Origin: Winogradskyella flava
GTDB lineage: Bacteria; Bacteroidota; Bacteroidia; Flavobacteriales; Flavobacteriaceae
Direction of reading: 5' to 3'
DNA length: 64,000 nucleotides
Assembly (NCBI RefSeq): GCF_014243395.1
Contig: NZ_JACLCP010000006.1
Span: 1 to 64,000 of the forward strand
A model generated the notes under the pieces. The model was not told where the DNA came from and did no database searches. It worked only from the letters and a program-made list of their open reading frames with translations. Of the stretch, positions 1 through 64,000 are shown piece after piece (the first letter of the stretch is position 1; every line of letters begins with the position of its first letter). A program made the position numbers and the translations under genes.

Positions 1-1140
1 ACCTTTAATAACTCCTCTAGAAATTACAATCTTCTGAATTTCTGAGGTACCTTCATAAATCTGGGTAATTTTTGCATCACGCATTAAACGCTCAACGTGG
101 TATTCTTTTACAAAACCATTGCCACCATGAATTTGCACGGCTTCTACAGTTTGTTCCATAGCAACTTTACTAGCATATAGTTTCGCCATAGCACTGGCCA
201 TATCATAATTATTGCCTTGATCCTTATCCCAAGCGGCTTTCATCACTAACATTCTGGCAGCTTCTATTTCTGTATACATATCCGCTAGCTTAAATGCAAT
301 AGCCTGATGATTACAAATTTCTGTGCCAAAAGCCTTACGCTCTTTAGAATATTTTAAAGCCAGTTCGTAAGCGCCAGAAGCAATACCTAAGGCCTGCGAT
401 GCGATACCAATACGACCACCAGACAAAGTTTTCATAGCGAATTTAAAACCAAAGCCGTCCTCACCAATTCTATTTTCTTTCGGTACTTTTACGTCGTTAA
501 ATTGAAGTGTGTGTGTATCACTTCCTCTGATTCCTAACTTATCTTCTTTTGGTCCAACATCAAAGCCAGGCATTCCTTTTTCTACTATAAAAGCATTAAT
601 TCCCTTATGTCCTTTTTCCCTATCCGTTTGTGCAATGACCAAATACACGTCTGAACGCCCACCGTTGGTTATCCAGTTTTTTGTGCCATTAATTACATAA
701 TGGTCACCCTTGTCAATAGCCGTGGTTTTTTGAGAGGTTGCGTCACTACCAGCTTCCGGTTCGCTTAAACAAAATGCGCCTATTTGCTCACCTGTTGCTA
801 GTTTGGTTAGGTATTTTTGTTTTTGTTCTTCCGTACCGTAAGCTTCTAGTCCATAACAAACTAGCGAATTGTTTACAGAAACCATAACAGATGCAGAAGC
901 GTCTATTTTAGACAATTCTTCCATTATCAAAACGTAAGAAATAGTATCCATACCACTCCCTCCATATTTTGGGTCGACCATAATTCCCATAAAACCTAAG
1001 TCACCCATCTTACGTACTAATTCATCTGGAAAGGTTTGCGCATTGTCGCGTTGTATGACGCCTGGCAATAATTCGGTTTGTGCAAAATCCCTTGCTGCAT
1101 CACGAATCATTATATGTTCTTCTGTTAGGCTAAAATCCAT
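1..1140 (-). CDS. Acyl-CoA dehydrogenase (3' end cut by window edge)
   Basis: Flavin-dependent alpha,beta-dehydrogenation of acyl-CoA thioesters in fatty-acid or branched-chain amino-acid breakdown; cytoplasmic. Reading the minus strand from an ATG at 1140 gives an uninterrupted frame to base 1 (380 codons, no stop yet). It begins MDFSLTEEHIMIRDAARDFA and reaches YEGTSEIQKIVISRGVIKG, the typical N-terminal helix and C-terminal signature of the family. Members are usually about 380 residues, so only a few codons are missing. It is divergent from the AnmK gene, with a good TAnnTTTG promoter in the gap. The substrate chain length cannot be told from sequence. Confidence 0.93.
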   Translation of the reverse strand, partial: MDFSLTEEHIMIRDAARDFAQTELLPGVIQRDNAQTFPDELVRKMGDLGFMGIMVDPKYGGSGMDTISYVLIMEELSKIDASASVMVSVNNSLVCYGLEAYGTEEQKQKYLTKLATGEQIGAFCLSEPEAGSDATSQKTTAIDKGDHYVINGTKNWITNGGRSDVYLVIAQTDREKGHKGINAFIVEKGMPGFDVGPKEDKLGIRGSDTHTLQFNDVKVPKENRIGEDGFGFKFAMKTLSGGRIGIASQALGIASGAYELALKYSKERKAFGTEICNHQAIAFKLADMYTEIEAARMLVMKAAWDKDQGNNYDMASAMAKLYASKVAMEQTVEAVQIHGGNGFVKEYHVERLMRDAKITQIYEGTSEIQKIVISRGVIKG

Positions 1141-1177
1141 AAAGCAATTTGATTATTGATTTGTTAAAAAATTCATG

Positions 1178-1208
1178 CAAAGATAACTCTTTCTTGCGGT
1201 ATTTTCAA
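1178..1208 (-). promoter_or_regulatory. Promoter of the acyl-CoA dehydrogenase gene
   Basis: On the minus strand TTG (1206-1208) is followed after 20 bases by TATCTTTG (1178-1185). This fits the Bacteroidota -33 TTG / -7 TAnnTTTG pattern and would give a leader of about 30 bases before the ATG at 1140. Confidence 0.6.
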
Positions 1209-1226
1209 TAAGGAATAGTATTTTTA
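1194..1226 (+). promoter_or_regulatory. Promoter of anmK, close to the start codon
   Basis: TTG (1194-1196), a 22-base spacer and TATTTTTA (1219-1226, seven of eight matches to TAnnTTTG). The box ends five bases before the ATG at 1232, so the transcript is probably leaderless or nearly so. Confidence 0.5.
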
Positions 1227-1231
1227 CTAAT

Positions 1232-2299
1232 ATGATAAAGTGCGAATATAAAGTAGTTGCGGTAATGTCTGGTACGTCCTTAGACGGCATTGACCTCATT
1301 TACGCAAGCTACCTATATGATAATCAATTGAACTTTAAAATTCACCTTTCAGAAACTGTAAAATATCCTGAAAATTGGAAATTGACTTTAAGTCAACTAA
1401 CGAATAACTCAATAGAAGAGTTATCAGGAATAGATAACGACTATTCTGAGTATTTGGCATCGGTAGTTTTAAATTTTATTAATCAAAATAAACTCAAAGA
1501 CATAGATTTTGTAGCTTCACATGGACATACTGCATTGCATCAACCTGAAAATGATTTGACCTTTCAAATAGGGAATCAACAGATTTTTGCCGATATGTTA
1601 AAACTAAAAGTTATTTGTGATTTTAGAGTTCAAGACGTTGCTTATGGCGGTCAAGGTGCTCCTCTAGTTCCAATTGGCGATAGATTATTGTTTCGCGAAT
1701 ATGACTTTTGTTTAAACTTAGGTGGCTTTGCGAATGTTTCGTTTGAAAGTCATGAAGAAAGAGTTGCCTTTGATATTTGTCCTGTTAATATTGTTTTGAA
1801 TCATTATGTTTCGAAATTAAATTTGGAATACGATGATAAAGGATATTTTTCCTCAAAAGGGCATATTTATTCCAGCTTATTACAAGGATTAAATACTATT
1901 GAATTCTATATCCAAGAACCACCTAAATCATTGGGTTTGGAATGGGTGCAGGAGTACATCATTCCATTAATTGATTCTTGTGATCTTCAAACAGAAGATA
2001 TACTTAGAACTTTTGTGGAACATATTGCGATACAAATTTCGAGGGTCATAAATAAGAAAGGGAGAAATGTTTTGATAACAGGTGGAGGCGCATATAATAA
2101 CTTTCTTATAGGTAGGATATCTGAGCTCTCAAGATCCAAAGTTATTATTCCTAATAAAAGCATTATTGAATTTAAAGAGGCTCTGGTTTTTGGATTACTA
2201 GCAGTCTTAAGGGAAAGAAATGAGGTCAATTGCCTAAAAAGTGTTACTGGAGCTAAAAAAGATCATTCTTCAGGAAAAATTTTAATTCCAAAAATTTAA
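1232..2299 (+). CDS. anmK: Anhydro-N-acetylmuramic acid kinase
   Basis: Phosphorylates and opens 1,6-anhydro-MurNAc to MurNAc-6-phosphate in cytoplasmic recycling of peptidoglycan. The phosphate-binding motif MSGTSLDGID is at residues 12-21. ASHGHTALHQP, a glycine-rich LNLGGFANV segment and the late GGGAYN motif also match the AnmK family. At 355 residues it is close to the usual 360-370. The ATG at 1232 is supported by the promoter box just upstream. It stands alone, divergent from the acyl-CoA dehydrogenase, with about 70 bases before the next gene. Recognition is by motif, not by search. Confidence 0.95.
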   Translation: MIKCEYKVVAVMSGTSLDGIDLIYASYLYDNQLNFKIHLSETVKYPENWKLTLSQLTNNSIEELSGIDNDYSEYLASVVLNFINQNKLKDIDFVASHGHTALHQPENDLTFQIGNQQIFADMLKLKVICDFRVQDVAYGGQGAPLVPIGDRLLFREYDFCLNLGGFANVSFESHEERVAFDICPVNIVLNHYVSKLNLEYDDKGYFSSKGHIYSSLLQGLNTIEFYIQEPPKSLGLEWVQEYIIPLIDSCDLQTEDILRTFVEHIAIQISRVINKKGRNVLITGGGAYNNFLIGRISELSRSKVIIPNKSIIEFKEALVFGLLAVLRERNEVNCLKSVTGAKKDHSSGKILIPKI

Positions 2300-2337
2300 A
2301 ATTAATCTTTAATTCACTTTTAGGCTTTAGAGTTTTT

Positions 2338-2345
2338 TATATTTG
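2338..2345 (+). promoter_or_regulatory. Candidate -7 box for the dehydrogenase/NhaD genes
   Basis: TATATTTG is a full match to TAnnTTTG, 23 bases before the TTG start at 2369. No clear TTTG lies at the -33 position. Confidence 0.45.
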
Positions 2346-2368
2346 TTATAACTAACTAATTTATAGAA

Positions 2369-3598
2369 TTGATTAAGGAATTACTTCAGAAGTACGAAAA
2401 TAAATCACCAGAAATAGTCTTTCACTGGAACGATCCTGAAACCGATGCGGAAGGATGGACTGTCATTAACTCTTTAAGAGGGGGAGCAGCTGGTGGAGGC
2501 ACAAGAATGCGAAAAGGTCTGGATAAGAATGAAGTCTTATCGTTGGCAAAAACCATGGAGGTAAAATTCACTGTTTCTGGACCATCCATAGGAGGTGCTA
2601 AATCAGGTATTAACTTCGATCCACAAGATCCAAGAAAAAAAGGTGTCTTGGAGCGATGGTATGCAGCCGTTTCGCCATTACTTAAAAGCTATTACGGAAC
2701 CGGAGGCGATTTAAATGTGGATGAGATTCATGAAGTTATTCCCATTACCGAAGAAAGTGGTGTGTGGCATCCTCAAGAAGGTGTTTTTGAGGGGCATTTT
2801 AAACCAACTCAAGCCGATAAAATAAACCGAATTGGTCAATTACGACAAGGGGTTATAAAGGTCATTGAGAATCCTAATTATTCTCCAGATGTATCCAAGA
2901 AATATACTGTAGCTGATATGATTACAGGTTATGGTGTTGCAGTTGCAGCAAAACACTTTTATGATATAAATGGTGATTCTATCAAAGGGAAACGAGTGGT
3001 TGTTCAAGGTTTTGGAAATGTAGGTGCAGCAGCAGCTTTCTATTTTGCTCAAATGGGGGCGAGAATTGTAGGAATAATTGATAGAGTTGGCGGCTTGATA
3101 AACCCGGAAGGATTTTCATTTAAAGAAATCACGGATTTATACTTAAAGAAAAACGGAAATACTTTGATTTCAGACGATATTATTCCATTTGATGAAATCA
3201 ATGAGAAAATATGGTCGCTTCAAACTGAAGTTTTCGCACCATGCGCAGCATCGAGGCTAATTACCCAAGATCAAATAGATCAAATGATAGAAACAGGTCT
3301 TGAAGTTATTAGTTGTGGTGCTAATGTTCCTTTTGCGGATAAAGAAATATTCTTTGGATCCATAATGGAGCATACCGACCAAAAAGTAAGTTTAATACCA
3401 GATTTTATTTCAAATTGTGGTATGGCAAGAGTTTTTGCTTATTTTATGGAACGTAAAGTACTAATGACAGATGAAGCCATTTTTAAAGATACTTCAAGAG
3501 TTATTCGAAGAGCATTAAAAGAGGTACATAAAAATAATCCAACAAAAATTGGTGTTAGTGAAGCCGCATTTGAGATTGCACTAAGACAATTAATATAA
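2369..3598 (+). CDS. Glu/Leu/Phe/Val-family amino acid dehydrogenase
   Basis: NAD(P)-dependent oxidative deamination of an L-amino acid to its 2-oxo acid; cytoplasmic. The N-terminal dimerisation/catalytic domain shows RGGAAGGGTRMRKG, the lysine region GPSIGGAKSGI and YGTGGDLNVDE with the catalytic aspartate. The Rossmann domain begins near VVVQGFGNVGAAAA (residues about 211-224). The start is TTG: the MIKELLQKYENKSPEIVF beginning fits the family and no in-frame ATG lies nearby upstream. Length is 409 residues. NhaD follows after 12 bases, so the two are probably cotranscribed. Whether the substrate is glutamate, leucine or another amino acid cannot be decided here. Confidence 0.9.
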   Translation: MIKELLQKYENKSPEIVFHWNDPETDAEGWTVINSLRGGAAGGGTRMRKGLDKNEVLSLAKTMEVKFTVSGPSIGGAKSGINFDPQDPRKKGVLERWYAAVSPLLKSYYGTGGDLNVDEIHEVIPITEESGVWHPQEGVFEGHFKPTQADKINRIGQLRQGVIKVIENPNYSPDVSKKYTVADMITGYGVAVAAKHFYDINGDSIKGKRVVVQGFGNVGAAAAFYFAQMGARIVGIIDRVGGLINPEGFSFKEITDLYLKKNGNTLISDDIIPFDEINEKIWSLQTEVFAPCAASRLITQDQIDQMIETGLEVISCGANVPFADKEIFFGSIMEHTDQKVSLIPDFISNCGMARVFAYFMERKVLMTDEAIFKDTSRVIRRALKEVHKNNPTKIGVSEAAFEIALRQLI

Positions 3599-3610
3599 AT
3601 ATCCTTTACT

Positions 3611-5002
3611 ATGGAAACCGTAATAATTCTCGTATTCGTATTTGGCTACTTAGCCATTACATTAGAACATAATATTAAAATCGATAAGCTAATTCCTGCT
3701 TTGGTAATGATGGCCATAAGTTGGGCATTGATTTCCTTAGGCATTGATGACTTTTCGCAATGGTTCGATTCGGCCAAGCATAGTTTAATGGAGAATTTTG
3801 GTGGATTAGGTCATGAGGAAAAGATGCACCTGATGGAAGAAACACTGTTACACCATTTAGGAAAGACAGCAGAAATACTAGTATTCCTTTTAGGAGCTAT
3901 GACTATTGTAGAAATCATAGACTATTTTGACGGCTTTTCTACTATTAAGTCAGCGGTAAACTTCAATAGTAGAAAGAAGTTATTATGGATGTTTTCAATC
4001 TTGGCATTTATCCTTTCGGCTATAATAGATAATCTTACGGCTACTATTGTTTTAATATCTATACTTCAAAAAATTGTTAAGGATAGAAGTGTTAGAATTT
4101 GGTACGCAGGTTTAATAATCATTGCAGCCAATGCAGGTGGTGCTTGGTCTCCGATTGGCGATGTAACGACTACTATGCTCTGGATAGGTGATAAGGTTTC
4201 CACTGGAAAATTGTTCATCTATCTTTTTATACCGTCCTTGCTGTGTATGATAGTACCTACATTTATCGCTTCGCTATTACAACCCTTTAAAGGGACTCTA
4301 GAACTGCAAGAAGCAGATGATAAGCCAAAAAATAAATTTAGTTCTACAATGCTGTTTTTAGGATTAGGAGCAATTGTGTTCGTTCCTATATTTAAAGTTA
4401 TTACGCACCTACCACCTTATGTTGGTATGATGCTGTCTTTAGGCGTTGTTGCAATTTTTGCAGAGATTTACAGTAATTCGAAGTTTGCGATTTCTGCGGC
4501 ACATGCGGAAGAACACGATGCGCATGCAAGTCATAGTCCTGTGCATTACTCGCTTTCTAAAATTGAATTACCTAGCATTTTGTTTTTCTTAGGAATTTTA
4601 ATGGCTGTAGCTGCTTTGGAGTCCTTAGGTATACTTTTCGGATTTGCAGATAGCTTAAAGGAAAATATTGGACTTGTAGGTACTGAACCTGCTGGAACGA
4701 TTGTATCAGATTTAGTTGTGCTTTTGCTTGGTGTAGGCTCAGCGGTAATTGATAACGTGCCTCTGGTAGCCGCCAGTTTAGGGATGTTTTCAGAGCCTCT
4801 AGATAATCAATTATGGCATTTCATAGCGTACTCTGCTGGTACAGGTGGAAGTATGTTGATTATTGGCTCAGCTGCTGGTGTTGTTGCCATGGGAATGGAA
4901 AAAATTGATTTCTTCTGGTATCTTAAAAAGATATCATGGTTGGCATTGGTTGGGTTTATTGCAGGTGCGATTGCTTTTATGGCGACTAGAGCTATTTTCT
5001 AA
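3611..5002 (+). CDS. nhaD: NhaD-type sodium:proton antiporter
   Basis: Exchanges Na+ for H+ across the inner membrane, a role expected in marine bacteria. The 463-residue protein is almost all hydrophobic helices, with the conserved acidic segments IIDNLTATIV and AVIDNVPLVAASLGMF and the motif ANAGGAWSPIGDVTTTMLW, typical of the NhaD / ion-transporter superfamily. A His-rich hydrophilic loop (around residues 297-313, AHAEEHDAHASHSPVH) separates the two halves. It starts 12 bases after the dehydrogenase. A pH- or metal-sensing role for the His loop would be speculation. Confidence 0.92.
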   Translation: METVIILVFVFGYLAITLEHNIKIDKLIPALVMMAISWALISLGIDDFSQWFDSAKHSLMENFGGLGHEEKMHLMEETLLHHLGKTAEILVFLLGAMTIVEIIDYFDGFSTIKSAVNFNSRKKLLWMFSILAFILSAIIDNLTATIVLISILQKIVKDRSVRIWYAGLIIIAANAGGAWSPIGDVTTTMLWIGDKVSTGKLFIYLFIPSLLCMIVPTFIASLLQPFKGTLELQEADDKPKNKFSSTMLFLGLGAIVFVPIFKVITHLPPYVGMMLSLGVVAIFAEIYSNSKFAISAAHAEEHDAHASHSPVHYSLSKIELPSILFFLGILMAVAALESLGILFGFADSLKENIGLVGTEPAGTIVSDLVVLLLGVGSAVIDNVPLVAASLGMFSEPLDNQLWHFIAYSAGTGGSMLIIGSAAGVVAMGMEKIDFFWYLKKISWLALVGFIAGAIAFMATRAIF

Positions 5003-5065
5003 CATACTTAAGTGAAAAACTTAACGTTATAACATACAGAAACTTTTAAACTTAAAACTTATTAT

Positions 5066-5761
5066 ATGATATTACTAAGTAATATTCAAGATGAAGCGGA
5101 GATTCTAACCGATGGTGAATCCGTAGAAAAAACATTATCAATCATTGAATTAATCACGAGTGGTGGTACTTCGGGTATGGTCATCATTCTGATTTTATTC
5201 TTGTTGCTAATAGTAGCAACATATATTTATTTTGAACGAATTTTTGCTATTAAAGCGGCCTCAAAGGAGGATTCTAATTTTATGAATCAGATCAAAGATC
5301 ACGTAAGTAATGGTAAAATAGATTCGGCCCAAATGTTATGTGCACAACAAAATTCTCCAGTTTCGAGATTAATTGCGAAAGGTATTACAAGAATTGGAAA
5401 GCCTCTTGAAGATATCAATACAGCTATTGAAAATGCAGGGCGTTTGGAAATTTATAGTTTAGAGAAAAATGTAAGTGTACTAGCTACAATATCTGGTGTC
5501 GCCCCAATGATTGGGTTCTTAGGGACTGTTGTAGGTATGATTCTCTCCATTTTTGAATTAGCAAACGCAGGAGGAACCATTCAAATGGATGTGTTAGCGA
5601 GTGGCTTATATACCGCAATGACCACGACGGTAGGTGGACTTATAGTAGGTATCATTGCTTATGTAGCGTATAATCATATTGTAGTAAAAACGAATAAGGT
5701 GGTTCACCAAATGGAAGCTAACTCTACTGAATTTTTAGATCACTTAAACGAACCTATCTAA
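5066..5761 (+). CDS. exbB: MotA/TolQ/ExbB proton channel family protein
   Basis: Inner-membrane proton channel subunit that powers a TonB- or TolA-like protein. It is 231 residues with a first membrane helix near residues 37-57 and a conserved helix pair (GVAPMIGFLGTVVGMILSIF and TTTVGGLIVGIIAYVAY) that forms the pore region in this family. It lies directly before ExbD (one base between stop and next ATG) and a TonB-like gene, giving a full energy-transduction set. Whether it serves TonB-dependent receptors or another machine is not visible. Confidence 0.92.
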   Translation: MILLSNIQDEAEILTDGESVEKTLSIIELITSGGTSGMVIILILFLLLIVATYIYFERIFAIKAASKEDSNFMNQIKDHVSNGKIDSAQMLCAQQNSPVSRLIAKGITRIGKPLEDINTAIENAGRLEIYSLEKNVSVLATISGVAPMIGFLGTVVGMILSIFELANAGGTIQMDVLASGLYTAMTTTVGGLIVGIIAYVAYNHIVVKTNKVVHQMEANSTEFLDHLNEPI

Positions 5762-5762
5762 T

Positions 5763-6155
5763 ATGAACATTAGAGGACGAAATAAGGTAACTCCGGAATT
5801 CAATATGGCATCAATGACTGATATTGTATTTTTGTTATTGATCTTTTTTATGATAGCATCCACATTAGTAACTACTAATGCCATTGATATCATTCTGCCA
5901 AAAGCAAGTGGCAAAACTGAGAATAAGAAATCAACGGCTGTAAGTATTAAAAAAGATTTAACGTATTACATAGATCAGAAGCGTGTTGGAGAAAGTGTAT
6001 TAGAGACCCAATTGGTATCTATTTTATCTCAACAAGAATCACCAACAATTGTTTTGAGAGCAGAAAAATCCGTGCCGGTAGAAAATGTTGTGAAGGTCAT
6101 GGATATTGCTAATAGAAATAAGTTTAAAGTGATATTGGCAGTAAAGCCGAATTAA
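5763..6155 (+). CDS. exbD: ExbD/TolR family biopolymer transport protein
   Basis: Partner of the ExbB-like channel. The 130-residue protein has a short cytoplasmic N-terminus and a single membrane helix with the conserved aspartate in MTDIVFLLLIFFMIAS (residues about 18-33) that carries protons. A small periplasmic domain ends at KVILAVKPN. The start follows the exbB stop by one base, indicating translational coupling. Confidence 0.93.
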   Translation: MNIRGRNKVTPEFNMASMTDIVFLLLIFFMIASTLVTTNAIDIILPKASGKTENKKSTAVSIKKDLTYYIDQKRVGESVLETQLVSILSQQESPTIVLRAEKSVPVENVVKVMDIANRNKFKVILAVKPN

Positions 6156-6199
6156 ACGGCATCATTTTTGAAACTACCAGACTATACAAGATTGACTAA

Positions 6200-7048
6200 A
6201 TGAAGTATTTAGAGACCAAACATGAACGTAATTCTGCAAGAATCACAGGCTTGATTGCCTTGATTTTATTCTTGTTGTTATTTTTTGTTGGGCCTCAATA
6301 TCTAGACCCACCAGAAGAATATGGTGTTGCAGTCAATTTTGGAACTACGGATTTTGGTAGTGGCAGCAAACCATTAGCACAGCCAAGGAAAGCTCTCGAA
6401 GAAAAGGTTGTGGAGGAATCACAACCAGAAACTTCCAAAGCTGAACCTACCCAAACTAATACTAAGGCAGAAGAGGTAATGACTGAGGAAAATGCTGAAG
6501 CCATTGCCATAAAAAAGCAAAAGGAAGCAGAGGCAAAAGCCAAGGCAGAGACTGAACGCATAGAACGTCAGAAGAGAGAAGCCGAAGAAAGAAAAAAACG
6601 GGAAGAGGAAGAAAAACGGAAAAAACTGGATAATCTTATAGGTGGCGTCAAAAATTCTAGCGGAAATGACGATGGTGGCGAAGGGCCTGATAGTCAAGCA
6701 GGAAATAAAGGGCAACTAGATGGAGATCCTTATGCACCAAGTTACTTTGGAGGTTCGGGACCTGGAAAAGGTGGAGTCGGCTATGGTTTAGGTGGTAGAG
6801 GACGACCATCAAAGCGCATTTACAAACAAGAATGTAACGAGTATGGGTTAGTGGTGGTGCGTATTGAAGTGAACAGACAAGGTAAAGTGGTTAAAGCAGA
6901 ACCAGGAATTAGAGGTACAACCAATACACATCCTTGTTTATTGGAACCGGCTAAGAAAATAGCTTTATCTCATAAGTGGCCTGCAAATCCAGAAGCACCT
7001 GCAAAACAGATAGGTTTTGTAAGTATTAATTTTGATGTTGGTCAATAA
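6200..7048 (+). CDS. TonB-like energy transducer
   Basis: Links the ExbB/ExbD motor to the outer membrane. The 282-residue protein has an N-terminal membrane helix (residues about 14-32) and a Lys/Glu/Ala-rich, coiled-coil-like periplasmic segment (about 70-145). A Gly-rich stretch (about 150-205) leads to a C-terminal domain with VVVRIEVNRQGKVVKAEPG, which resembles the TonB C-terminal fold. It ends three bases before folC, so the operon probably runs exbB-exbD-tonB-folC. TonB is favoured over TolA because of the C-terminal domain and absence of tolB/pal nearby. Confidence 0.85.
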   Translation: MKYLETKHERNSARITGLIALILFLLLFFVGPQYLDPPEEYGVAVNFGTTDFGSGSKPLAQPRKALEEKVVEESQPETSKAEPTQTNTKAEEVMTEENAEAIAIKKQKEAEAKAKAETERIERQKREAEERKKREEEEKRKKLDNLIGGVKNSSGNDDGGEGPDSQAGNKGQLDGDPYAPSYFGGSGPGKGGVGYGLGGRGRPSKRIYKQECNEYGLVVVRIEVNRQGKVVKAEPGIRGTTNTHPCLLEPAKKIALSHKWPANPEAPAKQIGFVSINFDVGQ

Positions 7049-7051
7049 TTT

Positions 7052-8269
7052 ATGAACTATAATGATACGGTCAATTGGATGTTTCAACAACTCCCAATGT
7101 ATCAAAACAAGGGCAGATCTGCCTTTAAAAAGGACTTATCTAATACTTTAAAACTTTCAAAACATTTAGGAGAACCCGAGAGGCGCTTTAAATCCATCCA
7201 TGTTGCTGGTACTAACGGTAAAGGTTCTACAAGCCATATGTTGGCATCAATACTTCAAGAAGCTGGTTATAAAGTTGGGTTATATACATCACCTCATTTA
7301 AAAGATTTTAGGGAACGCATTCGCATTAATGGTGAAGTTGTAAGCAAACAATTTGTTATTAGTTTTATAAAGCGAAATCAACTTTTTTTCGAAACCAATA
7401 AATTATCTTTTTTTGAAATGACGGTTGGAATGGCTTTCGATTATTTCGCAAAACGAAAGGTGGATATTGCTGTTATTGAAGTTGGACTGGGAGGGCGATT
7501 GGATTCGACGAACATCATTACTCCAGAATTATCAATAATTACGAACATAGGCTTTGACCATATGCAGTTTTTGGGTGATACTCTAGAAAAGATTGCCGGA
7601 GAAAAGTCAGGAATCATAAAAGAAAAAATCCCAGTTGTAGTAGGACAAACGCAAGCCGAAACACATCTTGTATTCAGGGAAAAAGCAAAATCAACATGTT
7701 CTACTATCTACTTTGCAGATCAACTAATAGATGAAGCTTTCAAGAGTGATTTAAAGGGAGTTTATCAAACCCACAATATAAAAACAGTTATACAGTCAGT
7801 AAAAGTTTTAAAGGATAGAGGATTCAAAATTTCTGATAGACAGTTGAAAAAAGGCTTGCTGAATGTTGTCACCAATACTGGTTTACAAGGACGATGGCAA
7901 ATATTGGGCAATAATCCAAAAGTAATTTGTGATACGGCTCATAATAAAGAGGGTTTGACTTCTGTGATACAACAGTTGTATTCTGAAGCTTTTGAAAATC
8001 TTCACATCGTTTTTGGAGTTGTTAATGATAAAGATTTAGATACAGTTATTCCTCTATTACCACAAAAAGCGAAATACTACTTTTGTAAACCAAACGTTCA
8101 GAGAGGTCTTGAAGCAAAACATCTACAGAAAAAGTTCTTGCAATATAATATAGAGGGTGAAGTTTATAATAGTGTAAAAGAGGCACTTGAAATTGCTAAG
8201 TCTGGAGCATCAGAACAGGACGTAATTTTTGTCGGAGGAAGTACTTTTGTAGTGGCTGAAATTATTTGA
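7052..8269 (+). CDS. folC: Folylpolyglutamate synthase / dihydrofolate synthase
   Basis: Adds glutamate to dihydropteroate and folates in the cytoplasm; a Mur-ligase superfamily enzyme. It shows the ATP-binding loop AGTNGKGSTSH (residues about 51-61), YTSPHLKDFRERIRING, EVGLGGRLDSTN and the carbamylated-lysine region GEKSGIIK, followed by the C-terminal domain (DTAHNKEG). The 405-residue length is normal. It starts three bases after the TonB-like gene and is followed by the valine tRNA promoter. Confidence 0.95.
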   Translation: MNYNDTVNWMFQQLPMYQNKGRSAFKKDLSNTLKLSKHLGEPERRFKSIHVAGTNGKGSTSHMLASILQEAGYKVGLYTSPHLKDFRERIRINGEVVSKQFVISFIKRNQLFFETNKLSFFEMTVGMAFDYFAKRKVDIAVIEVGLGGRLDSTNIITPELSIITNIGFDHMQFLGDTLEKIAGEKSGIIKEKIPVVVGQTQAETHLVFREKAKSTCSTIYFADQLIDEAFKSDLKGVYQTHNIKTVIQSVKVLKDRGFKISDRQLKKGLLNVVTNTGLQGRWQILGNNPKVICDTAHNKEGLTSVIQQLYSEAFENLHIVFGVVNDKDLDTVIPLLPQKAKYYFCKPNVQRGLEAKHLQKKFLQYNIEGEVYNSVKEALEIAKSGASEQDVIFVGGSTFVVAEII

Positions 8270-8286
8270 TTTTTTTATAAAAAACC

Positions 8287-8317
8287 TTTTGAGATTTTAA
8301 AAACTAGTCTATATTTG
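8287..8317 (+). promoter_or_regulatory. Promoter of tRNA-Val(TAC)
   Basis: TTTTG (8287-8291), an 18-base spacer and TATATTTG (8310-8317). This is the cleanest Bacteroidota-type promoter in the window; the mature tRNA starts 16 bases after the box. Confidence 0.75.
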
Positions 8318-8332
8318 CAGTCCTAATAATTA

Positions 8333-8407
8333 GGGCGCGTAGCTCAGTTGGTTCAGAGCACTTGGTTTACACCCAAGGGGTCAGGGGTTCGAATCCCTTC
8401 GCGCCCA
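8333..8407 (+). tRNA. tRNA-Val, anticodon TAC
   Basis: The 75-base cloverleaf has a seven-pair acceptor stem (GGGCGCG with CGCGCCC), an anticodon stem CTTGG/CCAAG around loop TTTACAC (anticodon TAC), and GGTTCGAATCC in the T arm. CCA is not encoded; the bases after the discriminator are CAT. Confidence 0.95.
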
Positions 8408-8420
8408 CATCCAAACACAG

Positions 8421-8455
8421 TTCCGATTTGTTTTTTCAAATCGGAATTTTTGTTT
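8421..8455 (+). terminator. Intrinsic terminator after tRNA-Val(TAC)
   Basis: A perfect ten-pair stem TTCCGATTTG/CAAATCGGAA with a T6 loop, followed by a T-rich tail. Confidence 0.88.
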
Positions 8456-8507
8456 TAAAAGTGGTTTTGTCTGGGGAAGTTTAATCTCTTTTTTGTAAAA
8501 GAAATTG

Positions 8508-8515
8508 TATTTTTG
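8508..8515 (+). promoter_or_regulatory. -7 box of tRNA-Val(GAC)
   Basis: TATTTTTG matches TAnnTTTG, nine bases before the mature tRNA. TTTTG at 8491-8495 lies 12 bases upstream, short for a -33 element, so the upstream half is uncertain. Confidence 0.6.
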
Positions 8516-8524
8516 AAACACAAC

Positions 8525-8599
8525 GGGTCATTAACTCAGTTGGTTTAGAGTGTTACCTTGACAGGGTAGAAGTCACTGGTTCGAATCCAGTATGACCCA
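8525..8599 (+). tRNA. tRNA-Val, anticodon GAC
   Basis: The acceptor stem GGGTCAT/ATGACCC, anticodon loop TTGACAG (anticodon GAC) and T arm GGTTCGAATCC form a standard cloverleaf of 75 bases. CCA is not encoded. GTC would be Asp; the loop register (two T before the triplet) gives GAC, valine. Confidence 0.92.
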
Positions 8600-8612
8600 C
8601 ATTAATCAGAAA

Positions 8613-8640
8613 GTTCGAACATTAGTTCGGATTTTTTGTT
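8613..8640 (+). terminator. Intrinsic terminator after tRNA-Val(GAC)
   Basis: A seven-pair stem TTCGAAC/GTTCGGA (one T-G pair) around the loop ATTA, followed by T6. Confidence 0.75.
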
Positions 8641-8778
8641 TTAGGAATATGTCAAATTTCAGCTTTACAGGATTTTCCTAAAACAAAATATTAAAATCTT
8701 ACAATGAGTTTTGGGTTTTTTATTTGCAGAAGAGGGTTTAGTTTGAATCAACATTAGCTCATTCAAGACACTTTAGAT

Positions 8779-10059
8779 TCATAGGAATTCCAAAATTCGC
8801 TCCAAAGCCATACCTCTAGAACCCTTTATTAAAACTGTAGAATCGTTTAAGTCTAAGTTTTTTAGAACAGCCTTAAGCTCATCGAAACTCTTGAATTTCG
8901 AAGTTTTGTTGTTGGTTTTTGTCTTAAAAAAAATCTCTCCAATCAAAAAGATATTGTCGTCAAAATTATCCTCAGCGAAATCAGCAATAATTTGATGCTC
9001 TTTTTGATCGTCCTTACCTAACTCAAACATATCTCCAAGAAATAGGTGCTTATTTTTTGCGTTTAACTGGTTTAAGTTGTTAAGAGCTGCCAGCATGCTT
9101 GTAGGATTTGCATTATAGGCATCTAGAATAATTTTAGTATTACCTTTCTCAATAATCTCAGAGCGGTTATTATCTGGTAGATAATTTTCTATAGCTTTTT
9201 TAATACTATCAGTAGAAACCTTAAAATATCGGCCAATGGCCACTGCAACTGCAATATTCCCATAATTATAATCACCAATAAGTTGGCTATGAATATCAAC
9301 ACCATCATACTTTAAGGATACAAATGGGTTAGCTTCAACAAACTCTACGATACAATCGTTATTTTCATTTGAACCAAACGTGATGATATTCTCAAAATCT
9401 TCAATTTGTTTGACTTGCTTTGAATCATCAGTGTTTATAAAGACGGTTTTTTGATGTTCCTTAAGGTGAACATATAATTCGGATTTACCCTTTATGACGC
9501 CTTCAACACCACCAAAACCCTCTAGATGTGCTTTTCCGAAGTTGGTTATTAATCCATAATCTGGTTGTGCGATATTAGAAAGAAATTCTATTTCTTTTTG
9601 GTGATTGGCACCCATTTCTACAATACCAAAATCTAAATCTTCAGTAAAGGACAACAGGGTCAATGGCACACCGATGTGATTGTTTAAATTTCCTTTGGTC
9701 GCCTTAACTTTAAAAGTAGTGGAAAGAACAACATTTATAAGCTCTTTTGTTGTGGTTTTGCCATTACTTCCCGTCAAAGAGACTATGGTAACACCAATGT
9801 TGTTTCTGTGGTAAGTTGCTAATTTTTGAAGTGTGTTAAGCACATCTTCAACCAAAAAGCAATTGTTATTTAGGACCCCATTCTTGTCATCTACAACACA
9901 ATATTTTGCACCACTTTCAAAAGCTTGAGACACAAATTTATTGCCATCAAAATTATCTCCTTTAAGTGCAAAATAAATGCAATCTTTTGATAATTTTCTT
10001 GTGTCCGTAGATACTGAACTACTTTCCTTAAATCTTTCGTATAATGCTTCTATTTTCAT
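8779..10059 (-). CDS. murF: UDP-MurNAc-tripeptide--D-Ala-D-Ala ligase
   Basis: Last cytoplasmic Mur ligase: joins D-Ala-D-Ala to UDP-MurNAc-tripeptide using ATP. It has STDTRKLSKDCIYFALKGDNFDG at the N-terminus, the P-loop VSLTGSNGKTTTKELI (residues about 93-108), LNNHIGVPLTLL and EMGANHQKEI in the central domain. C-terminal LDAYNANPTSM and KGSRGMALERI complete the family pattern. At 426 residues it is slightly short but complete. It lies downstream of gldJ on the same strand, but a strong two-way terminator separates them, so expression is probably only partly shared. Confidence 0.95.
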   Translation of the reverse strand: MKIEALYERFKESSSVSTDTRKLSKDCIYFALKGDNFDGNKFVSQAFESGAKYCVVDDKNGVLNNNCFLVEDVLNTLQKLATYHRNNIGVTIVSLTGSNGKTTTKELINVVLSTTFKVKATKGNLNNHIGVPLTLLSFTEDLDFGIVEMGANHQKEIEFLSNIAQPDYGLITNFGKAHLEGFGGVEGVIKGKSELYVHLKEHQKTVFINTDDSKQVKQIEDFENIITFGSNENNDCIVEFVEANPFVSLKYDGVDIHSQLIGDYNYGNIAVAVAIGRYFKVSTDSIKKAIENYLPDNNRSEIIEKGNTKIILDAYNANPTSMLAALNNLNQLNAKNKHLFLGDMFELGKDDQKEHQIIADFAEDNFDDNIFLIGEIFFKTKTNNKTSKFKSFDELKAVLKNLDLNDSTVLIKGSRGMALERILEFL

Positions 10060-10072
10060 AAGCCTAAAAATA

Positions 10073-10106
10073 AAAAAGTCCTGATAATTTTATCAGGACT
10101 TTTTTA
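10073..10106 (-). terminator. Terminator between gldJ and murF
   Basis: A near-perfect stem with arms AAGTCCTGATA/TATCAGGACTT is flanked by A-runs and T-runs on opposite sides, so it can act on either strand. It would end most gldJ transcripts before murF. Confidence 0.85.
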
Positions 10107-10125
10107 ATATTATTTAACGTATTTA

Positions 10126-11811
10126 TTAGTTACGTTTCTTCTGTGATTTTACAGATTTGGAACCTACTCGAGACACCGCACATCTAAATCCGATGTAATC
10201 TGTAGCCATATCTTGTGGGAAGTAACGACGTTGAGCTGGATCGATCCAGTACGCTCTATCTCTCCATGACCCACCTTTATAAACTCTAACTTCATCATTA
10301 ATCAACGATGTTCTGTTATTGGATTTATCGTATTCTCTAACCAATTTACCCTCAGAAGAATCTACTTCTACTCTGTGCTTTGGAGAGTTGTACATTTTTC
10401 CTGTAACATTGGTTCTAGCATCTCCCTCATCAAAACTCTCTCTATAATAACGTGATGAACGCTTATCACCATCTCTAAAGTTTCTATTGTCACTTTGACT
10501 GAAATTAGTTCTCAGGTAAGTGTCCTCGTCATCGACTGGGATTCTAGCTATTTCACCAGGTAAGTCTCTTGCAACAATTTTACCATTACTTAAGGTATCA
10601 TAAACAATTTCATCTACAGTAACGATTTTTACTGAACCATCATCGTTTATAGCGTTTTTAGTATAAACATTACCTCTATAGTAGTTAAAGTCGTTAAACT
10701 CATCATCTACAATAGGTCTGTAAACATCAGCCACCCATTCAGCAACATTGCCTGCCATATCATATAGACCGTAATCATTAGGCTGGTAAGATTTTACTTC
10801 TGCAGTAATATCTGCACCATCATCAGACCATCCAGCGATTCCTCCGTAATCACCTTTACCTTGCTTAAAGTTGGCTAATTGATCACCGCGATTTACTCGC
10901 TTACCTGATCTTGTATACTGCCCATCCCAAGGATATTTTTTACGTCCTCTATATACGTTGTAACTTCTCAGTTCACTCATCCCTAATGCCGCATATTCCC
11001 ACTCTGCTTCAGTTGGTAGTCTATATTTAACAGGAATCAGTCCAGATTCTCTATTAGCGTAAACATTGATAGGGTTGCCATCTGCATCCGTTTGTTGTCT
11101 TCTCTTACCACCTTCGTTAGCGTTAACTTCAGCACTGCCACCATAGGTCTGAGATGGAGCATTAATATAAGTATCAACATCAAAAGTACTATCAGCACTT
11201 AAATCAGTATACTGAGCATCTCTTTTAATATAACCAGCCTCTTGCAAAGACATTTCTGCCACACGGTTAGATCTCCAATTAGCATATTCAACTGCTTGAA
11301 TCCAACTTACCCCTACAACAGGATAATTTGCATATCCAGGATGACGTAAGTAATTTTCGGTCATCATTTCATTGTAGCCTAAACGGTTTCTCCAAACTAA
11401 AGTGTCTGGTACTGCTCCGTTATATATTAAGGCATAATTTGGATCGTCTGGAGGATAAACTCTTTTTAGATAATCTAAGTAAATTAGATAATTTAAGTTG
11501 GTCACCTCAGTTTCGTCCATGTAAAAAGACTGAATATGTTGCTGGTTAGGCGTATTATTCCAGTCATGCATCGGATCATCCTGTACTTTACCCATGGTAA
11601 AAGTTCCGCCTTCTATAAAAGCGGTTCCAGGAGGTGTTTCTTGTTCTTTAAAATCGGTATTGTATTGAAAGCCGCCATTTTTATCGTTGATTTTCCAACC
11701 AGTGGCGCTATCTACATTACCAGAATTAGACGAACGCTTGCAGCTAACTATACTAGCGCAAAGCGTTATTGCTATTAAAAATTTTAGGTTTGAGACATTT
11801 TTCATATCCAT
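10126..11811 (-). CDS. gldJ: Gliding motility / T9SS lipoprotein GldJ
   Basis: Outer-membrane-associated lipoprotein required for gliding and stability of the type IX secretion machine. The N-terminus carries a lipoprotein signal with lipobox IVSC (Cys near residue 24). The rest is a formylglycine-generating-enzyme/sulfatase-modifying fold: AFIEGGTFTMG, DETEVTNLNYLIYL, GVSWIQAVEYANWRS, YRLPTEAEWEYAA, YDMAGNVAEWVADVY and the ending GGSWRD...IGFRCA. Length is 561 residues. Translation may start at the second Met (11805). It is divergent from porU-porV, an arrangement fitting one T9SS locus. GldK-like proteins share the fold; the porU/murF neighbourhood favours GldJ. Confidence 0.9.
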   Translation of the reverse strand: MDMKNVSNLKFLIAITLCASIVSCKRSSNSGNVDSATGWKINDKNGGFQYNTDFKEQETPPGTAFIEGGTFTMGKVQDDPMHDWNNTPNQQHIQSFYMDETEVTNLNYLIYLDYLKRVYPPDDPNYALIYNGAVPDTLVWRNRLGYNEMMTENYLRHPGYANYPVVGVSWIQAVEYANWRSNRVAEMSLQEAGYIKRDAQYTDLSADSTFDVDTYINAPSQTYGGSAEVNANEGGKRRQQTDADGNPINVYANRESGLIPVKYRLPTEAEWEYAALGMSELRSYNVYRGRKKYPWDGQYTRSGKRVNRGDQLANFKQGKGDYGGIAGWSDDGADITAEVKSYQPNDYGLYDMAGNVAEWVADVYRPIVDDEFNDFNYYRGNVYTKNAINDDGSVKIVTVDEIVYDTLSNGKIVARDLPGEIARIPVDDEDTYLRTNFSQSDNRNFRDGDKRSSRYYRESFDEGDARTNVTGKMYNSPKHRVEVDSSEGKLVREYDKSNNRTSLINDEVRVYKGGSWRDRAYWIDPAQRRYFPQDMATDYIGFRCAVSRVGSKSVKSQKKRN

Positions 11812-12136
11812 ACGTTTAAGTAAGCTCGTTTAAATTTAGTTCCGCAATATAACAATTAAAGGTAAACTGACAACTTTTTTTTGCATCAAAATGCAAAAAA
11901 ATGTGCATTTCATCCTTTTTTTTGAGCAATATAACGGATTTTTTGCAATTTATCGATGTATTTTACACCTCTATTAACGAGCATTAAAATGAATTATTGT
12001 TGTATTTTTGAAATAAAAATAGTGTCCTTATAATAAGGTATTATTATGGGCGTTATTTTAAAGTAAATTTTGGCATAATCAGGTTAGTGGTTTTGAAAAT
12101 TAAATTTACTAGCAACTAAAACCAATATCGTTCTAA
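11812..12136. other. gldJ/porU divergent intergenic region
   Basis: This 325-base AT-rich gap separates two divergent T9SS genes. I see one TAnnTTTG box for porU (12003-12010) and a near-box TATATTGC on the minus strand around 11841-11848 for gldJ. No convincing coding frame, RNA gene or strong hairpin is visible. Confidence 0.5.
12003..12010 (+). promoter_or_regulatory. Candidate -7 box for porU-porV
   Basis: TATTTTTG matches TAnnTTTG and would give a leader of about 120 bases before the ATG at 12137. No clear -33 element was seen. Confidence 0.45.
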
Positions 12137-15100
12137 ATGAAAAATTGCTATATTTTTCTTTTTCTCTGTTCTTGCATGTTTGTTTTTGGGCAACAAAAGC
12201 AATTCAATATTCGGTGGGATGGATTCAAGACGCTCGAAAATGAATATAGAAAAATAGAAGTACCTTCTTTTGATACTCAACATTTTAATTATGATGACGA
12301 AACCGGTTTAATGTTTTCTGCTCAGTGGAATAGCGATGGAGGTTTTGTGGACGAAAATTCAGTAAGATTAACTAATGTGACCTACGAGACAATTAGTCCA
12401 TCTGATATAAAGGACTTGAACCCACAATTAATTCCTAGTGCACCTTTATATAAATTGTATAATACTAACGCACGAGGAAGCCGAACATATTATTTTGAAC
12501 TTAGTCCCATTATTAAGGACAGAGGTTTGTATAAAAAAATATTATCTTTTTCCATACAATATAATAGAGTGGCAGCTAGAACTCAAAGTAGTTCGAGAAG
12601 AGAAATTACAAATTCTGTGCTAAGCACTGGAGAATGGTATCGTTTTTACATTGAAAAGTCTGGTATTTTTCGTTTGTCAAAGGGTTTTTTAGGGAGTCTG
12701 GGAATTAATACTAATAGCATAGATCCTAGAACCATTAAATTATATGGTAATGGAGGAAGAATGTTACCTCTAATCAATTCTGTAAATTATCCTTATGATA
12801 TCGTTGAGAATGCCGTACGCTTCATAGGCGAAGAAGACGGTAGTTTTGATAATGGAGATTACATATTATTTTATGGTGAAGGCCCAACCACTTACAATCA
12901 AGAGAGTCAGACCAATATTAATCTGTATACAGATAAGACCTATTATTATATAAATATTAGTCCAGGTAATGGAAAACGTATTCAACCTATGGCGAATATA
13001 GATGCCACTCCAGATTTTCAGATAAATACTTTCCAAGATTATCAATTTTATGAGGTTGATGAATTTAACTTGGCAAGGCTAGGACGTCGTTGGTTTGGTG
13101 ATGAATTTGATATAGAAACTCAGCGCACCTACCAATTTCTATTTCCTAATTTAGTAACAAGTGAATCAGTTGACTTTAGTATAGCCGCTGGGTCTGTTTC
13201 TGAAATTTCAGGAACTACACTAAGAGTTACTGTAAATGGCAATGTAGTGAATACTTTAGGTTTTGCCCCGACTTCAGATTCTGTGCTAGCATCTGCACGA
13301 TCCTTTAATGGTGATATAAATATCTCATCCGATGCTGTTACTGTTACTTTAGACTATGACAATAATGGTAATCCATCATCTAGTGCCTATCTAGATTACA
13401 TTAATATTGAAGCAACACGAAGTTTGGCTTATGCTGGCGAACAATTAAGATTTAGAAATAGAAGTGTAAGTACTACGCCTGGAATAGCGGAATATATTAT
13501 ATCCAATGCAGCCAGTGTTTTCGAAGTTTGGGACATCACTGATCGATTCAATGTGTCAAATATGTCTAATCCTGATGATCAAACTAATTTGTCTTATAAA
13601 GCACAATCTGGTATAGACAGAACTTATATTGCATTTTCGGGTTCGGATACATTCTTGCCACAAAAAGATTCAAGATCGGCCGTTGCCAATCAAAATTTAA
13701 AAGGAACAATTTTTAATGGTGACCAAGGCGATTTCCAAGATGTAGACTATATCATTTTAACACCTAACGAATTACAATCGCAAGCAGAACGTTTGGCGCA
13801 AATCAATAGAGATCAGTATGGCTTAAATGTAAAGGTTGTTGATCTTCAGACGGTTTATAACGAATTTAGTACAGGTAGTCAAGATATAGCAGCCTTGAGG
13901 AATTTTATTAAATATGTCTATGATAATGCTAGTGAACCAAGTAAAAGACTGAAATATCTTTGCTTGTTTGGTGAAGGCTCTTACGATTATAAAGATAGGA
14001 TTAGGAATAACACCAATCTTGTACCGTCTTGGTATTCTACAGAAAGCTTTAGCCTTGGGAGTTCATTCGTGTCTGATGATTTTTATGCCATGCTCGATGA
14101 TAACGAGGGTTCAATGAGTCTTGCAGACAGAATGGATATTGCAGTAGGAAGAATTTTAGCAGAAGATATACAGCGCGCCAGAGAAATGGTAGATAAGGTT
14201 GAGGGCTATTATGGAGCAGAAGCATATGGGAGTTGGAGAAATAATATATTGTTGATTTCTGACGATGTCGATGAAGCTTGGGAAAAGCAATTACAGGAAA
14301 CCACAGATGGTTTGGGTGTTAGAATTGAAGATGAAAAATCTTTTTTTAACGTTGTTAAGATTCATTCCGATGCTTTTGAACAAGAATCATCTTCAGCAGG
14401 TAATCGTTATCCGGAGGTCAATGAAGCCATTAAAGATGCCATTGAGGTAGGGGCGTTGGTCGTTAATTACTTTGGTCATGGTGGTGAAGATGGTTTGGCC
14501 AAAGAACGTATTTACGACAAATTTGATGCTCAAGAGGTTAACAATGTTTGCAAATTCAATCTTTTCATCACAATTACTTGCGAGTATACCAAGTTCGATG
14601 ATCCTAATAGGGATACGGCAGGAGAGTTTACATTCTGGAATAAAAACGGTGGTTCTATTAGCTTAATAACGACCACGCGACAAATAGATGTCGTTACGGG
14701 TAGAATCATAAATGAAGTATTGGACGACTATCTTTTTGCATACGGCTCCAACGAGTACCCTAGCATGAGCGAGGCACTGCGATTGACTAAAATCGATAAT
14801 AGTGTGGCAGGCAGGCGCTCAAAACGTTTGGTTTTTTTTATTGGTGATCCAGCCATGAAACTAGCAGTTGCAAAACCTAATATTAGACTAACTAAAGTTA
14901 ATGATGTGGATATCACCCAACCAATCGATACACTTAAAGCATTGAGTTACACAAAACTTGAAGGTGAAGTTACGGACCTAAATGGTAGTTTATTATCCAA
15001 TTATAACGGTACTCTTACAGCTACAGTATATGACAAACGAATCGAGCGCCAAACTTTGGCAAATGACGGTACCACGGATAGCAATGGGACAATTATCTTG

Positions 15101-15985
15101 GATTTTACCACTTTAGGTGAAATCATATTTAAAGGTCAGGCTAGTGTTACCAATGGCCAGTTTGAATTTGATTTTATTGTGCCAAGGGATATTGGAATTC
15201 CTGTTGGAGAAGGTAAGGTTAGTTTTTATGCGCAAACTACCAGTCCATTATCAGATCAGGCTGGTTCAAATTTTGACATTAAAGTAGGAGGAATAAACGA
15301 GAATGCTCCTGAAGATAGCGTTGGACCTGTCATTAGTTTATTTATGAATGACGAAAATTTTGTTTCTGGTGGTATTACAAACGAATCGCCATCACTATTG
15401 GCAAAACTTCAAGATGATAATGGAATAAATACGGCAAGTGGTATTGGACACGATATTACCGCAATTATTGATGGTGATGAAACCAATCCTATCGTCTTAA
15501 ATGATTATTATCAAGCGAATGTAGATGATTATACAAATGGAACAGTATCATATCCATTTCGTGACTTAGAACCGGGTTTGCATACCCTTACTTTAAAAGC
15601 CTGGGATGTTTATAATAATTCAGCAACAGCAGAAATCCAGTTTACAGTTTTCGATAAAGACGAGGAATTAGTTGTTAGGAATGTTCTTAATTATCCAAAT
15701 CCGTTTGTTAACTATACCGAATTTTGGTTCAATCATAATAGTGTAGAACCTTTGGATGTCTCAGTTCAGATCTTTACAGTTTCTGGTAAATTAGTGAGAA
15801 CATTGAATGGGCAAACTACGGGCGGAAGTAAATCCGTAAGTTCACTTTCTAAGGATATTGTTTGGGATGGAAGAGACGATTTTGGAGATAAAATAGGAAA
15901 AGGTGTCTACATCTATAAACTAAAAGTGAAATCTAACCGTTTAAATAAGCAAGTTGAAAAGATTCAAAAACTTGTCATACTCTAA
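12137..15985 (+). CDS. porU: Type IX secretion system sortase PorU
   Basis: Gingipain-like (C25) surface sortase that removes C-terminal sorting domains of T9SS cargo and attaches the cargo to the cell surface. The 1282-residue protein has a Sec signal peptide (ending near FVFGQ) and a long beta-rich N-terminal region. In its C25 domain the catalytic His is His781 in NYFGHGGEDG and the Cys is Cys815 in ITITCEYTKF. A C-terminal region ends in KGVYIYKLKVKSNRLNKQVE, itself like a sorting domain. porV follows directly, its functional partner in the attachment complex. Confidence 0.95.
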   Translation: MKNCYIFLFLCSCMFVFGQQKQFNIRWDGFKTLENEYRKIEVPSFDTQHFNYDDETGLMFSAQWNSDGGFVDENSVRLTNVTYETISPSDIKDLNPQLIPSAPLYKLYNTNARGSRTYYFELSPIIKDRGLYKKILSFSIQYNRVAARTQSSSRREITNSVLSTGEWYRFYIEKSGIFRLSKGFLGSLGINTNSIDPRTIKLYGNGGRMLPLINSVNYPYDIVENAVRFIGEEDGSFDNGDYILFYGEGPTTYNQESQTNINLYTDKTYYYINISPGNGKRIQPMANIDATPDFQINTFQDYQFYEVDEFNLARLGRRWFGDEFDIETQRTYQFLFPNLVTSESVDFSIAAGSVSEISGTTLRVTVNGNVVNTLGFAPTSDSVLASARSFNGDINISSDAVTVTLDYDNNGNPSSSAYLDYINIEATRSLAYAGEQLRFRNRSVSTTPGIAEYIISNAASVFEVWDITDRFNVSNMSNPDDQTNLSYKAQSGIDRTYIAFSGSDTFLPQKDSRSAVANQNLKGTIFNGDQGDFQDVDYIILTPNELQSQAERLAQINRDQYGLNVKVVDLQTVYNEFSTGSQDIAALRNFIKYVYDNASEPSKRLKYLCLFGEGSYDYKDRIRNNTNLVPSWYSTESFSLGSSFVSDDFYAMLDDNEGSMSLADRMDIAVGRILAEDIQRAREMVDKVEGYYGAEAYGSWRNNILLISDDVDEAWEKQLQETTDGLGVRIEDEKSFFNVVKIHSDAFEQESSSAGNRYPEVNEAIKDAIEVGALVVNYFGHGGEDGLAKERIYDKFDAQEVNNVCKFNLFITITCEYTKFDDPNRDTAGEFTFWNKNGGSISLITTTRQIDVVTGRIINEVLDDYLFAYGSNEYPSMSEALRLTKIDNSVAGRRSKRLVFFIGDPAMKLAVAKPNIRLTKVNDVDITQPIDTLKALSYTKLEGEVTDLNGSLLSNYNGTLTATVYDKRIERQTLANDGTTDSNGTIILDFTTLGEIIFKGQASVTNGQFEFDFIVPRDIGIPVGEGKVSFYAQTTSPLSDQAGSNFDIKVGGINENAPEDSVGPVISLFMNDENFVSGGITNESPSLLAKLQDDNGINTASGIGHDITAIIDGDETNPIVLNDYYQANVDDYTNGTVSYPFRDLEPGLHTLTLKAWDVYNNSATAEIQFTVFDKDEELVVRNVLNYPNPFVNYTEFWFNHNSVEPLDVSVQIFTVSGKLVRTLNGQTTGGSKSVSSLSKDIVWDGRDDFGDKIGKGVYIYKLKVKSNRLNKQVEKIQKLVIL

Positions 15986-16043
15986 TAATAAATTATATTT
16001 GCTAACGAATTAACACTAAGTATTTGGCGTTAATAATCTAATA

Positions 16044-17276
16044 ATGAACATGAAGAAATACGCAATAACCCTTTTAGCTTTTGCAACACTTAGTTTCTCA
16101 TTTGGGCAAGAAACTATAACGTTTCCTGATCAATCTTCCGTAATAACTACGGGAGTACCATTTATGCTTATCGCACCAGATGCTAGGTCGGCAGCGATGG
16201 GAGACATGGGTGTAGCCACATCAGTAGATGGTTTTTCACAGCAATGGAATCCTGCAAAATATGTATTTTCCGAAGCCAAATCTGGTGTGAGTTTGAGTTA
16301 CACACCTTACCTGAGTAAACTCGTCAATGATATTTCTATTAGCTATGCTACATATTTTAATCGATTGAATGAATATAGTGCGGTATCCGCCAGTTTTAAA
16401 TACTTCAGTTTAGGAGAGATAACATTAACGCAAAGTGAGGATGATCCGGGAATCAACGTGAAGCCTAATGAGTTTACAGCTGATATTGCCTATACCCTGC
16501 GTTTAGCTGATCAATTTTCTATGGCCGTCGCCGTTAGGTATCTTAGATCAGATTTAAGAATAGATCAAGTTGATCCAAATGCCGATGCAGCTAGTTCTTT
16601 TGGGGCCGATATCACAGGATATTACCAGAGTGAAGAAGAAGCCTATAATGACTTTAATGGTCGTTGGAGAGCCGGTTTTGCAATACAGAATTTGGGACCA
16701 AAATTTAGTTATGATGATGGTGGGAGAGAAAATTTTCAACCTACAAACTTAAGATTAGGAGCTGGTTTCGATTTTATTTTTGATGAATATAGTAAATTGG
16801 GTATAACTGCCGAGGTGTCTAAACTTCTAGTACCAACACCGCCAAAATTTGGTTTTGTGGATACTAATGGTGACGGTGAGCAAACCGATGATGACCCAAC
16901 AACTCCAGAAGACGAAAATGAACCAACAATTATTACACAAGGTCAAGATAACAATGTAAGTTTCTTAAGTGGCATATTTCAATCTTTTGGTGATGCGCCA
17001 GGAGGATTTAGTGAAGAGCTTAGAGAGTTTACATGGTCTTTAGGAGCTGAGTACACATACCAAGAAAATTTTGCTTTTAGAGCAGGTTATTTCAATGAAG
17101 CAGAAGATAAAGGTGCGCGTAAATTCTTTGCCCTTGGTGCAGGATTCAAGTACACCACAATCAATATTGATTTATCGTATTTATTTTCAGCATCTAGAGT
17201 ACAAAGCCCATTAGAAAACACATTACGTTTTTCGTTGACGTTTAATTTTGGCGATGGCGAATATGATGAATATTAG
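16044..17276 (+). CDS. porV: Type IX secretion outer membrane protein PorV
   Basis: Outer-membrane beta-barrel that binds T9SS cargo leaving the translocon and delivers it to PorU. The 410-residue protein has a signal peptide (ending near FSFGQ), then PFMLIAPDARSAAMGDMGVA, a recognisable PorV N-terminal segment. Alternating beta strands follow to the C-terminal SLTFNFGDGEYDEY. An Asp/Glu-rich loop (about 270-310) lies on one side of the barrel. It is 58 bases after porU and followed by a terminator, so porU-porV form one unit. Confidence 0.94.
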   Translation: MNMKKYAITLLAFATLSFSFGQETITFPDQSSVITTGVPFMLIAPDARSAAMGDMGVATSVDGFSQQWNPAKYVFSEAKSGVSLSYTPYLSKLVNDISISYATYFNRLNEYSAVSASFKYFSLGEITLTQSEDDPGINVKPNEFTADIAYTLRLADQFSMAVAVRYLRSDLRIDQVDPNADAASSFGADITGYYQSEEEAYNDFNGRWRAGFAIQNLGPKFSYDDGGRENFQPTNLRLGAGFDFIFDEYSKLGITAEVSKLLVPTPPKFGFVDTNGDGEQTDDDPTTPEDENEPTIITQGQDNNVSFLSGIFQSFGDAPGGFSEELREFTWSLGAEYTYQENFAFRAGYFNEAEDKGARKFFALGAGFKYTTINIDLSYLFSASRVQSPLENTLRFSLTFNFGDGEYDEY

Positions 17277-17301
17277 AAATTATAACTAATCGAGATTTAA
17301 A

Positions 17302-17334
17302 GACTATTGTTTTGCAAAAAGCAATAGTTTTTTG
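17302..17334 (+). terminator. Terminator after porV
   Basis: Stem ACTATTG/CAATAGT with an A/T-rich loop, followed by six T. Confidence 0.7.
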
Positions 17335-17354
17335 TCTAAAAAAGACATCGGAGC

Positions 17355-17837
17355 ATGAAGGAAGTTAATATAGAAACTAAGCTAGAAGTTTATGATGATA
17401 TTAGTGAGCTCCCTGCTGATGTTCAAAAACTATTGGCGTCTGCCGTAGAGGCAAGAGATAATGCCTATTCTCCTTATTCCAAATTTAATGTTGGAGCAGC
17501 ACTACTGTTGGAAAACGATGAAGTCATTATTGGCAGTAATCAGGAGAATGCATCCTACCCATCGGGTTTATGCGCAGAACGCACAGCAATATATTATGCT
17601 GGTGCAAAATATCCGAATACTAAAATATTGAAAATGGCTATTTCGGCCTCCTCTCAAAATCAAATTACCGATAAGCCAATTCCTCCTTGCGGTGCTTGCA
17701 GACAGTCAATCGCTGAATATGAAATCAAACAAGATCAACCCATCGAAATTTTCTTCACGGGAGCTAAGGGGGAAGTTGTAAAGTCCGAGTCTTTGGTCAA
17801 CTTATTGCCATTGCTTTTTGATAATTCAGTGTTATAG
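17355..17837 (+). CDS. cdd: Cytidine deaminase
   Basis: Deaminates cytidine and deoxycytidine to uridine forms in pyrimidine salvage; cytoplasmic zinc enzyme. The 160-residue protein shows YSKFNVGAALL, the zinc/proton-shuttle motif CAERTAIYYA and PPCGACRQSIAEY with the other two zinc cysteines, as in the small tetrameric class. It sits between the porV terminator and the PDH genes and is probably monocistronic. Confidence 0.95.
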   Translation: MKEVNIETKLEVYDDISELPADVQKLLASAVEARDNAYSPYSKFNVGAALLLENDEVIIGSNQENASYPSGLCAERTAIYYAGAKYPNTKILKMAISASSQNQITDKPIPPCGACRQSIAEYEIKQDQPIEIFFTGAKGEVVKSESLVNLLPLLFDNSVL

Positions 17838-17913
17838 TGTTTTTGTTAGATAAAATTTAAATTTCGTAACTATTTTTTGCGAATTACAGTTTCTTCATTA
17901 CTTTCTAAAGTGT

Positions 17914-17921
17914 TATTTTTG
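17914..17921 (+). promoter_or_regulatory. Candidate -7 box for the PDH genes
   Basis: TATTTTTG, 28 bases before the ATG of pdhA at 17950. Confidence 0.5.
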
Positions 17922-17949
17922 TTTTTCTGTTTAAAGAACAAATCAAAAA

Positions 17950-18951
17950 ATGCAAAAGATCACTAAAGAAGTTTACCTAAAATGGTACGAGGATATGTTA
18001 TTCTGGCGAAAGTTTGAAGACAAACTTGCGGCAGTCTATATCCAACAAAAAGTCAGAGGATTTCTTCATTTATATAATGGGCAAGAAGCGGTTTTAGCTG
18101 GTGCTTTACACGCTATGGATTTAACGAAAGATAAAATGATTACTGCTTATCGTAATCATGTCCAGCCAATTGGTATGGGTGTAGATCCAAAACGTGTTAT
18201 GGCAGAATTGTATGGCAAGGCAACCGGAACATCTCAAGGTTTAGGTGGCTCAATGCATATCTTTTCTAAAGAGCATCGTTTTTATGGTGGTCATGGTATT
18301 GTTGGTGGTCAAATTCCATTGGGAGCAGGTATTGCATTTGGTGATAAGTATCATGGTAGTGATGCCGTTACATTATGTTGTTTTGGTGATGGTGCTGCAA
18401 GACAAGGGTCTTTGCATGAGACTTTTAATTTAGCGATGCTTTGGAACTTGCCTGTAGTTTTTGTTTGTGAAAACAATGGTTATGCCATGGGAACTTCCGT
18501 GGAGAGAACGGCAAATCATACAGATATATGGAAATTGGGTCTTGGTTATGAGATGCCTTCCGGTCCCGTTGATGGTATGAACCCTATTAAGGTTGCAGAA
18601 GCATTTGATGAGGCTATTCAAAGAGCGCGAAAAGGAGGCGGGCCTACGTTCTTAGAGGTTAAAACCTATCGTTACAGAGGGCACTCCATGTCTGATGCAC
18701 AACATTACAGAACAAAAGATGAGGTGGAAGAATACAAGAAGATAGATCCAATAACACAAGTAAAAGACATCGTTCTAGAGAAGAAATATGCAACTGAAGA
18801 TGAGATAAAAGAGATTGATAAGCGCGTAAAAACGCGTGTATCTGAATGCGAGAAATTTGCAGAGGAATCTCCATATCCTGAGAAAAGTGTGATGTATGAT
18901 GCGGTATACGAACAAGAAGATTATCCATTTATAGACCATAAAATAAAGTAA
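17950..18951 (+). CDS. pdhA: Pyruvate dehydrogenase E1 component, alpha subunit
   Basis: Thiamine-diphosphate-dependent decarboxylation of pyruvate with its beta partner. The 333-residue protein has the ThDP/Mg motif GDGAARQGSLHETFNLAML...CENNGYAMGTS and the phosphorylation-loop-like YRYRGHSMSD. The E2 gene follows after three bases. The E1-beta and E3 genes are not in this window. Confidence 0.94.
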   Translation: MQKITKEVYLKWYEDMLFWRKFEDKLAAVYIQQKVRGFLHLYNGQEAVLAGALHAMDLTKDKMITAYRNHVQPIGMGVDPKRVMAELYGKATGTSQGLGGSMHIFSKEHRFYGGHGIVGGQIPLGAGIAFGDKYHGSDAVTLCCFGDGAARQGSLHETFNLAMLWNLPVVFVCENNGYAMGTSVERTANHTDIWKLGLGYEMPSGPVDGMNPIKVAEAFDEAIQRARKGGGPTFLEVKTYRYRGHSMSDAQHYRTKDEVEEYKKIDPITQVKDIVLEKKYATEDEIKEIDKRVKTRVSECEKFAEESPYPEKSVMYDAVYEQEDYPFIDHKIK

Positions 18952-18954
18952 GCT

Positions 18955-20598
18955 ATGGCAGAAGTAATTAACATGCCGCGATTAAGCGATACCATGGAAG
19001 AGGGCACTGTTGCTACCTGGTTAAAAAAGGTTGGTGATAGGATTGAAGAGGGTGATATTTTGGCAGAGATCGAGACTGATAAGGCAACTATGGAATTCGA
19101 ATCCTTCAATGAGGGGACCTTATTACATATTGGAATTGAAGAAGGTGCCACAGCAAAAGTAGATACACTTTTGGCGATTATTGGTGAAGAAGGCGAGGAT
19201 ATCTCTGCTTTATTGAGTGCAGGAGCGAGTGCTGAAGAATCAGACACTATTCCAGAAGCTGAAGATGAAGAAAAAGATATCTCAGATGTTGATTTTGATT
19301 CTGGGTCTAATGAAGAGTTACCCGAGGGAGTTACTATTGTAACTATGCCGCGCCTCAGTGATACCATGGAAGAAGGAACCGTTGCCACTTGGTTAAAGAA
19401 AGTAGGAGATGAGGTAGAAGAAGGTGATATTTTGGCAGAGATTGAAACAGATAAAGCGACTATGGAGTTTGAATCTTTTCAGTCAGGTATCTTATTGCAT
19501 GTAGGATTGCAAGAGGGAGATTCTGCAAAAGTCGATGCGTTATTGGCAATTATTGGCCCAAAAGGTACTGATGTTTCAGGTATAGCTAAAAACTTTAAAG
19601 TAGGTGGAGACGAACCAAAAAAGGAGTCGAAACCAGAACCTAAGGCTGTGACGAGCTCATCAAATAAAGAAACAAAAAAAGAAATTTCAAAACCAAGTAC
19701 TTCTGTCACTTCGAGCGGAGTCGAGAAGTCTTCAACTTCTAACGGTAGGCTTTTCATTTCACCTCTAGCCAAAAAAATGGCAGAGGAAAAAGGCATCAAT
19801 TTATCTCAAGTTAGTGGATCCGGAGAAAATGGTAGAATTGTGAAGCGAGACATCGAGAACTTTACGCCTGGAGCCCATTCGCTTGCTACTGTAGCGAAGT
19901 TTGTGCCATCAGGACAAGAAGATTTTGATGAAGTTCCAAACTCAAATATGCGTAAGGCGATTGCCAAGAATCTGGCGAAGTCCAAATTTACAGCACCACA
20001 CTATTATTTAAATGTGGAGTTTGACATGGAAAATGCCATGGCTTTTAGAGCACAATACAATTCTCTACCAGACACAAAGATATCCTACAACGATATGATT
20101 GTTAAGGCCTGTGCTTTAGCTTTACGTGAGCATCCACAAGTTAACTCGCAATGGTTCGATGATAGAATGAAATTAAATAATCATGTACATATTGGTGTTG
20201 CAGTTGCTGTTCCAGATGGTTTAGTGGTGCCAGTTGTTAAATTTGCAAACGAGCAGAGTTTAACGCAAATTGGTGCAGCTGTTAAAGAATTTGCTGGTAA
20301 GGCGAGAAACAAAAAGTTGACTTTAGATGAAATGGATGGTAGTACCTTTACAATTTCTAATTTAGGTATGTTTGGTATAGAGAGTTTTACGTCGATTATC
20401 AATCAACCTAATTCGGCAATATTATCTGTAGGTGCTATTGTGTCTAAGCCTGTAGTTAAGGGAGGTCAAGTTGTTCCTGGGAATACTATGAAGCTTACTA
20501 TGGCATGTGATCATAGAACGGTAGATGGAGCTACAGGAGCGCAATTTCTTCAGACTTTAAAGGGTTATATCGAAAATCCTGTGACCATGTTGGTTTAG
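18955..20598 (+). CDS. PDH complex E2, dihydrolipoamide acetyltransferase
   Basis: Core of the pyruvate dehydrogenase complex; passes the acetyl group from E1 to CoA. Two tandem lipoyl domains (residues about 1-75 and 130-205) each carry ETDKATMEFES with the lipoylated lysine. They are followed by a Ser/Lys-rich linker, a subunit-binding domain (FISPLAKKMAEEKG...GRIVKRDI, about 262-302) and the catalytic domain ending with DHRTVDGATGAQFL, whose His and Asp match the active site. The linker contains a DNA repeat (19704-19731) listed separately. Length is 547 residues. Confidence 0.95.
   Translation: MAEVINMPRLSDTMEEGTVATWLKKVGDRIEEGDILAEIETDKATMEFESFNEGTLLHIGIEEGATAKVDTLLAIIGEEGEDISALLSAGASAEESDTIPEAEDEEKDISDVDFDSGSNEELPEGVTIVTMPRLSDTMEEGTVATWLKKVGDEVEEGDILAEIETDKATMEFESFQSGILLHVGLQEGDSAKVDALLAIIGPKGTDVSGIAKNFKVGGDEPKKESKPEPKAVTSSSNKETKKEISKPSTSVTSSGVEKSSTSNGRLFISPLAKKMAEEKGINLSQVSGSGENGRIVKRDIENFTPGAHSLATVAKFVPSGQEDFDEVPNSNMRKAIAKNLAKSKFTAPHYYLNVEFDMENAMAFRAQYNSLPDTKISYNDMIVKACALALREHPQVNSQWFDDRMKLNNHVHIGVAVAVPDGLVVPVVKFANEQSLTQIGAAVKEFAGKARNKKLTLDEMDGSTFTISNLGMFGIESFTSIINQPNSAILSVGAIVSKPVVKGGQVVPGNTMKLTMACDHRTVDGATGAQFLQTLKGYIENPVTMLV
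19704..19731 (+). repeat. Flavobacterial dispersed-repeat-like element inside the E2 linker
   Basis: The stretch CACTTCGAGCGGAGTCGAGA and its flanks form an imperfect inverted repeat (CTTCGA around GCGGAG, then TCGAGAAG). To my knowledge it matches an element scattered between genes in flavobacterial genomes. Here it is read in frame as part of the E2 linker (VTSSGVEKS). That it is a genomic repeat is recollection, not shown by this window. Confidence 0.5.
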
Positions 20599-20630
20599 AC
20601 TATTTTGAAGTTCAGAATTTATAATATTAT

Positions 20631-20667
20631 AAATCCTGTTTCAATTGTTTGAAACAGGATTTTTTTA
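20631..20667 (+). terminator. Terminator after the PDH E2 gene
   Basis: Long stem with arms AATCCTGTTTCAA and TTTGAAACAGGATT followed by T7. Confidence 0.88.
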
Positions 20668-20689
20668 TCTTTAAAACTTAATAAATTTC

Positions 20690-21673
20690 ATGATGAAAAA
20701 AATACTTTCAATATTCATTATCATATTACTAGTGTCTTGTGCAATTAAAAAAAAGGGAGCAGATGGCGAAGATGGTAAAGACGCAACCAGCGCAGAGAAA
20801 ATAGAAATTACTGCTACCGATATTAAAACAAGTATGGAATATCTAGCTTCGGACGAGCTAGACGGAAGAGCTACTGGAAGTGAAGGTATTGAAAAGGCTG
20901 CTGTCTTTATTGAAAACTATTTTAAGACTAATGATATAATGCCTTATTTTGAAACCTATAGGGACACATTTAAATTAGGTGAGTTGATTGGCTATAATCT
21001 GGTTGGAATGATAGAAGGTAACGATCCTAACTTAAAAAATGAATTTATCATTTTAGGTGGGCACTACGATCATATAGGTAAAGGTAAAGAGGTTAACAGC
21101 GATAGTATTGCTAATGGTGCTAATGATGACGCTTCAGGTACCATTGCAGCTATGGAGTTTGGGAGATATTTTTCCAAATCAAAATCTAATAAACGTAGTA
21201 TTTTAATTACGTTGTATTCAGCTGAGGAAATGGGTTTAAAAGGTTCTGGGCATTTGGCAGAACGATTAAAACAATCTGGTTTGAATACCTACACTATGAT
21301 AAATTTTGAAATGATTGGTGTGCCAAGAGCGGCAGATAAATCCATGGCTTATATGAGTGGTTATAACCGCTCCAATTTTGCGCCAATATTAAATAAATAT
21401 GCCGGCGAAGAAGTTGTTGGATTTTTTCCTAAGGCAAAAGAATTTCAATTGTTTTTTAGGTCAGATAATTTCCCATTCTTTAAGGAGTTTAATATGCCAG
21501 CTCATGCTATTTCAACTTTTGACTTTACAAATTTTGATTATTACCATCATGTAGATGATGAAGCAGATAAGATGGACTATGATCATATGGCTAGTTTTAT
21601 CAACAAAATGATTCCTGCATTGGAAGGAATGATGAATGCACCCACCAAAGAAGTTGTTTTAAGCGATGAGTAA
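20690..21673 (+). CDS. M28-family metallopeptidase lipoprotein
   Basis: Zinc aminopeptidase-type hydrolase, probably periplasmic and lipid-anchored: the N-terminus is a short hydrophobic signal ending LLVSC. Zinc-ligand motifs of M28 are present: GGHYDHIG, GANDDASG, AEEMGLKGS, and a late His in DYYHHVDDEADKM. Length is 327 residues. The last eight bases overlap the next gene, so the two are probably cotranslated. Its natural substrates are unknown. Confidence 0.88.
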   Translation: MMKKILSIFIIILLVSCAIKKKGADGEDGKDATSAEKIEITATDIKTSMEYLASDELDGRATGSEGIEKAAVFIENYFKTNDIMPYFETYRDTFKLGELIGYNLVGMIEGNDPNLKNEFIILGGHYDHIGKGKEVNSDSIANGANDDASGTIAAMEFGRYFSKSKSNKRSILITLYSAEEMGLKGSGHLAERLKQSGLNTYTMINFEMIGVPRAADKSMAYMSGYNRSNFAPILNKYAGEEVVGFFPKAKEFQLFFRSDNFPFFKEFNMPAHAISTFDFTNFDYYHHVDDEADKMDYDHMASFINKMIPALEGMMNAPTKEVVLSDE

Positions 21674-22349
21674 AAATATAATCATTACAGGTACTAGTAG
21701 AGGGATTGGTTTTGAACTAGTGCACCTTTTTGCTAATCAAGGTCACAATGTTTTAGCATTATCAAGAAATGCTCAACCTGTGAACAATTTACATTTTGAG
21801 AACATCACTTCGTTTGCGTTTGATTTATGCAACAATGAAGACTATAAAAAAGTCCAAGAATTTATTGCTGAAGAATGGAAGTATGCAGACATTCTAGTAA
21901 ATAATGCAGGTACTTTATTAAATAAACCTTTCGCCGAAACAACGTTTGAAGATTTTGAGTACGTGTATCGAACCAATGTTTTTGGAGTATCTGAAATGAC
22001 TAGAATTGTACTGCCGTTCATGAAACAAGATGGACATGTCGTTACCATCAGTAGTATGGGAGGCATTCAGGGGAGTGTTAAATTCCCTGGGCTTTCGGCC
22101 TATAGCTCTAGTAAGGGTGCAGTAATTGCGTTAACAGAATTATTAGCAGAGGAGTATAAAGAGACTGGACCACAGTTTAATGTTTTAGCTTTAGGCGCAG
22201 TACAAACAGAAATGTTAAAGGAAGCTTTTCCAGGTTTTGATGCCCCTACATCGGCTGTACAAATGGCAACTTATATTCACGATTTTGCACTTACTGGAAA
22301 TAAATATTACAATGGCAAAGTGCTTCAGGTTTCAAATTCCACACCTTGA
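21666..22349 (+). CDS. Short-chain dehydrogenase/reductase
   Basis: NAD(P)-dependent oxidoreductase with the classical SDR pattern: TGTSRGIGFEL for cofactor binding (residues about 8-18), NNAG, the active-site Ser in ISSMGG and YSSSKG (Tyr and Lys). Length is 227 residues. It overlaps the M28 peptidase gene by eight bases. Substrate is unknown. Confidence 0.9.
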   Translation: MSKNIIITGTSRGIGFELVHLFANQGHNVLALSRNAQPVNNLHFENITSFAFDLCNNEDYKKVQEFIAEEWKYADILVNNAGTLLNKPFAETTFEDFEYVYRTNVFGVSEMTRIVLPFMKQDGHVVTISSMGGIQGSVKFPGLSAYSSSKGAVIALTELLAEEYKETGPQFNVLALGAVQTEMLKEAFPGFDAPTSAVQMATYIHDFALTGNKYYNGKVLQVSNSTP

Positions 22350-22410
22350 ATTTAGTCAATTAAGATTCTATTAACATTAATTTGTTAATAAATTGAAAGA
22401 TTATGACTAC

Positions 22411-22430
22411 AAATGTTAAATTTAACATTT
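22411..22430. promoter_or_regulatory. Perfect 20-bp palindrome before the type-B cargo gene
   Basis: AAATGTTAAATTTAACATTT is self-complementary over all 20 bases and ends 22 bases before the TTG start at 22453. It could be an operator or part of the promoter region. No protein is assigned. Confidence 0.45.
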
Positions 22431-22452
22431 ACCTTTCGACAAATTAACAGCA

Positions 22453-25224
22453 TTGAACATTATTAGGGGGATAGCATTAGCTATAATTGTGTTTTTTTCT
22501 GCAGTCTTGCATGCACAATGTAATTTAGAGGAGACCATTGTTATTTGTGATATGACACAAATAGACAGTAACAACGATGGCACACCAGATGGCATCATTA
22601 ATTTGTATGATGAATACACCAATCTTACCGGAAACACGATTCAAGCTGGAACTTGGTTTGATCCAGGTTTTAATTTTGCACTAAATGCAATTACAGGTGA
22701 TTTATTTCTATGGGACTTAAACGAGTCTTCAACAACTACTACAGATTACCAATTTCAACTGACCAACGCTGATTGTGGTTCAGATATCGCCTTGACCATT
22801 AATTTAGTTTTAGGCCCATTTTCTGGTATTGCATTGCCTACAAACTTGGAGGATGTTAATGTGCAAGTCTGTGATTCGGGTTCCACACCTTTAGATTTAT
22901 GTATTCCGCTTCCTGATATCGATCTTTTCGAAGCACTAGAATCGCTTCCAAGTCCACATGCTAATGGTCAATGGACTTATGAGGGTAGTAGTCCAAACTT
23001 TATAGAAGTTGTTGGGTCTGAGTTATTCGTTACGGTACCCTACCAAGCAGGACCTCCGTTAGTTGATGAAGAAACGTTTGAACTTATTTATACGGTTCCA
23101 GGTATAGCGCCTTGTAATGTTGAACAAGAAACAAGAGTGAAAATTTCGGTGGTTAGAGAAGTTTTCTCTGGACTAGCCCAAAACAAAAGAATTTGCGAAG
23201 ATCTAATTGTAAATGGAGTGTATGATAATGATATTGATTTGACTGATGATGATTATTTATTATTTGAAGACATAGAAGGGACATGGTCAATGGATATGTT
23301 TGGTCAGATTTCTACCTTGGGAGATTCTGTGATAAATATAAACGCCATCTATCAGCAAATAATATCGAATAATCCAAGATTTGGATGTGTTGACGTTGAT
23401 TTTACATATTCCGTAGATCAACGATCTGGTGTTTGTGATGATTCACAATCAACTATCAGTTTTAAAATCTACGAATACTTAAGGCCTTTTTCTCAATCCA
23501 CCTTTCCAGAGTTTTGTGAAGATGATGAGTCAATACCAGCAACTATTAACCTGTACGATCAATTGGGTTTCTCTAACGATAACGGTGTTGTGTATGATTA
23601 TCCATCTGATTCATGTACACAGTGGAATTTTGTCTCAGGACCTTCAGATTTGGGTCTAGTGAGTAATGAAGGAGGTTGTGCACCTTCTATAGATTATTCT
23701 TATTTGGCTCCAGTAAATTTAACAGGTGCTGAACCTGGTACATATGTTTTTCGTTATACGGTTAGTCCAGAAATAAATTGTAATCCAGATAATTTTGAAG
23801 TGTTGAATTACATAGATGCTTGTACATCTGAAGTTGATACTTCTGGTTTTTGTGGTTCAGAATCAGCAGAGGTAGTTATTGTAGTACATCCTAAAAACTA
23901 TGCTGGTGAAGATACAGTAGATCTTTCATTTTGTTCAGGAGATCTAGGGAACACCATAGATTTAATTTCATTACTAAATACTAATGGTATTGATGACCCA
24001 ATATATGTTGGTCCATTTGGAACCTGGGTTGATTTAGATACGGGTAGTGCCATAACTAGTCCATTTGTTTTACCGGTAATAAACGATCAGCAAACCTTTA
24101 ATTTTCAATATAATATTACAAATGCGAATAATTGTAATGAAGAAGCAACCTTGTCATTTACTGTATTTGAGCAATATCAAGCAGGCACAAATAGTACAAC
24201 CCAGATTTGCAGTGATGATAGCAGTTTTAATTTATTTGATTTATTGGGGAGCAATGCCAGTACAATTGGAAGTTGGACAGGACCGAACGGTTTTGTTTCG
24301 AATGTAAGTGATGTCATTTTTGATCCATCTACCTTTGAAGCAGGTGATTATATGTATTCTGTGCCAGATAATGGTGGTACATCCATTATGTGTTCTGGTG
24401 GTCAGGCAACTGTAACTGTCACTATTCTACAGAATGGTAGTGCTGGTTCCGATATGCAAGCTACAGTTTGTAGATCAGATGACCAGTTAGATTTACAATC
24501 TATACTTGATTCTGCTGCTGATTCTGGAGGTACATTTCAAGATATTGATGGTACAAATGCCTTAAATGGTAGTATAGTCAATTTATCTTTACTAAATGAA
24601 GGTATGTATAGTTTTCAATATACAATACAAGATAATCCTCAATGTACCCCATCAATTGCAATTCTTACCATAGATGTAATTGATGTGATGTCACCAAATG
24701 TTGAAAATCAAACGTTTTGTCTTGCTGATGCAGCTACAATCTCTGATTTAGAAATACTCAGTTCAGCCTTTGATTTTATGTGGTATGATACGTCAACATC
24801 AACAGATGCTTTACCATCAGACTTATTATTAGTCGATGGTGAAGATTATTTTGTTTCTGCAATTAATAGTGATGGTTGTGAGTCCGATCGAATACAAATA
24901 AGCGTTAATCTACTGCCTTTTAATGATAGCTCTTGCAATGATTGCGAAATTAATGATGGTATTTCAGATAATGACGATAATGAAAATGAGGTATTGGATT
25001 TGTGTAATCTACCAGTGATATTCCCTGAATTTGAAATCAAAATCTACAACCGCTATGGTAGCATAGTATATAAAGGAAACAACAATACATCGCTATTTGA
25101 TGGTACGTCAAATGTATCATTGACCATTGGTTCTAAATTACCTTCAGGCACTTATTTTTATGTGTTTAATCCCAATGATGGCCTAACAGACCCTTTTCAA
25201 GGAAGTGTGTATTTAAGTAGATAA
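22453..25224 (+). CDS. Large secreted protein with type-B (gliding-associated) sorting domain
   Basis: Probable cell-surface or adhesin-like T9SS cargo. The 923-residue protein has a signal peptide (LAIIVFFSAVLHAQ), then several beta-sandwich-like repeats rich in Asp, Asn and Thr with many cysteines. The C-terminal domain (FEIKIYNRYGSIVYKG...LPSGTYFYVF, last 90 or so residues) resembles the gliding-motility-associated type-B domain. The start is TTG: a stop lies upstream in frame and no ATG precedes the signal peptide. The next gene is PorP/SprF-like, 10 bases away, the partner class expected for type-B cargo. Confidence 0.82.
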   Translation: MNIIRGIALAIIVFFSAVLHAQCNLEETIVICDMTQIDSNNDGTPDGIINLYDEYTNLTGNTIQAGTWFDPGFNFALNAITGDLFLWDLNESSTTTTDYQFQLTNADCGSDIALTINLVLGPFSGIALPTNLEDVNVQVCDSGSTPLDLCIPLPDIDLFEALESLPSPHANGQWTYEGSSPNFIEVVGSELFVTVPYQAGPPLVDEETFELIYTVPGIAPCNVEQETRVKISVVREVFSGLAQNKRICEDLIVNGVYDNDIDLTDDDYLLFEDIEGTWSMDMFGQISTLGDSVININAIYQQIISNNPRFGCVDVDFTYSVDQRSGVCDDSQSTISFKIYEYLRPFSQSTFPEFCEDDESIPATINLYDQLGFSNDNGVVYDYPSDSCTQWNFVSGPSDLGLVSNEGGCAPSIDYSYLAPVNLTGAEPGTYVFRYTVSPEINCNPDNFEVLNYIDACTSEVDTSGFCGSESAEVVIVVHPKNYAGEDTVDLSFCSGDLGNTIDLISLLNTNGIDDPIYVGPFGTWVDLDTGSAITSPFVLPVINDQQTFNFQYNITNANNCNEEATLSFTVFEQYQAGTNSTTQICSDDSSFNLFDLLGSNASTIGSWTGPNGFVSNVSDVIFDPSTFEAGDYMYSVPDNGGTSIMCSGGQATVTVTILQNGSAGSDMQATVCRSDDQLDLQSILDSAADSGGTFQDIDGTNALNGSIVNLSLLNEGMYSFQYTIQDNPQCTPSIAILTIDVIDVMSPNVENQTFCLADAATISDLEILSSAFDFMWYDTSTSTDALPSDLLLVDGEDYFVSAINSDGCESDRIQISVNLLPFNDSSCNDCEINDGISDNDDNENEVLDLCNLPVIFPEFEIKIYNRYGSIVYKGNNNTSLFDGTSNVSLTIGSKLPSGTYFYVFNPNDGLTDPFQGSVYLSR

Positions 25225-25234
25225 GAGTAATAGA

Positions 25235-26146
25235 ATGAAACTAAAACTATACATTTTAATCTTTTTATGTGGTGCTTCCTTATATGCACAGCAAGAGCCT
25301 CATTATACGCAGTACATGTATAATATGAGCATTATTAATCCTGCCTACATGATTAACGAAATGAGTATCGTAGAGGTTGGGACACTTTATCGTAGCCAAT
25401 GGGTGGGAATTGATGGAGCACCGAAAACGGCAAATGCCTTTGCTAATATACCATTAAGTGATAAGATTGAGATAAGTCTTAATTATCTTAATGATGAAAT
25501 AGGTGATAATATTAAACAAACGGAGAACGTTTTTAATGTTGATTTTGCATATAAGATTAAACTCACCGAGACACTAGATATGTCTTTTGGAATGAAAGTT
25601 GGATTTGATCATCTGAGCACAAATGTCTTCGAAAGTAATGTTAGTGGAGATCCTTTTTTCGATAATACGAGAAAGACAGTACTCAATATAGGCGCAGGTG
25701 CATTTATGTATCACGACAATTATTACATTGGCTTATCATCTCCAAATTTATTACCAAACGAAATAGATGCCAACAACGACGTATTTTATCAAAACAAACT
25801 TCACTTGTTTTTAATTGGAGGTTATGTTTTTGATATTAATCAAGATATAAAGCTCAAGCCATCCACAGTTATTAAACATGTTTTTGGAGCACCATTGTCA
25901 TTTGATATTTCTGCTAATGCCTTATATCAAGAAAAATTTGAATTAGGCGTTTCATACAGATACAATGATGCAGTTACTGCTATGGCAGGTATCGAGGTGT
26001 TTTCTGGTTTGAGATTTGGTTATGCTTACGATTTTAATACTAGCGCATTAAATGATTTTAATAATGGCAGTCACGAATTTATATTGACATATAAGTTTGA
26101 CGTGCTAGGTTTGAGTAAAAAATATTCATCTCCGAGATTTTATTGA
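25235..26146 (+). CDS. PorP/SprF-family type IX secretion membrane protein
   Basis: Outer-membrane beta-barrel that in studied flavobacteria helps secrete or anchor the adjacent type-B cargo. The 303-residue protein has a signal peptide (ending SLYAQ), then EPHYTQYMYNMSIINPAY, the N-terminal signature of the family, and beta strands up to a C-terminal YKFDVLGLSKKYSSPRFY. It lies between its likely cargo and an OmpA-type protein, with one base to the latter. Confidence 0.92.
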   Translation: MKLKLYILIFLCGASLYAQQEPHYTQYMYNMSIINPAYMINEMSIVEVGTLYRSQWVGIDGAPKTANAFANIPLSDKIEISLNYLNDEIGDNIKQTENVFNVDFAYKIKLTETLDMSFGMKVGFDHLSTNVFESNVSGDPFFDNTRKTVLNIGAGAFMYHDNYYIGLSSPNLLPNEIDANNDVFYQNKLHLFLIGGYVFDINQDIKLKPSTVIKHVFGAPLSFDISANALYQEKFELGVSYRYNDAVTAMAGIEVFSGLRFGYAYDFNTSALNDFNNGSHEFILTYKFDVLGLSKKYSSPRFY

Positions 26147-26147
26147 T

Positions 26148-28196
26148 ATGTTAAAAAGAGTTGTTTTAATTATAAACTTGATTTTTGTTTCGCAGTTTGT
26201 ATTTTCTCAGGCAAAATCTAGAGCGGATCGCTTTTTCGAGAAAGGTGATTATACGAATGCCGCAAAATATTATGAGATTGATCTAGAGTCTTCAAATCAT
26301 AAAAAAGATTTAGAAAATATTGTAATCTCTTACTATAATACTTTTGAATATGGAAAAGCTACACGCTACTTAAGACTATTGGTTAATGGGAGATTTGTGG
26401 AGGATGATAAGACTTATGACAATGAATTTAATTTTAAATATTATCAATTGCTATCGGCTTTAGGTGACTATGAAAAAGGTATCGATTATTTAGAACGTTA
26501 TAAAGGGAATGATTCAATCGCATTCAATAAAGATGACGCTATAAGTACAATAGAGGATTTTAAATTAATGGACTCTGATTATAAGATTGAGTTGGCTAAA
26601 TTCAATTCATCTGCTTCAGACTTTGGAGCTGTAAAGCATAATGAAAGCGTATATTTTACTTCAGATAGAGAGTCTGAAAGTAAGCTATTAGAGAAAAAAT
26701 TCAAATGGACGCATAGACCATTTTTGGATATTTATTCCGTTAGGGTATCAGAAGAGAACGATACTATTGGAGGTGTAGTAAAATTGCCTGAAAGCATTAA
26801 TTCAAAACTACATGAAGGGAATTTTTGCTTCAGTAAAAACGGTCTTACTATATATGTGTCACGAAGTAATTTTGTAGATGGCAAAAAGGAGTTTGACGAA
26901 GATGACAAGAACAATATTCATTTATATAAAGCTACACTGAATGAGGGTATTTGGTCAAATTTAGAGAAGTTACCTTTTAATATAGAAAAATACTCTTACC
27001 AGCATCCTGCTTTAAGTCCTGATGAGAAAAAACTGTATTTTTCTTCAAACCAAGATGATAGTATAGGTAGCTTTGATTTATATTATGTAGATATAAGCGA
27101 CGATGGTACTTTTGGAGAACCAGTTAATTTAGGTACTACAATCAATACAGTGAATAGGGAACATTTTCCATTTATTTCGGATGATGGTCACTTATTTTTC
27201 TCATCAAACGGACATCTGGGTTTAGGCATGTTAGACAATTTTGTGTCCGAATTTGTAGATGGCGCATTTACCAAGCCTGTAAACTTAGGTGCTCCAATTA
27301 ATTCTCAGTATGATGATTTCAGTCTTAATTACACTAATAAGACTCAGGGCTTTTTCGCATCAAACAGAAAGTATAAAGATGATAATATTTATAGTTTTGA
27401 TCAAACAGGTGAGATTTTTATTAGGGAATATATCAACAAATTTGAGATAAGAGATCAGCAAACTGAAGATTTTGTATCGAATGTTTCCGTTACATTGATA
27501 GATAGAAAAGGGAATCTCATTTATGAAAATACACTTGATTCCATTGCTAGTTTTAGTAAAAATCTCCTAGCGAATAATTATGTTCTTAATGCTTCAAGTC
27601 AAGGTTATCATAATGGTGTTTTAAGAGTTAAGGTTCTAGAAGAGCAGGATCAGAAACATCTATTATATCTAGAGAAATTGCCACCACCAAAACCACCAGA
27701 TCCACCAGACCCACCAGACCCTATTGAGGTTATAATCGCGGAAAAAAATATTGATGAGGACCTAAAAGAGGAAGATCCTAAACGATTCGAAATGTTGACA
27801 GATGTTGAAGGTCCACCTATTGTCCAGAAAGAGGGAAAATTATTTTTTGAGCTAGAGCCTATCTATTTTGATTTTGATAAATGGGATATTAGAGAAGATT
27901 CAAAAGTAATTTTAGATGAATTAGCGGAAAAACTAGAACGCTATCCTAATATCCATATAAAAATTAGCGCTCACACAGACAGCAGAGGTTCTGAGCGATA
28001 TAATCAAATTCTTTCTGAAAGACGCGCAGAATCAACAAGGAACTATTTAGCATTAGTAGGCTATGTTAACGCGAGACGAATAAAGTTTCAAGGATACGGA
28101 GAACTTTGGCCATTAGTAGATTGCCCCCAGAGTCAATGTACAGATGAGGAGTTTCAGATTAATAGGCGAAGTGAGTTTGAAATCGTGAAATATTAG
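26148..28196 (+). CDS. OmpA-family protein with TPR-like and PD40 repeats
   Basis: Probably tethers the outer-membrane complex to peptidoglycan. After a signal peptide (ending FVFSQA) come TPR-like helices (residues about 20-140), then PD40/WD40-like beta-propeller motifs (HPALSPDEKKLYFSSNQDD, HFPFISDDGHLFFSSNG; about 150-430). A carboxypeptidase-regulatory-like segment and a Pro-rich linker (PPKPPDPPDPPDP, about 513-525) precede the OmpA domain (PIYFDFDKWDIREDSK...SAHTDSRGSERYNQILSERRA). Length is 682 residues. This order is typical of the OmpA proteins beside PorP/SprF genes. Confidence 0.9.
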   Translation: MLKRVVLIINLIFVSQFVFSQAKSRADRFFEKGDYTNAAKYYEIDLESSNHKKDLENIVISYYNTFEYGKATRYLRLLVNGRFVEDDKTYDNEFNFKYYQLLSALGDYEKGIDYLERYKGNDSIAFNKDDAISTIEDFKLMDSDYKIELAKFNSSASDFGAVKHNESVYFTSDRESESKLLEKKFKWTHRPFLDIYSVRVSEENDTIGGVVKLPESINSKLHEGNFCFSKNGLTIYVSRSNFVDGKKEFDEDDKNNIHLYKATLNEGIWSNLEKLPFNIEKYSYQHPALSPDEKKLYFSSNQDDSIGSFDLYYVDISDDGTFGEPVNLGTTINTVNREHFPFISDDGHLFFSSNGHLGLGMLDNFVSEFVDGAFTKPVNLGAPINSQYDDFSLNYTNKTQGFFASNRKYKDDNIYSFDQTGEIFIREYINKFEIRDQQTEDFVSNVSVTLIDRKGNLIYENTLDSIASFSKNLLANNYVLNASSQGYHNGVLRVKVLEEQDQKHLLYLEKLPPPKPPDPPDPPDPIEVIIAEKNIDEDLKEEDPKRFEMLTDVEGPPIVQKEGKLFFELEPIYFDFDKWDIREDSKVILDELAEKLERYPNIHIKISAHTDSRGSERYNQILSERRAESTRNYLALVGYVNARRIKFQGYGELWPLVDCPQSQCTDEEFQINRRSEFEIVKY

Positions 28197-28223
28197 TGCT
28201 AAATTTAGATTTTTGTACTCAGT

Positions 28224-28871
28224 ATGTCTCAATATAAATGTATCATCTTTGATTGTGATGGTGTCTTAGTAGATAGTGAACCTCTTGGCAATCAGGTCAT
28301 GGTGGATATGGCGAACACATTTGGTGCCAATATAGATCTAGAATATGCTTATGCACATTTTAAAGGAAATTCACTTAAAAACTGTATCGATAAAATCAAG
28401 AGACTCGTTGGAAAAGACATTCCATTTGATTTTGAAGATGAGTACAGGAAACGATCTTTTGAGAAGTTTAAGGATGAGATTGAACCCATTAAGGGCGTGA
28501 ATAATCTTTTAGATAAATTAGATATTCCTTTTTGTGTAGCTTCTAGTGGACCAGAGAACAAAATAAGACTTAATCTTGAGCTCACCGGTTTATTACCCTA
28601 TTTCGAAAGTAAAATTTTTAGCTGTTATGCAATAGAAAAGTGGAAACCAGATCCTGAGGTATTTTTATGGGCAGCAAGGACGATGGGGTTCTCGCCGAAT
28701 GAATGTCTGGTTATTGAAGATAGTCCGATTGGCGTTAAAGCTGCAGTCAATGGAGGCTTTGATGTATTCGGATTTACTGCTCATGATTACAAGGATGAGT
28801 TGAAAGAAAATGCTACTAAGGTTTTTGATAGCATGATAAACTTGCCTAAGCTATTAGAAAGTCATAGCTAA
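28224..28871 (+). CDS. HAD-superfamily hydrolase, phosphoglucomutase-like subgroup
   Basis: Cytoplasmic sugar-phosphate phosphatase or beta-phosphoglucomutase-like enzyme. The nucleophile motif FDCDGVLVDSE (residues about 9-19), the Ser motif ASSGP, the lysine in EKWKPDPEVF and the acidic motif VIEDSPIGVKAA fit HAD subfamily IA. Length is 215 residues. It may share a transcript with the OmpA gene (27 bases apart), but a functional link is not apparent. Confidence 0.88.
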   Translation: MSQYKCIIFDCDGVLVDSEPLGNQVMVDMANTFGANIDLEYAYAHFKGNSLKNCIDKIKRLVGKDIPFDFEDEYRKRSFEKFKDEIEPIKGVNNLLDKLDIPFCVASSGPENKIRLNLELTGLLPYFESKIFSCYAIEKWKPDPEVFLWAARTMGFSPNECLVIEDSPIGVKAAVNGGFDVFGFTAHDYKDELKENATKVFDSMINLPKLLESHS

Positions 28872-28899
28872 TTTTTATATTTATAAAAAAAAATGCGGA

Positions 28900-31800
28900 A
28901 TGATAAAGAGATTACTCCATCGTAAATCTTTAGGTTTCTATATCGTTTTATATGTCCTTTTAACTTTCACACTTCACGGTCAAACGTTTGAGCATATCGA
29001 GACACTCGCTGGTTTAGGAGCACTTGAAAAAAACAATGGCGTAGCAGTAGCAGATTATGATGGGGATAATGACCTTGATATTTTTGTAGTTGCCAATGCC
29101 ATAGAGGATTCATCAGAATATTCTAGTTTTAGCCGATTGCTTAGAAATAATAATAATGGCTCTTTCACGGATGTTACTGAGGCTGCTGGTTTTACTGATT
29201 TACTTACTTCAGAAGATGAGGTTCAGCTTACACTGGCTCAGCAAGGCTATAAATTTAGCGCTTCTTGGGGTGATTATGATAATGATGGATTTCCTGATTT
29301 GTTCTTAACCTACTCTTTAAAAGTGCAACTATGGCGAAATTTAGGTGATGGCACCTTTATTAATGTAACTGAGGCCTCTGGATTTGAAACTTCTAACGAT
29401 TGTCTTAATATTGGAGCCACTTGGTTCGATTATAATAATGACGGTTTCCTTGATATTTATGTTACGGATTGGAGCCGATGCGATTCCAACTCAATGCATA
29501 GAAACAATGGCAATGGAACTTTTACTGAAGTTACTGAAGCGTTAGGGCTTACAGAAGTAGAGTCTAATTATAGTTATACGCCTTTTCCATTTGATTTCAA
29601 TAATGATGGCTGGATGGATTTTTTAGTCACCAATGATCTCGAAGATGCTAACTATCTCTATATTAATCAATCTGGTGCGTCCTTTATTGAAGATGCTCAA
29701 AGCTATGGATTGGATAGTATGATTGATGATATGGGAATCGCCATTGGTAATTTTGATTTAGACAACGATTTCGATTTTTTCATTACAGGAATAGACGAAA
29801 ATGCGCTCTTAGAAAATAACGGTTCTAACAACTATTCTGAAACATCAGTGAACTATGGTATTAATGCAACAGGATGGGCTTGGGGAGCACGATTTGTAGA
29901 TTTTGATTTAGATGGCGATGAAGATCTATTTATAACCAATGGTTACGATTTTGAAGCCAGAGGACCTGAACAAAATGTATATTATAGAAATTTGCATGGT
30001 CAAGGGCAGAATATGTTTGAGGATGCTTCATCGGAATTAGGTTTGAACGAAAATACCGAAAGTGTTGAGTCTACTGATTTTGATTACGACAATGATGGAG
30101 ATATGGACTTATTGATCACCAATGGAGATGGTCCAGTTATATTTTATGAAAATAAACTTCTAAATTTTGACGATGCCGAAAGTACTTTGAATTGGTTTAA
30201 GGTTCAGTTACAAGGCACTACATCAAATCGTGATGCCATTGGAACTATCTTAACTCTAACAACAAATAGTGGTAGCTTAAAGCGCTATTATTCTGGAGTT
30301 GGATTTTTAAGTCAGAGTCTTCAAGGTGTTCATTTTGGTTTGGGTGATATTAATCAAATAAATACTTTAGAAATCAAATGGCCATCAGGTTTAGTGGAGA
30401 CTTTCAATGATTTAGATACCAACAATACAGTTCGGGTCATTGAGGGCCAGGGCCTAGAAGTACTAGATATAGAACCTAGTCAAAAAATTTACGGTTGTAC
30501 AGACCCTGTATCGTGTAGTTATGATCCAGATGCAACAGTAGATAATGGGTCGTGTTCCTATATAACTTCACAAGATCTCCTTGGTAATACAAGCTCATCA
30601 TTTTTAAGAACAGAAACTTATACTTATAATGCATCATCGGGATCAAATTTGCTTTGGGAAGTATCTGGTGGTGAGATTTTAAGTGGACAAGGCACTAATA
30701 GTATTTCAGTAAGGTGGCATTTAGAAGATTTTGGTAGCGTCGCTGTGACTGAGTCGAATAATCAATGTTCTAGTCAAGAAGTTTCTATTAATGTAGCATT
30801 GGGTGTGGATAACTTACCAGATAATATCTCCATTGCTAGACTATGGAACGAGGCCTTATTGGAAGCCATAAGAGATGATTTTGCTAGACCAACTGTGCAT
30901 GCTAGAAATTTATTTCATACAAGTGTGGCTATGTATGATATCTGGGCAATTTATGATGATGTTGCTAGTCCATATTTAGTTGGGAATACAGTGAATGGAT
31001 TTACAAGTGTCCTAGAAGAACTAATTCCAAATGAAGCTATAGACATTTCATTACACAAAGCTATAAGCTATGCTATGTATCGATTGCTGACCCATCGTTT
31101 TCAAAATTCCCCTGGAGTATTGGGAACTCAGGCAAGATTCGATTTATTAATGGAAAAGTTGGGTTATGATATTACTATAACATCGTTGTTATATGAAGAT
31201 GGAGATTCGGCAGCATTAGGGAATTTTGTGGCTCAAACTATTATAAACTATGGTTTGCAAGATGGTTCTAGGGAGGCAACTAGATATGATAATGAATATT
31301 ATGAACCCGTTAATGTACCCTATGCCTTAAATCCTATTATAGGAAGTTTTAATCTTCCAATTAATGATCCAAATCGATGGCAACCGTTGGCTTTAGAAAT
31401 ATTTATAGATCAAGGTGGGGTAATTATTGACGATGACACACCTCCTTTTTTAAGTCCAGAGTGGGGAAATGTATTTAGTTTTGCCCTGTCAGAAGATGAT
31501 AGAGTTACGTATCAGCGTGGTGGACATGATTACCGTGTATTTCATGATCCATCAGACCCTCCGTATATTAATTTGTCAGAACCTAATGCAAGTAGTGACG
31601 CCTATAAATGGGGATTTTCAATGGTCTCTGTTTGGCAATCACATTTAGATCCAAATGATGGCGTAATGTGGGATATTTCACCTAATTCTATAGGAAATGT
31701 AGACATTAGTACCTTTCCAGCAGACTATGAAGATTATCCAAATTTTTATAATTTTTTTGAAGGAGGAGCAAATAGTAACGGACATAATTTAAATCCAGTA

Positions 31801-32946
31801 ACAGGCAATCCATATGAAACTAAGATGGTTCCTAGAGGTGATTACGCCAGAGTACTTGCAGAGTTTTGGGCAGATGGACCAGAGTCTGAAACACCTCCAG
31901 GTCATTGGTTTACTATCTTGAATTATGTGAATGATCATCCTCAGTTTGAAAAACGTTTTCAAGGGGAAGGCGACATTTTAAATCCATTAGAGTGGGATGT
32001 AAAAGCCTATTTTATTCTTGGAGGAGGTATGCATGATGCTGCAATTTCTGCATGGAGTGTGAAAGGCTGGTACGACTATATAAGACCAATATCGGCAATT
32101 CGTTCTATGGCTGAACGTGGACAAAGTACTGATAACACCTTAGATAACTATCATGTTGGCGGTATTCCATTAATTGATAATTATATTGAAGTTGTCGAAG
32201 TAGGTGATCCGTTAGCAGGTTCTTTTAATCAAAACTTAGACAAAATAAAGCTTTATACTTGGCGAGGGCACGATTTTATAAATAATACCGAGATTGATCA
32301 GGCTGGTGTGGGTTGGATATTAGCTGAAGATTGGTACCCTTACCAGAGACCTACTTTTGTAACACCACCTTTTGCTGGTTATGTCTCTGGACATTCAACC
32401 TATTCTAGAGCAGCGGCAGAATTAATGACCAAGATGACAGGAAGTCCTTTCTTTCCTGGTGGGCTGGGGGAATTTACGGCTAAAGCCAATGAATTTTTAG
32501 TATTTGAAGAAGGCCCATCGCAAGATGTGATTTTACAGTGGGCAACCTATAGAGATGCATCTGATCAGACAAGTTTAAGTAGAATTTGGGGGGGAATTCA
32601 CCCACCGGCTGATGATATTCCTGGGCGGTTTATAGGACAAGCGGTGGCTGAAGACGTTTTTGATTTTGCAGTACCTTATTTTGAAGGAAGCCTGAGTTAT
32701 GAAAGTCTTAATGAACCTATTAAGATCTACCCTAATCCAACAATTAATAAGGAAATCTTTATAGATAATACAAACGGTAGAGAAAATATAGAAGTTTTTG
32801 ATATGCAAGGCAAAAGAATAAATTTGGCAAATAGAACATATGATGAGTCAAACAATACAACATCATTAAAGTTTTACAGTACAGCTTCTGGGTTGTACTT
32901 GTTGAAAGTTGGTGATACGTCTAAAATGGTTGTTGTTAATAATTGA
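28900..32946 (+). CDS. FG-GAP/ASPIC - vanadium haloperoxidase - T9SS fusion protein
   Basis: Secreted 1348-residue protein. A signal region is followed by FG-GAP/VCBS-type repeats (DYDGDNDLDIFVV, DYDNDGFPDLFLT and others; about 45-430) and an ASPIC/UnbV segment (GVGFLSQSLQGVHFGLG...WPSGLVETF, about 440-525). A CTDPVSCSYDPDATVDNGSC linker leads to a PAP2/vanadium-haloperoxidase domain with all metal-site elements: KGWYDYIRP (Lys1055, Arg1062), SGH (1163-1165) and SRIWGGIHPPAD (Arg1228, His1234, Asp1238). A type-A sorting domain ends the protein. It could be a haloperoxidase or an acid phosphatase; substrate and halide preference are not visible. Confidence 0.88.
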   Translation: MIKRLLHRKSLGFYIVLYVLLTFTLHGQTFEHIETLAGLGALEKNNGVAVADYDGDNDLDIFVVANAIEDSSEYSSFSRLLRNNNNGSFTDVTEAAGFTDLLTSEDEVQLTLAQQGYKFSASWGDYDNDGFPDLFLTYSLKVQLWRNLGDGTFINVTEASGFETSNDCLNIGATWFDYNNDGFLDIYVTDWSRCDSNSMHRNNGNGTFTEVTEALGLTEVESNYSYTPFPFDFNNDGWMDFLVTNDLEDANYLYINQSGASFIEDAQSYGLDSMIDDMGIAIGNFDLDNDFDFFITGIDENALLENNGSNNYSETSVNYGINATGWAWGARFVDFDLDGDEDLFITNGYDFEARGPEQNVYYRNLHGQGQNMFEDASSELGLNENTESVESTDFDYDNDGDMDLLITNGDGPVIFYENKLLNFDDAESTLNWFKVQLQGTTSNRDAIGTILTLTTNSGSLKRYYSGVGFLSQSLQGVHFGLGDINQINTLEIKWPSGLVETFNDLDTNNTVRVIEGQGLEVLDIEPSQKIYGCTDPVSCSYDPDATVDNGSCSYITSQDLLGNTSSSFLRTETYTYNASSGSNLLWEVSGGEILSGQGTNSISVRWHLEDFGSVAVTESNNQCSSQEVSINVALGVDNLPDNISIARLWNEALLEAIRDDFARPTVHARNLFHTSVAMYDIWAIYDDVASPYLVGNTVNGFTSVLEELIPNEAIDISLHKAISYAMYRLLTHRFQNSPGVLGTQARFDLLMEKLGYDITITSLLYEDGDSAALGNFVAQTIINYGLQDGSREATRYDNEYYEPVNVPYALNPIIGSFNLPINDPNRWQPLALEIFIDQGGVIIDDDTPPFLSPEWGNVFSFALSEDDRVTYQRGGHDYRVFHDPSDPPYINLSEPNASSDAYKWGFSMVSVWQSHLDPNDGVMWDISPNSIGNVDISTFPADYEDYPNFYNFFEGGANSNGHNLNPVTGNPYETKMVPRGDYARVLAEFWADGPESETPPGHWFTILNYVNDHPQFEKRFQGEGDILNPLEWDVKAYFILGGGMHDAAISAWSVKGWYDYIRPISAIRSMAERGQSTDNTLDNYHVGGIPLIDNYIEVVEVGDPLAGSFNQNLDKIKLYTWRGHDFINNTEIDQAGVGWILAEDWYPYQRPTFVTPPFAGYVSGHSTYSRAAAELMTKMTGSPFFPGGLGEFTAKANEFLVFEEGPSQDVILQWATYRDASDQTSLSRIWGGIHPPADDIPGRFIGQAVAEDVFDFAVPYFEGSLSYESLNEPIKIYPNPTINKEIFIDNTNGRENIEVFDMQGKRINLANRTYDESNNTTSLKFYSTASGLYLLKVGDTSKMVVVNN

Positions 32947-32971
32947 TGATTCCACAATTACATTATTTTTG
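32943..32971 (+). promoter_or_regulatory. Promoter of the SprT-like gene, leaderless
   Basis: TTG (32943-32945), an 18-base spacer and TATTTTTG (32964-32971). The box ends five bases before the ATG at 32977, so the transcript start should fall at or next to the start codon. Confidence 0.55.
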
Positions 32972-32976
32972 CATCC

Positions 32977-33579
32977 ATGCGAACAGGACTGTTAGATTGT
33001 ATTCCAGAAAGCGCGCAACCTAAGGTTGAGATATTGTTGGCTAAAGATAATTTAGTAGTCAAGGTTAAGAGCGAGAGAAAGACCAAACATGGTGATTACA
33101 GAGCACTACCAAATGGTAAGCATCAAATTACGGTAAATTCAAATCTAAATAAGTATCGATTTTTGATAACACTGATTCATGAGATTGCGCATTTTGAAGC
33201 CTATAAGAATTATGGGCGTTCTATTAAACCTCATGGTAAAGAATGGAAAATGACCTTTCAGCATTTAATGTTACCGTTTATACGACCAGAGGTTTTCCCC
33301 ATGGAATTGTTGCCGCTTTTAGCCAAACACTTCAAGAATCCAAAAGCTTCCAGCGATACAGATACGCAACTCGCCTTAGCCTTAAAGCGATTCGACGAAC
33401 CTAATGACAAGACTTATGTATTTGAAGTACCTTTGGGACATAATTTTATGCTTTACAATGGTAGGGTATTTAAGAAAGGTGATAAGAGAAGAAAACGTAT
33501 AGAGTGTATAGAGGTTAAAACAGGTAGGTTATATTTGTTTAACCCAAATGCAGAAGTAGAATTAATAGATGAAAAATAA
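32977..33579 (+). CDS. SprT-like zinc metalloprotease domain protein
   Basis: The motif HEIAHFEAYKNYGRSIKPHGKEWK (residues about 68-91) carries HExxH and a third histidine as in SprT/Spartan proteins. Length is 200 residues with no signal peptide, so it is cytoplasmic. A role in cleaving DNA-protein crosslinks is known for eukaryotic relatives; for bacterial SprT it is unproven. It overlaps the next gene by 11 bases. Confidence 0.85.
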   Translation: MRTGLLDCIPESAQPKVEILLAKDNLVVKVKSERKTKHGDYRALPNGKHQITVNSNLNKYRFLITLIHEIAHFEAYKNYGRSIKPHGKEWKMTFQHLMLPFIRPEVFPMELLPLLAKHFKNPKASSDTDTQLALALKRFDEPNDKTYVFEVPLGHNFMLYNGRVFKKGDKRRKRIECIEVKTGRLYLFNPNAEVELIDEK

Positions 33580-34645
33580 AAATTATTACGCCATATTAAT
33601 GGCAGGAGGTGTAGGTTCAAGATTTTGGCCAGTGAGTACGCAGGATTTTCCTAAGCAATTTCACGATATGTTAGGAACAGGTGATACACTTATTCAAAAG
33701 ACCTTTTACCGCTTGGCGAAGCTTATTCCTGAGGAGAATATATTCATTTTAACTAATGAGCGCTATAATGATTTGGTGTTTGAACAATTACCAGGTGTAA
33801 CTAAGCGACAAGTGGTTTTGGAACCTGCCATGCGAAATACAGCACCTTGTATATTATATGCGTCTTTAAAAATACAAAAGGAGAATGAAGATGCTGTAAT
33901 GATTGTGGCTCCCAGTGATCACTGGATTGAAAACGAACACGCATTTTCTAATAATGTGAAGACGGCTTTTGATTTTTGCGAATCAAATGATGCTCTAATG
34001 ACTTTAGGTATAACACCAACCTTTCCTAATACAGGTTATGGCTATATAGAATTTGATAAATCATCAGCTTTAGAAATTAAACCCGTTAATCAATTTCGTG
34101 AGAAACCAGATTACGAAACGGCAAAATCGTTTATAGATCAAGGTAATTTTCTATGGAATGCAGGCATATTTATGTGGAGTGTCAAATCCGTGATCTCCGC
34201 TTTTAAAAACAATCAACCAGAATTATTTAAGCTCTTTGAAAGTGGTTATAAAGTCTACAATACCGAATTTGAGGATGATTTTGTAAAAGATAATTATGGA
34301 AAGGCAAAAAACATTTCTGTGGATTATGCCCTAATGGAAAAAAGTGATAATGTGTATGTGATTCCTGCAACTTTTGATTGGAATGACTTAGGTACTTGGG
34401 GAAGTCTTTACGACAAATTAGATAAAGATGGTCACAATAATGCTATTTTAAATGCCAAAAGCTTAGCAGAAAATGCGGAAGGGAATATTGTAAGAGCACC
34501 TAAAGATAAACTTGTGGTTATTGACGGCTTAAACGATTATATTATTGTAGATCACGATAATACACTTCTTATTTATCCTAAAAATAAAGAACAAGATATA
34601 AAGCAAATACAACAGCGTATTAAGAATAAATATGGTGATCTATAA
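33569..34645 (+). CDS. Mannose-1-phosphate guanylyltransferase
   Basis: Makes GDP-mannose for glycans and surface polysaccharides. The nucleotidyltransferase signature AILMAGGVGSRFWPVS, the EPAMRNTAPCI segment, the APSDHWI motif and the FREKPDYETA / WNAGIFMW segments match the ManC/RfbM type. At 358 residues it lacks the C-terminal phosphomannose isomerase domain, as is usual in Bacteroidota. It overlaps the SprT-like gene by 11 bases. Confidence 0.92.
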   Translation: MKNKNYYAILMAGGVGSRFWPVSTQDFPKQFHDMLGTGDTLIQKTFYRLAKLIPEENIFILTNERYNDLVFEQLPGVTKRQVVLEPAMRNTAPCILYASLKIQKENEDAVMIVAPSDHWIENEHAFSNNVKTAFDFCESNDALMTLGITPTFPNTGYGYIEFDKSSALEIKPVNQFREKPDYETAKSFIDQGNFLWNAGIFMWSVKSVISAFKNNQPELFKLFESGYKVYNTEFEDDFVKDNYGKAKNISVDYALMEKSDNVYVIPATFDWNDLGTWGSLYDKLDKDGHNNAILNAKSLAENAEGNIVRAPKDKLVVIDGLNDYIIVDHDNTLLIYPKNKEQDIKQIQQRIKNKYGDL

Positions 34646-34719
34646 CTTTATGGAATATTACCAAACAGAGTTACAAAAATTTATCTTTATATTAGTGTGC
34701 TCATGGTAAACAATGCATA

Positions 34720-36201
34720 ATGGAAGAAAGTAAATTCGACTTTAAAGAAGACGAACAGCAGCAAATTGAAAAGGATAAAGTTGTTGAAGAAAAGAAAGAA
34801 GCTGTTAGAAAAGATGCTCAGGGTCTATTTTCTAGTGTTTCTAATTTTTTAAGCGAGCTTCTTGATTTTAGAGACGATACAGATCGAGATGCCACGGTAG
34901 ATGCTATTAAAGCTGATATTTCTTTTAAAGGTGCTACCGCATGGATTTTGGTATGTTCGATAATGGTCGCTTCTGTTGGTCTTAATGCCAATTCTACGGC
35001 AGTGGTCATTGGTGCCATGTTAATATCTCCTTTGATGGGGCCAATTTTAGGAGTAGGACTTTCTATTGCGATTAATGATATTGATACACTCAAACGCTCG
35101 TTGATAAACTTGGCGATTATGATTGTACTGAGTTTGTTAACTGCATTTCTGTTTTTTAAATTCTTTCCATTAAGTGAAGATACTTCAGAGCTTTTAGGTA
35201 GAACACAGCCAGATATCCGAGATGTACTTATTGCATTTTTCGGTGGTTTGGCCTTAATTATAGCTAGAACTAAAAAGGGAACAATAGCTTCTGTGATTTT
35301 TGGTGTGGCTATCGCAACAGCATTAATGCCACCTTTATGTACTGCTGGTTATGGATTGGCTAAAGGTAATTGGTCTTATTTTTTAGGAGCGATGAATCTG
35401 TTTACCATCAACACAATTTTTATTGCCCTAGCAACATTTATTGTACTTAAGGTATTAAGATTTCCAATGCTAAAGTATGCAAATTCTATAAAAAGAAAGC
35501 GTATAGCAAGGTTTGCAGCTTTGGTAGCAGTTGTTGTTATGATATATCCAACCATAACATTTATAAAAGTTTTAAATCAAACAAGATTTGAAAATGATTA
35601 TAAAAATTTTGTCAAAAATGAGATAACAGAGAACCGAGAGCTTTGGTTTCAGGATGGTATACCTAACTATGAAGAAAAGAGAATAACGCTTTATTTTAAT
35701 GGTGAAATTACGGATGCAACTGAAGCTGATTTGCGAAATGAACTCAAAGGCTATGAAAAAATTAAGGATTTCGAATTAATCATAAGCGGTAATAAAAATA
35801 GAAGTATAGATAAAATTTCGGATGCCTATGACAGAGCCATTGCAGAATTAGATAGAAAAGATAATATTATCTCTGGCTTGCAAAAAGAGATTGTAGAACT
35901 TCAAGAAAACATTAGTGGACTAAATCAACAAATTGAAGCGCAAAATGCGTCAAACAAGAATGAAGTGGCGTTTTCTGCTTTAGCCAAAGATGCTAAAATT
36001 AGGTTTAAGGATTTAGAGTATTTTGGTTATGCGAAAATGTTGGAATCCAGAGATTTTATAAAAATTGATACTTTGACAGTCGCTAATGTAAAATGGAAAG
36101 TTAATCTAAATGATAGTTTGGTTATAGTGAAAGAAGGAGAATTGTTGCAGTGGTTAAAACAGGAATTAAAAACTGAAAAGGTAAGAGTTAAAAGAGATTA
36201 A
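34720..36201 (+). CDS. DUF389-family membrane protein
   Basis: The 493-residue protein has a charged cytoplasmic N-terminus (about 1-70), then five or six membrane helices containing VGLNANSTAVVIGAMLISPLMGPILGVGLSI and ATALMPPLCTAGYGLAKGNW, typical of the DUF389 family. A C-terminal soluble part includes a coiled coil (about 370-410). Function is unknown. It ends right at the end of the convergent ABC ATPase gene (stop codons one base apart). Confidence 0.85.
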   Translation: MEESKFDFKEDEQQQIEKDKVVEEKKEAVRKDAQGLFSSVSNFLSELLDFRDDTDRDATVDAIKADISFKGATAWILVCSIMVASVGLNANSTAVVIGAMLISPLMGPILGVGLSIAINDIDTLKRSLINLAIMIVLSLLTAFLFFKFFPLSEDTSELLGRTQPDIRDVLIAFFGGLALIIARTKKGTIASVIFGVAIATALMPPLCTAGYGLAKGNWSYFLGAMNLFTINTIFIALATFIVLKVLRFPMLKYANSIKRKRIARFAALVAVVVMIYPTITFIKVLNQTRFENDYKNFVKNEITENRELWFQDGIPNYEEKRITLYFNGEITDATEADLRNELKGYEKIKDFELIISGNKNRSIDKISDAYDRAIAELDRKDNIISGLQKEIVELQENISGLNQQIEAQNASNKNEVAFSALAKDAKIRFKDLEYFGYAKMLESRDFIKIDTLTVANVKWKVNLNDSLVIVKEGELLQWLKQELKTEKVRVKRD

Positions 36202-36969
36202 TTATTGGTTCTCCTCAATATACATTTTTCGGACTTTCTTGAATAATTCAGAAGAATAAACGAAGTCAGTTACAACCTCATTATCTGTTTTAAAAATAGT
36301 CTCTTTAGAGCCTTCCCACGCCTTGAGACCATCTTTTAAGAAGACGATTTTCTCACCAATTTCCATAACTGAATTCATATCATGAGAGTTGATTACTGTT
36401 GTAATTTGATATTCATCTGTAATCTCTTGGATCAGATTGTCTATCACTATAGCCGTTTTTGGATCTAATCCAGAGTTTGGTTCATCGCAAAATAGATATT
36501 TTGGCTTATTCACAATTGCTCTTGCAATCGCAACACGCTTTTGCATTCCACCAGAAGCCTCACTAGGCATTTTATGATGGGCATCATCCAAGTTAACACG
36601 ATTCAATACAAAGTCTACACGATCCTGCATTTCACTTTTACTCTGTTTGGTAAACATTCGTAAAGGAAACATAACATTTTCGGCAATGGTCATGGAATCG
36701 AAAAGTGCACTGCCTTGAAATACCATTCCAATTTGAGATCTCACTTCGGTCTTCTCATCATTACTTAGATTACTAAATACCTTACCGTCATAAGAAATAC
36801 TGCCTTGTTCATATTCAAACAAACCCAATAGACACTTTAGAAAAACTGTTTTTCCAGAACCACTCTGACCTATGATAAGATTGGTCTTTCCTTTTTCGAA
36901 AGATGTTGTAATACCTTTTAGAATATGCGCATCACCAAATGATTTATGTAAATCGTTGACTTCTATCAT
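36202..36969 (-). CDS. Mla/MCE-type ABC transporter ATP-binding protein
   Basis: ATPase of a lipid-transporting MCE (Mla-like) system. Walker A GQSGSGKTVFLKCL (residues about 34-47), the signature ASGGMQKRVAIARAI and Walker B YLFCDEPNSGLDP are present. Length is 255 residues. The start codon overlaps the permease stop by one base (TAATG), so the two are coupled. The MCE substrate-binding protein is not in the window. Confidence 0.9.
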   Translation of the reverse strand: MIEVNDLHKSFGDAHILKGITTSFEKGKTNLIIGQSGSGKTVFLKCLLGLFEYEQGSISYDGKVFSNLSNDEKTEVRSQIGMVFQGSALFDSMTIAENVMFPLRMFTKQSKSEMQDRVDFVLNRVNLDDAHHKMPSEASGGMQKRVAIARAIVNKPKYLFCDEPNSGLDPKTAIVIDNLIQEITDEYQITTVINSHDMNSVMEIGEKIVFLKDGLKAWEGSKETIFKTDNEVVTDFVYSSELFKKVRKMYIEENQ

Positions 36970-37706
36970 TAGCCTAGGAGTAAACTGGTTATTAAATAAT
37001 TAACTAAAATAATAACTACACTGGTCCATACAAAAGACGTTGTACTTGCCTTACCTACTTCTAAGGCGCCACCTTTCATAAAGTAACCGTAAAAAGATGG
37101 AATGGTTGCCAGAATAAAAGCAAATACCATAGTTTTTATAAAGGCATAAGCCATGTGAAACGGAATAAAATCATTTTGCACACCTTCAATATAATCTTCT
37201 AATGTCCCATATCCACCATAAACACAAGCCGCTAATCCGCCAAGAATCCCTAAGAACATGGCTATTGAGATAATAAAAGGATATAATGTTAAGGCGATAA
37301 ATTTTGGAAACACCAAGTAGTTAATAGCATTGATTCCCATCACCTCCAAAGCATCTATTTGTTCGGTAACGCGCATAGTGCCAATACTAGATGTGATAAA
37401 AGAACCTACCTTACCTGCCATTATAATGGAAATAAATGTTGGTGCAAATTCTAAAATTATGGATTGGCGAGTGGCAAAACCAACCAGATACTTCGGGATC
37501 AATGGATTACTGATGTTCAGTGAAGTTTGAATGGCAACAACACCTCCAACAAAAAAAGCAATAAAAGCTACAATGCCCAATGAACCTATAATAAGGTCAT
37601 CAATATCCTTTAGGATTAAAGTTTTCAGTACAGACCACTTCGTGGGCTTACGAAACATATCTTTAATCATTATAAAGTAAGTGCCAATATTATGAAGATA
37701 CTTCAT
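36969..37706 (-). CDS. MlaE-family ABC permease
   Basis: Membrane subunit of a phospholipid transporter of the Mla/MCE class. It has FVGGVVAIQT, EFAPTFISIIMAGKVGSFITSSIGTMRVTEQIDALEVMG and several membrane helices, all typical of MlaE. The frame opens at 37790, but I choose the ATG at 37706 (MKYLHNIGTYF): it matches the usual N-terminus and a TTTG/TACTTTAG promoter lies immediately upstream, inside the longer reading. Length is then 245 residues. Confidence 0.88.
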   Translation of the reverse strand: MKYLHNIGTYFIMIKDMFRKPTKWSVLKTLILKDIDDLIIGSLGIVAFIAFFVGGVVAIQTSLNISNPLIPKYLVGFATRQSIILEFAPTFISIIMAGKVGSFITSSIGTMRVTEQIDALEVMGINAINYLVFPKFIALTLYPFIISIAMFLGILGGLAACVYGGYGTLEDYIEGVQNDFIPFHMAYAFIKTMVFAFILATIPSFYGYFMKGGALEVGKASTTSFVWTSVVIILVNYLITSLLLG

Positions 37707-37711
37707 AAATG

Positions 37712-37745
37712 CTAAAGTATAAAAAATGATTAGGACTCGAGCAAA
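37712..37745 (-). promoter_or_regulatory. Promoter of the Mla-type ABC operon
   Basis: On the minus strand TTTG (37742-37745), a 22-base spacer and TACTTTAG (37712-37719, seven of eight matches). The box ends five bases before the ATG at 37706 and decides that start. Confidence 0.5.
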
Positions 37746-37863
37746 TTCAAAAGTATTATATGTATAATAATTTGGAATGGCGAATTGCATGCAACGAATA
37801 ATTAAAAATGAATATAATCACATGAAATTACATTAAATTAAAATTAAGATAATCTAAAAACTG

Positions 37864-37871
37864 TATTTTTG
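37864..37871 (+). promoter_or_regulatory. Candidate -7 box for the PafA-type phosphatase
   Basis: TATTTTTG, about 115 bases before the ATG at 37987. No clear -33 element. Confidence 0.4.
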
Positions 37872-37986
37872 AAACTTAGACTAAAGACGATGTCATTATG
37901 AAATGAGCCATAATAAATCTTCATACCAACAGAGATGATCATTGGCGAATTCCATCTGACCATTGGAAAACAATAAAAATAAACAG

Positions 37987-39654
37987 ATGAAAAAAATCTT
38001 CACTTTAATTATATCTATAACCTTGTTTTTTTCTTGTGGATCTCAAGAAAAAGTGGCCATAGCTAAGACCTCGATAAATTCCACTCCACTTGATGAAAAG
38101 CCTAAGTTGGTTGTTGGTATTGTTGTAGACCAGATGCGTTATGATTACTTAACACGATTTGCATCTAAATTTGGTGAAGGTGGCTTCAAGCGTATGATTC
38201 GAGAGGGATTTAACTGTAAAAATAATCACTTTAATTATGTGCCGACCTATACAGGGCCAGGACATGCTTCTGTTTATACAGGAACAACTCCAAAATACCA
38301 TGGTATCATCTCTAACAACTGGTACGATAAAGACATCAAGGAAACTGTATATTGTGCGCAAGATGATTCTATTGCTTCGGTAGGTACTGAAAGTGATGCT
38401 GGTAAGATGTCACCTCACAGAATGTTAACCACGAGCTTTGCAGATGAAAACCGTTTATTCACACAAATGCGAGGTAAAAGTATTGGTGTAGCAATTAAGG
38501 ACAGAGGTGCTATATTACCAGCAGGTCATGCCGCAAATGCTGCCTATTGGTTCCATGGCAAGGATGAAGGTGTTTGGATAACAAGTACATTTTATACAAC
38601 AGCTCTACCGCAATGGGTAAAGGATTTTAATGATTCTGATACTGCTGAATCTTATTTTAAGGTTTGGAATACTTATCAACCTATTGAAAGTTATAAAGAA
38701 AGTGGAAGTGATCTCAACAATTTTGAACGTGGTTTTAAGGGAAAAGAAACAGCTACGTTCCCCTATGATTTGGAAGCGTTAAAATCTGAAAATGGTGGCT
38801 TTGACATTTTAAAGGCAACCGCTTATGGAAATAGTCTAACCGTGGATTTTGCCATAGCAGCACTAAAAGGAGAGTCTTTAGGTCAAGATAATGATACTGA
38901 TGTATTGGCTGTTAGTTTTTCAAGTACGGATTATGTAGGTCATAATTTTGGTGTGAACTCAAAGGAAATCCAAGACACCTATGTTAGACTAGATAGAGAT
39001 TTAGAGCGTTTATTTAACTATTTAGACGAGACAGTTGGTAAAGGAGCGTACACGGTTTTTTTAACAGCAGACCATGGTGCTGTGCATGTGCCTGCTTATT
39101 TACAATCTGTAAATATACCTTCTGGTTATTTAGATTATAATGATAGAAAGGAAAGATTTGTAACATTTTTAGAAAGTAACTACGGGAGCAAAGATGTTGT
39201 GGAAAACGTGAGTAATAACCAAATATTCTTTAATAAGGCTAAGCTGAAAGAACTAAATCTAAACATTCACGACGTTGAACAGGCCTTAGTAGATGAGCAG
39301 ATTAGTTATCCTAATATAGCCAAAGTTTATACGGCAACTACAATGAATAGTACTAATTACACCACTGGTATTGAGGCTTTATTACAAAATGGATTTAATC
39401 AGAAACGTTCTGGTGATGTCATTGTTGTAGATGATATTGCGCACATTGCTTATAGTAGAACAGGTTCTACACATGGTAGTGGATTAAATTATGATACGCA
39501 TGTACCATTATTGTTTTTTGGAGCTGGTATAAATCACGGAGAGACTTTTGATAAAACAGTGATTCCAGATATTGCGCCTACAATTTCTGCTTTGTTAGGG
39601 ATCAGTTTTCCTAACGGTTCTACAGGTAAACCTTTGGGTTTTGTTATAGATTAG
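37987..39654 (+). CDS. pafA: PafA-type alkaline phosphatase lipoprotein
   Basis: Periplasmic phosphomonoesterase of the alkaline phosphatase superfamily; PafA enzymes of Bacteroidota use a threonine nucleophile. VVGIVVDQMRYDYL supplies metal ligands, FNYVPTYTGPGHASVYTG carries the nucleophile region (Thr87 or Thr89) and FLTADHGAVHVPAY the second metal site. The 555-residue protein starts MKKIFTLIISITLFFSCG, a lipoprotein signal. I reject a longer TTG-initiated reading from 37963 because it puts eight polar residues before the signal. It ends in a hairpin shared with the small peptide gene on the other strand. Confidence 0.9.
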   Translation: MKKIFTLIISITLFFSCGSQEKVAIAKTSINSTPLDEKPKLVVGIVVDQMRYDYLTRFASKFGEGGFKRMIREGFNCKNNHFNYVPTYTGPGHASVYTGTTPKYHGIISNNWYDKDIKETVYCAQDDSIASVGTESDAGKMSPHRMLTTSFADENRLFTQMRGKSIGVAIKDRGAILPAGHAANAAYWFHGKDEGVWITSTFYTTALPQWVKDFNDSDTAESYFKVWNTYQPIESYKESGSDLNNFERGFKGKETATFPYDLEALKSENGGFDILKATAYGNSLTVDFAIAALKGESLGQDNDTDVLAVSFSSTDYVGHNFGVNSKEIQDTYVRLDRDLERLFNYLDETVGKGAYTVFLTADHGAVHVPAYLQSVNIPSGYLDYNDRKERFVTFLESNYGSKDVVENVSNNQIFFNKAKLKELNLNIHDVEQALVDEQISYPNIAKVYTATTMNSTNYTTGIEALLQNGFNQKRSGDVIVVDDIAHIAYSRTGSTHGSGLNYDTHVPLLFFGAGINHGETFDKTVIPDIAPTISALLGISFPNGSTGKPLGFVID

Positions 39655-39655
39655 T

Positions 39656-39690
39656 GAGCAAAGGACCTTATAAAGAAAGATCCTTTGCTT
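39656..39690. terminator. Hairpin between pafA and the first Cys-rich peptide gene
   Basis: Stem AGCAAAGGA/TCCTTTGCT (nine pairs) with a 17-base loop lies between two convergent genes. T-runs are weak, so termination strength is uncertain. Confidence 0.55.
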
Positions 39691-39695
39691 AATGT

Positions 39696-39887
39696 TTAAC
39701 AGTCAGGTAATAATTCTATTACCCAGCATCCTCCATCACTGTTTGAAGTGAAGTGAGGACAAGGTTGAGCATAATAGTGATCAGAACAAAAATCACCGAT
39801 TTTTTTAATTCTGTTGATATCACCTCCAAAAACTTGTTTTTGTTCAGTTCTGTTTAGTGCTTTTCCTAGATTTAATAAATTTTTCAT
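39696..39887 (-). CDS. Double-glycine leader peptide, Cys-rich core (4 Cys)
   Basis: Precursor of a secreted peptide, bacteriocin-like by design. The 63-residue product has a leader ending KALNRTEQKQVFGG (residues 9-22) and a 41-residue core with four cysteines (FCSDHYY, QPCPHF, GGCWVI and the final Cys). I start at the second ATG because the two sister genes begin there; the frame also allows an ATG at 39890. The leader differs from the sisters at two or three of 22 positions, while the cores do not align. It has its own copy of the upstream block and a 3' hairpin. Activity is unknown; it resembles GG-leader natural-product precursors of Bacteroidota. Confidence 0.8.
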   Translation of the reverse strand: MKNLLNLGKALNRTEQKQVFGGDINRIKKIGDFCSDHYYAQPCPHFTSNSDGGCWVIELLPDC

Positions 39888-39890
39888 CAT

Positions 39891-39969
39891 TAAAATATTT
39901 AAAAATTAAATTAACCTTGATCACTTAAAGACACTCAAGGGTTATGTCTATTCCTCGCGAGAAAATATC
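39891..39969 (-). repeat. Conserved upstream block, copy 1
   Basis: About 80 bases before peptide 1 that recur before peptides 2 and 3. It contains arms CCTTGA (39915-39920) and TCAAGG (39935-39940), the palindrome CTCGCGAG (39954-39961) and the constant stretch TTAAAGACAC. The arms change together between copies. Confidence 0.8.
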
Positions 39970-40075
39970 TTAGAAGCTAGATTGTATTATATTTTTTACC
40001 AATAATATTTGTATTAAAAGAGATGACACAAAATTTGCAATTCTTTATGCTATTTGGTCTTTTTTGGATCGGTTT

Positions 40076-40103
40076 AGAAAAAGACTGCCTTGATTGGCAG
40101 CCT
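40076..40103 (-). terminator. Terminator of peptide 2
   Basis: On the minus strand GGCTGCC/GGCAGTC (one G-T pair) with a six-base loop, followed by T5. Confidence 0.72.
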
Positions 40104-40127
40104 TAATCAATAAAATTAAAATGCTCA

Positions 40128-40373
40128 TTAATATTGACATGAACCTGAAACGCATGATCCTTGGTAATATCCATTTCCGGTACCGCCACAACCTACTTGC
40201 ATACAGTCTATTGGCTCATATCCTGCGGGAAGACCAAAACCAGAGCAGTCAGAATTAGTTTGACATTCGCACTGTTCTCCACAATCTTTTGTTAGTCTTG
40301 CTCCACCTCCTCCAAAAACTTGTTTTTGTTCAGCTTTGTTTAAGGCCTTTCCTAGATTCAATAAATTTTTCAT
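40128..40373 (-). CDS. Double-glycine leader peptide, Cys-rich core (8 Cys)
   Basis: The 81-residue product has a leader ending KALNKAEQKQVFGG, differing from peptide 3 at one of 22 residues and from peptide 1 at two. Its 59-residue core has eight cysteines (KDCGEQCECQTNSDC, PIDCMQVGC, GSCVSGSCQY) and is rich in Gly and Ser. An even cysteine count fits four disulfides. The conserved upstream block precedes it and a hairpin-plus-T terminator follows, so it is a self-contained cassette. No transporter is adjacent. Confidence 0.83.
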   Translation of the reverse strand: MKNLLNLGKALNKAEQKQVFGGGGARLTKDCGEQCECQTNSDCSGFGLPAGYEPIDCMQVGCGGTGNGYYQGSCVSGSCQY

Positions 40374-40455
40374 AATTAAAATATTTAAAAATTAAATTAA
40401 CCTTGGTCATTTAAAGACACCCAAGGGTTATGTCTATTCCTCGCGAGAGAATATT
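40374..40455 (-). repeat. Conserved upstream block, copy 2
   Basis: Closely matches copy 1. Arms CCTTGG (40401-40406) and CCAAGG (40421-40426) carry a compensating G-C change relative to copy 1. GACA (40416-40419) and TGTC (40431-40434) form a second, overlapping pair. CTCGCGAG lies at 40440-40447. Confidence 0.8.
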
Positions 40456-40512
40456 TTATGATAGATTCACTTTTTGATTGTGTTCATTAAGAATAGCTTT
40501 TTAACGATTCTG

Positions 40513-40544
40513 AATAGGCCGCCTCTAATTAGAGACGACCTATT
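40513..40544 (-). terminator. Strong hairpin after peptide 3
   Basis: A 14-pair stem on the minus strand (AATAGGTCGTCTCT with AGAGGCGGCCTATT, two wobble pairs) around AATT. No T-run follows, so it may protect the 3' end rather than terminate. Confidence 0.6.
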
Positions 40545-40567
40545 ATAAATATTTGTTAATTCAAAAA

Positions 40568-40792
40568 TTAACAAACCATAACCCAATGGCCACAGCCATC
40601 ATATGGTCCACAAGCGTTAAAGTCCCCAGAATCACAAGGAGAGCCATTTGCACACACGTCATGATGTTCATATGAGCAACCGCTGCCAGATCCTTCATTG
40701 CTGGCATGAGTAATGTAAGCTTTGCCACCACCAAAAACTTGTTTTTGTTCAGCTTTGTCTAAAGCCTTTCCTAAATTCAATAAATTTTTCAT
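40568..40792 (-). CDS. Double-glycine leader peptide, Cys-rich core (6 Cys)
   Basis: The 74-residue product has a leader ending KALDKAEQKQVFGG. Its 52-residue core has six cysteines (GSGCSYEHHDVC, NGSPCDSG, NACGPYDGCGHW and the C-terminal Cys). The core shares no alignable sequence with the other two peptides. It is closest to the VKOR-thioredoxin gene, which ends 119 bases upstream on the same strand. It carries a diverged copy of the upstream block and a strong 3' hairpin. Probable secreted, disulfide-bonded peptide; activity unknown. Confidence 0.83.
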   Translation of the reverse strand: MKNLLNLGKALDKAEQKQVFGGGKAYITHASNEGSGSGCSYEHHDVCANGSPCDSGDFNACGPYDGCGHWVMVC

Positions 40793-40875
40793 AATTAATT
40801 ATTTATAAAAATTAAATTAGCCGTGAACATTTAAAGACACTCACAGTTTGTGTCTATTCTTCGCGAGAGAATATT
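40793..40875 (-). repeat. Conserved upstream block, copy 3
   Basis: The most diverged copy. The inner arms become GTGA (40823-40826) and TCAC (40841-40844), still complementary, while TTAAAGACAC and TCGCGA (40861-40866) stay fixed. Confidence 0.75.
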
Positions 40876-40910
40876 GTTCAATGCAAAGTCCTTTTTTAAG
40901 GGCTTTGTTG

Positions 40911-42533
40911 TTATGCCTTTTCAGCTTTTATAAAAGGGATATGTGGGTTGTTTACTTCAGAAAGCTCTTCTAAATTTTCTATGAAGTAAATAAGATCATT
41001 ACGGTCAAACATTTTGGGATAAGATTTACCGTTGATTAGAATCTCTGGAGTAAAATTGATACTATTATCGCTACACCAATTAAATTGATCTCTAAGTATG
41101 GGCAGGTAATTATTTGGTTGAGAACATTCGTTCCATTTTTTTAGCCATTCACTCGGAGAAGAGTCCCCGTAGATATCGTGCATGGCATCTAGGCAAGTTT
41201 CAATATTTTCTATATGATATATTTCTAAAAGTCGAGCTGCAATTTTTACAGCTGTGTTTTCTGGGTGTTCAGGATTGATATTAAATCGTATAGTAAGTTT
41301 AGTTAATTGAGGATAGTTACTGAGAATCTGTTCTATAGTTTTGTGAACGGGTTTACAGTGTCCGCATAAAGGATTGGTTATTATTACAATATTTAGGTTA
41401 CTGTTAGAATTGCCATAAATCATTTCTTTCTTGGATGCTACATACGTACTGATTGTTTTGTTTATGTCTAATTGGTTACTGAATAAATCAAAGTTTCTTT
41501 TAAACTTATAGTAATCAACTTTGGTTTTCTTGAGTGTTTTATTGTCTTTGAAAAATCTTGAGGCCAATAGCCATAGTACGCTTACAAAAGAAAAAGAAAG
41601 TACAACGATCAGTGTACTTTCTAAATTATATATTGGCTCGAAATTTAATAGTGCAATACAAGCTTGACACCACATAACTGCTACAATGCTTAGGCAGAGA
41701 AAGCACCATTTTTTTATAACTAGGGACTGGAAGTAAATAGAATAAATGGTTGTCGGTAATGCCATTAGACTTATTAGTTTAGGAATAAAGATTGCTTTGC
41801 TACTTAATGACAAAAAAGAAATGGCTAAAGCAAGGCCTGTGAAGTATGTGATACTGAGATCGCTAAGCTTCAAATTTTTGTAGACTGTTGAAGCTTTAGA
41901 GTTAAGAACGGCATTACAGCTCTTTTTTTCACTTGGATTAGAACAAAACGCATCTACAAGAATATTGCTTTCTCCTTGTTCTTGCTTGAAAACACTTATG
42001 GATATATAGATTCCTATTATGGATAGACATAAGAAACCAAGGTCAATTGTACTTGGTTTAGAAAGTATCAGCATCAAAGCGAACGCAATGAGAGTTGTTA
42101 AGACCAAACCTTTGAGTAGATTCGGATTTAATAGGGATTCACTAGACATTGTTGTAGTCGTATCTTTTTCTACAGCCAATAATATGCCGGTAAACTGATT
42201 TAAAAACTCGAATTCGGATAGTGTCTTCTTTTGTGTCTCGCTAAGTGTTATTTTGCAACCATTTTTGATCTTAGTAATAACAACAAACTGTTTTTGGGAA
42301 TCAATTTCCAGTTGTGCTAAAAATGTAGTTGGTAGCTGATTGAATGTATCAATAGTTTTAGGAACATCTAAAGCTAAGTTTTCAATATTGAAGTGGTCTA
42401 GGACTCCAGTTACTGCATGTAAGCTTGGATATGTTGGATGGCTTTGAATTTGAAAATCCAATTCATCAAAATCTACAGTTATTTTATTTGCTTTTAGTAA
42501 TTGCTGTACAAGAAAACTTAGTGGATTTTTCAC
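40911..42533 (-). CDS. C39-like / VKOR / thioredoxin fusion membrane protein
   Basis: Probable disulfide-forming enzyme for the Cys-rich peptides. Residues about 1-130 resemble a C39 peptidase fold (HPTYPSLHAVTGVLDHFNIE, QFVVITKI) but lack the catalytic Cys, and Gln stands where the catalytic His should be; it may only bind GG leaders. Then come four or five membrane helices of a VKOR domain (about 150-310) with loop cysteines FCSNPSEKKSC and active-site WCFLC (Cys277, Cys280). A thioredoxin domain follows with CGHC (Cys390, Cys393). The start is GTG at 42533. The TTGTTACCCA motif lies about 50 bases upstream. The peptide-enzyme link is inferred from position and chemistry. Confidence 0.85.
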   Translation of the reverse strand: MKNPLSFLVQQLLKANKITVDFDELDFQIQSHPTYPSLHAVTGVLDHFNIENLALDVPKTIDTFNQLPTTFLAQLEIDSQKQFVVITKIKNGCKITLSETQKKTLSEFEFLNQFTGILLAVEKDTTTTMSSESLLNPNLLKGLVLTTLIAFALMLILSKPSTIDLGFLCLSIIGIYISISVFKQEQGESNILVDAFCSNPSEKKSCNAVLNSKASTVYKNLKLSDLSITYFTGLALAISFLSLSSKAIFIPKLISLMALPTTIYSIYFQSLVIKKWCFLCLSIVAVMWCQACIALLNFEPIYNLESTLIVVLSFSFVSVLWLLASRFFKDNKTLKKTKVDYYKFKRNFDLFSNQLDINKTISTYVASKKEMIYGNSNSNLNIVIITNPLCGHCKPVHKTIEQILSNYPQLTKLTIRFNINPEHPENTAVKIAARLLEIYHIENIETCLDAMHDIYGDSSPSEWLKKWNECSQPNNYLPILRDQFNWCSDNSINFTPEILINGKSYPKMFDRNDLIYFIENLEELSEVNNPHIPFIKAEKA

Positions 42534-42578
42534 GGTAAAGAAATTTTTAGTTTTCCTTACTGTTCCTTAATTAAAGTT

Positions 42579-42588
42579 TTGTTACCCA
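42579..42588. promoter_or_regulatory. Shared motif TTGTTACCCA, copy 1
   Basis: On the minus strand TGGGTAACAA, 46-55 bases upstream of the GTG start of the VKOR gene. The same ten bases recur at 45976 and 49532. Confidence 0.55.
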
Positions 42589-42695
42589 TTTTTTTAAAAA
42601 ATGTAATTAAATAAAAATCATATATGCAATAAAAAACAACGAATGAACATATTCTTAAAAAGTTAATATAATTAATCATTAAGCAAGTTCCTTAA

Positions 42696-42735
42696 AAGAA
42701 AACCTCTTGAGTATATTAATTCAAGAGGCTTTTTC
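42696..42735 (-). terminator. Terminator of the T9SS alpha/beta hydrolase gene
   Basis: Minus-strand stem CCTCTTGA/TCAAGAGG with a ten-base loop, followed by TTTTCTTTT. It separates the hydrolase transcript from the VKOR gene. Confidence 0.8.
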
Positions 42736-42751
42736 ATTATGTCAAATGATT

Positions 42752-45700
42752 TTATTTATCAAGAATTACTTGATGGATTTCTTCAATTTTATCGTGTATT
42801 ATTTTTATAAAGTATTTACCATTTGGAAATCTAGATAGGTTTAAATTATATTTTCCATCCAATTGATTTCTATTGTCTTTTTGGGTTTTTAACAAATTGC
42901 CGCTAAAGTCGTAAAACTCCATAGTAACCATGGTATTTGAATTTTTACCTTTATCATTGTTTTCATCCTGAGAAGTTATATTAAGATTAGACTGTCTTTC
43001 TTCGGTTTCTATAATTTCTAATATATCACTTCTAACCGGATTTTGAGCAACTCTAAAGTTGGTAAAACCACCATCGTCTGAGCAATTTGTGAATTGAATT
43101 ACTAAGAACGTAGGCACACTCCATCCGCAATTGCCCCTTGCTCTAACCGTCACAATACCTGAGGTAGGTCTATAACTAAAAAATTGCGCCCGATTATTAG
43201 TTGCTAACATATTAAAATCTCCTGATACTATATTCCAGTCCCATTCCAAGGCACTTGATGGTGTTGTGAAATTAATATTACCATAATGGTCTGTGCAGAA
43301 AGAAAATGTAGCTTCCTGTTCTCCATCTTCGCCATAAATAATAGGACGTTGTGCTCCTAAACTAAGATCTTTAATAATTTCTATACCATTATTAAAGGTT
43401 GCTTTGATCCAACCTACACTACTAAGATTAGTAGCTTTCACTGTTATGGTTGTTCCTGTGTTATCTAGCATTTGTAAACTATTAGACACTTCCCAGTTAA
43501 CAACATCGCCAGGGACTTTACATTCATCAAAACTATAGGTTTCTACTTCAAAGTAACATAAAGAACTACTACCAGATAATCTTCTAGCATCAAAAGGGAA
43601 ATGTGGGTCTTGTGGATTCTCTGCTAATTCTTCTAAAAGCCAATCTTTACTTGCCTTTGTAAAAGAGGTATGTCTTTCATTTCTACTAGGGCCAAAATAA
43701 CTATCAAAAGGAATCTCATTGTCACAAAGTAAGTTTCTATTAAGACTATTTCCCCAATTAAAATCACTGTTATAAAAACCTAATGCGCTCACTGTAGGTA
43801 TAAATGAATGTATCTTTTTATTTGTTCTAGATTCAAAATGATCACCATGAATACCAAGTAGGGCAAATCCATAAGCTCCTAAGACATTTCCGAAGCTAAT
43901 ACCATTATTAAAACCAAATATGTCAGGGTTGTCTCCCATCACTGCTGCGTGTATTTGATCTTCGCTATTGTAGTAGCCTCCAGGAACATTATCCATGCTT
44001 CCGTTAGGATTAATATTTGTATAACTGGCTGTTCTAAGAGGTTTAAATAATCGCCACAGTCTAGCTAATTGTTGATGCTGCCCACTTTTAGGCATATATT
44101 TAGTATTCATCTCGGCAATTTTAGTATCCCACCATAATTGATCGGCAAATCCATGAATCCTAAAGTCTTCCGTCCCTTCCCTGCCTAAATTTATTCCATT
44201 GAGTGATCCATTGACAATAGCAATTTTTCTTAAATTTTGCGGATATCCATTAGAACCTGGTAAACCATTTGAAAACAACCTGCTGTAATATTCTTGATAC
44301 ACCGGTGAACCTCCGTTTTGATAATCTGAGCTATGTCCAGATTTGTGTTGTTCAATTAATTGTTGATTTGCTGCAGTTGATTTAAGTTGGTCATAGTAAA
44401 AGTCTTGAGCGGCAACACTATCTCCAAAAACATCCAATAAATTTATCATAGATTGTATTCCAAGAGGGATGTTTGCTCCCAAATGAGGACTATCAACACT
44501 CACCCACAAACGTGTGTTATGGTCTATATTATATTTCTCCATGTAAGCTAGAGCGTATCTACTAATTTGACCTCCCATACTAGGGCCGACAATAACCAAT
44601 TCTTCATCACTATTATTGTCTTCTAATTTTCCATTAAGATAGTTATATAGTGCTATGTGATTCATTGCATTACGTTCAATATAGTCTGCACCACCATCAA
44701 TTGTTACTCCATTTCTTTCATAAGTAGGATGATTTACTAAAACTACATCGTAACCAAGGTTTCTTAAGGTAGGAATTAGTGGCTGACCGTTATCATATAC
44801 CATGAACTCTTCTATTGAAAAATGCATGTCATTTGGAAGATCTGAATCACTATCTTGTATTTTACGTTTGTCCCCAGGGTCAAAACCATCAATAATTACA
44901 ATAGGTTTTAATAAAGTTGGTTGTGTGTTTCCATTGTTGGTATGGTAGAAAATGCGAAAATCAATCTCTCCGCATATTGGAGCAGACTCGTCATAGCCTT
45001 GAAACGGAATTGTACAAGTAAATTCTTCGACATTTTCAATTAATGGATCATTTCTTAATTGTTGATATTGATTTTTTAATTTAACATGAAGCTTTCCGTA
45101 GGTTGTTTTTTTTGTTCCATTTGTATATGTAACTACGAACTTTAATGTTTTATATCCAGTTTCATCGTAAGAAATTTTTAGAGATTTTCTCTGATAATTT
45201 CCATTCTCATAAATTAAATAATCTTGATTTGTACCAAAGTTTGCTGAAATTGATTTGATTTCGTCAACATTATCTTCGAACCATAAATTTGAATCGAATG
45301 TATAAGTCAGTTCATTTCCATGAGCAAAGTCTAATAATGGAGAGATTACTAAAATGTCGTGCTCTAAAAATGCTGGGTTATCATTTCTTCTAGTAAAAGT
45401 ATTATTTTCAAAATGTAAAGCACCTTTTGATTCATCTACCGGATTATAATTTATACTGTTCAGTTTAGCAGATATTACACCAATATTTACAGTTGTTAAA
45501 TCTTCACTTTTTTTGTAGAATTTACGTGCATTTTTATATGACATAAACTTATTTTTATTTGAAGATTTATAGAGTTCTTGAAGTGCTTGCTCAAAATAGC
45601 TTAATACAGCTATGTTTTTATCTTCAGAATTGAAACTGGTTAAATTAGAAATAGGCGTGGTGCGTTCATATAAGAACGATGATGTAAGATGGGTTTTGTC

Positions 45701-45811
45701 AATATTTACTAACATACTATCTATGTTAGGTTCTTGTAGTTCATCTTTTGTCTGGCTATAGCCAAAACAAATAGAAGATATGATTGTGAATAGAGTCAGA
45801 AAATTTCTCAT
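42752..45811 (-). CDS. Secreted alpha/beta hydrolase with T9SS sorting domain
   Basis: Probable lipase- or esterase-like surface enzyme. The 1019-residue protein has a signal peptide (ending CFGYSQ) and an unrecognised N-terminal region (about 20-290). The alpha/beta hydrolase core has KPIVIIDGFDPGD, the nucleophile motif VGPSMGGQISRYALAYMEKY (GxSxG-like, Ser in GPSMGG), VSVDSPHLGANIP and a candidate catalytic His in GIHGDHFESR. Ig-like regions and a type-A sorting domain (FYDFSGNLLKT...LSRFPNGKYFIKI) follow. Substrate is unknown. It lies between the CHAT gene and the VKOR gene on the same strand, with a copy of the shared motif about 165 bases upstream. Confidence 0.8.
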   Translation of the reverse strand: MRNFLTLFTIISSICFGYSQTKDELQEPNIDSMLVNIDKTHLTSSFLYERTTPISNLTSFNSEDKNIAVLSYFEQALQELYKSSNKNKFMSYKNARKFYKKSEDLTTVNIGVISAKLNSINYNPVDESKGALHFENNTFTRRNDNPAFLEHDILVISPLLDFAHGNELTYTFDSNLWFEDNVDEIKSISANFGTNQDYLIYENGNYQRKSLKISYDETGYKTLKFVVTYTNGTKKTTYGKLHVKLKNQYQQLRNDPLIENVEEFTCTIPFQGYDESAPICGEIDFRIFYHTNNGNTQPTLLKPIVIIDGFDPGDKRKIQDSDSDLPNDMHFSIEEFMVYDNGQPLIPTLRNLGYDVVLVNHPTYERNGVTIDGGADYIERNAMNHIALYNYLNGKLEDNNSDEELVIVGPSMGGQISRYALAYMEKYNIDHNTRLWVSVDSPHLGANIPLGIQSMINLLDVFGDSVAAQDFYYDQLKSTAANQQLIEQHKSGHSSDYQNGGSPVYQEYYSRLFSNGLPGSNGYPQNLRKIAIVNGSLNGINLGREGTEDFRIHGFADQLWWDTKIAEMNTKYMPKSGQHQQLARLWRLFKPLRTASYTNINPNGSMDNVPGGYYNSEDQIHAAVMGDNPDIFGFNNGISFGNVLGAYGFALLGIHGDHFESRTNKKIHSFIPTVSALGFYNSDFNWGNSLNRNLLCDNEIPFDSYFGPSRNERHTSFTKASKDWLLEELAENPQDPHFPFDARRLSGSSSLCYFEVETYSFDECKVPGDVVNWEVSNSLQMLDNTGTTITVKATNLSSVGWIKATFNNGIEIIKDLSLGAQRPIIYGEDGEQEATFSFCTDHYGNINFTTPSSALEWDWNIVSGDFNMLATNNRAQFFSYRPTSGIVTVRARGNCGWSVPTFLVIQFTNCSDDGGFTNFRVAQNPVRSDILEIIETEERQSNLNITSQDENNDKGKNSNTMVTMEFYDFSGNLLKTQKDNRNQLDGKYNLNLSRFPNGKYFIKIIHDKIEEIHQVILDK

Positions 45812-45975
45812 TATTGAATGTCTTTATGATTGTTATATTTTTTGTCTGATTTTAGTTGAAACAATCACATTAAGGAAATTCTCTTTCTTTAATTAATGGA
45901 TTTTTTATATTACAGAATATGTATTTCACAGAAATAGAGATTAATTATTTCTCTACTGTGCACAACACCTAATTT

Positions 45976-45985
45976 TTGTTACCCA
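45976..45985. promoter_or_regulatory. Shared motif TTGTTACCCA, copy 2
   Basis: Lies just after the CHAT stop codon and 165-174 bases before the hydrolase start. Like copy 3 it continues with AT (TTGTTACCCAAT). Confidence 0.5.
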
Positions 45986-45996
45986 ATAATTTTTAG

Positions 45997-48747
45997 TTAT
46001 TTTCTTCGGAAAAGAAAAAAGACAAGTATTAGACATAAAAGCCCTAGGAGATAATAGCATAAGACAGGGAAGTTATGTTTCATTTCTATTGTTCCTGTGT
46101 CACCTATTAAAATAAAGGAAGCCCAGTAATAGGGTGAGGCATTACTCAATGAATTAGTCTTTAAATACTCAAGTTTTGCATTATGAAGTGCTAATGACTT
46201 ATCCTGATTTTGACTCAAGTTTGTATAGAATGAATTCACTAACTTCAATGTTGCTTTATCATTTACCTCCCAAAGTGTAGGCATAACACTGTGGGATCCC
46301 GAGTTAAAGAAGCCTCTTGATAAACTCATAACACCTTCACCATGATGAAGCTCTCCCAATGATGTATTACATGCACTAAGAACTACTAATTCTGCCGAAG
46401 TTTTTAATTTATAAATGTCTTCTAAAGTTACTTTTTGGTCATATAAAGCAATCCATGGGCTTATACTGTCATTAGCATTAGCATGAGATGCAATATGTAA
46501 AACGTTATAATTATTAGTTTCTTTGAAAAAGTTGGCTTTAGAAGCATTCTCTTTCAAAAGAATTTTGGCGTCAAACGTTTGGTCAATAAAGCGTAATTCT
46601 TCTTTAGAATTTGGTAACGACGTTAGACCTTCGGGAAATTCTAATGGAGCAATCGCTACTATATTATTTGCATTGTTTCTTTCAATTTTTCTGTTCTCAC
46701 TTAAAAAAGTTAACGAGTAGGAATAGTTTATTTCGTAGGTATAAATAAGATAACTTAATTCCTTGTCAGAAGTTGTGAGTGACTCAAATGGAATGTTTTG
46801 TAGATAATAATCTGGGACTATTGTTAGCGTCTTATCTTTTATAAAAGGCTTAATCTCATCCGGAAACAAGAGCCGATATAAGCTGTTTGAAACCTTTTTA
46901 AAACGTTCTATGGATTCCTTATCTCTAAAAGGCGTGTCAATAAGATTACGATATTCAATTACTAATTCTTTAAGTTCTTTACAATCTTTTATTTCAAAAA
47001 GATGAGTTTTAGATGAGGTAAGGATAAGCCCATAGCCTTCGTCATCTTCATCTTCTGGTATTATATATTCTATGTAGACCTTAGGCGCTTTTAAGAAATC
47101 CTTTCTAAAGTTATTAAAGTCAATAACTTTGGCTGGTTCAAGTGTTTTAAAATAAAATTTGTACTCTGGGCTTAAATCATTTAAGAATTCACTATAATTT
47201 TCTTTCGCTAAAAGTAGATGACGTTGAATTGAGTCTGAATTGTTTTTAACCCTTAGTCTTTCGAGCTCGATGATATTGCTATTTAGTTTTAGCTCTTGTT
47301 TGGCTATGTTTTCAGGAACCTTAGTGCTGTTTCTAATTGATTTTAATGAGATATCTTCTAGTAATAACAGAGCTTTATTTTTCTCCATATAATAAAATGC
47401 TCTTTCAGGCTCGTTTAATAAAAAGCTAGCTTTTGTGGCTTTAAGATAAATTTCTGAAGCTGTCTTTCTCCAAAATAATTTTGACCGATTATCTATATTT
47501 TCCAAGCGGATTTGATCGGCTAAGAAATCGGCTAAATTCAAAGTTTTGAAAATATCATTATGGTATTCTTTACTATTCAGATTTTGCTCGCTCAGTTCAA
47601 TCCAAATGTTTGCCTTGTGCATTAGACCAGAAATTAGTTGAAATTTTGTCTCACTCTTTATTAAGTCTGATTTTGTAGGTAAACTTTTAGAGTTAGATGA
47701 ATCTATTTTAATTAATGTGCCTAATGATTTTTGAATATGATATAAAGCTTCTTCATAGTTTTTGAAAAATAAATTATGCTTACTCAAGTTTCGGTGAACC
47801 AGAGATTTCATGTTCGGTCCTGCATCATAACGTAATGCTTTTTTCAAATAGAATTGCGCTTCTTTTTTTTCATCTTTCAGGTAAAGTACGCCGAGGTCAT
47901 TATAAGTTTTATTTAAAAGTTCAGGACTGTTTATTTCTAATGCGATTTCTAGTGCTTTGTCGAGGTGTTTTTTGCCATTTTCAAAATCATAATCAATTCT
48001 ATCGATATAAAGATTGCCGAGTTGAATATACATTTGATGAAAATAGGTAAGATCAATAATTAATTCTGAAGATGGATCACTATCCATTTCTTCTGCCTTT
48101 TTTATAACCTCTGATAAGGTATTTATGCCCTCTTCCAGACTTTGTGGTGAGTTTATTAATTTATTTGCCTGAGCAATGCCTAGTACACTTTTTATCTCGT
48201 AAATAAAATTATTGCGGTTTTCAGCAATTTTCTGGGATAGCTTAAAATAGTCTCTTGATAAATAGTACCGGTCAGTAATAAAATATATTTCGGCAATATC
48301 ATGAGCTCCGCGCAGCACATAACCATCTTGCTCATTTAGAGCTAACAATTGTTTATAGGTGACCAAGGCATCCTCAAGTCTATAACTGTAAAGTTGATAG
48401 TACCCTAGGCCATAAAGATTGCGCCTATAGGAGATGCTGTCTTTCATTTTTAGCGAATCCATCAGTGCTACATTCATTCTACAAAGTTCAATGGCGTTGT
48501 TTTCCCAGTTCATTTGTTGTATCCATTGCCATCTTGTAATTTCGAAAGTATCGTTTATTAAAAAATCGATTTCACCTTGTTGTTTATGCTTTTTTATTAA
48601 CTTATAGAATTCATTGTTCTTTTCTTCTGCGGTCAAACTATCAGAATTTTTTATTTGAGTAAATTCTTGAGATGTTGCTTGGGACAAACAATTTAAGTGA
48701 ATGGATAAAATAATTAAAGCTAGTAATTTAAAGGAGTAAACTCTCAT
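45997..48747 (-). CDS. TPR-CHAT protease with signal peptide and C-terminal anchor
   Basis: Probable periplasmic caspase-like protease. The 916-residue protein starts MRVYSFKLLALIILSIHLNC (signal sequence), has TPR helices (about 80-420), a helical linker and a C-terminal CHAT domain. The catalytic pair is His755 (HIASHANAND) and Cys793 (LSACNTSLGELHHGEG). A single membrane helix (PVLCYYLLGLLCLILVFFLF) and FRRK end the chain. I prefer the ATG at 48747: the longer frame from 48780 would translate part of a terminator hairpin. Neighbouring sigma and anti-sigma genes suggest a signalling role; the substrate is unknown. Confidence 0.85.
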   Translation of the reverse strand: MRVYSFKLLALIILSIHLNCLSQATSQEFTQIKNSDSLTAEEKNNEFYKLIKKHKQQGEIDFLINDTFEITRWQWIQQMNWENNAIELCRMNVALMDSLKMKDSISYRRNLYGLGYYQLYSYRLEDALVTYKQLLALNEQDGYVLRGAHDIAEIYFITDRYYLSRDYFKLSQKIAENRNNFIYEIKSVLGIAQANKLINSPQSLEEGINTLSEVIKKAEEMDSDPSSELIIDLTYFHQMYIQLGNLYIDRIDYDFENGKKHLDKALEIALEINSPELLNKTYNDLGVLYLKDEKKEAQFYLKKALRYDAGPNMKSLVHRNLSKHNLFFKNYEEALYHIQKSLGTLIKIDSSNSKSLPTKSDLIKSETKFQLISGLMHKANIWIELSEQNLNSKEYHNDIFKTLNLADFLADQIRLENIDNRSKLFWRKTASEIYLKATKASFLLNEPERAFYYMEKNKALLLLEDISLKSIRNSTKVPENIAKQELKLNSNIIELERLRVKNNSDSIQRHLLLAKENYSEFLNDLSPEYKFYFKTLEPAKVIDFNNFRKDFLKAPKVYIEYIIPEDEDDEGYGLILTSSKTHLFEIKDCKELKELVIEYRNLIDTPFRDKESIERFKKVSNSLYRLLFPDEIKPFIKDKTLTIVPDYYLQNIPFESLTTSDKELSYLIYTYEINYSYSLTFLSENRKIERNNANNIVAIAPLEFPEGLTSLPNSKEELRFIDQTFDAKILLKENASKANFFKETNNYNVLHIASHANANDSISPWIALYDQKVTLEDIYKLKTSAELVVLSACNTSLGELHHGEGVMSLSRGFFNSGSHSVMPTLWEVNDKATLKLVNSFYTNLSQNQDKSLALHNAKLEYLKTNSLSNASPYYWASFILIGDTGTIEMKHNFPVLCYYLLGLLCLILVFFLFRRK

Positions 48748-48762
48748 TGTATAAATATAAAA

Positions 48763-48797
48763 AAAAGGATAGGCTGTCACAGCCTATCCTTTTTTAA
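48763..48797 (-). terminator. Hairpin between the lipoprotein and CHAT genes
   Basis: Arms AAAGGATAGGCTGT and ACAGCCTATCCTTT around CAC, flanked by A-runs and T-runs, so it works on either strand. It lies upstream of the CHAT ATG and should limit read-through from the lipoprotein gene. Confidence 0.85.
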
Positions 48798-48810
48798 TTT
48801 AAACTAAATT

Positions 48811-49491
48811 TTACATAGTAAAGCAATCATTATAATTAACCAACCATCGAGGTAAGTTGGACGGAGGCGGGGGCGGAGGTGTGCGCTTTACTCTATTACC
48901 ATTAACATCAAGCATTGTTGTACTAGTTCCACCTCCACCTGCACCTTGATTCTGCAGATGCCAATACCAATCATTCCCATTAGCATCTACTTCTGGTAAG
49001 CCCATGGAAACTAAATGTTGGTTAAATTCTGCCAAATCAACAATCCAACGTTCCACATTGCCACAAGACATATTTGTACTCTCGATAACATGATATATCG
49101 TAAAGTGATTAGACATTAAGTTTCTATAGTAAATATTAAATGGCCCATTATAACTTGGATTGTTTGGGTCACTATTATATTCGTTTTCAATAGTATCCAT
49201 ATTTAGATACAAGTAATAAACATCTGTGTCGCTTCCAGGTAATGGAGTAGTTGAATTTGCGGTGAATGAAGGTGCTCCATTTAAGGTTTTTGCTATTGCG
49301 TTAGCTTGTGTTTCTAATGGACCATCTAGAGGATTATCTGGATTTGATTTGTTAGATATTACGTCAGTTTTTAGGTTCTTAGATTCGTACTCAGTTTCTT
49401 GGGTAGGATTCGTCTGCATTTCCTCAGAAGAGCAACCGAAAGCCAATACTATGAGTAATAGACTTAAAAATTTAATTTGTTTTGTTTTCAT
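48811..49491 (-). CDS. Polyproline lipoprotein of unknown function
   Basis: The 226-residue protein has a lipoprotein signal (SLLLIVLAFGCSSEE, Cys at about 20) and a Thr/Asn/Ser-rich linker (about 25-90). A conserved-looking core (TDVYYLYLNMDTIENEY... SCGNVERWIVDLAEFNQHL) is followed by a Gly-rich patch, KRTPPPPPPSNLPRW and a final NDCFTM. I recognise no family. It is divergent from the sigma-factor gene and carries TGGGTAACAA 41-50 bases upstream of its ATG, shared with two other genes in the block. It may be the surface-exposed output or sensor of that regulon. Confidence 0.72.
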   Translation of the reverse strand: MKTKQIKFLSLLLIVLAFGCSSEEMQTNPTQETEYESKNLKTDVISNKSNPDNPLDGPLETQANAIAKTLNGAPSFTANSTTPLPGSDTDVYYLYLNMDTIENEYNSDPNNPSYNGPFNIYYRNLMSNHFTIYHVIESTNMSCGNVERWIVDLAEFNQHLVSMGLPEVDANGNDWYWHLQNQGAGGGGTSTTMLDVNGNRVKRTPPPPPPSNLPRWLVNYNDCFTM

Positions 49492-49531
49492 AATATATTT
49501 GTTTTAACCTCCAGTTACCAAAATAATAACA

Positions 49532-49541
49532 TTGTTACCCA
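49532..49541. promoter_or_regulatory. Shared motif TTGTTACCCA, copy 3
   Basis: Lies between the divergent lipoprotein and sigma-factor genes. On the minus strand it reads TGGGTAACAA and is followed after 14 bases by a second GGTAAC. Its TTG is also the candidate -33 element of the plus-strand sigma promoter, 22 bases before TATTTTTG. Confidence 0.55.
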
Positions 49542-49556
49542 ATAAATATAAAAGTT

Positions 49557-49564
49557 TATTTTTG
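49557..49564 (+). promoter_or_regulatory. -7 box of the sigma-factor gene
   Basis: TATTTTTG with TTG at 49532-49534 (22-base spacer) fits the primary sigma pattern. The GTG start is at 49587. Confidence 0.5.
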
Positions 49565-49586
49565 TTTATGAGATTAAAATCGACGA

Positions 49587-50150
49587 GTGACAGATAATTC
49601 CTTCTTTTTAAAAGCCTTAATAGCAAATGACTCTAAGGCTATTAAGGATATATATAAAGCTAACTTTTTTAAAGTTAGATCCTTTATAGTAAAAAATAGA
49701 GGGCAGGAACAAGATGCAGAAGATATTTTTCAGAAAGCTTTATTGCAATTAGCCGTACGTTATAAAAAGGAGAAGTTTATTATTAATACGAGTTTTGAAG
49801 CGTATTTATTCACGGTCTGCAAAAATTTATGGCGTAGAGAACTAAATACTAACAAAATCAGGGTAACAAATAATGACAATTTAGAACTTAAGGATGATAA
49901 TGAAGACATTGCTTTAGCAGTTTTAGAACAAAAACGCTGGGAATTATTTACAGAAAGTCTAGATTTAATTTCCGAGAATTGTAAACAGATTTTAAAGTTA
50001 TTTTTTGCGAAAACAGCTTATGCAGAAATTATGGAAAGATTTAATTATAATTCTGAGACTGTGGTCCGACAGCGCGTATTTAAATGTAAAAACAGTTTAA
50101 AAGCAATAGTTAGAAACGATAAACGATATAAAGCTCTGACTGAATTGTAA
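49587..50150 (+). CDS. RNA polymerase sigma factor, ECF type
   Basis: The 187-residue protein has the region-2 pattern DAEDIFQKALLQLAVRY...FEAYLFTVCKNLWRRELN and a region-4 helix-turn-helix (CKQILKLFFAKTAYAEIMERFNYNSETVVRQRVFKCKNSLK). The start is GTG; an upstream ATG meets an in-frame stop after six codons. The anti-sigma-like gene starts one base after its stop. It is divergent from the lipoprotein-CHAT-hydrolase block and is the natural candidate to control it. Confidence 0.9.
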   Translation: MTDNSFFLKALIANDSKAIKDIYKANFFKVRSFIVKNRGQEQDAEDIFQKALLQLAVRYKKEKFIINTSFEAYLFTVCKNLWRRELNTNKIRVTNNDNLELKDDNEDIALAVLEQKRWELFTESLDLISENCKQILKLFFAKTAYAEIMERFNYNSETVVRQRVFKCKNSLKAIVRNDKRYKALTEL

Positions 50151-50151
50151 G

Positions 50152-50934
50152 ATGAAAGACGATATTTTAATAGATAATTATTTAAGAGGCCTGTTGTCTA
50201 AAGACGAGGAGCAATCTTTTTTAAAGCGGCTTAAATCTGATATTGACTTTAATGAGAAGTTTCAATTGGAGAAACAACTTTTTGATGCTCTGGATGAAGA
50301 AAGTTGGAGTTTCGCAGAGCGTAATACCAATGAAGCCAATGAATATTTGGAAATTCTAAATTCTAAGGATATAAAAAATTTAAAAAAAACTTTAGCTGAG
50401 ACTAGTACAGGGTTCAATTCAAAAAAGACGAATACTGGTAATAAGCGGTTTTTTTATTATTTGGCTGCAGCTTCAATAATTGTTCTATTAGGATTTCAAA
50501 TGTTCTTTAATCAAAACATTTCCAATCAAGACTTATATGAAGAGTATGTGGGTCTAAATGATTTGCCATCTTTTGTGTCGAGAAGTGATGGTTCTAATAA
50601 ATTGGCTAATGCACAAGAGCTTTTTGAAAAAGGCCAGTATGCAGATGCATTGGACATATTCAATGTGTTTGAAAGTCAAATCGAGAATAGAAGTAACCTC
50701 TTGATATATAAAGGATTATCTTATGTGGAATTGGAGGATTATGAAAATGCAGAACAAGCATTTAATGACTTAGTGACTAGTGACCTTTTAGATGCCGAAA
50801 AAGGCTATTGGTATAAAGCCTTGTTATACTTAAAACAAGATAAGGTCTTGGAAACAGAGGGTATTTTGGAAACCATAGTGTCTGAAAACTTCTTCAATAG
50901 TAAGAAAGCCAGAGATCTGCTGAAAGAACTTTAG
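50152..50934 (+). CDS. Anti-sigma-like membrane protein with periplasmic TPRs
   Basis: Probable regulator of the preceding sigma factor. The 260-residue protein has a cytoplasmic N-terminus of the kind DNYLRGLLSKDEEQSFLKRL...KFQLEKQLFDAL seen in Bacteroidota anti-sigma proteins. One membrane helix follows (YYLAAASIIVLLGFQMFF, about 102-119), then a periplasmic part with TPR repeats (AQELFEKGQYADALDIFNVF; LSYVELEDYENAEQAFNDLV). It has no zinc-binding motif. Coupling to the sigma gene (one base) supports the pair. The TPR part may sense envelope signals or be cut by the CHAT protease; both are inference. Confidence 0.8.
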   Translation: MKDDILIDNYLRGLLSKDEEQSFLKRLKSDIDFNEKFQLEKQLFDALDEESWSFAERNTNEANEYLEILNSKDIKNLKKTLAETSTGFNSKKTNTGNKRFFYYLAAASIIVLLGFQMFFNQNISNQDLYEEYVGLNDLPSFVSRSDGSNKLANAQELFEKGQYADALDIFNVFESQIENRSNLLIYKGLSYVELEDYENAEQAFNDLVTSDLLDAEKGYWYKALLYLKQDKVLETEGILETIVSENFFNSKKARDLLKEL

Positions 50935-50946
50935 AAGTGTCCTTTC

Positions 50947-51795
50947 CTAGGTTAGTTTATTCAAAATACCTTTCCAACGTAAACGTCTTATATACTTGCC
51001 CTCATCTATAGAAACTAGGAATTCAGTTGTATTGGATTTTGCTTTAAAATAACCAGACATATAATCTTTAAATAGTCTGAAACTCCTCTTTTTATATGCC
51101 AATTTTAACGCGGAAATCAGCGTAATCCAAAGGCCATAACGCATTTTATACATTGCCTCTCCTTGTAAATATTTTGAAGCTTTGTTATAAGATTGTCCTG
51201 TAGGTTTCAAATGTTTAACATGTAATGAGTCATCGGTCAGTAGTTTCCAACCATGATATTTTGCTAAAAGTTCATCGACAGTATCCCAACCCATAGAGAA
51301 TTTGAGCCTGCCGATTTGTTGAAAGCATTCTTTTTTGTAAGCTTTAAGTGCACCTCTAATATGGTCTTTATTGGTGAGGTTTTCTAAAACCCATTTCCCA
51401 TTTTTTTCAATATAGCAGAAACCTGATGCCATACCTAGTCTATCATTAATTTTAAAATGGTTAGCAATAGCTTCTAAATAGGTATTAGGAAAAATAAGAT
51501 CAGCATCAAACTTACAGATAATGTCATAATTGTTATCTAAAGTATCAAAGCCTTTATTAAAGGCATTTATGATTTTTGAACCAGGTAAATGTTTGTCAGA
51601 TGAGGTCGTGTTAACCAACGAAATCCATTTGTGCTTTAAGGCGTAATCTTTAACCAATGGTGCTGTATGATCTGACGAATTATCGTTGACTACAACTACT
51701 CGCTTTGGCAACAACGTTTGTTGTGTTAAAGAATCTAAGGTTTTACTTATGTAATCTTCTTCGTTATGTGCGGGAATAATAATATAGAAGTTCAA
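50947..51795 (-). CDS. Glycosyltransferase family 2 protein
   Basis: GT-A fold glycosyltransferase, inverting type. MNFYIIIPAHNEEDYISKTL at the start, VVVNDNSSDHT and the FDADL metal/nucleotide motif (residues about 93-97) place it in family 2. The 282-residue protein has no clear membrane helix. It converges with the TPR gene (12 bases apart) and lies downstream of a small methyltransferase, both possibly with the KAS III-like gene in one minus-strand unit. Acceptor and sugar donor are unknown. Confidence 0.87.
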   Translation of the reverse strand: MNFYIIIPAHNEEDYISKTLDSLTQQTLLPKRVVVVNDNSSDHTAPLVKDYALKHKWISLVNTTSSDKHLPGSKIINAFNKGFDTLDNNYDIICKFDADLIFPNTYLEAIANHFKINDRLGMASGFCYIEKNGKWVLENLTNKDHIRGALKAYKKECFQQIGRLKFSMGWDTVDELLAKYHGWKLLTDDSLHVKHLKPTGQSYNKASKYLQGEAMYKMRYGLWITLISALKLAYKKRSFRLFKDYMSGYFKAKSNTTEFLVSIDEGKYIRRLRWKGILNKLT

Positions 51796-51819
51796 AATTG
51801 AAAGGATATTTATTCAAAT

Positions 51820-52341
51820 TTAAACTCTTTCGGCATAAACGATGTAATATCTGTTTGTAAATCGTCTTAAGATGGGTCTTATACCAATTTTATTGACAGC
51901 ATTAGTCCACTTTTGTCGGTCCTTAATGACCCAGCCTGTTTTTTCTAAAAGCCAATCGAGCTGCCAATCTTCAAATTCGTGATAGTGTCTATCCCATTTG
52001 TCGGTTTTACTTCTATATGCAGAAGAAAACCATAACCTCATAGGCACACTAATTACAAGTTTGTTGGCTTTTATGGACTTTAGAACTTCGTAAGGTGAAA
52101 GTAAATGTTCAAAAATTTCAAATGCAGTGACGACTTCAGCCGAAGAACTTTCAATAGCAGAGCGATCCTCATCCAAATCTTCTCCTGTCGTATTTTCAAC
52201 AGTATACCCTTCCGATAGCATAATTTCAGAAAACGGATTTTTAACACCTAAATCTAAAATCGTTTCTGAGGTTGAGACGTGCTTCTTTAAAAATTCTAGT
52301 GTTAGTTTAAAGCGCTTGTTGGGAAAAGTCTTTTCGTACAT
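51820..52341 (-). CDS. Small class I SAM-dependent methyltransferase
   Basis: The 173-residue protein has motif I ETILDLGVKNPFSEIML and a VVTAFEIFEHLLSPYEVL segment typical of class I methyltransferases of the type-11 sort. It is short but has start, core and a basic C-terminus. It lies 24 bases before the GT2 gene, suggesting joint modification of a glycan or lipid. Substrate is unknown. Confidence 0.75.
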   Translation of the reverse strand: MYEKTFPNKRFKLTLEFLKKHVSTSETILDLGVKNPFSEIMLSEGYTVENTTGEDLDEDRSAIESSSAEVVTAFEIFEHLLSPYEVLKSIKANKLVISVPMRLWFSSAYRSKTDKWDRHYHEFEDWQLDWLLEKTGWVIKDRQKWTNAVNKIGIRPILRRFTNRYYIVYAERV

Positions 52342-52350
52342 TATATTGCT

Positions 52351-52380
52351 GTCTTTCGACTTCGCTCAAGATAAACTTCA
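52351..52380. repeat. Short dispersed-repeat-like element
   Basis: TTTCGACTTCGCTCAAGATA lies in the short gap between the methyltransferase and the KAS III-like gene. It resembles in base pattern the element inside the E2 gene (19704-19731) and, from memory, short repeats seen between genes in flavobacteria. No mobility function is implied. Confidence 0.4.
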
Positions 52381-52396
52381 GCAGTAAACTTATCGA

Positions 52397-53452
52397 TTAA
52401 TATCTATAAACAATAGCGTTAATATGCATACCAGCACCTACACTAGCAAAAATGATAATGTCCCCTTTATTTATACGATGTCCTTCTAACTTGTTATTTA
52501 TAATAAGATCATAAAGGGTAGGTACGGTGGCCACTGAACTATTTCCCAATTTATGGATACTCATAGGCATAATACCTTCGGGAACTGGTGTTTTATACAA
52601 TCTGTAGAAACGTTTTATGATGGCTTCATCCATCTTTTCGTTAGCCTGGTGAATCAATATTTTCTTAACCTCAGAAATACTAATACCACTATTATCCAAA
52701 CAGCTTTTCATAGCAAGCGGAACGTTATTCAATGCAAATTCATAGATTTTACGGCCGTGCATTTTTATATAGCGCGTATCCTTGCAGAGCTCTTGATTGT
52801 TAGAATTTCCGAAATAGAGGTAATAAGCTTCATCATAGGTAAAACTTGCAGTTTCATGAGCAATAATACCTTCTTCTTCTGATGCTTCAACAATTGTTGC
52901 GCCCGCACCATCACTATAAATCATAGAGTCCCTATCGTGTTTGTCGACTACACGTGATAAAGTTTCTGAGCCAATGACCAAACATCGTTTTGCCATTCCT
53001 GCTTTAATGAATGCTTTTGCTTGTATAACACCTTCCACCCAACCAGGACAACCAAATAAGATATCGTATGCCACGCACTTAGGATTTTTAATTCTAAGAC
53101 TGTGTTTTACTCTAGATGCCAAACATGGTAAAATATCACTTTGAATAGTGTCTGCTCTAACATCACCAAAATTGTGAGCGCAGATAATATAGTCTATGTC
53201 TTCAGGATCTATATTCGCATCTTCAATGGCCTTTTGTGCCGCTAAAAAACCAATATCAGATGAGGTTAATTCCTTGTCAACATAACGACGTTCATCGATA
53301 CCAGTTATGGCCTTAAATTTTTCTACAATAACTTCATTTGGGTAGTCTATTGAAGATCCATCGGCATTTAGAAATTCATGCTCATGAAAATCTTGATTTG
53401 TCTCTATACCTCTTGGAATATAACTGCCTGTTCCGGTTATTCTAACATTCAT
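52397..53452 (-). CDS. 3-oxoacyl-ACP synthase III family protein
   Basis: FabH-like thiolase-fold condensing enzyme. The catalytic triad is visible as Cys in FGCPGWVEG, His in ILIHQANEKMDEA and Asn in KLGNSSVATVPTL. The 351-residue protein begins MNVRITGTGSYIPRG. It is a paralog class rather than clearly the housekeeping FabH, and no other fatty-acid genes are next to it. It could prime a special lipid or pigment. Confidence 0.85.
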   Translation of the reverse strand: MNVRITGTGSYIPRGIETNQDFHEHEFLNADGSSIDYPNEVIVEKFKAITGIDERRYVDKELTSSDIGFLAAQKAIEDANIDPEDIDYIICAHNFGDVRADTIQSDILPCLASRVKHSLRIKNPKCVAYDILFGCPGWVEGVIQAKAFIKAGMAKRCLVIGSETLSRVVDKHDRDSMIYSDGAGATIVEASEEEGIIAHETASFTYDEAYYLYFGNSNNQELCKDTRYIKMHGRKIYEFALNNVPLAMKSCLDNSGISISEVKKILIHQANEKMDEAIIKRFYRLYKTPVPEGIMPMSIHKLGNSSVATVPTLYDLIINNKLEGHRINKGDIIIFASVGAGMHINAIVYRY

Positions 53453-53558
53453 AAATACTATTTCTATAGTTGTGTTTTAAACTAAAAAGCAAGATAACCA
53501 TATTTTAGATTCACTAAAAATGAAAGCACGTTTCTTTTACGATGTCCAACGCGTAAAA

Positions 53559-56408
53559 TTATGCGTCTATGTATTCCTCAATGGGAGCACAGCTGCATAT
53601 AAGATTTCTATCTCCATAAGCATCGTCAACGCGTCTCACACTTGGCCAAAATTTATTGTCCCTAACGTAATCTAAAGGAAATGCAGCTTCTTCTCTCGTG
53701 TAGGGTAATAACCATTCATTTGAAGTTAACATCTCCATAGTATGTGGTGCATTTTTCAAAACATTATTTGCATCATCTTTTGAAGCCATGTCAATCTCTT
53801 TTCTAATCGCAATCATAGCATCACAGAATCGATCCATTTCAGCTTTACTTTCACTTTCGGTAGGCTCTATCATCATAGTCCCTGCTACCGGGAAAGATAC
53901 GGTAGGCGCATGGAAACCATAGTCCATTAAACGCTTTGCAATATCTGTGACTTCGATACCATTTGTTTTGAAATCACGACAATCAATGATCATTTCATGA
54001 GCAGCTCTACCATTCTCCCCTGTATAAAGCGTGTCATAATAGCCCTCTAAGCGTTCTTTGATATAATTGGCATTAAGAATAGCAACTTCTGTAGATTTTT
54101 TTAGGCCTTTGGCTCCTAACATTTTTATGTAACCGTATGAAATAATACAGGCTAAGGAAGATCCAAATGGCGCTGCTGAAATCGCCGAAATCGCTTGATG
54201 CCCGCCAGTTTTTATAATTGGATTGCCAGGTAAAAATGGCACTAATTGGTCTGCAACACAAATTGGACCAACACCAGGTCCACCACCACCATGTGGAATA
54301 GCAAATGTTTTATGTAAGTTAAGATGACAAACATCTGCACCTATATTTCCAGGATTGGTTAGACCTACTTGAGCATTCATATTGGCACCATCCATATAAA
54401 CCTGTCCACCATTTTCATGAATAATAGCGGTGATTTCTTTAATGGCAGATTCAAAAACACCGTGAGTCGACGGATAAGTTACCATCAAAGCAGCTAGATT
54501 ATCTTTATGTAATTCTGTCTTTTCTTTTAAATCATCAATGTCGATATTCCCATTTTCAGATGCTTTGGTCACCACGACTTTCATGCCAGCCATAACAGCA
54601 CTAGCAGGATTTGTTCCGTGGGCTGAAGACGGAATTAAACAGATATTTCTATGGTGATCACCACGAGATTCATGATAGGCTTTAATAACCATTAGACCAG
54701 CGAACTCGCCTTGAGCACCTGAGTTAGGTTGCAAAGAAGTTGCGGCAAAGCCGGTTATTTCTGTTAGCTGATTTTCTAGAGCATTGAGCATTAATTGATA
54801 GCCAGCAGCTTGCTCCTCTGGAACAAAAGGATGTACATTTCCCCAACTGCTCAAACTTAAAGGCAACATTTCGGCCGCTGCATTCAATTTCATTGTACAC
54901 GAGCCTAATGATATCATGGAATGATTCAGTGCCAAATCCTTACGCTCTAGACGCTTGATATAGCGCATCAACTCAGTTTCTGAGTGGTAAGTATTGAAAA
55001 CATCAAACGTTAAAAATTCTGATTGGCGTTTTAATTCATTTGGAATAGTATCAACTTCAGATATTGAAGCAATTTTGTCACCTTTCTTACCAGTTACGGC
55101 TTCGAAAATTGAAACAATTTCATTTAGATCTGCAATGGAAGTGGTTTCATTTACAGAAATGGTTACCGTATTATTGTCTGGATAGTAAAAGTTGACTTCT
55201 CTTTTCTCAGCTTCATATTTCACCTTTACAGGATCTGCTTTAATTTGAAGCGTATCAAAATAATGTGTATTCACCTGTTCTAGGTCTAGACTTTCCAAAG
55301 CACTCACAAGTGTGGATGCTGTATTTTTCACCTTGTCAGCTATGAACGTTAAACCTTTTGGTCCGTGATACACCGCGTACATTCCTGCCATTACGGCCAA
55401 AAGTACCTGTGCTGTACAGATATTGGAAGTTGCTTTATCACGTTTAATATGTTGTTCTCTTGTCTGCAACGCCATTCGTAATGCCCTGCTGCCGTTAGTA
55501 TCTTTGGTGACACCAATGATTCTACCAGGAACATCACGCTTGTAAGCCTCCTTAGTTGCGAAATAAGCAGCATGTGGTCCGCCATAACCCATAGGAATTC
55601 CAAAACGTTGTGTAGTTCCAACAACAACATCAGCACCAAATTTACCAGGTGCTTCAAGTTTGATAAGACTTAAAATGTCTGCAGCGACTGCTACTTTTAT
55701 GTTTTCGGCATTTGCTTTTTCAATAAATGATTTGATATCTGTAATCTGACCATTTTTTCCAGGATATTGGAGTAATGCACCAAAATACTCATTAGATAGG
55801 TTATATTCAGCTTCATTACCTATTTCCAATTCTATGCCAATAGGAGTTGCCCTGGTTTCTAAAAGTGCAATAGTCTGCGGTAGTACTAAGTCTGAAACGA
55901 AAAACTTGTTAACTCCAGCTTTTTTTTGTGCCCTGTCCCTTACAGCAAATAGTAAGCTCATGGCTTCCGCAGCTGCAGTACTTTCGTCTAGAAGAGAAGC
56001 ATTTGCTATTTCCATACCTGTAAGGTCAATGACCATAGTTTGGAAATTTAACAGAGCTTCTAAACGTCCTTGTGCAATTTCTGCTTGATAAGGCGTATAT
56101 GCTGTATACCACCCTGGATTTTCCAAAATGTTACGCTGAATAACAGCTGGTAAATTCGAAGGATGATAGCCTAAACCTATATAAGATTTATAAACCTTGT
56201 TAAGTTGGGACAGCTTGTAGATGTGGTTGGAATATTCTTGCTCACTCATAGCGGCATCGAGCTCTAGGTCTTCTTCTAGACGAATGCCAGCTGGTATGGT
56301 TTCAGAAACTAATTGTTCAATACTTGTAACACCAATGGTGTTTAACATGGCTTTTTGTTCGTCTGAATTTGGGCCAATATGCCTAAGTGCAAAAGAGGTT
56401 GTGTCCAT
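53559..56408 (-). CDS. gcvP: Glycine dehydrogenase (decarboxylating), P protein
   Basis: PLP-dependent P protein of the glycine cleavage system: decarboxylates glycine and passes the methylamine to the H protein. The 949-residue single chain holds both halves (N-terminal YTAYTPYQAEIAQGRLEALLNFQ; C-terminal SCTMKLNAAAEMLPLSL and the PLP lysine in HLNLHKTFAIPHGGGGPG). gcvT and gcvH are not adjacent. A minus-strand TATTTTTG lies at 56436-56443, about 28 bases upstream. No glycine riboswitch was recognised. Confidence 0.96.
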   Translation of the reverse strand: MDTTSFALRHIGPNSDEQKAMLNTIGVTSIEQLVSETIPAGIRLEEDLELDAAMSEQEYSNHIYKLSQLNKVYKSYIGLGYHPSNLPAVIQRNILENPGWYTAYTPYQAEIAQGRLEALLNFQTMVIDLTGMEIANASLLDESTAAAEAMSLLFAVRDRAQKKAGVNKFFVSDLVLPQTIALLETRATPIGIELEIGNEAEYNLSNEYFGALLQYPGKNGQITDIKSFIEKANAENIKVAVAADILSLIKLEAPGKFGADVVVGTTQRFGIPMGYGGPHAAYFATKEAYKRDVPGRIIGVTKDTNGSRALRMALQTREQHIKRDKATSNICTAQVLLAVMAGMYAVYHGPKGLTFIADKVKNTASTLVSALESLDLEQVNTHYFDTLQIKADPVKVKYEAEKREVNFYYPDNNTVTISVNETTSIADLNEIVSIFEAVTGKKGDKIASISEVDTIPNELKRQSEFLTFDVFNTYHSETELMRYIKRLERKDLALNHSMISLGSCTMKLNAAAEMLPLSLSSWGNVHPFVPEEQAAGYQLMLNALENQLTEITGFAATSLQPNSGAQGEFAGLMVIKAYHESRGDHHRNICLIPSSAHGTNPASAVMAGMKVVVTKASENGNIDIDDLKEKTELHKDNLAALMVTYPSTHGVFESAIKEITAIIHENGGQVYMDGANMNAQVGLTNPGNIGADVCHLNLHKTFAIPHGGGGPGVGPICVADQLVPFLPGNPIIKTGGHQAISAISAAPFGSSLACIISYGYIKMLGAKGLKKSTEVAILNANYIKERLEGYYDTLYTGENGRAAHEMIIDCRDFKTNGIEVTDIAKRLMDYGFHAPTVSFPVAGTMMIEPTESESKAEMDRFCDAMIAIRKEIDMASKDDANNVLKNAPHTMEMLTSNEWLLPYTREEAAFPLDYVRDNKFWPSVRRVDDAYGDRNLICSCAPIEEYIDA

Positions 56409-56517
56409 TCTCTATTTCATGAATTTTTTGATATGCAAAAATACGGAAATACCTATTTTAATTAGTTAAGGAAAACTAAAGTTTTTAACCATAATCAAGG
56501 GTTATTAACACATTGCC

Positions 56518-56525
56518 TATTTTTG
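56518..56525 (+). promoter_or_regulatory. -7 box next to the UbiA-like gene start
   Basis: TATTTTTG ends seven bases before the ATG at 56533, so the transcript is probably leaderless or nearly so. Confidence 0.45.
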
Positions 56526-56532
56526 TGTTATC

Positions 56533-57363
56533 ATGATTTTAAAGCGACTTCTGGATTTTTATATTAATGCTAGTATTCATGTAGCTTTAGCGGTTTATGC
56601 AATGACGTGGATCACACTGATTCAATTTGAATTGCCCTATGATGCTAATGTGTTGTATTTCGTGTTTTATGCAACCATTACTGGCTATAATTTTGTTAAG
56701 TATTTTGGTATTGCAAAATTTCATCATAGAAGTTTGGCCGGCCGGCTTAGAGCTATTCAAATATTCTCGTTTATTGCATTTATTGGCATGTGTTATTATG
56801 GTTTTCAACTTCGTGTTAAAACATTGCTTTTTCTGTCTGGATTTGGATTAATTACCTTTTTATATGCTATTCCTATATTGCCGATGCGTTATTTTAGGGA
56901 TAGTCAAATGAATTTGAGGGAGATTAGTGGCATGAAAATTTACGTTATTGCTCTGGTTTGGGCCTTTACTACAGTAATTTTGCCTTTTGTTGACAATGGT
57001 ATGGCATTAACTATGGACGTTTTACTGGCAAGTTTACAATGCTTTTTGTTGGTTATAGTGTTGATGTTACCTTTTGAAATTAGGGACTTAAATTATGATA
57101 GTTTAAAACTCGGAACTATTCCCCAAAAAATAGGTATTAAGAATACCAAGATCATTGGTGTCATGCTTTTAATGGTATTTTTTTTCTTGGAATATTTTAA
57201 AGATGAACTAACAGGGAATTCAATTCTGTCAATGTTAATCATGCTAGTTTTAACCCTATTGCTTTTAGTGTTTTCGCGTAAGAATCAATCGAGATATTAT
57301 AGTGCTTTCTGGGTAGAGAGTCTCCCCGTTATTTGGTTAGTAAGCTTATTGATGCTTGGCTAA
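56533..57363 (+). CDS. UbiA-like integral membrane protein
   Basis: The 276-residue protein has about eight membrane helices. LPFEIRDLNYDSLKLGTIPQKIG (around residues 182-204) matches the second Asp-rich motif and following loop of UbiA-type prenyltransferases. The first Asp motif, expected near GYNFVKYFG (about 52-60), lacks its aspartates. It may be a diverged prenyltransferase or a non-catalytic relative. Its 3' end overlaps the convergent zinc-finger-like gene by 18 bases. Confidence 0.65.
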   Translation: MILKRLLDFYINASIHVALAVYAMTWITLIQFELPYDANVLYFVFYATITGYNFVKYFGIAKFHHRSLAGRLRAIQIFSFIAFIGMCYYGFQLRVKTLLFLSGFGLITFLYAIPILPMRYFRDSQMNLREISGMKIYVIALVWAFTTVILPFVDNGMALTMDVLLASLQCFLLVIVLMLPFEIRDLNYDSLKLGTIPQKIGIKNTKIIGVMLLMVFFFLEYFKDELTGNSILSMLIMLVLTLLLLVFSRKNQSRYYSAFWVESLPVIWLVSLLMLG

Positions 57364-57597
57364 CTCTTTTTCGAAAGTAGATTTTAGCTTTTCTTTGGAA
57401 TTGTGGTCCATGGCTTCGACCTTACTTACTTTAAAGAGTTTGCTCAATTTTCCGTTGTTGGCTGAATATTTCCGGCAGGCCTTACAGTAAATCAAATGTA
57501 TATTCAGCTTTACTTTTTCCCAAAAGTTAGCCTCTTTATACTGATTCTTGTCACAAACATGATTCGCTTCTTGACAACTTAACTTCAATTTACTCAT
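57346..57597 (-). CDS. Small anti-sigma-like Cys/His protein
   Basis: The 83-residue protein has cysteines and histidines spaced SCQEANHVC...HLIYCKACRKY, like a zinc-binding anti-sigma domain. It follows the ECF sigma gene by three bases. No membrane helix is present, so it would act as a soluble regulator. The 3' end overlaps the UbiA-like gene on the other strand. Confidence 0.72.
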   Translation of the reverse strand: MSKLKLSCQEANHVCDKNQYKEANFWEKVKLNIHLIYCKACRKYSANNGKLSKLFKVSKVEAMDHNSKEKLKSTFEKELAKHQ

Positions 57598-57600
57598 ACT

Positions 57601-58155
57601 TTAAAACCAATTTTTTTCCATACAGCCTGCAAGGGCTGCACGTGCTCTATGGATGATAACCCAAAGGTTAGACGCAGTTATATCCAATTCATTACAAATT
57701 GTTTCTGTATCGTAACCTAAAATAGTTTTCATCTTAAAAACTTCAGCTTGCTTCTCGGGTAATTTCCCTAGACAATCGTATATGGCATCTCCTAATTCTG
57801 AGTTTTCCAAGGTGTCTTCAGCGGTCTTATCAAAAGGATCTGCAACACGTTCTTCTAGCCAGTCCCCTTCTGCATCACTATCGCTATTATAGCTCATTCT
57901 AACTTCGGCTTTACCTTTATTAGAATTTATTTTGCGGTAGTAATCAATGATTTTACGTTTCAATATTGATATTAACCAAGTCCGCTCACTGGCTTCGCCC
58001 TTAAAATTTGCCATGGACTTAAGTCCAGCCAAAAAAGTTTCTGAGACCAAATCTTGCGCCATTTCTCGGTCATTAACACGAGAAATTGTGTAGTTAAATA
58101 GATAGTCTGAATATAAATTAATCCAGTTATTTGGGTTTATCTTATGACTAGGCAT
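57601..58155 (-). CDS. ECF-type RNA polymerase sigma factor
   Basis: The 184-residue protein has region 2 (MAQDLVSETFLAGLKSM...ERTWLISILKRKIIDYYRK) and region 4 (LPEKQAEVFKMKTILGYDTETICNELDITASNLWVIIHRARAAL). An acidic linker (about 95-125) joins them. It is followed by the small Cys/His protein, a likely control partner. The regulon is not visible. Confidence 0.92.
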   Translation of the reverse strand: MPSHKINPNNWINLYSDYLFNYTISRVNDREMAQDLVSETFLAGLKSMANFKGEASERTWLISILKRKIIDYYRKINSNKGKAEVRMSYNSDSDAEGDWLEERVADPFDKTAEDTLENSELGDAIYDCLGKLPEKQAEVFKMKTILGYDTETICNELDITASNLWVIIHRARAALAGCMEKNWF

Positions 58156-58219
58156 TTATAAAATCATTGCTTCACCAAAAATAGGATAAAATATTAACTT
58201 CTAAAATAGAACATGCGTT

Positions 58220-59101
58220 TCATTTGTATTTGGTAGCACTTATGATGTAGTAGCCAAAACTTTTCATGTGTAGTCCTGATAAAAGTGCATAAAAAGAGCC
58301 TTTTAAGTTATGTGAACTTTCACGCTTTAGACCCTTGTAGCTTAAAAGTTTTTTGATGATAAAACCTCCTATTGCAAATGGTACGTGCAATACGGAAGGT
58401 GCCACTCTGAAAGAGACGTCTTCAACCTTAATGTTTGTGAAACCCAATGTTTCCAGTTGTTTTTGTATGTAGGTGTGAGTCTCTAATTTTTCTAGACTCC
58501 AGTGACTGCAAAGCTTTTCGTAAGCATATTTTGCGCCATGACAGAGTTCTGATCTGTCTTTTTTAAGAAAGGCGTCTGCAATGACCAAACGTCCACCAGG
58601 TTTTAAAATACGATATGCTTCTTTGAGTGATTTAGCATTGTGACCAGAATGGCAAAAGCTTTCTATGGCGATTGCAGAATCAAATGAATTTGATTGAAAA
58701 GCGGTGTTATTATAATTTTCCTTAAGGATAATCCCGTTTTTACCTTTAAGCAATTCGTTGCCTTGCTGTACCTGAAAATCTGAAAGTGTTACACCGTAAG
58801 CGATAATAGTTGAATGCTTTTTTAATGCATACCTCATAGTTGCCCCCATACCACAACCCAAATCAATTAAACGGTTTTTGGTTGTTTTAATGCCGAGCCT
58901 TTTTATGACTTGTTTATTCATCTCATTGAGCATGGCATCACGTTTAAAAGGATTGGTTTTAAAGGGGATGAAATATCCAAAATGCATATTGTAGTCATTA
59001 CTCCAAAACGCATAGTCTTCGGTAGCCTCATTATAGAAGTTTACCATTTCTACCTTGTTTTGTTCTGAGTAATTATTTAGAGTTACGGTTTGTGTTTTCA
59101 T
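58220..59101 (-). CDS. Class I SAM-dependent methyltransferase
   Basis: The 293-residue protein has motif I RLIDLGCGMGATMRYAL (residues about 78-94), the acidic VTLSDFQVQQGNELL loop, SFDSAIAIESFCHSG and RILKPGGRLVIADAFL. It resembles small-molecule or lipid methyltransferases of the tocopherol/cycloartenol type. It closes an operon whose upstream members are two small membrane proteins, probably under the GbsR/MarR-type regulator. Substrate is unknown. Confidence 0.85.
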   Translation of the reverse strand: MKTQTVTLNNYSEQNKVEMVNFYNEATEDYAFWSNDYNMHFGYFIPFKTNPFKRDAMLNEMNKQVIKRLGIKTTKNRLIDLGCGMGATMRYALKKHSTIIAYGVTLSDFQVQQGNELLKGKNGIILKENYNNTAFQSNSFDSAIAIESFCHSGHNAKSLKEAYRILKPGGRLVIADAFLKKDRSELCHGAKYAYEKLCSHWSLEKLETHTYIQKQLETLGFTNIKVEDVSFRVAPSVLHVPFAIGGFIIKKLLSYKGLKRESSHNLKGSFYALLSGLHMKSFGYYIISATKYK

Positions 59102-59112
59102 GATGATGTGAT

Positions 59113-59547
59113 TTAGAGTATTTGACTTATGTTAGAAACTAATAACCAACTGTAGACCGCTGCAAATAGGGTAAAAAGGAAATTCATGAAGTAACTCCCG
59201 ATTTTGAAAATTGGCTTTTGTGGAATTTGATACATGGGATAATAGGCGATTTGAGTCGCTACCTTTCCAACCCAATATGCGGCAATTAGACCTGTTAGTG
59301 CAACGGCCAAAGTTGTACCGTTTTTTAAGTCATTGGGAATTAGGATTGCAATTAATCCAAAGGAGAAATTCAAACCTTGAATATATCTGCCATAGGTTTT
59401 TGCTATTTCCTGATTTAATGGTTTCAGTTGTTTTACATCGTTATACCAGTCAAATACTTTATGTCTGATATATGGATAAATGAGTGCGGTAAATATTTGA
59501 CCAATACCTCCAAGAATAATGAGCCAGTTAGGAATTTGAGTGTTCAT
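59113..59547 (-). CDS. Small four-helix membrane protein
   Basis: The 144-residue protein has about four membrane helices and no family I recognise. Its start overlaps the preceding membrane protein by four bases (ATGA) and the methyltransferase starts 11 bases after its stop, so the three form an operon. Confidence 0.75.
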   Translation of the reverse strand: MNTQIPNWLIILGGIGQIFTALIYPYIRHKVFDWYNDVKQLKPLNQEIAKTYGRYIQGLNFSFGLIAILIPNDLKNGTTLAVALTGLIAAYWVGKVATQIAYYPMYQIPQKPIFKIGSYFMNFLFTLFAAVYSWLLVSNISQIL

Positions 59548-59876
59548 GATTGTATGTTTTTTAAATTACTTAGTAGCCAAACGAAGTAAATGGCAATGGA
59601 CATTGGAATGATTACTATTGCTAAAATCCACCAAGAATCATTTAAGTCGATTTCTAGAAGCCATCCAATGCCATACGATAGCGTTATCAACCAGTAGATT
59701 AAAAGTTGCTTTTTGTATTTGTTTTCGAACCTATTCCATAGAAATGTTATGCCAATAGCGCTTAGTATTTGAATTCCTCCTAGAACAATTTGCGCATACA
59801 ATCCTAAGAATATTGTCACATAAAGAACTAGTGTAATAATTAGCAAGATTTTGTTGAATTGGTATAAGACTTTCAT
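59544..59876 (-). CDS. Small membrane protein, first gene of the regulated operon
   Basis: The 110-residue protein has about four hydrophobic helices and no recognised domain. The inverted repeat ACTTTCA-N8-TGAAAGT lies 17-40 bases upstream of its ATG, the same site as at the regulator's own promoter. It overlaps the next gene by four bases. Confidence 0.75.
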   Translation of the reverse strand: MKVLYQFNKILLIITLVLYVTIFLGLYAQIVLGGIQILSAIGITFLWNRFENKYKKQLLIYWLITLSYGIGWLLEIDLNDSWWILAIVIIPMSIAIYFVWLLSNLKNIQS

Positions 59877-59892
59877 AATTGTGTTGTTTTTA

Positions 59893-59916
59893 AACTTTCA
59901 GAAAATATTGAAAGTT
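59893..59916. promoter_or_regulatory. Probable operator, copy 2
   Basis: Arms AACTTTCA (59893-59900) and TGAAAGTT (59909-59916) separated by eight bases, before the small membrane protein operon. The half-sites and spacing equal those at 60461-60490. Confidence 0.7.
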
Positions 59917-59935
59917 ATATTTAAAAAAAATAGAC

Positions 59936-60439
59936 CTACTTCATAAACTTTAAAACAGATTTTGTTAGCCAGTTTTGCTTTTGGTTGACGAGCTTGTTCA
60001 TTAAAGTATCTAGGTCATCAGTTAAATCCTTTAAGGCTTTAGTTTGCTTAATGAGTTCTCTCGTTTTTTCTGTATTATCATCTTTGATAGAGGAGACCTC
60101 TTCTAGCACTTTAATCACAGGTTTAATTTCTCGGCGACTGCGTTCTTTTGCTACAATTCTGGCTAATTCTTGGACATCTTTTTCTGTAGTAAAAAATTCC
60201 TTTCGTTCTCCAGAGACCAAAACCTTGGTGACAATTCCCCAATCCATCAGCTGTCTTAAGTTCATGCTCGTGTTACCACGAGAGATCTTAAGGTCTTCCA
60301 TAATATCTTCCATGCACAGAGGTTTTGTAGAAATAAAGAGTAAAGCTTGTATTTGCGCCATGGCCTTGTTTATGCCCCAAAGTGTGCCTAAACTTCCCCA
60401 TGTACTTATAAATTTTTCTTTTGCTTCTGGATATTCCAT
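59936..60439 (-). CDS. GbsR/MarR-type transcriptional regulator
   Basis: Winged-helix regulator of 167 residues. MEDIMEDLKISRGNTSMNLRQLMDWGIVTKV (about 43-73) is the DNA-binding helix-turn-helix typical of the GbsR branch; a C-terminal coiled coil (about 120-155) probably dimerises. The frame opens at 60454, but I start at the ATG at 60439: TATATTTG at 60444-60451 lies inside the longer reading, and its -33 TTG (60470-60472) lies in a perfect palindrome. The gene is therefore probably autoregulated. Confidence 0.87.
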   Translation of the reverse strand: MEYPEAKEKFISTWGSLGTLWGINKAMAQIQALLFISTKPLCMEDIMEDLKISRGNTSMNLRQLMDWGIVTKVLVSGERKEFFTTEKDVQELARIVAKERSRREIKPVIKVLEEVSSIKDDNTEKTRELIKQTKALKDLTDDLDTLMNKLVNQKQNWLTKSVLKFMK

Positions 60440-60443
60440 ATCA

Positions 60444-60472
60444 CAAATATACAATAATTTTTAAACTTTCAA
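60444..60472 (-). promoter_or_regulatory. Promoter of the GbsR/MarR-type regulator
   Basis: TTG (60470-60472), an 18-base spacer and TATATTTG (60444-60451) on the minus strand. The box ends four bases before the ATG, so the message is probably leaderless; the TTG sits inside the operator palindrome. Confidence 0.6.
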
Positions 60473-60490
60473 TAATTATTGAAAGTTTAA
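60461..60490. promoter_or_regulatory. Probable operator, copy 1 (perfect 30-bp palindrome)
   Basis: A perfect inverted repeat whose half-sites are TTAAACTTTCA and TGAAAGTTTAA around ATAATTAT. It covers the -33 element of the regulator's promoter, consistent with autorepression. Confidence 0.75.
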
Positions 60491-60513
60491 TTTTATATAA
60501 CCTGTTAAAAATG

Positions 60514-62145
60514 CTATTCGTCAGATGCTAATTCAATTGCTTTTTCCAGAAGTTCATCACGTCCTTGTTTTAAACCAGTAATGGTCGGTTTTACTTCTAT
60601 ATCTATTTTAACACCTTTTCTTTGAGTTTCGGTGCCATCTGGATAAAGAATTCCATTTCCGGAAATTGCGGTTCTGTAGCCTCCTAGAAATTCAAAAATG
60701 GCTACATCACCGTCAGCACCAGCGGTCTGATTACCAACGGTGATAATATTATCAGCAGCTTGAAAAGCCATAGCGGTAAATTCAGATCTACTAAGTGAAG
60801 CTTCATTCACCACCATGATAATTTTCCCTTTGAAAGGATTATTTCTCTTCGAAGTTTGGATATTATCTTTATATCTGAATTTTCCAGGATAATTAATATT
60901 TGGTATGTAAATTTTGGCAAAATCTCTTTTTTCTGAATTAAGGTATCTAGTCATTGATTTGTATATAAGAGCCGGATAATTTCTCAAATCAATGATAATC
61001 GATTTTTTTGTTTTAAAGGATTCGAAAATATCAGATACATCTTTACTTTTAACATTAGCCATATTAATATAACCTAGATCATCGTTTATTGATTTTGAAA
61101 TAACATTTTTAGGATTGTTATAATAATTAAATGTTCTGAAATCATATTTCTTTACATCAAGCTCGTTAATGTGCTTGTCTCTTTTTATGGTCAGTGTTAC
61201 TATTGAATCAATTCCATTAAATATCTCATTATAAGCTTTAAGTAATTTGTTATTGGTATTAGAGCCTGATACAAATTTTAATTTTTTATTTGTTTCAGAT
61301 TTGATGTCAGAACCATTAATTTTTAAAATTACATCACCCAGTTTTAAATTGTTGATATTGGCAAGAGAATCATTATAATATCCAGAAATAACGCACTGAT
61401 TTTCAATATGAGAAATTTGAACTGGCAGATATTTATACTTTACTTGAGAATTAAAGCTTATCCAAGCATGTGAATCGTCTAATTTGGCAATAAGTTCTTT
61501 TATTATAGATTGATATTCAATTTTATTTGAGGCACTCTGAAATTTTGGTATCATTTCTTTTAAGACTAATTCCCAATTTTGGTCTGTCAGATATTTGTAT
61601 GGGTAAAAATATTCTATGATATTCCAATATTTGAATAGCCCTAATATTCTAAATGCTTCATTGGGATAGTCAAAATCTTCATATACTTTTTCGTTGGTTA
61701 TCTTTATTTTTCCAACAGGTTCATTTGAAGCATAGAAGTGTTCGCTTTGAATTCTATTCTTCTCAATATACTTTAATTTTGAAATAAGTGAATTGCTGAA
61801 AAGCAGGGTATCTTGTATCCAAGATAAATCAAAGTTATTTTCGAAATAATTTTCTTTAGAATCACATTTTTTGCATGGATCAATCTTACCTAAATTATCA
61901 ATCCAATTATTATAAATTATCGATAATGATTTCTTATCTGTTGCATTCATGACCTTTGGAAAATGATTGATAAGCGCTTGGTCCCAGTCGATTTTCCCTT
62001 TTGCAACTTCTGGATGGTAGTATTTTAGGAAACCATAAATTTTTCCAAGTGAAGCTAATCTCTCAATTTCTGTAATTGACTTTTGAGCAATCAATAAGTT
62101 TAAACTAAGAACAATAAAGGTTAGGATTTGCAATATCTTTTTCAT
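60514..62145 (-). CDS. S41-family peptidase
   Basis: Secreted C-terminal-processing-type serine protease. The 543-residue protein has a signal peptide (ending LLIAQ), an N-terminal helical region, a PDZ-like segment (LPVQISHIENQCVISGYY...LKLGDVILKINGSDI, about 240-285) and the S41 core with IIDLRNYPA and NEASLSRSEFTAMAFQAADN carrying the candidate nucleophile Ser. It starts 25 bases after the M3 peptidase stop and is probably cotranscribed with it. Substrate is unknown. Confidence 0.85.
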   Translation of the reverse strand: MKKILQILTFIVLSLNLLIAQKSITEIERLASLGKIYGFLKYYHPEVAKGKIDWDQALINHFPKVMNATDKKSLSIIYNNWIDNLGKIDPCKKCDSKENYFENNFDLSWIQDTLLFSNSLISKLKYIEKNRIQSEHFYASNEPVGKIKITNEKVYEDFDYPNEAFRILGLFKYWNIIEYFYPYKYLTDQNWELVLKEMIPKFQSASNKIEYQSIIKELIAKLDDSHAWISFNSQVKYKYLPVQISHIENQCVISGYYNDSLANINNLKLGDVILKINGSDIKSETNKKLKFVSGSNTNNKLLKAYNEIFNGIDSIVTLTIKRDKHINELDVKKYDFRTFNYYNNPKNVISKSINDDLGYINMANVKSKDVSDIFESFKTKKSIIIDLRNYPALIYKSMTRYLNSEKRDFAKIYIPNINYPGKFRYKDNIQTSKRNNPFKGKIIMVVNEASLSRSEFTAMAFQAADNIITVGNQTAGADGDVAIFEFLGGYRTAISGNGILYPDGTETQRKGVKIDIEVKPTITGLKQGRDELLEKAIELASDE

Positions 62146-62170
62146 AGTCTTACCGACAGCTATTAATGTT

Positions 62171-64000
62171 TTATTTCAACAACCCAGCACGACGCAACAA
62201 GGCTTCAGGTTTTGGTTCTTGACCTCTAAATTTTTTGTAAAGTGTCATAGGGTCTTCTGTACCACCTTGAGATAAAACATAGGTTTTAAATTTATCGGCA
62301 ACGGTCTTATTGAAAATGCCTTCTTCCTTAAAATACTCAAATGCATCAGCATCTAGGACTTCGGCCCACTTGTAGCTGTAATAGCCAGAAGAATAGCCAC
62401 CTTGAAAAATATGTGCAAACGCGGTACTCATACAGTTTCCTGGGACATCAGGATAAAGACTGGTCTCACCAAAGGCCTTAGTCTCATGCAATTTAACTGA
62501 TTTAATGGTCTCTGGTGACTCGCCAGCGTGCCAACTCATGTCTAGAAGCCCAAAGCTCAATTGACGTAAGGTCTGCATGCCTTCATGAAAAGTAGAAGAA
62601 GCTTTTATTTTTTCTATAAGCGACATAGGAATGACTTCTCCAGTTTCGTAATGTGTAGCGAAGAGCTTTAAGGTGTCTTCTTCGTAGCACCAATTTTCTA
62701 GAATCTGACTTGGTAATTCCACGAAATCCCAATACACATTAGTTCCTGATAAACTTGGATATGTTGTATTGGCCAGCATGCCATGCAAAGCATGTCCAAA
62801 CTCATGAAATAGGGTGGTTACCTCATTAAAAGTTAATAATGATGGTTTGCTTTTTGTGGGTTTAGTGAAATTACAGACTATGGATACATGGGGCCTTTCG
62901 TTTTTACCATCCTTAATCATTTGAGGTTTGTAACTTGTCATCCATGCACCATTTCGTTTTCCAGCTCTTGGGAAAAAGTCTGCGTAGAAAATAGAAACTA
63001 AATTATCTTTAGCATCAATAACCTTATATGCCATTACATCTTCATGATATTTATCAATGGTATCAATGTCTTCAAATCTGAGTCCAAATAGTTTTTCAGC
63101 AACTAGAAACGCACCTCGTATCACATTTTCTAGTTTGAAATAGGGTTTCAGTTGCTCATCATCTAAACTGAATAATTTTTGCTTCAACTTTTCAGAATAA
63201 TAAGCCGAATCCCATTTTTGCAATTGATCGATATCGTCTAAATCCTTGGCAAACTCTTCAAGTGTTTCAAATTCCTCTCCCGCAGCAGGTTTAGCTTTTT
63301 CCAAAAGTTCGTTTAAGAACGCATTTACTTTTTCTGGTGTTTCAGCCATGCGCTCTTCTAATACAAAATGAGCGTGGGTTTTATAACCTAATAGTTGAGC
63401 ACGATCGTATCGTAATTGTGATATGCGTAATACAATATTTTGGTTGTCTAAGTCGTCATTGTGAAACCCCTTACTGCCAAAGGCCTTGGATAGTTTTTCA
63501 CGCAACACACGATTGTCTGCATAAGTCATAAAAGGAATATAACTAGGATAATCCAATGTAACTAACCAACCGTCTTTTCCTTTACTTTCAGCGAGTTGTT
63601 TAGCAGCTTCTTTAGCACTTTCTGGCATACCAGATAAATCGCTTTCGTTGGTAAGGTGCATTTCAAACTTGTTGGTCTCTGCTAATAGGTGTTCGCCGAA
63701 CTTTAGTTTTAGTTGACTTAACTCTTTATCAATTGCTCTAAGTTGTTCCTTTTTATCTTCAGGAAGATTAGCACCATTTCGTGAGAATGCTTTATACTTC
63801 TTATCTAAAAGCGTTTTTTGTTCTGTATTGAGTTTAAATTCTGATTTTGAGTCATAAACTGATTTCACCCGTTTGAATAAATCTTCATTCAATGTAATAT
63901 CATTGCTAAATTCCGAAAGTAATGGTGATACTTCCTGTGCAATTTTTTGAATCTCATCATTGGTTTCGGCAGAATTTAAATTAAAAAATATACTTGAAAT
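62171..64000 (-). CDS. M3-family oligopeptidase (5' end cut by window edge)
   Basis: Zinc oligopeptidase of the Dcp/oligopeptidase A type that degrades short peptides. The zinc motif FHEFGHALHGML is present, followed downstream by the conserved FVELPSQILENW. The frame stays open to base 64000 with FNLNSAETNDEIQKIAQEV at the upstream end, so the true start lies outside the window; a TTG at 63892 is only an internal codon. At least 609 residues are present, against about 680-700 for the family. Confidence 0.92.
   Translation of the reverse strand: MSSIFFNLNSAETNDEIQKIAQEVSPLLSEFSNDITLNEDLFKRVKSVYDSKSEFKLNTEQKTLLDKKYKAFSRNGANLPEDKKEQLRAIDKELSQLKLKFGEHLLAETNKFEMHLTNESDLSGMPESAKEAAKQLAESKGKDGWLVTLDYPSYIPFMTYADNRVLREKLSKAFGSKGFHNDDLDNQNIVLRISQLRYDRAQLLGYKTHAHFVLEERMAETPEKVNAFLNELLEKAKPAAGEEFETLEEFAKDLDDIDQLQKWDSAYYSEKLKQKLFSLDDEQLKPYFKLENVIRGAFLVAEKLFGLRFEDIDTIDKYHEDVMAYKVIDAKDNLVSIFYADFFPRAGKRNGAWMTSYKPQMIKDGKNERPHVSIVCNFTKPTKSKPSLLTFNEVTTLFHEFGHALHGMLANTTYPSLSGTNVYWDFVELPSQILENWCYEEDTLKLFATHYETGEVIPMSLIEKIKASSTFHEGMQTLRQLSFGLLDMSWHAGESPETIKSVKLHETKAFGETSLYPDVPGNCMSTAFAHIFQGGYSSGYYSYKWAEVLDADAFEYFKEEGIFNKTVADKFKTYVLSQGGTEDPMTLYKKFRGQEPKPEALLRRAGLLK

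Follow-up and report, generated by a model that had tools for sequence, protein, structure and literature searches.

A fusion enzyme that joins a degenerate C39-like domain, a VKOR domain and a thioredoxin domain forms, together with genes for cysteine-rich peptides with a double-glycine (GG) leader, a large system in Bacteroidota, and the association of the fusion with the peptides is beyond chance. We consider it fairly probable that the system serves specifically to mature and export arrays of hypervariable disulfide-rich secreted peptides, which would be oxidised before export by the leader-binding fusion. The window, that is, the whole 64,000-nt stretch of DNA that was analysed, contains the following central features:

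39696..39890, reverse strand: GG-leader peptide A, 64 aa, leader MMKNLLNLGKALNRTEQKQVFGG, four core cysteines
40128..40373, reverse strand: GG-leader peptide B, 81 aa, eight core cysteines
40568..40792, reverse strand: GG-leader peptide C, 74 aa, six core cysteines
40911..42533, reverse strand: C39-like/VKOR/thioredoxin fusion, 540 aa, GTG start (Pfam, AlphaFold, structure matches and conservation)

The initial annotation had described three small genes here with a common leader and unrelated cores, and this description was confirmed in every point. Peptides A, B and C share a 22-residue leader ending in VFGG, with one, two and three pairwise differences, and by the GG-leader test (GG end, hydrophobic residues at positions -4 and -12) all three leaders are of this type. 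At the DNA level, a 150-nt stretch comprising the leader and 5' region is repeated in the window. Aligned without gaps, the repeats are 92% and 63% identical to the reference copy, and they do not extend into the cores, which are mutually unrelated. When the NCBIfam precursor models for class I lanthipeptides and TIGR04149 radical-SAM RiPPs were applied, the three window peptides all stayed below the cut-off, as did seven further peptides (one query was off by one letter).

The architecture proposed for the fusion, namely a degenerate C39-like domain, a VKOR domain with CFLC and a thioredoxin domain with CGHC in one open reading frame, was borne out by Pfam matches to Peptidase_C39 (25.3 bits against a cut-off of 22, the match starting at profile position 21), which answers the profile check suggested for the N-terminal domain, to VKOR (38.9 bits, cut-off 27.5) and to Thioredoxin_4 (31.3 bits, cut-off 23.2). 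In the AlphaFold model of the window fusion (pLDDT 88.9), residues 1-131 form the degenerate C39-like domain and resemble the C39 domains of PCAT1, LahT and ComA (Z 13-15), residues 137-158 form an extra transmembrane helix, and residues 161-304 form the VKOR domain, with C197, C206, C277 and C280 (CFLC at 277-280), and resemble Synechococcus and human VKOR (Z 13-14; Synechococcus, 13.8 across 137 residues). Residues 304-345 comprise the sixth transmembrane helix and a linker helix, and residues 358-525 form a DsbA-like thioredoxin domain (CGHC at 390-393) that resembles ScsC, BdbD and DsbA (Z 13-17) and has a Thr-Pro loop at 495-496, which we take to be the cis-Pro loop.

Conservation was followed through 83 fusion sequences. 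The Cys/His/Asp triad, invariant in 55 of 55 C39 domains of PCATs (C39-containing transporters), is absent as a set from the fusion family: only 4 of the 83 have any cysteine up to residue 46, the His column is mostly Asp or Glu (His in 7/83), and the Asp region is not conserved. The C39 fold, seen by Pfam and structure, and the loss of its triad support the earlier description of this domain as degenerate. The four VKOR cysteines are kept in 83/83 fusions, C390 and C393 in 83/83 and T495-P496 in 82/83; conservation of the CXXC motifs is partly by selection, since the filter on open reading frames required two CXXC motifs and WC..C, and the loop pair C197/C206 was no part of it. This filter lost only L109, a fusion cut by a contig end.

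To place the window among its relatives, the best 80 of 146 matches (79 loci), found via the motifs SHP[ST]YPSLH and TGVL.H, whose conservation is partly due to this selection, were used, and all counts for 80 loci include the window. A strict leader pattern was applied, in which positions -12, -8, -4, -2 and -1 are fixed, the leader has no cysteine and its last 13 residues no proline, and which imposes nothing on core cysteines. In the 80 loci (best 80 of 146), this pattern gave 346 GG-leader candidates on the strand of the fusion versus 4 on the other strand, and their 336 distinct cores comprised 311 with an even cysteine count, 25 with an odd count and none with zero or one cysteine (binomial p 6e-64), so that the even counts remarked on in the window extend to the family. 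At least one same-strand GG-leader gene was present in 72 of these 80 loci, and with a loose pattern 75 had a GG peptide with at least four core cysteines within 6.5 kb and 5 had none nearby; wide occurrence of the fusion without GG peptides, which had been named as an observation that would speak against the system, was thus not seen. With the same loose pattern, cores with at least four cysteines made up 302/331 beside the fusion versus 4/30 in 20 fusion-less PCAT loci (Fisher p 2e-20), the control offering only 30 candidates, with leaders of other types. Thirty family genomes had a PCAT match but lacked the fusion; 19 of them (identity at least 43%) supplied the control loci, and the other 11, left out, were mostly of lower identity. 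In the relatives, arrays reach 18 unrelated cores and the leader has 22-23 residues. Gln occupies leader position -7 in 91%, whereas the LahT substrate has a hydrophobic residue at -7; the table of leader positions is not independent for positions in the search pattern. The order C-C-CC-C-C, which we take to be the inhibitor-cystine-knot spacing of knottins, was found in 41 of the 156 six-cysteine cores of the relatives (shuffles: mean 12.6, maximum 24), and the six-cysteine core of the window does not have it. We found no established name for a system of this fusion and GG-leader peptides.

The initial annotation had also pointed out that no C39 transporter lies beside the peptides and that export must come from elsewhere. 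The first part stands for the 64,000-nt window, where none was found, but contig C1 of this genome carries one with intact triad (C1:47681-49867), within a second cluster that also contains a paralogous fusion; the genome search thus bears out the second part. The two fusions of this genome are only 37% identical, and recent duplication was rejected as their origin. An intact-looking PCAT was present in the DNA around 54 of the 80 fusion loci (best 80 of 146); this figure is used in place of the 60 loci of the PCAT neighbour cluster, which includes other ABC proteins, one of them from the window. The remaining 26 loci are the window and 25 others, of which 20 were checked genome-wide, and a close PCAT was absent from 2 of these 20 genomes. 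Among sampled family genomes, a PCAT match was found in 31 of 32 with the fusion (1 without) versus 30 of 217 without the fusion. The missing transporter was therefore rejected as a biological peculiarity, because the absence is local and the PCAT is present in the same genome and in most relatives.

The side of the membrane on which the fusion works, a question that the initial annotation left aside, decides how such a peptide could be oxidised. The active site of an ordinary VKOR is periplasmic, and in that orientation a leader-binding domain in the cytosol would be unable to keep hold of the peptide during oxidation. The AlphaFold model and structure matches give the fusion six membrane helices, the first of which precedes VKOR's own first helix, and the N-terminal domain of about 130 residues has no hydrophobic segment before residue 137. 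In 82 fusions (the second copy of L083, which is short, was left out), Lys and Arg near the membrane averaged 11.1 (7-15) on the active-site side and 1.0 (0-3) on the opposite side, and their density was higher on the active-site side in 82/82 with widened loops and in 80/82 with bare loops. Most ordinary VKORs show the reverse pattern. A comparison of VKORs set the number of Lys plus Arg before the CXXC against that following the next helix. Among the 30 members of a fusion-like group, in which L176, L180 and L185 are no C39 fusions, the number before the CXXC was the higher one in 18 and the lower one in 2; among the 19 members of the other group it was lower in 15, and higher in L178 and L191. 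The latter two are short VKORs without a C39-like domain that nevertheless carry fusion-like charges, which counts against the topology argument, and the automatic helix finder miscounted some of the compared proteins (e.g. L147, L163, L176, L180, L189 and L190). By the positive-inside rule and helix counts, the C39-like domain, the VKOR cysteines and the thioredoxin domain all seem to be on the cytosolic side, because the extra helix and the reversed charges would put every part of the fusion on one side, and core oxidation would then probably precede export.

If the fusion instead kept the ordinary VKOR orientation, it would be a periplasm-facing oxidase, the peptides would be cut and exported reduced by the PCAT and oxidised afterwards, and the C39-like domain would dock on the transporter or lie in the periplasm and bind something else. 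To our knowledge, all characterised bacterial VKORs act on exported proteins, which favours this arrangement, as does the need of bacteroidetocin loci for a separate thiol oxidoreductase, whose side is not given in the available passages of PMC6671954. We nevertheless consider it rather unlikely, since the helix preceding VKOR's own first, the positive charges on the active-site side in 82/82 fusions, opposite to most ordinary VKORs, and the N-terminal domain, which would need translocation, all argue against it. N-terminal export of the C39-like domain to the periplasm was rejected by the charge pattern.

With the fusion facing the cytosol, the following route can be proposed. The precursor would be made with the conserved 22-23-residue GG leader, and the degenerate C39-like domain may bind this leader without cutting it. 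The DsbA-like thioredoxin domain would oxidise the core cysteines through its CGHC motif, passing electrons via the VKOR cysteine pairs to the membrane quinone, while the extra helix would turn the whole enzyme to the cytosol so that the core is presumably oxidised leader-bound. The precursor would then be handed to the PCAT (with HlyD), cut after GG and its core exported, the transporter being supplied in trans in the genome of the window. Genomic linkage suggests leader-dependent modification of the core, and the initial view of an oxidase that holds the leader is partly supported. The reducing bacterial cytosol counts against this route, as disulfides of the product would have to be protected or the product exported quickly. 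Further points against it are the five loci with no cysteine-rich GG peptide nearby, the 25 odd-numbered cores, the Gln at leader position -7 and the genomes that lack a close PCAT. As for the mature peptides, our guess is that they most likely serve in competition among bacteria.

The direction of the redox reaction was also weighed. Thioredoxin folds work both ways, and most fusions carry CGHC (G in 76/83, H in 72/83), presumably the PDI motif, so the fusion, rather than an oxidase, might be a reductase or isomerase for the correction of wrongly formed peptide disulfides. Bacterial VKOR, however, couples to quinone and makes disulfides, and the genome has no DsbB match and no VKOR match beyond the two fusions, leaving neither family with a further enzyme that could supply oxidising power. 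Since VKOR and a VKOR-DsbA fusion, according to the passages available of PMC12453122, also complement E. coli dsb mutants, we regard a repair enzyme as very unlikely. It would be still less probable that the peptide cysteines are modified in another way, to thioethers or lanthionine, and that the fusion only keeps them reduced or paired for this modification. Some homologues do touch the leader models for radical-SAM RiPPs and lanthipeptides, but every peptide score stayed below the cut-off, the even cysteine counts fit disulfides, and no radical-SAM or lanthionine synthetase was recognised in the 20 gene clusters (at least 110 aa) common to at least six loci among the best 80 of 146, which include the fusion, PCAT and HlyD (inspection by eye of the first 60 residues, Pfam for eight proteins).

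A conserved, covarying H-type pseudoknot without an Rfam match precedes the peptide genes, and it may control the expression of many of them. The three window copies are as follows:

39909..39962, reverse strand: H-type pseudoknot RNA upstream of peptide A (covariance model R1, E 2.3e-15 in its own genome, training copy; covariation)
40395..40448, reverse strand: H-type pseudoknot RNA upstream of peptide B (R1, E 8.5e-16, training copy)
40815..40868, reverse strand: H-type pseudoknot RNA upstream of peptide C (R1, E 3.9e-17, training copy)

The interleaved stems were first spotted by eye and tested afterwards. The alignment holds 79 of 126 upstream stretches, shortened by hand without a rule, and the three window copies. 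The 40 copies selected to train R1 include those three, which therefore match by construction. The element stands before all three window genes and 184 of the 339 genes of relatives (just over half), R1 missing diverged copies such as those that inspection by eye showed ahead of two further peptides in the second cluster. Using the RNA alone, 26 of 36 elements were found to precede a GG-leader peptide with at least four cysteines. A simple hairpin was rejected, as the three window copies fold no better than shuffles (z 1.24, -0.50 and -0.18). Rfam, the sole comparison for the novelty of the element, gave no match at gathering score in four loci, and its five matches with E up to 10 were eukaryotic or plasmid RNAs far below that score. 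Both arms are palindromic in DNA and a TCGCGA palindrome in the 5' part is also conserved, as expected of a DNA operator of interleaved palindromes, for example for an AraC-TPR regulator. The arms, however, change together to differing sequences, even inside one genome, while the loop stays constant, and the element keeps an almost constant distance from the start codon (median 21 nt, interquartile range 20-22), which makes an operator decidedly unlikely compared with an RNA.

Compared with known systems, the fusion shares features with several. A VKOR of Aeropyrum pernix whose active site faces the cytosol, as is predicted here, was reportedly described by Hibender et al. in 2017; it is said to be an archaeal enzyme of general oxidation and, unlike the fusion, has neither a C39-like domain nor peptide substrates. 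The N-terminal domain has the same fold as the C39-like domain (CLD) of HlyB and the C39 domains of LahT and PCAT1. According to the passages available of PMC6363468, the former lacks the catalytic cysteine and recruits substrate, and LahT binds the GG leader via a hydrophobic groove; in contrast to these, the inactive domain of the fusion sits on an oxidase and not on an ABC transporter. As in Synechococcus VKOR and clostridial VKOR-DsbA (PMC12453122, in part), a loop pair and CXXC core are joined to a DsbA-like domain, but the extra N-terminal helix, the C39-like domain and the reversed charges set the fusion apart from bacterial VKOR-thioredoxin/DsbA fusions. The bacteroidetocins (Coyne et al. 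2019), in the passages available of PMC6671954, are likewise Bacteroidota peptides with a GG leader, a cysteine-rich core (four cysteines in A and B), a PCAT and a thiol oxidoreductase that is needed for full activity and was proposed to form the disulfides. Their 15-16-residue leader, five-transmembrane protein of unknown role and separate oxidoreductase (same passages) differ, by description, from arrays of up to 18 unrelated cores with a 22-23-residue leader of another type, a single, predicted cytosolic C39-like/VKOR/thioredoxin fusion and pseudoknot RNAs. The literature searched by title, abstract start or passages yielded no description of such a fusion. It is quite possible, if somewhat short of probable, that these peptides form a distinct class, defined by a cytosol-facing quinone-linked VKOR, leader capture by a dead protease domain, hypervariable and partly knottin-like cores that acquire their disulfide fold ahead of export, and translation control of every cassette by its own family of pseudoknot RNA.

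If the proposed route is true, it has several useful implications. First, it would be a bacterial route to disulfide-rich mini-proteins inside the reducing cytosol, with a bacterial VKOR turned round in the membrane. Second, one enzyme would seem to take hundreds of unrelated cores, because it would read the leader alone, which would make it a ready tool for the production of knottin-like peptides. In addition, the loci would point to an extensive and scarcely studied reservoir of secreted peptides, most of it in marine genera, and the structured RNA that marks such genes could help to find more.

Further genes recur around the fusion:

45997..48780, reverse strand: CHAT-TPR protein, 927 aa (Pfam CHAT; neighbourhood comparison)
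49587..50150, forward strand: 187-aa protein, judged by eye to resemble an ECF sigma factor; 28/80 loci (best 80 of 146) have a homologue, mostly on the opposite strand
50152..50934, forward strand: possible anti-sigma factor by eye, cluster median 265 aa; homologue in 27/80 loci (best 80 of 146)

The initial annotation lacked the CHAT-TPR gene and the pseudoknot RNA, and it could not have shown the paralogous cluster, which lies beyond the window. In 25 cases a CHAT-TPR homologue is encoded upstream of the fusion at a distance of 9-113 nt, and in the window one gene (42752-45811) lies between the two.

The locus comprises the following features:

39696-39890, minus strand: double-glycine-leader (GG) peptide gene, core with 4 cysteines
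39909-39962, minus strand: RNA element, a covarying H-type pseudoknot, before a peptide gene
40128-40373, minus strand: GG peptide gene, core with 8 cysteines
40395-40448, minus strand: same element, before a peptide gene
40568-40792, minus strand: GG peptide gene, core with 6 cysteines
40815-40868, minus strand: same element, before a peptide gene
40911-42533, minus strand: fusion gene, 540 aa (C39-like, VKOR and thioredoxin domains)
42752-45811, minus strand: gene for a 1019-aa protein
45997-48780, minus strand: CHAT-TPR gene, recurrent fusion neighbour
49587-50934, plus strand: divergent sigma-factor-like and possible anti-sigma genes, recurrent fusion neighbours

The initial annotation had described three small genes with a common VFGG leader and unrelated cores of 4, 8 and 6 cysteines beside a three-domain fusion, and both were recovered, with all three domains above the Pfam cut-off. 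The leader has 22 residues, and the repeat between the genes covers it and about 85 nt before it, leaving out the cores. Using a genome scan, we collected 79 loci from the best 80 of 146 matches (up to 10 kb each side), mainly from Tenacibaculum, Winogradskyella, Aquimarina, Lacinutrix and Bizionia, with a few from Roseivirga, Saprospiraceae and Bacteroidales; adding the two loci of W. flava and dropping L109 gave 80 loci with a readable fusion. With a strict leader pattern, which puts no condition on core cysteines, we identified 346 peptide genes encoded in the same direction as the fusion and 4 in the opposite one. Widespread occurrence of the fusion without GG peptide genes, named beforehand as contrary evidence, was not observed, as 72 of the 80 loci carry at least one on the same strand (maximum 18). 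The 346 cores contain 2 (5 genes), 4 (133), 5 (24), 6 (161), 7 (1), 8 (21) or 10 (1) cysteines, and of 336 distinct cores 311 have an even count and 25 an odd one, nine of the latter from one repeated family. Unmatched short ORFs of the fusion loci, outside long frames, have 0-2 cysteines in 455 of 592 cases. As the main control, we used 20 loci from 19 family genomes that encode a C39 ABC transporter (PCAT) of at least 43% identity but lack the fusion; no fusion-like gene was found in these loci, and their leaders are of other types. Under the same loose filter, cores with at least 4 cysteines made up 4/30 in the controls versus 302/331 beside fusions (Fisher p 2e-20), and thus cysteine-rich cores go with the fusion, not with the transporter. 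The knottin order C-C-CC-C-C occurs in 41 of 156 six-cysteine cores (shuffles: mean 12.6, maximum 24). One family of 5-cysteine cores, whose nine members carry ...CGPPHCPGVCDGRGG... or a variant of it, is seen repeatedly in Tenacibaculum (loci L056, L057, L067, L080, L087 and L110), where the odd count could reflect dimers or a free thiol.

The absence of a C39 transporter beside the window peptides held locally, but the genome search found one elsewhere in the same genome (3.85 Mb, 99.95% complete). It has three C39 matches: the window fusion and, on another contig (C1), a paralogous fusion (37% identity) with the single full C39 ABC transporter about 3 kb away. Besides the PCAT and the second fusion, the C1 cluster encodes HlyD, two AraC-TPR regulators and GG-leader peptides (four by the strict pattern, 4 cysteines each). 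A leader search gave four sites there and three in the window. The window locus is thus a satellite that must use the C1 transporter in trans. Among 249 family genomes, the fusion occurs in 32 and a PCAT match (E 1e-100) in 61, with both in 31 of the 32. In 18 of 20 genomes without an intact-looking PCAT near the fusion, one of at least 57% identity lies elsewhere, or nearby in a frame missed by the filter; genome-wide, none of that identity was found in the remaining two (G250 and G251).

The AlphaFold model of the fusion (pLDDT 88.9, 66 sequences) was compared with known structures: residues 1-131 match the C39 domains of PCAT1, LahT and ComA (Z 13-15), residues 161-304 Synechococcus and human VKOR (Z 13-14), and residues 358-525 ScsC, BdbD and DsbA (Z 13-17). 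The C39 triad, invariant in 55/55 PCATs, is gone, and an H-P-x-Y-P-S motif is kept instead: 16 diverse family members share P33, P36 and S37 without exception, and H32 with almost none. Six redox cysteines are present in 83/83 homologues, although both CXXC motifs, unlike the loop pair, belonged to the ORF filter. PMC6363468 describes substrate recruitment by inactive C39-like domains and a hydrophobic groove of the LahT C39 domain that holds the GG leader; by this analogy, the leader probably docks on the C39-like domain. Leaders of the fusion loci have hydrophobic residues at -4 and -12 (fixed by the search pattern) but Gln at -7 in 91%. In the most economical reading, the dead C39 domain would capture the leader, the thioredoxin domain would oxidise the core with electrons passing through VKOR to quinone, and the peptide would then be handed to the PCAT for cutting and export. 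The fusion is very probably a dedicated oxidase of these GG peptides, and we regard the whole chain as moderately likely. The closest studied system found is the bacteroidetocins, for which PMC6671954 reports that full activity requires a thiol oxidoreductase and that gels give evidence of disulfides, in support of the general idea.

Six membrane helices are seen in the model (137-158, 162-185, 223-243, 249-273, 278-296, 304-345) and also in the averaged hydropathy of 83 homologues. VKOR proper starts at the second, which puts the C39-like domain, the cysteines of both loop and CXXC, and the thioredoxin domain on one side. Lys+Arg density near the membrane is greater on this active-site side in 82/82 fusions when the opposite loops are widened (mean count 11.1, range 7-15, versus 1.0, range 0-3) and in 80/82 with bare loops, and Lys274, adjoining CXXC, is invariant in 83/83. 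By the positive-inside rule, a cytosolic orientation is predicted for the fusion with fair confidence. VKORs of the phylum without a C39-like domain mostly show the reversed pattern: Lys+Arg before CXXC is 0.26 in these (n=19, with L178 and L191 as exceptions) versus 1.80 in the fusion group (n=30, including three proteins that are not C39 fusions), and in the opposite hairpin 3.16 versus 0.90. All 23 VKOR matches in 119 genomes of the order lie in 503-559-aa frames, the same size as the fusion, and DsbB had no match in the W. flava genome.

Ahead of the start codons, the element reads AGACA-N4-CCTTGA-G-TGTCT-TTAAATGA-TCAAGG, in which two stems interleave. An initial pattern scan detected the knot in 199 of 346 upstreams, and in a random 120 it occurred in 76, versus 19 after dinucleotide shuffling. 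We aligned 82 upstream stretches, the window's three plus 79 out of a list of 126. Pairing holds in 89.5% of cells, compared with 78.2% for shuffles and 27-55% after sliding; 105 double changes were counted, versus 33, and every one of the 12 pairs shows some. None of 500 shuffles reached any of the five measures. A covariance model built from 40 copies, the window's three among them, recovered four in this genome: the window's own and, in the C1 cluster, one that was not used for training. All four precede GG peptides (next match, E 0.07). With this model the element was found in 71/79 fusion loci, with 243/247 matches on the fusion's strand, and was absent from the 20 control loci; Rfam gave no match to it. 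Of 237 nhmmer matches, 212 are followed by a GG peptide with at least 4 cysteines and 4 more by one with 2, and the remaining 21 lie, among other settings, before frameshifted or near-miss peptide genes or unrelated ORFs, in masked sequence or at a contig end. The ATG lies a median 21 nt downstream (IQR 20-22), and this fixed spacing suggests translation control. The element stands close upstream of 184/339 GG candidates of the fusion loci; the others may be read from the preceding gene or have diverged copies. Among the 249 genomes, 26 have element and fusion, 5 the element only and 6 the fusion only (Fisher p 1e-24), and in 30 loci of this search 26 of 36 elements (one from W. flava itself) precede a GG peptide with at least 4 cysteines, other leader types included. 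The element marks cysteine-rich GG peptides across Flavobacteriaceae. In the five family genomes with the element without the fusion (loci L204, L216, L217, L221 and L224), it precedes GG peptides (two with at least 4 cysteines, one short without cysteine), a broken peptide-like frame and a lipoprotein-like protein of 175 aa. A TCGCGA palindrome at its 5' edge, conserved in many copies (e.g. about 40860-40868), may mark where transcription starts, a site for a regulator or an additional part of the RNA.

Of the 80 fusion loci, 32 contain a CHAT-TPR gene, which in 25 cases directly abuts the fusion on its upstream side (9-113 nt); none of the 20 control loci has one. It is accompanied by sigma-factor-like genes in 28 loci and possible anti-sigma genes in 27. 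The window's copy is 3.5 kb from the fusion, with the 1019-aa gene between them; the 1019-aa protein has no Pfam match at 1e-5, and its C-terminus looks, by eye, like a T9SS sorting domain.
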